From an uncultured Anaerolineaceae bacterium (GTDB lineage Bacteria; Chloroflexota; Anaerolineae; Anaerolineales; Anaerolineaceae): a DNA stretch of 29,133 bases. The stretch covers positions 1 through 29,133 of the forward strand of contig CALCQT010000165.1 of assembly GCA_937894825.1 (NCBI GenBank), given 5' to 3'. The stretch's first letter is position 1, and the number at the start of each line of letters is the position of its first letter. Made by a program: the position numbers and the translations under genes. Of this stretch, positions 1 through 29,133 are shown one piece after another. Below the pieces are notes generated by a model. That model searched no databases, was not told where the DNA came from, and saw only the letters and a list, made by a program, of their open reading frames with translations.

Positions 1-210
1 CAATCTTGAAATCGCTTTTTCGTCAGGAATAAAATTCTTTGCCATCCAGTAGAAAGCCTTTGGCAAAGAGAGAATTCCGGCAAGCGGATCATATTCTGTC
101 ACCACCGAGGCAAGAAGAAACAAAACGATTACACTTAGAAACACAAGCGTAAACGTCATTTTTCTTTTAGCAAACAACGATTTGCTCCGATTCGATCTTG
201 TTTCAGTCAT
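1..210 (-). CDS. phnE: Phosphonate ABC transporter permease PhnE (N-terminal part, cut by window edge)
   Basis: This is the first 70 codons of the inner-membrane permease that would pair with PhnC and PhnD to import phosphonates. The reading frame is open from the ATG at 210 to the window edge. It has a basic N-terminus, then one hydrophobic segment at about residues 19-34 (FTLVFLSVIVLFLLAS), then a DPLAG..LPKAF.WM..NF.PDE stretch that I associate with PhnE family N-termini. A GGAGGAAAG ribosome binding site lies 9 bases upstream, and the start is only 4 bases after the phnC stop. The conserved permease loop and remaining membrane segments are outside the window. Identity rests largely on position directly after phnD and phnC. 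Confidence 0.8.
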   Translation of the reverse strand, partial: MTETRSNRSKSLFAKRKMTFTLVFLSVIVLFLLASVVTEYDPLAGILSLPKAFYWMAKNFIPDEKAISRL

Positions 211-214
211 AACG

Positions 215-1018
215 CTACTTTCCTCCCTCATCAACGTCAATGATGAGTTGCCCTTCCTCCGACTGATAAATCTCATGGATTTTCTTCTTATCAAGATTTT
301 CAGTGAGTCCATCGTACACAACGCAGCCCGCTGTAATACCGATAACCCGTTCGGAATATTTCAAAGCAACGTCCACCTGGTGCAGGTTGAGAATGCAGGT
401 AATACGCATCGTTTCATTGATCGCTTTGAGATAGTCCATAATCACTCTGGCTGAACTCGGGTCCAGTGAGGCGATTGGCTCATCACACAGGATTAAGCGT
501 GGTTCCTGCATCAGCGCTCTGGCGATACCCACACGCTGCATCTGTCCGCCCGACAGTTCATCACAGCGTTTATAGGCCTGATCAGCAAGACCAAGGCGAT
601 CCAATATCTCAAATGCCTGCTCTTTTTCGGCCTCCGTGTAATAACCGACCACGCCGCTCAGCGTGGATTTATGCCCTAACCGGCCATGCAGCACATTTTC
701 AATAACGCTCAGCCGGTTGACCAGATTGTAGTGCTGAAAAATCATCCCAGTTCTGGTGCGAACCCAGCGCAGATCTTTTCCTGTTACATGGGTAATATCC
801 CTGCCGTCAAAAAGAATCTCACCCTCCGTTGCGTCAACCAGACGGTTAATGCAGCGCAAAAGTGTTGATTTCCCCGCTCCGGAAGGTCCAATTACGGAGA
901 CAAATTCACCTTCCTCAACCGAGATATTGACGTCCTGCAGCGCATGTACAGTATTATCGTAAGTTTTTCCGACTTTTTTTAATGTAAGAATGGTCGAATT
1001 TTGTTTTTCCTGATCCAT
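215..1018 (-). CDS. phnC: Phosphonate ABC transporter ATP-binding protein PhnC
   Basis: This is the ATPase of the PhnCDE importer, acting on the cytoplasmic face of the membrane. Visible motifs are Walker A GPSGAGKST (about residues 44-52), the ABC signature LSGGQMQRVGIARAL, Walker B LILCDEPIASLD and a C-terminal switch His in LHQVDVA. I chose the ATG at 1018 (MDQEKQ, 267 aa) because AAGGAAC sits just upstream of it; a frame starting at 1078 adds 20 residues with no homology value. The length fits PhnC, usually about 250-260 aa. The gene lies 163 bases downstream of phnD, with a strong stem-loop between them, and is followed after 4 bases by phnE. Confidence 0.93.
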   Translation of the reverse strand: MDQEKQNSTILTLKKVGKTYDNTVHALQDVNISVEEGEFVSVIGPSGAGKSTLLRCINRLVDATEGEILFDGRDITHVTGKDLRWVRTRTGMIFQHYNLVNRLSVIENVLHGRLGHKSTLSGVVGYYTEAEKEQAFEILDRLGLADQAYKRCDELSGGQMQRVGIARALMQEPRLILCDEPIASLDPSSARVIMDYLKAINETMRITCILNLHQVDVALKYSERVIGITAGCVVYDGLTENLDKKKIHEIYQSEEGQLIIDVDEGGK

Positions 1019-1130
1019 CTGGGTTCCTTGTTTCTGCAGTCCGCGAATATGTCTTTGATCCCATCGCTTGATCCGCAAATTGATAATTCTTATCCTATAA
1101 ATAAAGCCATACGCTTTCGACGGTCAGACC

Positions 1131-1161
1131 TGGGACGCGCACGAAAAATATGCGCGTCCCA
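1131..1161 (-). other. Intercistronic stem-loop between phnD and phnC
   Basis: Perfect 11-bp inverted repeat (TGGGACGCGCA / TGCGCGTCCCA) around a 9-base loop, GC-rich, lying 20 bases past the phnD stop. On the minus strand it is not followed by a T run, so it is unlikely to be a full terminator. Stem-loops in this position commonly protect the upstream mRNA of a binding-protein gene and so raise its level over the ATPase and permease; that role is inferred here. Confidence 0.7.
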
Positions 1162-1181
1162 ATCTTAATTACAACTTTGAC

Positions 1182-2216
1182 TTATTTCATTTCCCGAATC
1201 GGGTTGTACCAGGCGTCTTCAGCCAAAACGAACCGTTCGTTGTTGGTCTTCTTGAACAAGCCAACTTTGCCGGAATCCTTGACGAAGAAAATCTGACCAT
1301 TCGCGGCAACTTCGTCAGAGGTGAAGAGATCCTGAATTTTCTGGACATCTTCGGCGCTCAGTGTTTTCGCGTTATAAACAAAAGGACCATTCAAAACCGG
1401 TGTTGAGGTGATGATGACAAATTCTTTGCCGGTCAATGTGTCAAACGGAGCGGAAGCGTCAGCATTTACGGTATAAACGGCGCCGACTTTGTTTTCTTCG
1501 CCGGCAGTAACTTTGGCGTACGGAGCAAGTTCAGTGTCGCAGAAGGCAGCGACATCGGCTTTGCCGGTCAACAGGTTGACCGCTGAACCCTGATGGGAAC
1601 CGCCGAACAGAACTTCTGAGAAGAGCAGGTCGCTGCCGCCTTCAACAATGTCGTCCGCAGTGATTCCAGCCCATTTTTCGGTCGCGCCGAAGAAGCTGAG
1701 GATGCTGTTGCTGGGAACTTTGAAGCCGGAGGTGGAGCTGTTGCTGACAAAGGAGATGCGTTTTCCTTCAATTTTGGCGAGTGAGAAATCTGCACCATCT
1801 TTGTAGTTTTCTTCGTCGCCTTTGTTCACGGTCAGCCAGGAATAGTAAATGGCGTCGTCAAGGGTACCGGAAGCGCCGGAGTTTACGAACAGCAATTTGG
1901 CATCTTCGCTTTTGTTGGCGGCTTCGATATAACCCTGCGCACCCATGAAGGCGATCTGGGCTGTTCCGTTGGCAATCGCTTCAATCGCGATGGCATAGTC
2001 GGTGGTCAGTTTGTGCTCAACCTTTTTTCCGGTGGCCTGGGTGATCAGGTTGCCAAATTCCTGCCGGGCCGGTTCATAGTCAGCGGCAGATTCGTTCGGA
2101 TACCATACAAATGTGATGGTATCGTCGGCGGCTTCTGTGTTGGCGGTAACAAACAGCGCGGCAACCAGAATCAAAGCAAATACTGCAAAATACTTAACAA
2201 ATTTTTCGATTTTCAT
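1182..2216 (-). CDS. phnD: Phosphonate ABC transporter substrate-binding protein PhnD
   Basis: Extracytoplasmic binding protein (344 aa) that captures phosphonates, or possibly phosphite or phosphate esters, for PhnCE. The N-terminus is a signal peptide: basic MKIEK, hydrophobic core at about residues 10-24, and a cleavage-like TEAA at 27-30. No lipobox cysteine is present. The mature protein shows the PhnD/PtxB-type fold features: FVWYPNESAADYEP, then TTDYAIAIEAIANGTAQIAFMG, an SNSSTSGFKVPS segment corresponding to the phosphonate-binding Ser/Thr loop, and FGGSHQGSAVNLLTGKADVAA. A GAAGGA ribosome binding site lies 5-10 bases before the ATG. A 205-bp gap separates it from the upstream acyltransferase gene, so an extra promoter is possible, but I could not identify one. 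Confidence 0.92.
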   Translation of the reverse strand: MKIEKFVKYFAVFALILVAALFVTANTEAADDTITFVWYPNESAADYEPARQEFGNLITQATGKKVEHKLTTDYAIAIEAIANGTAQIAFMGAQGYIEAANKSEDAKLLFVNSGASGTLDDAIYYSWLTVNKGDEENYKDGADFSLAKIEGKRISFVSNSSTSGFKVPSNSILSFFGATEKWAGITADDIVEGGSDLLFSEVLFGGSHQGSAVNLLTGKADVAAFCDTELAPYAKVTAGEENKVGAVYTVNADASAPFDTLTGKEFVIITSTPVLNGPFVYNAKTLSAEDVQKIQDLFTSDEVAANGQIFFVKDSGKVGLFKKTNNERFVLAEDAWYNPIREMK

Positions 2217-2275
2217 TTCTTCCTTCTTTCAAAATAAATAAAATTATTTATAGCTACCATTCGAAGACAATCGCT

Positions 2276-2298
2276 TTGTTTGGCCAGTTGCCAAACAA
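2276..2298. other. Stem-loop in the phnD leader region
   Basis: A 9-bp perfect inverted repeat (TTGTTTGGC / GCCAAACAA) around a 5-base loop. A T-rich tract follows on the plus strand, but no plus-strand gene ends here. On the coding (minus) strand it lies in the untranslated stretch about 60 bases before phnD. It could act in mRNA processing or stability, or block 5' reading; nothing visible decides between these. Confidence 0.5.
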
Positions 2299-2328
2299 GC
2301 TTTTTATCATTTTTTCAGCGCCCACGTT

Positions 2329-2348
2329 TCAATGCATAGTCCTCCTCT
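2329..2348 (-). other. Strong ribosome binding site followed by a two-codon ORF
   Basis: On the minus strand an AGAGGAGG sequence is spaced 3 bases from ATG-CAT-TGA, a Met-His-stop minimal reading frame. It sits about 75 bases after the acyltransferase stop and about 110 bases before phnD. It may be a chance match, the damaged start of a lost gene, or a minimal upstream ORF. The ribosome binding site is stronger than that of phnD itself. Confidence 0.35.
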
Positions 2349-2421
2349 GGAACATAAGCTTTTCTAAACCGGTAGAAACCAATTGTTAAGCAAGTAGGCA
2401 AATTGATTAATACGGAAATGG

Positions 2422-3051
2422 TCAAATGATTTGTCCATTTCCGGTTCTTCCGCGATATTTTTTACAAAACGCTTCAATATTACTGAAGTCGGCAAGCCGT
2501 TCTTTCAGCTCCGCATGTGACCAATCCCACCAACGGCTGGATTGTATTGCCTGGATAATTTCGGGAAAAAATCGATAGTTAAAATAATGTGCCGGAACGC
2601 CTGCCACAACTTCGTAAGGAGCGACATCTTTCGTCACAACGGCCATCGAACCGATCACAGCGCCATTCCCAATCGTCACACCGCCCATAATAACGGCGTT
2701 ATATCCGATCCAAACATCATTCCCGATCACGACCTGTTTCTTTCTGCGCCAGTTGAAAAACTCTTCATCATCCTGCCCTAAGCCATATTGGGCACAGCGG
2801 TAGGTAAAATGATTTTGGGCCACACGCGTATAAGCCGGATGCTGCCCCGGATTAATCCTGGCATTCGTAGCAATAGAAACAAATTTTCCAATATCAGCGT
2901 AAATGATTTCGTTATAACGTCCGCAATAGGAATAATCCCCGATTTTGCTTTCGGTAATATCACAACCCTGACCGATTTCCACATAACGGCCAATTTCGGT
3001 CTGGACGACATTTGCTTCAGGATGAATCTGCGGATCATTCCCGAGGATCAT
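2422..3051 (-). CDS. Phosphonate-metabolism hexapeptide-repeat acyltransferase
   Basis: A 209-aa left-handed beta-helix protein of the xenobiotic/chloramphenicol acetyltransferase type, matching the transferase family often encoded inside C-P lyase operons. Visible features are an N-terminal run of imperfect hexapeptides ([32 protein letters not shown]), an NPGQHP motif, and the C-terminal repeats [20 protein letters not shown] and [24 protein letters not shown] basic and aromatic C-terminal tail follows. Its start overlaps the stop of the PHP gene by 4 bases (ATGA), implying coupled translation. The acceptor substrate is unknown. By analogy with the unrelated acetyltransferase PhnO of E. coli it may acylate aminoalkylphosphonates, but that is inference. 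Confidence 0.85.
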
Positions 3052-3986
3052 AGGGTCAAACCTCGATACGACGCTATTTCAATAGGGGGTTTTCCGTTTG
3101 TCATAAACGGAGGAGTCTCTTCCTGTGAATGCGTGATCAGTTTGTTCGATCCATCTGTCGGAGAAAGTCTGCATCCAAGTCCTGCTGAATCGCCGAACGT
3201 GCCATGAAAATCGCTGCCGCCGGTCATAAAAAGCTGATATTGTTCCGCCAGTGCTCGAATCCGGATCAAATCCGCTTCTGTGTGATCGGGATGGTTCAGT
3301 TCCAGGCCGTCCAGACCATCTGGAACTAACTCAGGGATCAGATCGAAGGAGTCGAGCTGTCCGGGATGCGCAAGCACCGCCAAGCCACCATCAGCCTTGA
3401 TCGCCCGGATCGCGTCATGCACATCACAGTATTCAATGTCGCCTGCGGCGATCCCGTACCCTTTGAAAAGCTTTCGGTACAATGCCTGATACGCTGGGGA
3501 TTCGAATGGCGCCTCGGTAATGGAGGCCATGATAAACTGTTTGTATAAAACCCCGCTGTCTTTTGTCAGACGCCTGATAAGGGCATTATCAATGGGATAA
3601 CCGGCCGCCCAGATTTTATCCAACTGCCGATGCGAGTGTGCATCCCGTTTTGTCAACGTTTCGTCACAAATACGATTGATATGAACTGCAGGCAGTCTGT
3701 ATTGATATCCGAGGATATGCACCTTCCGGTTACGTTTATAGTCGAATGCAGAGATCTCAATTCCCGGTATCAAGTGGATTTTGTTCTGGCAAGCCGTTTC
3801 CAATGCCACCGTATAAGTTCGTGTGGTGTCATGATCCGTAAAGGAAAGATGCGTGATTCCGACTGCGGCAGCCGTTGAACATATTTCCGAAACAGTACAG
3901 GAACCATCCGAATAAGTGCTATGAACATGTGCGTCCAGTTTGATCATTTCGCCAGTCATCATCTCATCCTTTCTCTCAAAAACCAT
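3048..3986 (-). CDS. PHP-family cyclic phosphodiesterase (probable phosphoribosyl 1,2-cyclic phosphate hydrolase)
   Basis: A PHP-domain metal-dependent phosphoesterase of 312 aa. It shows the PHP metal motifs in order: [30 protein letters not shown] and GSDFHG. An Eggerthella lenta PHP protein is known to hydrolyse both ester bonds of 5-phosphoribosyl 1,2-cyclic phosphate, the C-P lyase product, to ribose 5-phosphate and phosphate. The position here, directly between phnL and the acyltransferase in an operon with no visible phnP or phnN, makes the same role likely. The start at 3986 has GAGAGGAAACAGG upstream; an alternative ATG at 3962 also has AAAGGA nearby and would begin just before the first His motif. 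The stop overlaps the next start by 4 bases. Confidence 0.85.
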
Positions 3987-4018
3987 CCTGTTTCCTCTCT
4001 CTGCCTTATCTTGACCGA

Positions 4019-4720
4019 TTAACCTTCTGTGTCAGCGGTTTCTACGATGCTTTCCATCGTGTAAACCTGATCGCACAATCCTTCCATAAAAGCCAGGTCG
4101 TGAAAAATGCCGATCATGGTCGTCCCATGCTGTTTAAGTTTCTCAATCGCCTCTCGTACCTTATATTTCGAAGCGTCATCCAGACTTGCCGTCGGTTCAT
4201 CCAGAAGCAACAGGCGCGGTTGCTTGACCACAGCTCTGGCAATATTCAGACGGATCTTTTCGCCGCCCGAAAAAGTCAGCGGATAGTTGTCCCATAATTC
4301 TTCCGGCAAATCAAAAAATCGCAGTGCGTCCTGAGCAATCGGTTTTGCGTTTTCCTCATCAAGCCCCATCTCCCAAAGTGCTTTTTCCACCAATTCAAGC
4401 GCACTGCGTCTCGGCATAATATGCAGAAATTGAGAAACATAGCCGATCTCATTTTTCCGCAATGTAACCATCTTTTGTATATCAGCCGAAATCAGGTCAA
4501 TTCTGCCAAATGCGGCGGAGTCATACCAAATGTGACCGGACTGTGGCAGATAGGTACGATAAATACTTTTCAGAATGGTTGATTTTCCGCTGCCGCTCCG
4601 TCCGACAATCCCCAGAAACTCCCCCGTTTTTACCTCAAAACTGACCGAATGAATCGCCGGGATGGATCGCTGTAAGTGATGAATATAAAAACTCTTTTTT
4701 AGGTTTTCTACGCGAATCAT
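4019..4720 (-). CDS. phnL: C-P lyase ABC-type ATPase PhnL
   Basis: A 233-aa ABC ATPase subunit associated with the C-P lyase core rather than with a membrane transporter. It is required for phosphonate use in E. coli and binds on top of PhnK in the complex. Motifs are Walker A GRSGSGKST (about residues 40-48), Q-loop GYVSQFLHIMPR, signature FSGGEKIRLNIARA, Walker B LLLLDEPTASLD and switch His FHD. The Q-loop wording and length are typical of PhnL. Its start overlaps the phnM stop by 4 bases (ATGA), and the PHP gene follows after 32 bases. Confidence 0.93.
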   Translation of the reverse strand: MIRVENLKKSFYIHHLQRSIPAIHSVSFEVKTGEFLGIVGRSGSGKSTILKSIYRTYLPQSGHIWYDSAAFGRIDLISADIQKMVTLRKNEIGYVSQFLHIMPRRSALELVEKALWEMGLDEENAKPIAQDALRFFDLPEELWDNYPLTFSGGEKIRLNIARAVVKQPRLLLLDEPTASLDDASKYKVREAIEKLKQHGTTMIGIFHDLAFMEGLCDQVYTMESIVETADTEG

Positions 4721-5922
4721 AGGACGACTCCTTTCTTTATTCGAGAGGAGCTTTGGAAAAGAAGGTTTCCATCCACAAAACAGCTCGCCACATAGGGGAT
4801 ACGATCGATTTCTCTGACGATCAGGAGATCTGCTTTCTTTCCGGGTTGAAGAGAGCCGGTATCCTGGTCCATCCCGACTGCTTTCGCCGGATTCAGAGAG
4901 ACCTTTCCAACCATCTCAGGCAGCGGAAGATTGAATTCATGAACCAGCTTGAACACGCTCTGCAACAACGCCGCCGGATAATAATCGCTGCACAAAATAT
5001 CGATCGTGTCCGCCAAAATAGCCTCGGTCATACTGAGATTACCCGAATGTGACTTTCCCAGTAGAATGTTGGGGCTGCCGCCCACGGTCATCATGCCCAG
5101 GTCCTTCGCTTTTTTGGCTACCTCCAGGGTGATCGGAAATTCGCTGATGTTGATCCCCAGGTCATGAATTAAGCACACTTTTTCGAGCGTGTCATCATCA
5201 TGAGAGGCCACGGCGGTACCATTTTTGTGAGCCAAATCCACCAATTCACGAATGCTTTCCCACGTCAACACGTCACCATTCATTCCGTCGGCTGTGAACT
5301 GTTCTACCAGTTCTGCCTGATCCCCGGAAATTTTTATATACTCTTGAATTGCCTTGAGGAAGACTGCAGGATCCCGATATTGTCCTTGTCCCGGTCTGTG
5401 GTTCATAAAGGAAAGCAGATCCACCATCCCACTTTCAAGATAGGAACGAAGGTCTGCCACTTTTCCGACGCTGTCAATCTCAAAGCGGAGGTGAAGCTTG
5501 TTGTGAATCCATTGCCCTGATATCTTTTCCTTTGAAATGCTGGTAATCATCTGACCGACATTTTCATTCCGCCGGATCGGCTTCGGATCAAACAGATCTG
5601 TATCCAGCATAGACAGGCTGTGAAAGATTGTCGTAACCCCGTGCATCATCAGCATGCGCTGGACCTCATGAAGACTGATCGAAAAATCCATCAGAGCCGT
5701 GGAGCGCGGAGATGTCACCGTTTCAATGTAATCGGAATGAATATCAATGAAACCCGGCAGGATATAACCCCCTGCCGCGTCAACAACGGTTTCTGAATCC
5801 GCTGAGCGGAACACGCGGCCGTTGGTGAGCAGCTCAACAATTCTGTCATCCTGTACAATAACAGAACAGTTTTCCAAAACTTCGGTTTCTGTGACAACCC
5901 TGCCGTTCTCAATCACCATCAT
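4717..5922 (-). CDS. phnM: RPnTP pyrophosphohydrolase PhnM
   Basis: Amidohydrolase-superfamily enzyme (401 aa) that removes pyrophosphate from alpha-D-ribose 1-methylphosphonate 5-triphosphate, giving the 5-phosphate substrate of PhnJ. Diagnostic features are the PhnM-type metal motif GFIDIHSDYIE (His62, Asp64), the LHEVQRMLMMHGVTTIFHSLS segment, FMNHRPGQGQYRD, ASHDDDT, and the C-terminal CSDYYPAALLQS followed by NPAKAVGM..TGSL.PGKKADL. The start carries AAGGGA about 9 bases upstream and lies 69 bases after phnK. PhnM precedes phnL here, unlike the E. coli order phnKLM. Confidence 0.95.
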   Translation of the reverse strand: MMVIENGRVVTETEVLENCSVIVQDDRIVELLTNGRVFRSADSETVVDAAGGYILPGFIDIHSDYIETVTSPRSTALMDFSISLHEVQRMLMMHGVTTIFHSLSMLDTDLFDPKPIRRNENVGQMITSISKEKISGQWIHNKLHLRFEIDSVGKVADLRSYLESGMVDLLSFMNHRPGQGQYRDPAVFLKAIQEYIKISGDQAELVEQFTADGMNGDVLTWESIRELVDLAHKNGTAVASHDDDTLEKVCLIHDLGINISEFPITLEVAKKAKDLGMMTVGGSPNILLGKSHSGNLSMTEAILADTIDILCSDYYPAALLQSVFKLVHEFNLPLPEMVGKVSLNPAKAVGMDQDTGSLQPGKKADLLIVREIDRIPYVASCFVDGNLLFQSSSRIKKGVVL

Positions 5923-5991
5923 TCAAGCATTCCCTTTTTCGATAAAACAATTTTCAATTCTTCTCAGTACGCGAGCGAACAAGCTGAGCCG

Positions 5992-6834
5992 CTAAAGCAA
6001 CGAATAAACCAACTGCTGCGTATATGGATGCTGTGGATCTTCCAACACCTGATCGGTCAGACCTTCCTCAATAATCCTCCCATTCAGCATGACAATCGTG
6101 CGGTCCGCCAGCATCCGGACAACCGACAAATCATGGGATACCAGCAGAATACTATTCTTCCGTTCCCGTTGGATTTTTTGGATCAACTCTAAAACGTCAG
6201 CCTGGACGGACAAATCCAGCCCGGTGGTAACTTCATCCAGTAAGAGGATGGGCGGTTCATTGGCCAATGCTTTGGCAATCTGCACTCTTTGTTGCATCCC
6301 GCCGGAAAAATGAGACGGACTATCTTTCCGTCTGATCAGCGGAATATGAACCTGTTCCAGTAAGGTATCGCCTCGCTCCACCATGGAATGCACCTGGCGA
6401 TTCCCCGCGGCAATCATTTTTTCAGCGATATTACTCTGAGCGGAAAAATTCATTTTCAGTCCCATCATGGGATTTTGGTACACCATCCCTAATAACATGT
6501 TCCGCACCCATTTTTGCTGCTGACTTGAACTGAGAAAAAGATTTTCTTCCCCACTGTGATAAGCTTCGAGAAAGTATTCCCCGCTGGTAGCTTCGCTGTC
6601 AAAATACAACGCCTGCATCAGAGTAGATTTTCCGCTGCCACTCTCGCCAACAATTCCGACAATCTCACCCTGATAGAGAGAAAGTGAAATATCCTGACAA
6701 GCATAAACAGTGCGGCATTTCGGACAATACCCCTGCCTGCGATTCTCCGGCTTCCCGTCACAATGAGCACAGCCTTTGCCGAAGGTTTTGTTGAAATCTT
6801 TCAGGATCAGGATCGGTTTTTGTTGTTCGCTCAT
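5992..6834 (-). CDS. phnK: C-P lyase ABC-type ATPase PhnK with cysteine-rich insertion
   Basis: A 280-aa ABC ATPase that docks on PhnJ in the C-P lyase core complex. Motifs are Walker A GESGSGKST (residues 63-71), Q-loop MVYQNPMMGLKMNFS, signature FSGGMQQRVQIAKAL, Walker B LLLDEVTTGLD and switch SHDLSV. Compared with E. coli PhnK (about 252 aa) it carries roughly 28 extra residues between beta strand 1 and Walker A. These hold cysteines 22, 25, 37, 40 and 46 in a CX2C-X11-CX2C-X5-C pattern like a small zinc ribbon or metal site. Walker B has Glu-Val-Thr after Asp instead of the usual Glu-Pro-Thr. The start overlaps the phnJ stop by 4 bases. Confidence 0.93.
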   Translation of the reverse strand: MSEQQKPILILKDFNKTFGKGCAHCDGKPENRRQGYCPKCRTVYACQDISLSLYQGEIVGIVGESGSGKSTLMQALYFDSEATSGEYFLEAYHSGEENLFLSSSQQQKWVRNMLLGMVYQNPMMGLKMNFSAQSNIAEKMIAAGNRQVHSMVERGDTLLEQVHIPLIRRKDSPSHFSGGMQQRVQIAKALANEPPILLLDEVTTGLDLSVQADVLELIQKIQRERKNSILLVSHDLSVVRMLADRTIVMLNGRIIEEGLTDQVLEDPQHPYTQQLVYSLL

Positions 6835-7682
6835 ACTGTACCCGCTCCTTCGTCCCGGTTCAAAAACTCCAGCAAATAGCTTGAGTCGTTTGTCTGGTAA
6901 TAGACCTCGCCCGTGGCCTCGTCGATCAGCTCATCCAGATACACATTCTCCAAACCGGTCAGACGGCATTTTTTACCGACGAACCGCTCCCGCTGGAACG
7001 GATAATCATCAAAAGCAAGCGAGACCACTTTGGTATAAGGCGGAACCGCATAGATTTTCTTTTCCCGTCCTGCCCCGAACAACATCAAGGCAGGATTGTG
7101 ATCCAATTTCGGATTATCAAAGCGCGGAATGGGCGTAGGTGCCATCACATAGCGATCGTTGACAAATACCGGATGATCCGCACCGGTCGCCGCCTGCCCA
7201 TAGCACATAATATCCTCAAAAAGTTTGAGCCAGGCGCCGCTATAATCCGCTTCGGCATGAAGTTTTTTGGTTTTATATTCGCTGGGTTCAACATTCCGCA
7301 ATGGTTCCGGCAGCGGGACCTGCAAAATAAGGATTTGCCCTTCTTTTAACGGTTGTTCAGGAACACGATGGCGGGTTTGAATCAGCGTAGCCTCAGTGGT
7401 ATGGATGGTTGACGCAACGTCAGTCGTTTCCTGAATCAAATTTCGCAGGCTTACGGCATTGACAGATTCATCGGAGCCCTGATCAATGACTTTGATGATG
7501 TCGTCTTTTCCAACCAAAGACAGTGTAATCTGCAGTCCTCCGGTTCCCCACCCGCGTGCGATGGGCAGTTCACGAGAAGCGAAAGGCACCTGATACCCCG
7601 GAATCGCCACCGCTTTCAAAACCGCCCGGCGGATTTCCTTTTTGGAGCTTTCATCCAGAAAAGCAAAGTGGCGCTCATGCAT
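6831..7682 (-). CDS. phnJ: PhnJ, C-P lyase catalytic subunit homologue lacking most Fe-S/radical cysteines
   Basis: Homologue (283 aa) of the radical-SAM enzyme that cleaves the C-P bond of ribose 1-methylphosphonate 5-phosphate. Nearly all of the protein is well conserved against E. coli PhnJ: AVAIPGYQVPF (Gly29, equivalent to radical Gly32), GWGTGG, LIQTRHR.P, VPLPEPLR, RYVM.P.PIP, LFGAGREK.IYAVPP and the YLDE turn. However, the C-terminal CX2CX21CX5C motif is not kept. Only Cys239 (E. coli Cys241) remains; the positions of Cys244, Cys266 and Cys272 are Thr242, Thr264 and Leu270. The only other cysteine is Cys160. I chose the ATG at 7682, which overlaps the phnI stop by 8 bases and has AGAGGA upstream. 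The frame is intact, so this is not an obvious frameshift artefact. Confidence 0.93.
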   Translation of the reverse strand: MHERHFAFLDESSKKEIRRAVLKAVAIPGYQVPFASRELPIARGWGTGGLQITLSLVGKDDIIKVIDQGSDESVNAVSLRNLIQETTDVASTIHTTEATLIQTRHRVPEQPLKEGQILILQVPLPEPLRNVEPSEYKTKKLHAEADYSGAWLKLFEDIMCYGQAATGADHPVFVNDRYVMAPTPIPRFDNPKLDHNPALMLFGAGREKKIYAVPPYTKVVSLAFDDYPFQRERFVGKKCRLTGLENVYLDELIDEATGEVYYQTNDSSYLLEFLNRDEGAGTV

Positions 7683-8799
7683 GATGGTTATTTCCTCTCT
7701 GAACATCGCGGATCCGATCCAATTTCGATTGAAAGGTAACATAATGCGGCAACTTCAAATGGGAGACAAAACCGGTCGCTTCCACCGTGTCCACATGCAG
7801 CAACACAAATTCTTCGTCGGATGTTGGATCACCGGGTGTCGGATTCTCCATGGAATGCTCCAGAACACTCATGGCAATCGCCTTAATTTCATTCGCTCCA
7901 AAACAGAGCCCATATCCCAGTCCGATCCCAAGCTGATTCTTCTCATCCGCTTCCTGCCGGTCTTCTTCCATAAAAGCTTCAACTTCGGTCACTTCAATCT
8001 CGCCAATATAATATTCTTCGCATACACCGGAAAGTTCGGAAGTCACATAAAGCGGAAGATAGCCGACCCGTAATTCTCCGATCGTAGGATGATTATTGAA
8101 ACCATAACCACGGATTTTGGCATATCCCAGCGCGGTGACGGCGCCGGTCATCCCTCTCGTCAATATCTGAAGCCGAAGACTGCGGGCTGACGGAAAAACT
8201 AACGGTTCCATCGTGATATCGCGGGGTTCTTCATCACAAAGAACCGGCTGCGGGATCAGATTCTGTGCTCGCAGAGAATCCACTACTTTGGGAAATCTTC
8301 CTTCTTCTTCGAATGACGCTTCCGCTGTCTTTTCCATCGCGTTCAAAATAGCCGCATAATATTGATCCCGAAAGGCAATGACATCCGCTTCAGTTTCATT
8401 AATCAGATCCCAATTCAGTAATCGGTGCTGATAATCCGGAGAAGCACCCAGAATTTGTCCGCCCAGAATATCTTTGAAGCTGGCGGAGATTCTTCTTTCG
8501 ACCCGCATTTCGGCTGTGTCGGTAACGGTCGTAAAATACAGGCGTGGCAAGGTAGAACGATGCGCCCGCAACAAAAAAATCGCCTCGAATGGATCACCCT
8601 GTGCCTGTTTGAGCGCTAATGCCGCCAGATCAGGACTGTACAAACTGCTCTCAGACATCACAGAATCCACCATCTTTTTCAAGTTCGCTTTGATTTCCGT
8701 CAGAGAGATTGAGGTCCCATCCAAACAGTTCTCATATCTTGCTAAAAGAATGGATTCGCGGATCGCTTCCGCGCCCCCCTGGACAGCTACGTACCCCAT
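7675..8799 (-). CDS. phnI: C-P lyase core subunit PhnI
   Basis: A 374-aa subunit of the PhnGHIJ core. With PhnG and PhnH it displaces adenine from ATP to form the ribose 1-methylphosphonate 5-triphosphate. Conserved blocks include MGYVAVQGG at the N-terminus, LAALALKQAQGDPFEAIFLLRAHRSTL, the RVERRIS..FKDI.GGQ.LG segment, RLLN, NNHP.IGELR.GY, GLGYGLCFGANEIKA.AM, and the C-terminal DEEFVLLHVDTVEATGF followed by SHLKLPHYV with the His pair expected to bind zinc near the PhnJ interface. The ATG shares one base with the phnH stop (TGATG). The length is close to the E. coli protein (354 aa). Confidence 0.95.
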   Translation of the reverse strand: MGYVAVQGGAEAIRESILLARYENCLDGTSISLTEIKANLKKMVDSVMSESSLYSPDLAALALKQAQGDPFEAIFLLRAHRSTLPRLYFTTVTDTAEMRVERRISASFKDILGGQILGASPDYQHRLLNWDLINETEADVIAFRDQYYAAILNAMEKTAEASFEEEGRFPKVVDSLRAQNLIPQPVLCDEEPRDITMEPLVFPSARSLRLQILTRGMTGAVTALGYAKIRGYGFNNHPTIGELRVGYLPLYVTSELSGVCEEYYIGEIEVTEVEAFMEEDRQEADEKNQLGIGLGYGLCFGANEIKAIAMSVLEHSMENPTPGDPTSDEEFVLLHVDTVEATGFVSHLKLPHYVTFQSKLDRIRDVQRGNNHHA

Positions 8800-9416
8800 C
8801 AGGCCACCTCATTAAGGATTTGCTTCGTAACCCGTGTTGTTCGGGGAAGCGAGAGCACACGGGCCGCACTGTCGATAAAGATGCAGTCGATTCCAAGCGG
8901 AAACTCCACGTTTTTCAGCCGGCGGATCGCAGCCCAATCCCAAGCACAATCAATGGTTATTTGAATATTATTGTCAATTCCGGGACCCTCGCAGCGATAA
9001 ACTGTGCCATGCGAAACAGACGCGCATTCGATCAGAATCGTCGCGGACGCATGCGGATCATAAATCGTTCCGATTTTTGCCTGTTCCATTATCCGGGGAG
9101 CATTTTCCATAGCATCCAGCGGAATATCCCCAGGGATAATGACGAAATCCGCGGCTTCAGGGATTTCACGATGAGCCGAAGTCAGAATCTGAATTTCCTG
9201 AATGGTATGCATATCATCCATCCCGCAATAAAATCCTGTGTTGATATCCAGCAGTGTTTTCAGGACTTCCATTGTGGCAGGGAAAAGCAGGCTATTCGTA
9301 TACAGCGAAATGACTTCATCAGGTATTTGAACAGGCCTGCCGGCATAGGCCATGGACTGTAAAATCAGTCGGAATACTTTTTGTGTATTGTGAACAGTTA
9401 TTTTGTCGTCCATCAT
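8799..9416 (-). CDS. phnH: C-P lyase core subunit PhnH
   Basis: A 205-aa subunit of the PhnGHI nucleosidase and of the C-P lyase core; it resembles a PLP-fold protein without its cofactor. It is recognised by the N-terminal TQKVFRLILQSMAYAGRP block, the YDPHASATILIECASV segment and the conserved C-terminal FPLGIDCIFIDSAARVLSLPRTTRV. AAGGG lies just before the two adjacent ATGs, and the gene begins 6 bases after the phnG stop. Length matches E. coli PhnH (194 aa). Confidence 0.92.
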   Translation of the reverse strand: MMDDKITVHNTQKVFRLILQSMAYAGRPVQIPDEVISLYTNSLLFPATMEVLKTLLDINTGFYCGMDDMHTIQEIQILTSAHREIPEAADFVIIPGDIPLDAMENAPRIMEQAKIGTIYDPHASATILIECASVSHGTVYRCEGPGIDNNIQITIDCAWDWAAIRRLKNVEFPLGIDCIFIDSAARVLSLPRTTRVTKQILNEVA

Positions 9417-9422
9417 TCGCCC

Positions 9423-9848
9423 TTAATCCTGCATCGTGCTGAAATTCACGCTGGTCTTTTCACGGATTGCACGGTTTATCTTTTTATAAACTTTTTCCTT
9501 TTCCAAAATCTGGTCCCAGTATCGATCCCATTCGCCTGTTTCAGGTAAACCGGCTCGATAAGCAGCATCCACAACAGCCAAAGCCTCGCTCAGATCCGGG
9601 TGGCTGCCCGTCAGGATTCCCAACCCAATACTGCCGCGAATGCGGACCTTTGTTTCCGTAATCAATACTTCTCCTAAATAAAAGAGCGTTTGCCTGGCTG
9701 TTTCGCGAACCTTAATCATTGCGAGCCCTTCCTGAGGTCGTAAGATCCATTCAACGAGATAATTTGCCTTTATTTCTTTTGCCATCTGTAAAGCTTCTTC
9801 GTTCCCATGGCCGATCAACAACCGCGTGCGCTCTCTGCACTGTTGCAT
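9423..9848 (-). CDS. phnG: C-P lyase core subunit PhnG, first gene of the operon
   Basis: A small (141 aa) subunit of the PhnGHIJ complex. Family features include RTRLLIGHGNEEAL, the RPQEGLAMIKVRETARQTLFYLGEVLITE block and RGSIGLGILTGSHPDLSEALAVVDAAY. I chose the ATG at 9848 because AGGAGGAG lies immediately upstream; extending to 9881 would place that ribosome binding site inside the gene. It is the promoter-proximal gene of the minus-strand phn operon, and its leader contains the Pho-box-like element at 9918-9945. Confidence 0.92.
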   Translation of the reverse strand: MQQCRERTRLLIGHGNEEALQMAKEIKANYLVEWILRPQEGLAMIKVRETARQTLFYLGEVLITETKVRIRGSIGLGILTGSHPDLSEALAVVDAAYRAGLPETGEWDRYWDQILEKEKVYKKINRAIREKTSVNFSTMQD

Positions 9849-9917
9849 TGGTTCTCCTCCTGCATTTTGATTCATCAACAAAGATAGCTTGTCGCCAAGT
9901 TGTAATATTCAATTCTG

Positions 9918-9945
9918 TGTAAAGCTTTGAGGAATTTTTTGTAAA
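9918..9945 (-). promoter_or_regulatory. Pho-box-like repeat A upstream of phnG
   Basis: On the minus strand the sequence reads TTTACA-N5-TTCCTC-N5-TTTACA, with the outer copies exactly 22 bp apart, that is two 11-bp steps. This matches the layout of PhoP boxes in Bacillus (TT[A/T/C]A[C/T]A repeats at about 11-bp spacing). It lies 70 bases upstream of the phnG start codon, oriented with it. A 12-bp palindrome (AAAACCGGTTTT, 9943-9954) touches its upstream edge. A -10 could lie in the following AATATT, but no firm match is seen. Confidence 0.5.
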
Positions 9946-10279
9946 ACCGGTTTTTAAGTCCCAGTCCCGATGCCATCGAATATTCAGGACGATTTTCTTT
10001 TGCGGTTCTTTCGCAATAAGATCGAAACTTGGGCATAAAAGCCGGCCTGATGAACAGGAAAATCATTGTTACATATTCCGACTTTCCCTGTAATTTTTAT
10101 GTCTGACTCCAATATTCTTGTCGGGAATGATCGTTTTCTGTCACACCTGCCTTTCCGACATACTGCAAAAAATCGATCTTCAAAACAAATATCGCATTTG
10201 ATCAACGGTTTCGAAAACAAAAGGCATCTTGCAATTCGTTCGCAAATTTACAAAATGACTTTTCGAAAATTATTTTCCG

Positions 10280-10307
10280 TGTAAAGCTTGGATTAATTTT
10301 GTGTAAA
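10280..10307 (-). promoter_or_regulatory. Pho-box-like repeat B in the phnG-gntR gap
   Basis: A second element with the same architecture and orientation as the one upstream of phnG: TTTACA-N5-TTAATC-N5-TTTACA on the minus strand, outer copies again exactly 22 bp apart. The two elements share AAGCTTTACAC. It lies 362 bp upstream of the first and 155 bp before the divergent gntR start, so it could serve a second, distal phn promoter or a small transcript in between. Confidence 0.45.
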
Positions 10308-10375
10308 CATTTTCAAGTTCACAAAGGTTGTTCAGACGACAGTATCGTGCAGTCCTCAAACCATTTTGAAATAAC

Positions 10376-10390
10376 CGTAATAAAATTACG
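10376..10390. promoter_or_regulatory. Candidate operator palindrome upstream of gntR
   Basis: Perfect inverted repeat CGTAAT-AAA-ATTACG, 72 bases upstream of the GntR-family start codon. Its GT...AC outer bases fit the loose pattern of HutC-type GntR operators, so autoregulation and control of the divergent phn promoter are plausible. Palindromes this short arise by chance, so this is tentative. Confidence 0.35.
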
Positions 10391-10462
10391 AGTAAGGGGA
10401 GGGATACCCCGCCGCATGACCGTTTGTTGAGGTCTGATGCCTGAACACTTGAAAGGAGTCCT

Positions 10463-11176
10463 ATGCCAAAAGATCGTCAAAAGGAAACAGAGATTCGGGA
10501 AGATTTGGCATACCAAATCCAAAGTCATCAATTCGCAAAAGATGAAAAGCTTCCCAGCGAATACGAACTGGCGGAAAAATATGGCGTGACTCGGATCACA
10601 ATTCGGAACATTTACGTTACGCTGCGGGAAATGGGTCTGATTTATTCAAAGCAGGGAATCGGTCATTTCGTTCTGGGAAAAATTGGCAATATCGAAATCC
10701 CGCAAAAAGGACGCGGTAGTTTTACTGAGAAGATGCGCGAGCAGGATATTCCTTGCGAAACAATAAACATTTTCTGTAAACCAGTTCTTTATTCAAAGAA
10801 TATATTTGCCCGACTGAAAGCGGATGAGAATGAAGCGGTCTATTGTATTTGCCGGCTGCGACTCCTTTATAAAGTGCCGGCCGCCATCCATTTTTCCTAT
10901 TTATCAAAAACAAGATTTCCGTCTATTGACAGAGAAGGACCCTTAATCACCTCAATCTTTGATTACTACCGCCAACAGGGATATCGGGATTTTCTTGACA
11001 GCGCTGTGACATTGAGCACAAGTTTCCCTACCCGCCAGGAGAAAACCTGGCTTCAATGCGGGTCGCTGGTGCCGCTCCTGGTGATGGTCAGTGATTGCAT
11101 CGACGCGGACAGCATGGAGATTCTGGAGACCACCCGTGTGATTTACCGCAGTGACATTTTTCAACATATTCTATAA
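10463..11176 (+). CDS. GntR-family (HutC/UTRA) regulator, PhnF-like
   Basis: A 237-aa transcription factor. The N-terminal winged helix-turn-helix (about residues 10-70) has the GntR signature KLPSEYELAEKYGVTRITIRNIYVTL followed by the wing GLIYSKQGIGHFV. The C-terminal UTRA effector domain contains the typical CRLRLLYKVPAAIHFSYL and DFLDSAVTL segments. It has an excellent ribosome binding site, AAAGGAG, 6 bases before the ATG. Its divergent position next to the C-P lyase operon suggests it regulates phosphonate use, as PhnF does in other bacteria. The ligand is unknown. A strong terminator follows after 12 bases. Confidence 0.88.
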   Translation: MPKDRQKETEIREDLAYQIQSHQFAKDEKLPSEYELAEKYGVTRITIRNIYVTLREMGLIYSKQGIGHFVLGKIGNIEIPQKGRGSFTEKMREQDIPCETINIFCKPVLYSKNIFARLKADENEAVYCICRLRLLYKVPAAIHFSYLSKTRFPSIDREGPLITSIFDYYRQQGYRDFLDSAVTLSTSFPTRQEKTWLQCGSLVPLLVMVSDCIDADSMEILETTRVIYRSDIFQHIL

Positions 11177-11188
11177 ATCGAATCAGGC

Positions 11189-11242
11189 GCCATCAACAAA
11201 AAAGAGGCTGCATCTAAATTGCAGTCTCTTTTTGTTGATGGC
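11189..11242. terminator. Bidirectional terminator between gntR and ppdK
   Basis: A near-perfect 24-bp-arm hairpin (GCCATCAACAAAAAAGAGGC... pairing with ...GTCTCTTTTTGTTGATGGC) around a 6-base loop. The inner GC-rich stem is flanked by an A run on one side and a T run on the other, so it can end transcription from both the plus-strand regulator and the minus-strand ppdK, whose stop is 8 bases away. Confidence 0.93.
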
Positions 11243-11249
11243 ATTTCAG

Positions 11250-14030
11250 TTATTTTTTATGGACAATCGTCCGGCGATCTTCCGGATCCGGGTGATCCAA
11301 CTTCGCCTGAGCGGCAGCCAGACGCGCTACCGGCACACGGAACGGAGAACAGCTCACATAGTTATTTCCAATAATATGGCACCATTCAATGGAGCTGGGA
11401 TCACCGCCGTGTTCACCGCAGATCCCAACGTTCAGATCAGGGCGCGCGGAGCGGCCTTCGCGAATCGCAAACTTCATCAATTGCCCGACACCATCACGAT
11501 CCAACACCTGGAACGGGTTCTCAGGCAAAATCCCTTCCTCGACGTATTTCACCAGGAAGGAATGTTCCGCGTCGTCACGGCTGTATCCATAGGTCATCTG
11601 GGTAAGGTCGTTCGTCCCAAACGAGAAGAACTCAGCCACTTCGGCAATTTCCTTCGCTGTCACCGCCGCGCGCGGGATTTCAATCATCGTTCCAAACAGA
11701 TAATCGATTTTGACGTTCCGCTCGGTCGTGATTTCCTTCGCAATTTCAACCAGCCGCGGTTGGATGCGTTTCAATTCATTCACATGACCGGTCAGCGGGA
11801 TCATGATCTCCGGTTTCGGATCGAAGCCACGCGCTTTGACGTCACAGGCCGCTTCGAAAATGGCCCGCACCTGCATTTCTACGACTTCCGGCATCATAAT
11901 GCTGAGCCGAACGCCCCGCAGACCCATCATCGGGTTGGATTCATGCAGATTTTCTACTTCCTTGAGCATCTTTTCGAGATCAGCCAATTCTTTGTCAATG
12001 GCTTTCCCATTCACATAATCCGCAATTTTTTCGATCCGTTTTGTGATAATGCTTTCCATCAGATCTTCTGCGGATGGCAGGAACTCATGCAACGGGGGAT
12101 CGATCAAACGAATAATGACCGGATAACCACTCATCGCCTCGAAAATACCGTCAAAATCTCCACGCTGGAACGGCAACAACTCATTCAGAGCAGCGGTCCG
12201 GTCTTCGGAAGTTTTTGCCAGAATCATACGTTGAACAATCGGCAGCCGTTCGGTCTCGAAGAACATGTGCTCGGTTCGGCAAAGGCCAATTCCTTTGGCT
12301 CCGAATGATCGGGCCCGGGTTGCATCACGCGGATAGTCCGCGTTGGCCCAGACTTCCATTTCAGCGGTATCGTCCGCCCATGAAAGCAATGTCGTCAGAT
12401 CCTTCATTTCGTTCAAATCCGGATAAACCACACCGATTTGACCGACATACGCGTTCCCGGTTGACCCATCGACGGAAATCCAATCACCTTCATGCAGTGT
12501 CAAATCGCCGCAAACCAGAACTTTTTTATCCAGATCAATCCGGATTGCGGAAGCACCAACAACACAGGGCACACCGAACTGGAAAGCTTTCCGCGCGGCG
12601 CGGGCACCGAACTGGCGCGCAACAACCGCAGCATGAGAAGTTGCGCCGCCTTCTGATGTCAAAATGCCTTTGGCTGAGAGCATACCATGGACGTCATCCG
12701 GTTTAGTAAAAGGCCGCACCATGATGCAGTCCTGTTTTTCTACTTCGGCCATCTCGACGACCTTATCGGCGTCGAAATAAATCCGACCGACCGCTGCACC
12801 GGGGGAGGCGTTCACGCCGTTAGCAAACGGCTCGGTTTTCTTCAATTCTGTCGGATCAAATTGTGGATGGAGAAGCGCATCCACCTGTTTGGTTTTGACC
12901 CGTTTCAAAGCAATTTCTTTCGTGATCAGCTCTTCGTCCACCAATTGAACGGCAACCGCGACTTCCGCTCGGGCTGTTCGTTTACCATTACGAGTCTGCA
13001 GGATCCAGAGTCGGCCACGTTCGATGGTGAATTCGATATCTTGCATATCCTTGTAGTGCTTTTCGAGTTTTCCCATAATATCCAGGAATTCACGATAGAC
13101 TTCCGGCATGACCGTCTGCAGCGTGGCAATTTTTTCTGTGTTGCGGATCCCCGCTACAACATCTTCGCCCTGTGCATTCAGCAGATAGTCACCGAACAAT
13201 TCCTTCGTCCCATCCACCGGATTGCGCGAGAAAGCAACGCCAGTGCCGGAATCGTTCCCCATATTTCCGAACACCATCGTCATAATGTTCACTGCTGTCC
13301 CCAGACTGTCCGGAATATTTTCAGCTCGCCGGTAATCAATCGCGCGCTTGCCGTTCCAGGATCGGAAAACCGCCTGTGTCGCCAGCCGCATCTGTTCCAA
13401 AGGTTCCTGTGGAAAGTCAGTTCCATACTCCGCTTTAACCACTTTCTTGAAAATCGCGGTCAATTCCTTCAGGTCTTCGGCAGTCATTTCGGTATCCAGC
13501 TTATACCCTTTGGCCTCTTTAAATTCATCCATCGGAGCTTCGAACGCTTCGTCCGGAATTTCAAGAACGACAGAGCCAAACATTTGGACTAACCGCCGAT
13601 AAGAGTCATAGACAAACCGTTCATTCCCGGTCAGCTCAGCCATACCTTGGGCAGTCTCATCGTTCAAACCGATATTCAGAACCGTATCCATCATCCCCGG
13701 CATAGAAAATTTCGCGCCGGAACGGCATGAAACCAGCAGTGGATTTTTCTTATCTCCGAATTTCTTATCGGATTCTTTCTCAACCGCGGCCAAGGCGACG
13801 AGAATTTGGTCCCACAGGCCATCCGGGAATTTTCCGTTCAGCGAATATTCATTACAAGCTTCTGTAGTCACGGTAAACCCTGGCGGGACCGGAACACCAA
13901 TCCGGGTCATATCACCAAGATTAGCGCCTTTTCCGCCTAACAAACCACGAACATTATCCCAATCGCCACCAACATAAGCCTCGGCCTGTTCAATTTCGTT
14001 GAACAAGTAAACCCATTTTTTCTCTGCCAT
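11250..14030 (-). CDS. ppdK: Pyruvate, phosphate dikinase with insertion beside the catalytic histidine
   Basis: A 926-aa cytoplasmic enzyme interconverting pyruvate, ATP and phosphate with PEP, AMP and pyrophosphate. In anaerobes it often serves PPi-linked glycolysis. The N-terminal nucleotide-binding domain shows GGKGANLGDM, PVPPGFTVTTEAC and SCRSGAKFSMPGMMDTVLNIG. The central phosphohistidine domain has GGATSHAAVVAR with His466. The C-terminal TIM barrel has GIGLCRTEHMFF, MMGLRGVRL, MIEIPRAA, FFSFGTNDLTQMT and GICGEHGGDP. The start at 14030 has AAGGAAAAG directly upstream; a frame from 14099 adds 23 unlikely residues. Eleven extra residues follow VVARQFG, created by a 33-bp repeat-flanked insertion. 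It is last in the tdk-hpt-cca-ppdK cluster, after a 160-base AT-rich gap that may hold its own promoter. Confidence 0.95.
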   Translation of the reverse strand: MAEKKWVYLFNEIEQAEAYVGGDWDNVRGLLGGKGANLGDMTRIGVPVPPGFTVTTEACNEYSLNGKFPDGLWDQILVALAAVEKESDKKFGDKKNPLLVSCRSGAKFSMPGMMDTVLNIGLNDETAQGMAELTGNERFVYDSYRRLVQMFGSVVLEIPDEAFEAPMDEFKEAKGYKLDTEMTAEDLKELTAIFKKVVKAEYGTDFPQEPLEQMRLATQAVFRSWNGKRAIDYRRAENIPDSLGTAVNIMTMVFGNMGNDSGTGVAFSRNPVDGTKELFGDYLLNAQGEDVVAGIRNTEKIATLQTVMPEVYREFLDIMGKLEKHYKDMQDIEFTIERGRLWILQTRNGKRTARAEVAVAVQLVDEELITKEIALKRVKTKQVDALLHPQFDPTELKKTEPFANGVNASPGAAVGRIYFDADKVVEMAEVEKQDCIMVRPFTKPDDVHGMLSAKGILTSEGGATSHAAVVARQFGARAARKAFQFGVPCVVGASAIRIDLDKKVLVCGDLTLHEGDWISVDGSTGNAYVGQIGVVYPDLNEMKDLTTLLSWADDTAEMEVWANADYPRDATRARSFGAKGIGLCRTEHMFFETERLPIVQRMILAKTSEDRTAALNELLPFQRGDFDGIFEAMSGYPVIIRLIDPPLHEFLPSAEDLMESIITKRIEKIADYVNGKAIDKELADLEKMLKEVENLHESNPMMGLRGVRLSIMMPEVVEMQVRAIFEAACDVKARGFDPKPEIMIPLTGHVNELKRIQPRLVEIAKEITTERNVKIDYLFGTMIEIPRAAVTAKEIAEVAEFFSFGTNDLTQMTYGYSRDDAEHSFLVKYVEEGILPENPFQVLDRDGVGQLMKFAIREGRSARPDLNVGICGEHGGDPSSIEWCHIIGNNYVSCSPFRVPVARLAAAQAKLDHPDPEDRRTIVHKK
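12572..12615. repeat. 11-bp direct repeat framing a 33-bp insertion inside ppdK
   Basis: The 11-mer CACCGAACTGG occurs at 12572-12582 and again at 12605-12615, exactly 33 bp apart. The 22 bases between are GC-rich. The insertion is in frame and gives the protein a doubled QFG flanking ARAARKAF, immediately after the phosphohistidine loop. Confidence 0.85.
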
Positions 14031-14189
14031 CTTTTCCTTTTCTTTCAAACCATTGAAGTTATTACAAAAAAATAACGTCTTTGCAAACATTCTGGACAAG
14101 ATTTTACCATATCCTTACATTGTCCCTTGTAACGATACAGAAAAAAGTGTCCTTTTGCACGATATAACGTTTTATTCAAAAAAGATTGA

Positions 14190-15581
14190 TCATGCTTCGT
14201 CTGCCAAAACTCGCTTAGCAAACGCAACCGCATCCTCAGGAGTAAAAACTTTTCTCTCAACCTGCGCTTCGATAATCGCTTTTTTCAGCATACCAATTTT
14301 CGGACCGCTGGCAATGCCCAGAGCTGCACTCAACTCATTGCCGCTGACTAATTTTTTCGGTTTAATGACTTCGTCATATCGTTGAAACCACGCCTCAAAA
14401 TAGCAACGGGACCTTTCCAAAACCTGCTTCCAGTGATCTATGTTCTGAGCCGTATCTTGCCGGCTGAGAACTTCCGCCCAGAACAGGAAAAAGCCGCCAA
14501 TTCCGCTCTCTCCATATTTTCCAAAAAACCGATGCATTTCCAAATCAGAAACAGCGCTGTCAAAATCAGTTATTTGAAGCGTTTTAAATGCGGAAAAAGC
14601 GTTGCTGGCATACTTGATTTCTTCCGAGCTAAGAATCAGGTGTTTGCCGCGCTGCTTGACAATATCTTTTGAAGTTTTATCTTCCGGTACGCCGTAACCC
14701 CCAGCCAGTGTGGAGAGAATCAAAAGCGAACGACGGCTATGCGCAAAATAATCCATTAAACTATTCCGAAACTGGCCGAATAAAAGGATCGCTGTCGCTG
14801 ACAGAATATTGGATGAGGCTTCCTCATTAAACTTGTATGTCAAAATCAAAATCAGATGATCCAGGCTTCGAACCCATCCGACCAGCGATTGGATGTCAGG
14901 CGTCTCATTCCGAGGAAAGAGAAAATCCAAAAAGCCAAACTTTTCAAGCAGTTGGATCGAACAGGCGTTTTTCCCAATTGCGAGGATCTTCCCCAGCTCA
15001 TCCCGGTATCGCTCCATGGAACAGGTCGGAAGTAGTGGCAGGACCGCTTTTAATGCAGCAATCAAGTCCGCATCCATCGTCAGATCAAATTCCAGTGCCA
15101 TCCGAATCGCGCGCATTCCACGGATCGGATCCGCTTCCAGACTGGCAGGACTGCACATCCGCAATCGCTTTTCCTTTAAATCTGTCAGACCCAACAAAGG
15201 ATCCACAATTGTCTGACTTTTCATAAAATCGAATGCAATGGCATTAATCGTGAAATCCCGGGCCAGAAGGTCTTCTTCGAGGCCTTCTCCGCAAATCCGG
15301 GCAATATCGACACAGAAAGAGTAGTCATCCGTATCAGAATTAACGACGACCCGAACAATTTCCCGTTCATCGTCCAAAACGTAATAGCTTCCATTGAGAC
15401 TGTCAGCCAGCTTTTTCCCGATCGGACGTACCAACCCCTCAACCACAAAATCATAATCTTTAATGGGGTTATTCAGAAGCATGTCCCGCACAGCGCCACC
15501 GACCAGGTAGATATTGACGCTGGGGGGTACGATCGTCCGCATCACTTCAAAAATTTCTGAATAGGAACGCTGTTTATCCAT
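14190..15581 (-). CDS. CCA tRNA nucleotidyltransferase / poly(A) polymerase family protein
   Basis: A 463-aa class II nucleotidyltransferase that either adds or repairs the 3' CCA of tRNAs or adds A tails to RNA. The catalytic head has LVGGAVRDMLLN, the metal-binding DYDFVVEG, and RDFTINAIAFDF with a following DPLLGLTDLKEKRLR. The RNA/ATP motif DPIRGMRAIRMALEFDL and the ERYRDELGKIL region come next, then a helical C-terminal part with no HD hydrolase domain visible. Its start overlaps the hpt stop by 8 bases, so the two are co-translated. I leave the symbol blank because the sequence alone does not separate CCA-adding from poly(A) activity. Confidence 0.88.
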   Translation of the reverse strand: MDKQRSYSEIFEVMRTIVPPSVNIYLVGGAVRDMLLNNPIKDYDFVVEGLVRPIGKKLADSLNGSYYVLDDEREIVRVVVNSDTDDYSFCVDIARICGEGLEEDLLARDFTINAIAFDFMKSQTIVDPLLGLTDLKEKRLRMCSPASLEADPIRGMRAIRMALEFDLTMDADLIAALKAVLPLLPTCSMERYRDELGKILAIGKNACSIQLLEKFGFLDFLFPRNETPDIQSLVGWVRSLDHLILILTYKFNEEASSNILSATAILLFGQFRNSLMDYFAHSRRSLLILSTLAGGYGVPEDKTSKDIVKQRGKHLILSSEEIKYASNAFSAFKTLQITDFDSAVSDLEMHRFFGKYGESGIGGFFLFWAEVLSRQDTAQNIDHWKQVLERSRCYFEAWFQRYDEVIKPKKLVSGNELSAALGIASGPKIGMLKKAIIEAQVERKVFTPEDAVAFAKRVLADEA

Positions 15582-16149
15582 TTCCCAATTTCTTCTTGAC
15601 CTGCTCTAGCTTCTCCAAATCCACAACGCCAATAAATGGCAAATTTCGGAAATATTCGTCCAGATCCAGCCCATAACCGTAAACAAATTTATCGGGGATC
15701 ATGAAGCCGCGGTACCGGATCGGGATGACGACTTCCCGCCGTGATTCCTTATCCAATAATGTGCACACATAAAGACTCTTCGGGCCGCGCGTTGAGAGGA
15801 CCTGGATCACCGCATTCAGGGTATTTCCACTGTCAATGATATCCTCAACAATGACAATGTTGCGCCCTTCAATTTTTGAATTGAGGTCATAGGTAATCCG
15901 GACTTCACCGCTGGATTCGCGTTTTCCCGCGCCATAGGAGGCGACGGCCATAAACTCAATCTGGTTCGGGACAGTAACATGGCGCATCAGGTCGATCAGG
16001 AAAACGGCCCCTCCTCGCAAAATACAAACGAAAATAAGATCCTCACCCTCATAGTCCCTGGAGATCTCTTCGCCTAACGCTTTTACCCGCTCCTGCAATG
16101 TTTTTTCGTCAATCAATATTTCAGATAAAACATCCTGATAGGAATACAT
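15574..16149 (-). CDS. hpt: Hypoxanthine phosphoribosyltransferase
   Basis: A 191-aa type I phosphoribosyltransferase that salvages hypoxanthine (and usually guanine) with PRPP to IMP/GMP. The PRPP-binding motif IVIVEDIIDSGNTLNAV is clear. FVCILRGGAVFLIDLMR, the MAVASYGAGKRESSGEVRI flap loop and PDKFVYGYGLDLDEYFRNLPFIGVV, the purine-binding region, all match the family. It lies 12 bases after tdk and overlaps the nucleotidyltransferase start by 8 bases. Confidence 0.95.
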   Translation of the reverse strand: MYSYQDVLSEILIDEKTLQERVKALGEEISRDYEGEDLIFVCILRGGAVFLIDLMRHVTVPNQIEFMAVASYGAGKRESSGEVRITYDLNSKIEGRNIVIVEDIIDSGNTLNAVIQVLSTRGPKSLYVCTLLDKESRREVVIPIRYRGFMIPDKFVYGYGLDLDEYFRNLPFIGVVDLEKLEQVKKKLGNG

Positions 16150-16161
16150 AGTCCTCCAAAC

Positions 16162-16737
16162 CTATTTTCCGGGAACAACGTGATGTTTTCGGCATCGCGC
16201 TTCATACATTTCGGACGCTCCAACAATTACGATCGGATCATGATAGTTCACCGGTTTCCCATCAATTAACCGCTGTGTACGCGTAGCCGGTTCACCGCAA
16301 ACCATACAAATCGCAGCCAATTTATCAACTTTCTCCGCTTTGGCCATTAAGATCGGCATCGGTCCGAACGGTTCACCGCGAAAATCCATGTCCAACCCTG
16401 CCACCACCACACGATGCCCTTGTTCGCTGAGGTCATCTACAATCCGGATGATGTCATCACTGAAGAATTGCGCTTCGTCAATCCCAATAACCGTCGTCTC
16501 TTGGATAAGGTGTTCATAGATTTCATTAATATTAGAAATCGGTTGCGCATCAATTTCCAATCCCGCGTGGGAATGAACCCGTTCAACCACATAACGATTA
16601 TCGATAATTGGTTTGAAAACCTGCACATGATTTTTGGCGATGATCGCCCTCCGCAAGCGGCGGATCAATTCCTCAGTTTTCCCGCAAAACATCGAGCCGC
16701 AAATAACTTCGATGGTTCCTGGCGAGTTTTTACCCAT
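16162..16737 (-). CDS. tdk: Thymidine kinase (type II, zinc-containing)
   Basis: A 191-aa kinase phosphorylating thymidine to TMP in pyrimidine salvage. It has the P-loop [15 protein letters not shown] (residues 14-21 for the loop itself), the catalytic IDEAQFF, and [19 protein letters not shown] for the thymidine-binding loop. A zinc site is formed by CMVCG and a late CRKHH, in which His takes the place of the last Cys found in many family members. The lasso-like region ends [15 protein letters not shown]. The ATG has GGGAG 8 bases upstream. It is the first gene of the salvage and RNA-processing cluster. Confidence 0.95.
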
Positions 16738-16970
16738 GAATTTCTCCCAAGTTTAAATTTTCTGTTATATCAGTAAACATTACATATTTTATCGAATCGG
16801 TATGCTTATTCTACCGCAGAATCGATAATCGTCTTTTAAATTATGCAAATATCGGCATGGTGAATCATAGAGAAACGGACCTATGGATGGCGTTTCTTAA
16901 TTTCTCAGATGAGATCACAATTTATGAATTCCCGTCACTCGTACCAGATCACGGTCGATCTCAGAGAACA

Positions 16971-16997
16971 GAAAACCCCTGGGAATCAGGGGTTTTC
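16971..16997. terminator. Rho-independent terminator after the alpha/beta hydrolase gene
   Basis: Perfect 10-bp inverted repeat GAAAACCCCT / AGGGGTTTTC with a 7-base loop, 26 bases downstream of the hydrolase stop. The GC core is followed by TTTTC on either strand. The remaining 230 bases to tdk (16741-16970) are AT-rich, presumably the tdk promoter region, but no convincing -35/-10 pair was found. Confidence 0.85.
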
Positions 16998-17023
16998 AAT
17001 AAAATACAATCAAAACAAGACAA

Positions 17024-18028
17024 TCAATGCGCTTCAAGCCACCCGGCGATCGCATCAATCGCCCGCGGGTCTGTCGTAACGCCAATATGGCTGATTCCGT
17101 CAAGGATTTCATAATCGCCGCTATCGGTCTGTGCGGAGATCAGCGGCTGGTATTCCTCAACGTAAAACGCCTCGTCTTCGGATCCCGCAATCAAAAGAAA
17201 CGGCTGTTTCATTGCGGCCAGATCAGATTCATAATTCATCCGCGGCGCAAAAGCGGTATTCAAACGGAAACTATAACTCGTTGTGGCCGTATTGCCCAAA
17301 GGCCCATCCAGCACTTCATCTGACATGGCGAAACTGATCACCGGCAGGTAGTTCAGCCAGGTGATACCCACATTGTTAAGCATCGTGAGCCCGATGATAC
17401 GCCGTGTCGCCGTATGTGCCCATCCGCCGGAATTCGCCTTCGTAGTGGGCGCGTCGTACTTCAAATAAGGAGCCATCAGGATATATTCATCCGCAACATC
17501 CTTATAGTCACCGCCCGCAAAACGTACGACTAAGCCGCCGCCGGACGAATGGCCGCCCAGCACCACTTTGCCATAACTTTGATCCGCTTGCATCGCCTTA
17601 ATCAGATCATCCAAATCGTCCTCAAACTGACCAATGTAGTCCACATCGCCGCGACGCTCCGGACTGACACCGTGCCCGCGCAAATCCGGCACCACGACCG
17701 TCCCCAGACCGCTTGCCGCAAGCTTGCTCGCCATCGGGTGAAATTGCATTCCGTGCCATCCGGAACCATGAACCAGTACGATCAAGCGATCTGTGCCGCC
17801 ATCATAGCGCCGGTATGGCAAGTTACTGTCGTCACGAGCGGTATAGGTGATTGTATCCGGCATCGTTGAATAATCCGCCTCGATCGCCTCTGAAAAACCA
17901 ACACTGCCATCTGAAGCGGCAGGTCGCTCGACTGGTGCATCGGTAAATATCAGCACCAGGGAAATCCCTAAATAAATTACTACCGAAATAGCAATGGTAA
18001 TTAAAACAATTGTGATCACTTTACGCAC
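17024..18028 (-). CDS. Membrane-anchored alpha/beta hydrolase (lysophospholipase/serine aminopeptidase-like)
   Basis: A 334-aa alpha/beta-hydrolase with an N-terminal membrane segment (VITIVLITIAISVVIYLGISLVLIF), so the catalytic domain is probably outside the membrane. Visible catalytic features are the oxyanion loop LVHGSGWHG, DLRGHGVSPERRGDVDYI typical of the Hydrolase_4 group, nucleophile Ser in GGHSSGGG, acid in AGSEDEAF and His in GISHIGV. I chose the GTG at 18028 because AAGGGGGAG lies 5 bases upstream; another GTG at 18055 would add nine residues and lacks a ribosome binding site. The substrate is unknown; an ester or lipid is likely. It appears monocistronic, with its own terminator. 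Confidence 0.88.
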   Translation of the reverse strand: MRKVITIVLITIAISVVIYLGISLVLIFTDAPVERPAASDGSVGFSEAIEADYSTMPDTITYTARDDSNLPYRRYDGGTDRLIVLVHGSGWHGMQFHPMASKLAASGLGTVVVPDLRGHGVSPERRGDVDYIGQFEDDLDDLIKAMQADQSYGKVVLGGHSSGGGLVVRFAGGDYKDVADEYILMAPYLKYDAPTTKANSGGWAHTATRRIIGLTMLNNVGITWLNYLPVISFAMSDEVLDGPLGNTATTSYSFRLNTAFAPRMNYESDLAAMKQPFLLIAGSEDEAFYVEEYQPLISAQTDSGDYEILDGISHIGVTTDPRAIDAIAGWLEAH

Positions 18029-18338
18029 GATACTCCCCCTTGGATAAAGTTTCACTTTTTTTATTGATCATTTCTTTTTCTGTATGCATATCTGCCTCAT
18101 GTTTCTTCATAACCTTATTAAACTTACTATACAATTCCTAAATATAACCAGTTCCCATCATAACATACAAACGATACAGCTTTACAGTTCTTAGATTTTT
18201 CTATTTATAAGGTTGAATCGGCATCATTCAATTCGAGAAGCAGGAATATCTGATTTCATTACAAATTAACCTGCTGAGATTCGCTGCAAAATACCGAATG
18301 CTGAAATACATCCAGTCAAGTTATTGATTATCTGTTTT

Positions 18339-18367
18339 TTTACATTCTCATGATAAAAAATTTTACA
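18339..18367 (+). promoter_or_regulatory. Weak Pho-box-like element in the gap before the choice-of-anchor I gene
   Basis: Two TTTACA copies, at 18339-18344 and 18362-18367, are 23 bp apart, with ATGATA at the middle 11-bp step. This resembles the arrays upstream of phnG but with one extra base, and points toward the gene at 18478. The surrounding 420-bp gap (18056-18477) is AT-rich and otherwise shows nothing I can name. Confidence 0.25.
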
Positions 18368-18477
18368 TATTAATGCTACGATTTGTACAAATGTCGTGGC
18401 CAGTCCGATTATGAATCGTTTTCTGAGACAACCCGACCCGCCCAAAACATATCAAAAAAGCAGAGAAAGGCTCACCC

Positions 18478-20157
18478 ATGTTCAAAAAACAGAACGTCAC
18501 AAAAATGATGACGCTGATTCTGGCAGTGGCTTTTGTGTTCACCGCCTTCGTATCAGCCAGCGCCGATGATGCAACCTACACCACTGTCGGCTATTCGGAT
18601 TTGGAAGGCGCGCTCTCCATGCGTCTGATCGCACGTTACAAAGCCGGCAACGCAAATCCTGATGGCGGAATCGCCGAAATCGTCGCATACAATTCCGACA
18701 ACGGCAAACTGTATCTGGTAAACGGCGTTGAAAAAACGCTGGATATTGTTGACATCAGCGCCGTTCAGGATGATGGTTCAGTCAATCTCGGCCCGGAAGA
18801 ACAGAATCTTATCTCAGATAAAAGTATCGATCTGGCTGAAGCAATTCAGAAGGTTGCCGGTTATGAAACCTTTGAATACGGCGATTTGACCAGCGTCGCG
18901 GTCAACACAGCGCATGACATTGTTGCGGTTGCGGTTCAGGCCGCCGGTCACAACGACAACGGATTGGTTGCGGTTCTGAACTACGACGGTGAAATTCAGC
19001 AGCTTTATCCCGCCGGGAAACAGCCGGATATGATCATTTTCGCAGGCAATGACACGATTCTGACCGCTGATGAAGGTGAGCCGCGCGAAGGATATTCCGA
19101 AGGCGCCACCGACCCCGCTGGCAGCGTAACCGTGATTGATCTCAATGATTCCGATCCCGTAAAAGCTTCCACCCAGGTTGGCTTTGAGGACTTTGACGGG
19201 CAGGAGCTTCCTGAATTTGTTCTCACAAAAGAAGATGCGCTTCCTTCAGTCGATTTTGAACCGGAATACATTGCCCTCGTGGGCAACTTCGCCTACGTGA
19301 CCTTACAGGAAAACAACGCGATTGCCGTGCTGGATATCGCCGAGAAAAAATTCGTCAGTCTGAAAGGGCTTGAATTCATCGATCACAGTGAAGTCGCCCT
19401 GGACCTGATCAAAAAAGGGAAAGAAGCCGTTCTGAAAACCGAACCGGGCTTCTTCGGCGTCCCGATGCCGGATGGGATTGCCGCAACCCAAATTGGCGAC
19501 AAAACCTATGTCCTGACCGCAAATGAAGGCGATGCCCGTGAATGGAACGACTTTGCCAATGTTATCGTAACGGAAGAATCCATCAACGGCAGTGAAGAAA
19601 CGGAATATGAAACCCTGGATTCCGCGCTGATCAAGGGTTTGACCGACAAAGACACCCGCAAATACCTGTTCGGTGGCCGTTCGTTCTTCATCTATGAAGC
19701 GGACGATGCCAACAATCTGACTCTGGTTTATACCAGCGGCAGCGAATTAGAGGAAATTACCGCCCAGTATGTTCCGGGCGCCTTCAACAGCAGTCATAAA
19801 GACTTGAAAGTTGACAACCGCAGCGGCAAAAAAGGTCCGGAACCGGAAAACGTCATTACCGGTGTCGTTGACGGCAAAACCTTTGCCTTTGTCGCGCTGG
19901 AACGGGTCAGCGGCATTATGATGTATGATATCTCCGACCCTGCCAATGCGAAGTTCGTAAACTATATCAACACCCGCAGCCTGGCGATGGATGTTGAAGA
20001 TGGCGAAGAAGGTTACGAAGAAGCCTTGAATGCAGCCGGTGACCTCGGCCCCGAAGGTCTTGACTTCATCCCTGCCGATCAGAGCCCGACCGGCGGCGCG
20101 TTGCTGCTCGTTGCGAACGAAGTTTCCGGAACTGTCTCCGTGATTGCGCTCGGATAA
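18478..20157 (+). CDS. Secreted choice-of-anchor I type beta-propeller-like protein
   Basis: A 559-aa exported protein with a signal peptide (KK..., hydrophobic core at residues 12-25, cleavage after ASA at residue 29). It resembles the choice-of-anchor I family: repeated VAVLNYDG, PDMIIFAGNDTILTADEGEPREG, VTVIDL, VDFEPEYIALVGNFAYVTLQENNAIAVLDI, TYVLTANEGDAREW, AFVALERVSGIMMYDIS and a final GPEGLDFIPA..LLLVANEVSGTVSVI. The ANEGDAREW-type blocks are the family's hallmark. Function is unknown, and some relatives are annotated as phosphatase-like. No C-terminal anchor is visible, because the chain ends right after the last strand. The ribosome binding site is AAAGG. It is flanked by a terminator and appears monocistronic. 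Confidence 0.85.
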   Translation: MFKKQNVTKMMTLILAVAFVFTAFVSASADDATYTTVGYSDLEGALSMRLIARYKAGNANPDGGIAEIVAYNSDNGKLYLVNGVEKTLDIVDISAVQDDGSVNLGPEEQNLISDKSIDLAEAIQKVAGYETFEYGDLTSVAVNTAHDIVAVAVQAAGHNDNGLVAVLNYDGEIQQLYPAGKQPDMIIFAGNDTILTADEGEPREGYSEGATDPAGSVTVIDLNDSDPVKASTQVGFEDFDGQELPEFVLTKEDALPSVDFEPEYIALVGNFAYVTLQENNAIAVLDIAEKKFVSLKGLEFIDHSEVALDLIKKGKEAVLKTEPGFFGVPMPDGIAATQIGDKTYVLTANEGDAREWNDFANVIVTEESINGSEETEYETLDSALIKGLTDKDTRKYLFGGRSFFIYEADDANNLTLVYTSGSELEEITAQYVPGAFNSSHKDLKVDNRSGKKGPEPENVITGVVDGKTFAFVALERVSGIMMYDISDPANAKFVNYINTRSLAMDVEDGEEGYEEALNAAGDLGPEGLDFIPADQSPTGGALLLVANEVSGTVSVIALG

Positions 20158-20188
20158 TCTTATTTATCCGAACTAGACATTATCACAA

Positions 20189-20226
20189 AACAGAGCAGCC
20201 GGTTATTCGACTGCTCTGTTTTTTCT
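20189..20226 (+). terminator. Rho-independent terminator after the choice-of-anchor I gene
   Basis: Perfect 10-bp arms AACAGAGCAG / CTGCTCTGTT with a 12-base loop, followed by TTTTTTC, 31 bases after the stop codon. Confidence 0.92.
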
Positions 20227-20264
20227 TCAAATAAAGAGCTGATGTTCATTTAATCTGATGATCG

Positions 20265-21125
20265 CTAAATCATATCGTCCTGCACATTTTCCCTTTTTAT
20301 GCGATACCTTCGTAATAATAAGCCGAAGAAAACATACAACAGCAGCGGTGCAACGCCAATCACGGGAGAAATAATCGCTTCTTTACCACTTAAGACACTG
20401 ATCGTTCCGTCAAGAAAAAGGCGATTCACGACGGCATTCGATACGGTATGCAGAATAACCATAGGCCATATACTTTTCGTTATCCTGAAAAATTCCGTGT
20501 AGAGTATCGTAAGTGCGAAGGTTGTAATAAGGTTTAACAAAGTAAACTGTAATCGGCTGATTGGCGCTACCATTTGAATATCGCTCATCGGCAGAAAAAC
20601 CAGATTATAAGGCAAGTGCCATAATCCCCAAACTACGCCAACGATTAAATACAATTGCCAATCACGAAGTTTAAGCAGCAGCAATTTTTGTGTCAGGTAT
20701 CCGCGCCAGACCGATTCTTCAAAAATGTTCTTTATAAAAACAGTCACCAGACTCCCCACGACTGCGGGAATGATTTGCTTCAAATCCAACGGCGATGTTT
20801 CAATCCATTTTACCCCGACACCGATCCATATTAAAACAAACATGGTGATCGGGAACAGGACAATGGACAGCACATACCACACAAGATTCCCTTTGAAGTT
20901 TGGTGAAAACCCGGTATCCTTCCAGCCGCCTCCGAAAGTTCTGATCAACAGTGTCGTCAATAGTGGCAATATCAACCACACAACCATCCCGAGCGTCTCA
21001 CCCTGGGGCTGGCCTTCCAAAACGGAATCAATAAAGACACCCAGCCAGCCACAAAATAAAGCAACAATAATAAAAACAATAAGTCCAAGCACCGTTTTCT
21101 TTTTATCAACACCGTTCACGATCAT
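20265..21125 (-). CDS. CPBP-family intramembrane metalloprotease
   Basis: A 286-aa multi-spanning membrane protein of the CAAX protease/bacteriocin-processing (ABI, CPBP) family. Motif 1 is EESVWRGYL (Glu136, Glu137, Arg141), motif 2 is the His170 region LWHLPYNL, and motif 3 is HTVSNAV (His226, Asn230), each placed in hydrophobic helices as in the Rce1-type active site. About seven or eight membrane segments are visible. Its start overlaps the PadR gene stop by 4 bases, so it belongs to the PadR-controlled unit. The substrate is unknown; family members often act in bacteriocin maturation or immunity. Confidence 0.88.
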   Translation of the reverse strand: MIVNGVDKKKTVLGLIVFIIVALFCGWLGVFIDSVLEGQPQGETLGMVVWLILPLLTTLLIRTFGGGWKDTGFSPNFKGNLVWYVLSIVLFPITMFVLIWIGVGVKWIETSPLDLKQIIPAVVGSLVTVFIKNIFEESVWRGYLTQKLLLLKLRDWQLYLIVGVVWGLWHLPYNLVFLPMSDIQMVAPISRLQFTLLNLITTFALTILYTEFFRITKSIWPMVILHTVSNAVVNRLFLDGTISVLSGKEAIISPVIGVAPLLLYVFFGLLLRRYRIKRENVQDDMI

Positions 21126-21742
21126 ATCTCCCCATCCTTTTTCTTTGCTAAGGCCTCAAACCAATCAATTTGAAATTTTGCGCTGTCAATGCCGAATTGC
21201 AGCGCCGCATACTGAAATTTCGCTATTTCGAGTACGTTCTCATAGTTGTCCATTTCTTGCGTCGCTGTCTGCAAGCCACGACTATATTCAATATCCTGTT
21301 CAAGATATTCCAGTAATGGCGCGATGCTTTTTTCCAGGTCACCTACACTGCTCTGAATTGTTTCCAAATGAACAAGTTCCTCCTTTAGTGCGTCAATGAC
21401 CGCTGTCAACAAATCCGTTCGTTTTTCTTTCGGAACAAGACCCATAAACAGCAGTTTGCTTAATTCCATATTTTTGGCTTTACTCATATCAATCGGGGTT
21501 TTAATCCAATCAATAAAAACCGCTCTGCCTGAATCGGTAATAGAATATAGTTTTTTGTTCACGCTATTTTCCACAAACTCCTCATAAACAATTAAGCCTG
21601 CGGCCATCAGCTTTCTTATTGCCGCCTGGATGCTGCCCAAACTATCGCTGCAAATGCCTTGAAGGTTTTGTTTTACCGTTTTGTGTATCTCATAAATCGT
21701 CAATCTTTGAAGCATCAATAATCCCAAGATTATTCTTTCCAT
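21122..21742 (-). CDS. PadR-family transcriptional regulator
   Basis: A 206-aa regulator with an N-terminal winged helix of PadR type (MERIILGLLMLQRLTIYEIHK..., then SLGSIQAAIRKLMAAGLIVYEE and KLYSITDSGRAVFIDWI). A long C-terminal helical part (ELVHLETIQSSVGDLEKSIAPLLEYLEQDIEY) is the dimerisation domain seen in the longer PadR subfamily. GAGGTGG lies just before the ATG. It is translationally coupled to the membrane protease. Palindromes in its promoter suggest autoregulation. Confidence 0.9.
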   Translation of the reverse strand: MERIILGLLMLQRLTIYEIHKTVKQNLQGICSDSLGSIQAAIRKLMAAGLIVYEEFVENSVNKKLYSITDSGRAVFIDWIKTPIDMSKAKNMELSKLLFMGLVPKEKRTDLLTAVIDALKEELVHLETIQSSVGDLEKSIAPLLEYLEQDIEYSRGLQTATQEMDNYENVLEIAKFQYAALQFGIDSAKFQIDWFEALAKKKDGEI

Positions 21743-21757
21743 CTCACCACCTCATAT

Positions 21758-21787
21758 ATTACTTATAGTATCATTACTATTAGTAAT
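21758..21787. promoter_or_regulatory. Tandem palindromic operator candidate in the padR promoter
   Basis: Two copies of ATTACT-NNN-AGTA lie 15 bp apart (starting at 21758 and 21773). The second forms a perfect 15-bp palindrome, ATTACTA-T-TAGTAAT (21773-21787). They are 15-45 bases upstream of the PadR start codon, where RNA polymerase would bind, which fits a self-repressing regulator. Confidence 0.5.
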
Positions 21788-21789
21788 AT

Positions 21790-22187
21790 AGGGTCAAATA
21801 AAACGATTGATTACATTTCACACATCACCTAAAATCGTCGAAGCATTGTTAATCACAGACCATCCGCTGACCACACGCAACAGGTACGCGCAGGAAGCGA
21901 ATCCAGAAGCGCTGGACAGACTTAGCCGCAGTTTCCATTGCGGCGATGGACGACGCGCGTCCGTCCTCTGGTGTTGTCCATCGTCAGAAAATTCAGATTT
22001 CTTCTGTCTGAATAAAGTTCACTTGCCGATCGCTTGCCTTGGAATGCATTTTCTCTGTTTATAAAAATTCGGCATACAATAGTCTTCAGAATTTAGAACT
22101 TTGGTTTTACTCATTTCAAAATTAAATATGGATTATCTCAATATCCGGTGTTGCCTCCCGGAAGTGGATCAAGAAAGAGAACTTCAA
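21790..22187 (+). other. Long leader region with inverted repeats before the uvrA-like gene
   Basis: About 400 bases without a convincing gene. It contains an 8-bp inverted repeat, CGATGGAC (21944-21951) with GTCCATCG (21976-21983), enclosing a 10-bp palindrome GACGCGCGTC (21952-21961). A second inverted repeat is TTCAGA / TCTGAA (21992-22012). No T run follows either as in a standard terminator. An 85-codon open frame (21807-22064) crosses it but has no ribosome binding site or recognisable similarity. Confidence 0.35.
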
Positions 22188-24713
22188 ATGATCGGTCAAA
22201 AGAACGAAATTCACAGCCAGGCCAATTTTCCTAAAGCAATCGAGGTTCGTGGCGCGAGAGAGAACAATTTAAAAAATATTGATATCGACATCCCTCTCAA
22301 CACGCGAATCGTGATTTGCGGCGTCTCCGGTTCAGGAAAAAGTTCCCTGGCGACCGACACACTGTATGCGGAAGGATCCCGCCGTTATTTGGCGGCGCTA
22401 TCCGCCTATACTCGACGCAGGATCGAACAATCCAACCGGGCAGATGTGGACAACATTCGCTATTTGCCGAGCGCACTGGCGCTGCGGCAACGCCCAACCG
22501 TTCCCACCATTCGCAGTACCGTCGGAACGCTGACCGAAGCATTGAACGGCCTGAGGCTGATCTTCTCTCGGCTTGGTTCGCACGTCTGTCCAAATCATCA
22601 CCGGGTGGAGCCGACACTTTCAGTGGCACAGACCGGGAAGATCACCTGTTCGATCTGCCATACCACTTTTAACGCTCCCGGTGCGGAAGATTTTTCGTTC
22701 AATTCGGCGGGAGCCTGCACCGCCTGTAACGGCACCGGAGAAGCCAGAACGATCGATGAAACGGTACTGATCGCCGATCCGCACAAGACCATTCGGGAAG
22801 GCGCCGTCGCCGGATGGCGCGTCCCGGGTTCGTTTTTTTACCCGCTGGCTGCGGAAGCGCTGGGGATCCCGCTCGATGTCCCTTACCGGGATTTGCTCCC
22901 CGAACAAAAAGAAATTATTTTACATGGAGAGTCACGCAAGGTATTTCTGCAATCGCTCCCTAAAGGAGACAAATTTTTCGATATTAATGCGACCTTCCTG
23001 AACGCGGGCGACGCCGTCATCCACGCTTACGAACATACCGACAGCGAGAAATCCCGCAGCCGACTAAACAGGTTTTTTCACATGGGCCGCTGTCCGGCTT
23101 GCCACGGCAGCCGGTTCGCTCCGCGTGCGCTGGAAAGTCAGGTAGCAGGGAAAAATATCGCTGAGGTCAGCGCCATGCCGCTGGATGTGCTGCAAAAATA
23201 CGCAGCTGAAATTACAGGAACTCTCCCGAAAGAGATGCGTCCCCTATCGCAGCAGCTGACGGCAGAATTCCAGGACCGGATTGCACCACTGCTTGCTTTT
23301 GGAGTTGATTATCTGACGTTGGGCCGGGCCGGTAACAGCCTGTCCACAGGTGAGCTGCAGCGCATTCAACTCGCGCGCACATTGAAAGCGGAAACCACCG
23401 GTGTGCTTTACATCCTGGACGAACCCTCCATCGGGTTGCATCCGGCCAATCTGGAAGGTTTGTTTCAGGTCCTGGACAGTTTATGGAAACAGGGAAATTC
23501 CGTTATCGTCGTGGATCACGATATCAGCATTTTGCAGCAGGCGGATTGGCTGATTGAAATCGGTCCGGGCGCGGGCGAAGCCGGCGGTATGGTAGTGGAT
23601 TCAGGGCCTACCGCACAGATCTTAAAGAATGAGCGATCGATCATTGCGCCTTATCTGAGCGGGGCGGCCCCGCTGCTGGCGCGCGAACAATGCCCACAAG
23701 AGCAGCTTTTTGAAAAGGGAAAAATCCATATCGAGATCGGTGATTTATACACGCTCCACAATCTGAGCGCGGATTTTCCGCTTGGCAGAATGACTGCCGT
23801 GACTGGCGTCTCCGGCTCCGGCAAAACCGCGCTGGTGCTGGACAGTCTGATCCCCGCGTTGACGGCAAACCTCAAAAATCAGCCGCTGCCTAACCATGTG
23901 AGAGCATTGGACAGCACAGGCATTCGTCGTGTGACTTCGGTCGATGCGGTACCCGTGGGGAAAAATGTGCGTTCCACGGTCGCGACCTATTCCGGTATTT
24001 TTGATCATATTCGCACCTTATTCGCCAAAACGGACATGGCGAAAGAAAAAGGATGGGATCTGGATCGCTTTTCGTATAACGTCGGAGACGGGCGTTGTGA
24101 AGAATGCGGCGGTTCGGGATTTCTGAAATTGGATATCCAATATCTTCCGGAAATGGATTTGACCTGTCCTACCTGCGGAGGGAAAAGATATAACCCTGAA
24201 ACGCTCGCCGTAACATGGGAGGGTTATTCAATCGATCAAATTTTAGCACTTTCGTTAAGTAAGGCAAAAGACGTCTTTACCCGACAAAGCGAAATTATTG
24301 ACAAGCTGAACGCGTTGGAGGCGTTGGGACTGGGCTATCTGACGCTGGGCGAGCCGACGCCTTCCCTTTCAGGCGGGGAGTCGCAGCGGCTCAAGCTGGT
24401 ATCCGAAATGGGTCGTTTGCAGAAAGGCACGCTGTATCTTTTCGATGAGCCCACTACCGGCCTGCATCCGCAGGATATTCGGGCACTGATCCATGTGCTC
24501 GACACCCTGCTGCAAAATGAAGCCACCATCATCCTGATTGAGCATGACCTGGACCTGATCGCGAACGCTGATTATGTGATCGATATGGGCCCGGGAGGCG
24601 GCGTCCACGGCGGACAGGTTGTGGCCTCCGGAACGTCGTTTGAGATCCGCAGCAACGCGAACAGCTTCACCGGGCGTTATTTAAACGAACATCTCAACCA
24701 TTATGGAAAATAG
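22188..24713 (+). CDS. UvrA-like ABC protein lacking the UvrB-binding domain (UvrA2 type)
   Basis: An 841-aa tandem ABC ATPase of the UvrA family. The first half has Walker A GVSGSGKSS (about residues 45-52), signature LSTGELQRIQLAR and DEPSIGLHPAN. The second has GVSGSGKTA, signature LSGGESQRLKL and DEPTTGLHPQD. Zinc modules are present: CSICH...CTACNGTG in the first half and CEECGGSGF...CPTCGGKRYN in the second. Between RLGSHVCPNHH and the first CxxC only about 20 residues remain, where normal UvrA carries the roughly 110-residue UvrB-binding domain. Such UvrA2 proteins are linked to tolerance of DNA-binding drugs. The ATG at 22188 is preceded by AGAAAGAG; earlier in-frame ATGs at 22101 and 22128 are possible. 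Confidence 0.88.
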   Translation: MIGQKNEIHSQANFPKAIEVRGARENNLKNIDIDIPLNTRIVICGVSGSGKSSLATDTLYAEGSRRYLAALSAYTRRRIEQSNRADVDNIRYLPSALALRQRPTVPTIRSTVGTLTEALNGLRLIFSRLGSHVCPNHHRVEPTLSVAQTGKITCSICHTTFNAPGAEDFSFNSAGACTACNGTGEARTIDETVLIADPHKTIREGAVAGWRVPGSFFYPLAAEALGIPLDVPYRDLLPEQKEIILHGESRKVFLQSLPKGDKFFDINATFLNAGDAVIHAYEHTDSEKSRSRLNRFFHMGRCPACHGSRFAPRALESQVAGKNIAEVSAMPLDVLQKYAAEITGTLPKEMRPLSQQLTAEFQDRIAPLLAFGVDYLTLGRAGNSLSTGELQRIQLARTLKAETTGVLYILDEPSIGLHPANLEGLFQVLDSLWKQGNSVIVVDHDISILQQADWLIEIGPGAGEAGGMVVDSGPTAQILKNERSIIAPYLSGAAPLLAREQCPQEQLFEKGKIHIEIGDLYTLHNLSADFPLGRMTAVTGVSGSGKTALVLDSLIPALTANLKNQPLPNHVRALDSTGIRRVTSVDAVPVGKNVRSTVATYSGIFDHIRTLFAKTDMAKEKGWDLDRFSYNVGDGRCEECGGSGFLKLDIQYLPEMDLTCPTCGGKRYNPETLAVTWEGYSIDQILALSLSKAKDVFTRQSEIIDKLNALEALGLGYLTLGEPTPSLSGGESQRLKLVSEMGRLQKGTLYLFDEPTTGLHPQDIRALIHVLDTLLQNEATIILIEHDLDLIANADYVIDMGPGGGVHGGQVVASGTSFEIRSNANSFTGRYLNEHLNHYGK

Positions 24714-24824
24714 GAACAGCTCACTTCTCAACTACAATCAGCCGGTTGACGACATTTTGGCCGCAAAATATCGCCTGCTGCGTCTTTGTTTTTTCCCCAT
24801 TGGGCAGGACGCCTTCCTATTGGA

Positions 24825-27431
24825 TCATGTCATGTCATCCCGAAGCGCGTCAATGATATTTTCTTTTTTGATCTGGCTGACGGCATATAGCATGGTGGCA
24901 AATATGACAAGAAGCACACTAAACACGCTGATTCCGATACTGACCCACGGCAGCTCAAAAATGATTTCGTCAGCGCCGCCAATGAACATTCCTTTATAAA
25001 TCAGCCAGGAGGAAACGACCGCGATGGGAAGCCCGATGAGCAGCGCCCTGACCCCATAAAGGACACATTCAAAGCGCATCATTTTGTTGAAATCCCGGTC
25101 AGACATCCCTACCGAGCGGAGCATAGCAAGCTCCCGCCTGCGCAGCTGGATATTCGTGGAAATCGTGTTGAACACATTCGCAACCGCTATCAGCGAAATC
25201 ATAATGATAAACGTATAAGCGAACACATTGGCAATAAAGATATAATTCCGGTTTTCCTCAAGCACCTCCAACAGATTCACCAGCATATACGCGGCTGTTA
25301 TTCCCGCATCCCGAATCATCGTTTTCATTTCAGTAATCGACTGGGATGGATTCTCCGAAGAAAAAGTCATACCCTTGACCCTGAGATCTGCCGAAGTACC
25401 GAAGGCGAGCTTCTCCTTAAGCGACCAGGGAGCCATCAGCTGAAAAAAGTAGTCGTGCTGTTCGGCGTATGCAGAGGTCTCTCTTGATGGGGGGATATCC
25501 GGCGACACAGTTTCGACAAATGCGATGCTTACGCTTCGCTCCTGTTCCCGATTCGGCTCGTCATTTGTTGCGGGAATCAGCGTAGCCTCAATGGAAGAAC
25601 GCTTAAACATGTTGCGAAACTCGTCAACTGCTTTTTCTCCCTTCTTCTCATCGCTGCCAGGCTGCATTTTGGCTATGGCAATCATTTTTGCGTTTTCTCC
25701 GGTATATTCCGCTGCCGGCAGGCCCGCGCTCGCAAGGATGTTCAGATAAGTCGTGTCATCCAGAAACTGGATTTCCATCGGAAGCGCCACCGTTTCGTCC
25801 ATTGAAGATTCACCGGCATATCTCCAGTAAATATCTGAGAGTTCATCAGCCTGAACAATGCAGAAATACGCCATAACAGCCTGATAGGAGCTTTCGGTAA
25901 CACCCTTCGCTGTTCTCAGCTTGTCATAAAGCCTAAGCATTTCACCATCGTCCATATCCTTCGTTCCAAAACCGATGTCATAAGTGGTGAATGCCAATGT
26001 CTGTGCCATTGTCTGTTTCAAATCTGTTACAAAAGAGCTGGTCGATATAAACAGCACGACACTTAAAACAAGCGACAACACAATGCTGCGATAGCGTTTT
26101 TTGTTTCGCTTAAAATTCTTCAGTGCAAGCGTTCCCTCCAAACCGTAAATACATTCCGCAAGCTTTGACGTTTCGACGGTGCCTGCTTCCACCTTTACTT
26201 CGTTCGTCTGGCGAATACATTCCATCACGGGCATATTGGCGGCTTTTTTTGCCGGGATAGCTGCTGAAATTAAAATCGTACCCAGGCTGACAACCGCCGC
26301 CCCGACAACCGTGAGAACAGACACATGCAAGGTTAATGGAACGCCGCTGTACATAATGGTATTGAAATTCTTTGCGACAACAGAAATCACAATCCGAATG
26401 CCGCCAAGTCCTATCAAAATACCAATGGGGATACCGATCACCCCAATACAAAACCCTTCAAACAGCACCGAATATCGTATTTGTTTTGCTGTGGCGCCCA
26501 CTGAGGAAAGAATCCCGATCTGCTGTATACGCTCATTCAATGAGATGCTAAAAGCGTTATGAATCAGAAAGATGGATCCTACCATGATGATGGCAATCAC
26601 AATGCCGCCAATGGAGTACAAAAGGGCCCTGAACACATGATCGTCCGAATTATCCGAAAGACCCATAAAACGCAGTACCTCATTATTAAAGATCAATGCA
26701 TGGTTCCCGGCTTTATCAGCGGCGTAAGAATGAACCTGGCGCGGATTTTTTAACCTGACAAACAGGTTAAGACTGTCTGCCCGCGTCTCCGCATCAGTTT
26801 TTGTAATCATGGTATAGCCGGGGGCAGTATATTCTTCAAACGCAGGTCTCCCATAAAAGCCTACAACGGTATAGACTTTCTCTTCGGTAGCTTCAAATGC
26901 TTCTCCGGAGATATAAGGGTCGTGCTGTCCCAGCTTTCTATTCCCGTCTGTGCGGTTTCCGACAGAAAGAGAAATTGTCTCCCCAACCGGGATCACAACG
27001 CTACCGTTTGACGCAACGTGTGTCGGGACAAGAATCTCACTGCTCGTCTCCGGCATCCTGCCCGAAAGCAGGGTTATGGGTAAGGCATCAAAGGTTTCCT
27101 GACTGAAGCTGGTTATAAAAAGGTAGGGTTTGTCAGGATTTTTTCCACCGTCAAGCGTTGCATAACCAATGTTTTCAGTGATTACCGTATCTGTAACCTC
27201 GTGATCGAGGGTCCGCTCCTGTACAAAAGAGGAATCAACGTCTAAAAACGCCACATGCCAATCACCGTATTTGAGAGCAGCCCCCGCCGCCGCATAGTCC
27301 ATCAGAGAAAGGCCAAAGGTAACGGTTGCCGTAATCATGGCGGCAGACAGTGCAACGCCGGTCATCGTGACGATCGTCCGGGTCCGGTTTTTCTTCATGC
27401 TTTGCAGGGCGATTTTGTTAAAAATATTCAT
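24825..27431 (-). CDS. FtsX-type ABC transporter permease
   Basis: An 868-aa permease with two FtsX/MacB-like modules. A first membrane helix near residues 20-45 is followed by a large extracytoplasmic domain, three helices at about 275-400 (containing the NERIQQIGILSSVGATAKQI coupling loop), another helix near 450, a second extracytoplasmic domain, and three C-terminal helices with the matching loop RRRELAMLRSVGMSDRDFNK. This layout is that of exporters or lipid-II/antimicrobial-peptide resistance transporters adjacent to sensor kinases. Its ATG overlaps the ATPase stop by 4 bases. The end faces the uvrA-like gene across 111 bases that hold no clear terminator. Confidence 0.9.
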   Translation of the reverse strand: MNIFNKIALQSMKKNRTRTIVTMTGVALSAAMITATVTFGLSLMDYAAAGAALKYGDWHVAFLDVDSSFVQERTLDHEVTDTVITENIGYATLDGGKNPDKPYLFITSFSQETFDALPITLLSGRMPETSSEILVPTHVASNGSVVIPVGETISLSVGNRTDGNRKLGQHDPYISGEAFEATEEKVYTVVGFYGRPAFEEYTAPGYTMITKTDAETRADSLNLFVRLKNPRQVHSYAADKAGNHALIFNNEVLRFMGLSDNSDDHVFRALLYSIGGIVIAIIMVGSIFLIHNAFSISLNERIQQIGILSSVGATAKQIRYSVLFEGFCIGVIGIPIGILIGLGGIRIVISVVAKNFNTIMYSGVPLTLHVSVLTVVGAAVVSLGTILISAAIPAKKAANMPVMECIRQTNEVKVEAGTVETSKLAECIYGLEGTLALKNFKRNKKRYRSIVLSLVLSVVLFISTSSFVTDLKQTMAQTLAFTTYDIGFGTKDMDDGEMLRLYDKLRTAKGVTESSYQAVMAYFCIVQADELSDIYWRYAGESSMDETVALPMEIQFLDDTTYLNILASAGLPAAEYTGENAKMIAIAKMQPGSDEKKGEKAVDEFRNMFKRSSIEATLIPATNDEPNREQERSVSIAFVETVSPDIPPSRETSAYAEQHDYFFQLMAPWSLKEKLAFGTSADLRVKGMTFSSENPSQSITEMKTMIRDAGITAAYMLVNLLEVLEENRNYIFIANVFAYTFIIMISLIAVANVFNTISTNIQLRRRELAMLRSVGMSDRDFNKMMRFECVLYGVRALLIGLPIAVVSSWLIYKGMFIGGADEIIFELPWVSIGISVFSVLLVIFATMLYAVSQIKKENIIDALRDDMT

Positions 27432-28114
27432 GGCCGCACCATCCGCTCATCCCGCGTCACTTTGCCATCCGAAAGGCCAATAATACGATCTGCCTGCAGC
27501 GCGATATTTTCATCATGGGTGACAATAATCAGCGTCTGTCCATATTTTTTATTGCTTTCTTTCAGCAGTTTGATGATTTGATGTCCATTTCGGCTGTCCA
27601 GGCTGCCCGTGGGTTCGTCCGCCAGCATGACAGCCGGAGCGTTCATTAAAGCCCGCCCGATGGCAACGCGCTGTTGCTGGCCACCCGAAAGCTGATTGGG
27701 CAGATGCGTTTGGCGGTCCTGCAGCCCAAGCATCGCAAGCAGGTCATCCAGTCGTTCCGTGTTGACCTTCCGTTTATCCATCAAAACCGGCAGGGTGATG
27801 TTTTCCACTACATTCAAGGTAGGAATAAGATTGTGAAACTGGTAAATCAGACCGACCTGGCGTCTGCGGAAAATAGCCAGTTTTTCATTGTTCTGGGCAT
27901 ATACATCCTGCCCGTCCAAATAGACCTTTCCACTCGTCGGCAGATCCACCCCGCCAATGATGTGAAGCAAGGTAGATTTTCCCGAGCCGGAGGAACCGAT
28001 GATCACGGTAAATCCACCTTTTTCGATTGTCAGCGACACATGGTCAAGCGCGGTGACCTGATTTTCGCCCTTGCCATAGATCTTGCACAGATTCTCAATT
28101 TTGATTAGCTCCAT
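27428..28114 (-). CDS. ABC transporter ATP-binding protein (MacB/LolD type)
   Basis: A 228-aa ATPase partner of the adjacent FtsX-type permease. Motifs are Walker [11 protein letters not shown]-loop [19 protein letters not shown], signature [15 protein letters not shown], Walker [14 protein letters not shown] and switch VTHDENIA, typical of the LolD/MacB/BceA group. I prefer the ATG at 28114 (MELIKIENL) because GGAG lies 9 bases upstream; the ATG at 28129 sits directly against AGGAGA, too close for normal use. A palindrome-containing gap of 85 bases separates it from the kinase gene. Confidence 0.93.
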
Positions 28115-28161
28115 GATGTGAGTCTCCATTCTCCTAATAGGTGATTCTAATCATAGAACTT

Positions 28162-28191
28162 TCACCTTACACTGCAGTGACTTGCAGGTGA
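28162..28191. promoter_or_regulatory. Nested palindrome between the kinase and the ABC exporter genes
   Basis: Outer arms TCACCT / AGGTGA (28162-28167, 28186-28191) enclose a perfect 10-bp palindrome CACTGCAGTG (28170-28179). On the minus strand a TAGAAT (28149-28144) follows as a possible -10 for the exporter operon. This could be a response-regulator binding site of the kinase's partner, as in Bce-type modules where the transporter gene is the regulated target. Confidence 0.35.
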
Positions 28192-28199
28192 GAGATCCG

Positions 28200-29133
28200 T
28201 CACTTTGGGAAGCGAATCGTGAATACCGCACCGCCCTGGGGATGATTTTTTGCGCTGATCGTTCCGCCCTGCCTGATGATAATCATTTTGCAGAGCGCCA
28301 GCCCAATTCCGTATCCGGTTGCATTTGCGCTTTTCCCGCGATAAAACCGGTCAAACAGGCGTGACAGGTCTTCGTTTTCAATGCCCGCGCCGTTATCATG
28401 AATCGCAATCTCGCTAAACAGCGATGTATCGATACAGGCAATTTCAATCTTTCAATGATCGCCGAAAGCCAACCGGAATCGCCTTGAATCATCACGCCTT
28501 CCGCTGCGTCTATATGCAAATCAATACTGCGCAGCTCCATTGGGATCAGGAGCGGACGCAGTGCGGCGTGGATCAAGCCTTTTACCGCAATCGGCTCGCT
28601 TTGGAACGTCACAACGCCTGCATCCAACCGGGAGATTTTCAGCAAAGCAGTCAGCAGCCAATCCATCCGTGCCAGCAAGTCCTCTGTTTCGCGTACCAGT
28701 GCTTTCCGCTCTATTTCATCAGGATTATTCTCCAGTAATGACAGGATGATGTTCGCAGACGTGAGCGGGGTTCGAAGCTGATGCGCAATGTCAGCCAGCG
28801 ACTCGGCAAGATGTTCTTTTTCTTTTTTCAGTGCGTCATTTTGCTCTCGAATGCGCAGCGTCATTTTTGTAATCTCGCTTTGCAGGATGGCAAGCTCGCC
28901 CTCATCCGATTCGCCAATGTACAAACGGTCCGCATGATGAAGCACAAGATCAATTTGATCGGAAATTCGCGCAATGCTTTGGTAGCGAGCCTGGGTATGC
29001 AAGTAAAACACTGCGCCGCACGCGGCGGCAAAAACGAGGACAAGAATCCCCGCCGCCGTATTGATTACGAATCCAAGCGTCACAGCGATGGCGGAAACCA
29101 GGGTAAACAAAATCGCAGCCTGTCGAAATTCCT
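28200..29133 (-). pseudogene. Sensor histidine kinase, frame broken at the N box and cut by window edge
   Basis: An intramembrane-sensing type kinase with two N-terminal membrane helices and almost no sensor domain. The frame is open to the window edge (upstream residues EFRQAAI precede the TTG at 29110), so the true start is probably just outside. The H box IAHQLRTPLTS is intact. The frame then reads DSGWLSAIIERL and runs on into unrelated residues to a stop at 28283. In another frame the sequence resumes from about 28445 with ACIDTSLFSEIAIHDNGAGI (G1 box), LFDRFYRG (F box), GYGIGLALCK (G2 box) and GGAVFTIRFPK, stopping at 28200. The N-box segment between LSAIIE and the ACIDT strand is absent, so an estimated 35-45 bases look deleted. 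It is either a true loss of function or a sequence error. Confidence 0.85.

What the first reader, a model, noticed from the sequence alone, without database searches (positions are those of the whole stretch)
6873..6968. PhnJ without the radical and Fe-S cysteines in an otherwise intact C-P lyase operon
The sequence shows directly that PhnJ keeps the whole fold, including the glycyl-radical glycine (Gly29), but has Thr242, Thr264 and Leu270 where E. coli PhnJ has Cys244, Cys266 and Cys272. Only Cys239 is kept, and Cys160 is the only other cysteine. From established work on E. coli PhnJ, Cys241/244/266 hold the [4Fe-4S] cluster and Cys272 forms the thiyl radical. So this subunit cannot bind the cluster in the known way or use the known radical. 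Yet the frame is clean, translation is coupled to phnI and phnK, and all partner genes are intact, which argues against decay. Either a different C-P cleavage chemistry, ligands supplied by another subunit, or a non-lyase use of the complex is implied.
Basis: partly seen in the sequence, partly recalled or inferred. Interest (0 to 1): 0.85.

Follow-up and report, generated by a model that had tools for sequence, protein, structure and literature searches.

The report
C-P lyase PhnJ without cluster cysteines
A bacterial enzyme complex that breaks very stable carbon-phosphorus bonds is thought to need four special cysteines, yet this copy and many relatives in several phyla have lost three or all of them while keeping the rest of the machinery, so the accepted chemistry can now be tested directly.

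Summary
The window's only phnJ encodes an intact PhnJ with Cys239, Thr242, Thr264, Leu270 where E. coli has Cys241, 244, 266, 272. This is not decay. The same three cysteines are missing in many Bacillota C-P lyases (Staphylococcaceae, Trichococcus, Vaginisenegalia, others; Lysinibacillus-type ones keep Cys266), in all 120 listed Chloroflexota-type PhnJ (five have no cysteine at all), in two Thermus plasmids, and in one of two phn clusters of a Haematobacter plasmid. A tree test rejects a single origin (p = 1e-5). In PhnG to PhnM these three are the only residues conserved in the canonical rows and lost in both lineages. Gly32 and the reported metal- and product-binding residues at the PhnI-PhnJ His site are kept; selection is purifying; operons are complete; 18 of 18 genomes checked with reduced or intermediate PhnJ had no second PhnJ (Haematobacter is an exception). 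Most reduced Bacillota operons keep a gene resembling the enzyme that consumes PhnJ's product. My reading: a recurrent cluster-less C-P lyase that still breaks C-P bonds, probably at the His/metal pocket. Function is inferred; I found no activity data. My searches of open papers showed no report of it.

The parts
6831..7682 (-). phnJ, cysteine-poor (pattern C-T-T-L at E. coli 241/244/266/272)
   Evidence: PF06007 450.5 bits; alignment to PDB 7z15_D; AlphaFold model, best of five, pLDDT 83.5, TM 0.87 to 7z19_D
6873..6968 (-). codons Leu270 (6873-6875) to Cys239 (6966-6968): the former cluster/thiyl site
7675..8799 (-). phnI; His residues equal to E. coli 219, 328, 333 present
   Evidence: PF05861 425.9 bits
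8799..9416 (-). phnH
   Evidence: PF05845 126.1 bits
9423..9848 (-). phnG
   Evidence: PF06754, TIGR03293 89.1 bits, cut-off 89
5992..6834 (-). phnK ATPase, with N-terminal CxxC..CxxC insert (Cys 22, 25, 37, 40)
   Evidence: ABC_tran; best NCBIfam TIGR02323 PhnK 196.5 bits, under its cut-off 302.85
4717..5922 (-). phnM, RPnTP diphosphatase
   Evidence: NF011990 453.8 bits, over cut-off
4019..4720 (-). phnL ATPase
   Evidence: TIGR02324 254.4 bits, just under its cut-off 256.3
3048..3986 (-). PHP-domain phosphoesterase, likely hydrolase of the PhnJ product PRcP
   Evidence: best NCBIfam NF041661 phosphoribosyl 1,2-cyclic phosphate 1,2-diphosphodiesterase 289.7 bits, under its cut-off of 500 (an Eggerthella homolog scores 355, a Gordonibacter one 547)
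2422..3051 (-). hexapeptide acyltransferase of phn operons
   Evidence: TIGR03308 256.4 bits, over cut-off
1182..2216 (-). phnD-like binding protein
   Evidence: TIGR01098 112.5 bits, just over cut-off; TIGR03431 PhnD under cut-off
215..1018 (-). phnC-like transporter ATPase (named by position and similarity); the contig ends beyond it, so phnE is not seen
   Evidence: ABC_tran 132.3 bits
10463..11176 (+). phnF-like GntR/UTRA regulator
   Evidence: PF00392, PF07702; no NCBIfam equivalog reached its cut-off
11250..14030 (-). ppdK, host gene flanking the phn island
   Evidence: PPDK_N, PEP-utilizers; 84% identity to a same-genus genome where no phn genes lie beside it

Best explanation
The window carries a C-P lyase operon of a recurrent class in which PhnJ has given up the [4Fe-4S]/Cys272 site but is otherwise a full PhnJ. 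SHOWN: three cysteines lost, at least twice independently; Gly32 and the His-site residues kept; purifying selection; GHIJKLM present; no second PhnJ in the window's genome or in the 18 others checked. INFERRED: the complex still makes the ribosyl phosphonate (PhnI, G, H, L), trims it (PhnM), cleaves the C-P bond to give 5-phosphoribosyl 1,2-cyclic phosphate (PRcP), and the PHP enzyme opens the ring. MOST SPECULATIVE STEP: the bond is broken where the product is modelled in the E. coli cryo-EM structure, at the metal held by PhnI His328/His333 with PhnJ His108, Arg107, Gln124, without a PhnJ-bound cluster; in canonical enzymes the cysteine site would then be an accessory or only one way of starting the reaction.
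For: PhnI H219/H328/H333 in 22 of 22 reduced (C1), 8 of 8 intermediate (C2) and the one cysteine-free (L002) system; PhnJ G32, G47-W-G-T50, R107, H108, Q124 likewise, and the PhnJ set in 120 of 120 listed Chloroflexota-type hits and 11 of 11 further genomes of the window's class. Three columns only in PhnG-M (C244, C266, C272 of PhnJ) are at least 90% conserved in canonical rows and lost in both lineages. One origin rejected, AU p = 1.3e-5. phnJ dN/dS 0.018-0.046 in the 7 of 10 C1 pairs where it could be computed, against 0.026-0.088 in 5 canonical pairs. One PhnJ per genome in 18 of 18 genomes with reduced or intermediate PhnJ and in 20 of 20 genomes of the order of Staphylococcus equorum (six are in both sets). 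A PHP gene in 18 of 22 C1, 8 of 8 C2 and 41 of 51 C4 loci by clustering, or 20 of 22, 8 of 8 and 48 of 51 by tblastn; best match NF041661 in 7 of 7 tested. The 30 A gap between cysteine site and Gly32, and PRcP modelled at the His-site metal, are reported in PMC9947105 (passages).
Against: No activity, metal or growth data for any reduced PhnJ were found. Published E. coli work assigns C-P cleavage to the cluster and Cys272. A Haematobacter plasmid keeps a canonical and a reduced cluster, which would fit two different reactions. Cys241 is kept in all Bacillota rows and 114 of 120 Chloroflexota-type rows, so some role of that thiol remains possible. Six of the seven PHP matches are below the family's cut-off, and no PHP gene is annotated near the Thermus clusters or the reduced Haematobacter cluster (those gene tables are incomplete).
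Confidence: 0.5

Rival explanations
1. The reduced complex no longer cleaves C-P bonds by a radical; it performs a related reaction on a narrower set of substrates, for example metal-assisted attack of the ribose 2-hydroxyl on phosphonates with a stabilised carbon leaving group, or on another phosphorus compound.
For: Three of four cluster/thiyl residues are gone; a Haematobacter plasmid carries both kinds side by side, suggesting different roles; pocket residues kept.
Against: Same operon content and transporter genes as canonical operons of Bacillota; few shared substitutions accompany the loss.
Confidence: 0.2
2. Radical chemistry is kept: a separate activase installs the glycyl radical on Gly32 and Cys239 (E. 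coli Cys241) takes over as the thiyl residue.
For: Gly32 invariant; Cys241 kept in 22 of 22 C1 and 8 of 8 C2 and 114 of 120 Chloroflexota-type hits.
Against: Six of the 120 hits and L002 have Asp or Ser there, and five of the 120 plus L002 have no cysteine in PhnJ; in the Bacillota loci no activase-like or other gene family marks the reduced operons, apart from three neighbours in 41-45% of them.
Confidence: 0.13
3. The cluster has moved to another subunit, for instance the CxxC..CxxC insert of PhnK, which binds PhnJ.
For: Insert with four cysteines in 22 of 22 C1 and 8 of 8 C2 PhnK.
Against: The same insert is in 98% of the canonical rows, so it did not arise with the loss; L002's PhnK lacks it.
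Confidence: 0.07
4. Decay or sequence error.
For: Three functional residues lost.
Against: Purifying selection, independent sequences, recurrence in separate lineages, intact operons.
Confidence: 0.02
5. The four-cysteine site of canonical PhnJ was never catalytic in the cell but a metal-binding structural or regulatory element, replaced by other packing here.
For: Replacements at 272 are mostly Met, Leu, Ala or Val, and at 266 Leu, Ile or Val in Chloroflexota-type but mostly Thr in Bacillota rows; residues 231-270 are modelled at pLDDT 87-94 without the cysteines (best of five models); 30 A distance problem.
Against: Published reconstitution work on E. coli PhnJ, recalled, and cited in passages of PMC7916636 and PMC4389238.
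Confidence: 0.08

Closest known systems
E. coli C-P lyase PhnJ (PDB 7z15-7z19, 4xb6)
   Same: Fold (TM 0.87, rmsd 2.7, 55% identity), Gly32, product-binding residues, operon partners
   Different: Lacks Cys244, 266, 272 and so the CX2CX21CX5C motif
Intermediate PhnJ of Ureibacillus, Lysinibacillus, Metasolibacillus, Solibacillus, Caryophanon, Bacillus ndiopicus
   Same: Same Bacillota branch, lacks Cys244 and Cys272
   Different: Keeps Cys266
Chloroflexota/Thermus-type PhnJ
   Same: Same three cysteines lost, Gly32 and His site kept
   Different: Separate origin; PhnI has Cys two residues before His328 in 14 of 14 Chloroflexota-type loci (11; L002, L122.1, L123) but Ala in both Thermus loci

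Membership tests
PhnJ (PF06007) | Profile match over cut-off, full length | tested here: met
   450.5 bits, positions 3-271 of 275
C-P lyase core complex | phnGHIJ with phnK, phnL, phnM in one operon | tested here: met
   (PhnK and PhnL below the NCBIfam equivalog cut-offs)
PhnJ as non-canonical radical SAM enzyme | CX2CX21CX5C cluster/thiyl motif | tested here: not met
   CX2TX21TX5L; motif as given in PMC4389238 (passage)
PhnJ glycyl radical enzyme | Gly32 | tested here: met
   Gly29 of the window; whether it carries a radical is not testable here
C-P lyase His site | PhnI His328/His333 and PhnJ Arg107, His108, Gln124, loop 47-50 | tested here: met
C-P lyase | Cleavage of PRPn to PRcP and alkane | not testable with these tools
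   needs biochemistry

The most novel reading that the evidence does not exclude
The accepted [4Fe-4S]/SAM/Cys272 mechanism is not the general C-P bond-breaking chemistry of C-P lyase: in at least two independent lineages over several phyla, including PhnJ proteins without any cysteine, the bond is broken at the PhnI-PhnJ metal site by a chemistry not yet described.
Probability: 0.38. Interest if true: 0.93.

Novelty: new variant of a known kind. Interest (0 to 1): 0.82.

Why it matters
C-P lyase makes methane in oxygenated water and frees phosphate from phosphonates such as glyphosate. How it breaks the bond is unresolved because the cluster cysteines lie about 30 A from the radical glycine (PMC9947105, passages). 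Nature has deleted most of the cysteine site and kept the rest, more than once, partly in cultured or named strains (Thermus thermophilus HB8 pVV8, Trichococcus, Macrococcus), so the question which site does the chemistry becomes a direct experiment. It would also mean that phnJ counts in metagenomes mix two kinds of enzyme.

Tried and rejected
Decay, sequencing error, misalignment, and a second canonical phnJ were each tested and rejected for the window. Contamination of the bin by a Bacillota contig was considered, since the operon is Bacillota-like: rejected, because ppdK, hpt and tdk on the same contig are 83-87% identical, and cca 54%, in the same order in a same-genus genome without phn genes there (families, gene names partly recalled). 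Compensating cysteines in other subunits and linked genes were sought in the Bacillota set and none marks the whole class. A structure model of cysteine-free P0134 was poor (pLDDT 47) and is not used. A viral-contig scan gave nothing. Rfam found nothing in the window at gathering scores. NCBIfam had no match for 5 of 5 PhnJ proteins given, E. coli's included. Whether the Bacillota reduced and intermediate rows are one clade is unsettled: one starred clade in the 5-gene tree, but not in the two other trees, where holding them together is not rejected (AU p 0.38 and 0.19), so more than two losses are possible. The one-origin test on PhnJ alone was weaker (p 0.037). Ohtani 2012 on pVV8 and Seweryn 2015 are not held, so whether pVV8 was shown to support phosphonate growth is unknown to me. 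Lysinibacillus sphaericus is cited as degrading glyphosate to glycine and phosphate, with a sarcosine pathway in reference titles (PMC7017551 passages), and a Salinicoccus as giving AMPA (PMC7602795 table row); strains and genes are not linked to these loci, so neither is used as evidence.

Full report
WHAT IS THERE. The window holds, on the minus strand, phnG, H, I, J, K, M, L, a PHP-domain phosphoesterase, a hexapeptide acyltransferase, phnD and phnC, with a divergent phnF-like regulator. PhnJ (7682-6831) is full length; its model superposes on E. coli PhnJ 7z19_D with TM 0.87, rmsd 2.7 and 55% identity.

RECURRENCE IN BACILLOTA. Of the 133 proteins in hand after two searches, the window's own included, 94 had all four cysteines, 6 were C-T-C-M, 1 was a fragment (P0008), and the other 32 had only the first. 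A scan of named genomes, deliberately aimed at the reduced motif and cut at the best 80 of 127 matches, gave 80 loci. With the window and L002 the state was read in 82 systems: 51 canonical, 8 intermediate (C-T-C-M; Ureibacillus, Lysinibacillus, Metasolibacillus, Solibacillus, Caryophanon, Bacillus ndiopicus), 22 reduced (the window; Jeotgalicoccus, Salinicoccus, Macrococcus, Staphylococcus equorum, Trichococcus, Vaginisenegalia, an Erysipelotrichaceae, a Family XIII and an unnamed Bacillota MAG) and L002. These are not prevalence figures. Even draws of genomes, each with its centre genome, are fairer: the order of Staphylococcus equorum, 20 of 120 genomes with PhnJ, 20 of 20 reduced; the order of Trichococcus, 4 of 198, 3 reduced and 1 canonical; the class of Cytobacillus, 25 of 398 genomes with 26 PhnJ: 22 canonical, 2 intermediate, 2 reduced; the phylum of Gordonibacter (Actinomycetota), 10 of 246, all canonical.

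RECURRENCE IN CHLOROFLEXOTA AND BEYOND. L002, from a genome of the window's order, has none of the four. A search with it scored 7998 candidates and kept 7786; all 120 listed (named ones: Chloroflexaceae, Oscillochloris, Chloroploca, Roseiflexaceae, Anaerolineae, Anaerolineaceae, Caldilineaceae and others of Chloroflexota) lack cysteines 244, 266 and 272. Six of them also lack 241, and five have no cysteine in the protein at all. The rest of the 7786 were not seen. In the window's own class 12 of 396 genomes have PhnJ; the window and 11 others are all reduced, and one of those genomes (G1513) also holds an 84-residue fragment without the motif region, which could not be scored. In the window's order 3 of 400 have it: the window, L002, and one canonical long-branched PhnJ, L084. 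Two Thermus thermophilus plasmids, pTthSNM1-1b and HB8 pVV8, carry phnC-E and G-M with C-T-I-M and C-T-V-M PhnJ. A Haematobacter massiliensis plasmid has two phn clusters, one canonical (seen from F to K, where the stretch ends) and one reduced (F to M), and Rhizobium sp. AB2/73 has a reduced PhnJ. Canonical among the fetched controls: E. coli, Acidovorax, Sinorhizobium, Paracoccus, Arthrobacter and a haloarchaeon.

INDEPENDENT LOSSES. Trees leave out the C-terminal motif region of PhnJ. The careful tree of PhnI plus PhnJ (48 rows chosen by me) puts the Chloroflexota/Thermus/alphaproteobacterial reduced rows together (4 rows, 100/100) inside a clade with Actinomycetota, L084 and a haloarchaeon (12 rows, 95/93), and the Bacillota rows, with Eggerthellaceae, in another (31 rows, 100/100). 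Holding all 20 reduced or intermediate rows together costs 78 log units, AU p = 1.3e-5. In the five-gene tree of 83 loci the intermediate and reduced Bacillota rows form one clade of 30 (SH-aLRT 99), fitting loss of 244 and 272 before 266; the two other trees neither show nor reject that clade.

WHAT IS KEPT. In E. coli numbering, PhnI His219, 328, 333 and PhnJ Gly32, Gly47-Trp-Gly-Thr50, Arg107, His108, Gln124 are unchanged in 22 of 22 reduced, 8 of 8 intermediate and the cysteine-free L002 system. These are residues reported to hold the metal, the radical or the product PRcP (PMC9947105, passages). In the later loci His328 and His333 are present wherever PhnI was read; position 219 is Glu in one canonical PhnI (L127) and was not read in two (L133, L161). 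Over PhnG, H, I, J, K, L and M the only columns at least 90% conserved in the canonical rows (56 to 66 per gene) and kept in at most 10% of 22 Bacillota reduced rows (21 for PhnM) and 20% of the second lineage (3 to 5 rows per gene, up to two of them Thermus) are the three cysteines. Four columns show a shared gain; the clearest is Tyr at PhnK 62 (20 of 22 and 5 of 5). No gene family within about 10 kb marks the reduced Bacillota operons, except three neighbours in 41-45% of the loci, which look like Staphylococcaceae neighbours (not checked further).

SELECTION AND COPY NUMBER. Nei-Gojobori dN/dS of phnJ is 0.018-0.046 in 7 of 10 reduced pairs (3 saturated, the window with L004 among them), 0.054 in the one computable of 3 intermediate pairs, and 0.026-0.088 in 5 canonical pairs; many dS values exceed 1, so the ratios are rough. 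Over the last 52 codons the ratio is 0.022-0.089 in the 7 reduced pairs where it could be computed. Twenty genomes checked (12 reduced, 6 intermediate, 2 canonical) have one PhnJ each, as do the 20 genomes (six are in both sets).

WHAT THE OPERON SAYS ABOUT FUNCTION. A PHP-domain gene lies in 18 of 22 reduced, 8 of 8 intermediate and 41 of 51 canonical loci of the Bacillota-directed scan by clustering, or 20, 8 and 48 by tblastn. Its best family is phosphoribosyl 1,2-cyclic phosphate 1,2-diphosphodiesterase in 7 of 7 proteins tested; only the Gordonibacter one passes the curated cut-off, and an Eggerthella one also falls below. If the assignment is right, the substrate of that enzyme is the product of PhnJ, which argues that the reduced systems still make it. 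That the founding enzyme comes from Eggerthella lenta is recalled, not looked up.

HOST AND TRANSFER. The window's contig belongs to its genome: tdk, hpt, cca and ppdK beside the island are in the same order in a same-genus genome (87, 83, 54 and 84% identity) with no phn genes next to ppdK. The other PhnJ of the window's class are Chloroflexota-type, while the window's operon is Bacillota-type, nearest to a Family XIII MAG (88% in PhnJ). So a Bacillota-type operon was probably acquired by a member of that class. The class being Anaerolineae is an inference from protein names.

MECHANISM. My best reading is that the reduced systems still cleave C-P bonds without a PhnJ cluster, most likely at the His/metal pocket (confidence 0.5 for the whole). 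Everything about activity is inference. The strongest rival is a related non-radical reaction on fewer substrates (0.2); the two clusters of Haematobacter fit it well.

NOVELTY. Open papers treat the four cysteines as features of PhnJ (PMC11978286 passages; PMC12413358 passages; PMC4389238 passage). The listings of searches showed no report of their loss; 27 papers hold both PhnJ and cysteine, of which I saw passages of five and only listings of the other 22. Subscription journals were not searched.

Noticed in passing
L125 (Rhizobium sp. ZX09 plasmid) and L126 (Proteus mirabilis plasmid): The opposite variant: PhnJ keeps all four cysteines but has Val at Thr50 and Gln at His108; phnGHIJ and two ABC genes sit beside an iron ABC transporter with no phnM annotated in the stretch.
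   Followed up: no
L122 (Haematobacter massiliensis plasmid pOT1-5): Two phn gene clusters on one plasmid, one canonical and one with cysteine-poor PhnJ.
   Followed up: partly
window 5992-6834, PhnK residues 22-40: A CxxC..CxxC insert in PhnK, in nearly all PhnK of the Bacillota-directed scan, absent from E. coli PhnK.
   Followed up: partly
L154-L164, L002, L122, L123: Chloroflexota-type PhnI has a cysteine two residues before metal ligand His328 (SGFCIH); Thermus has Ala there.
   Followed up: no
L084 (G411, same order as the window): Canonical four-cysteine PhnJ on a long branch with Phe at Trp48; a fragment of perhaps the same kind lies in G1513 (L165).
   Followed up: no
window 215-11176 beside ppdK: The phn operon looks like a transferred island of Bacillota type in a host whose class otherwise showed Chloroflexota-type PhnJ.
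   Followed up: partly
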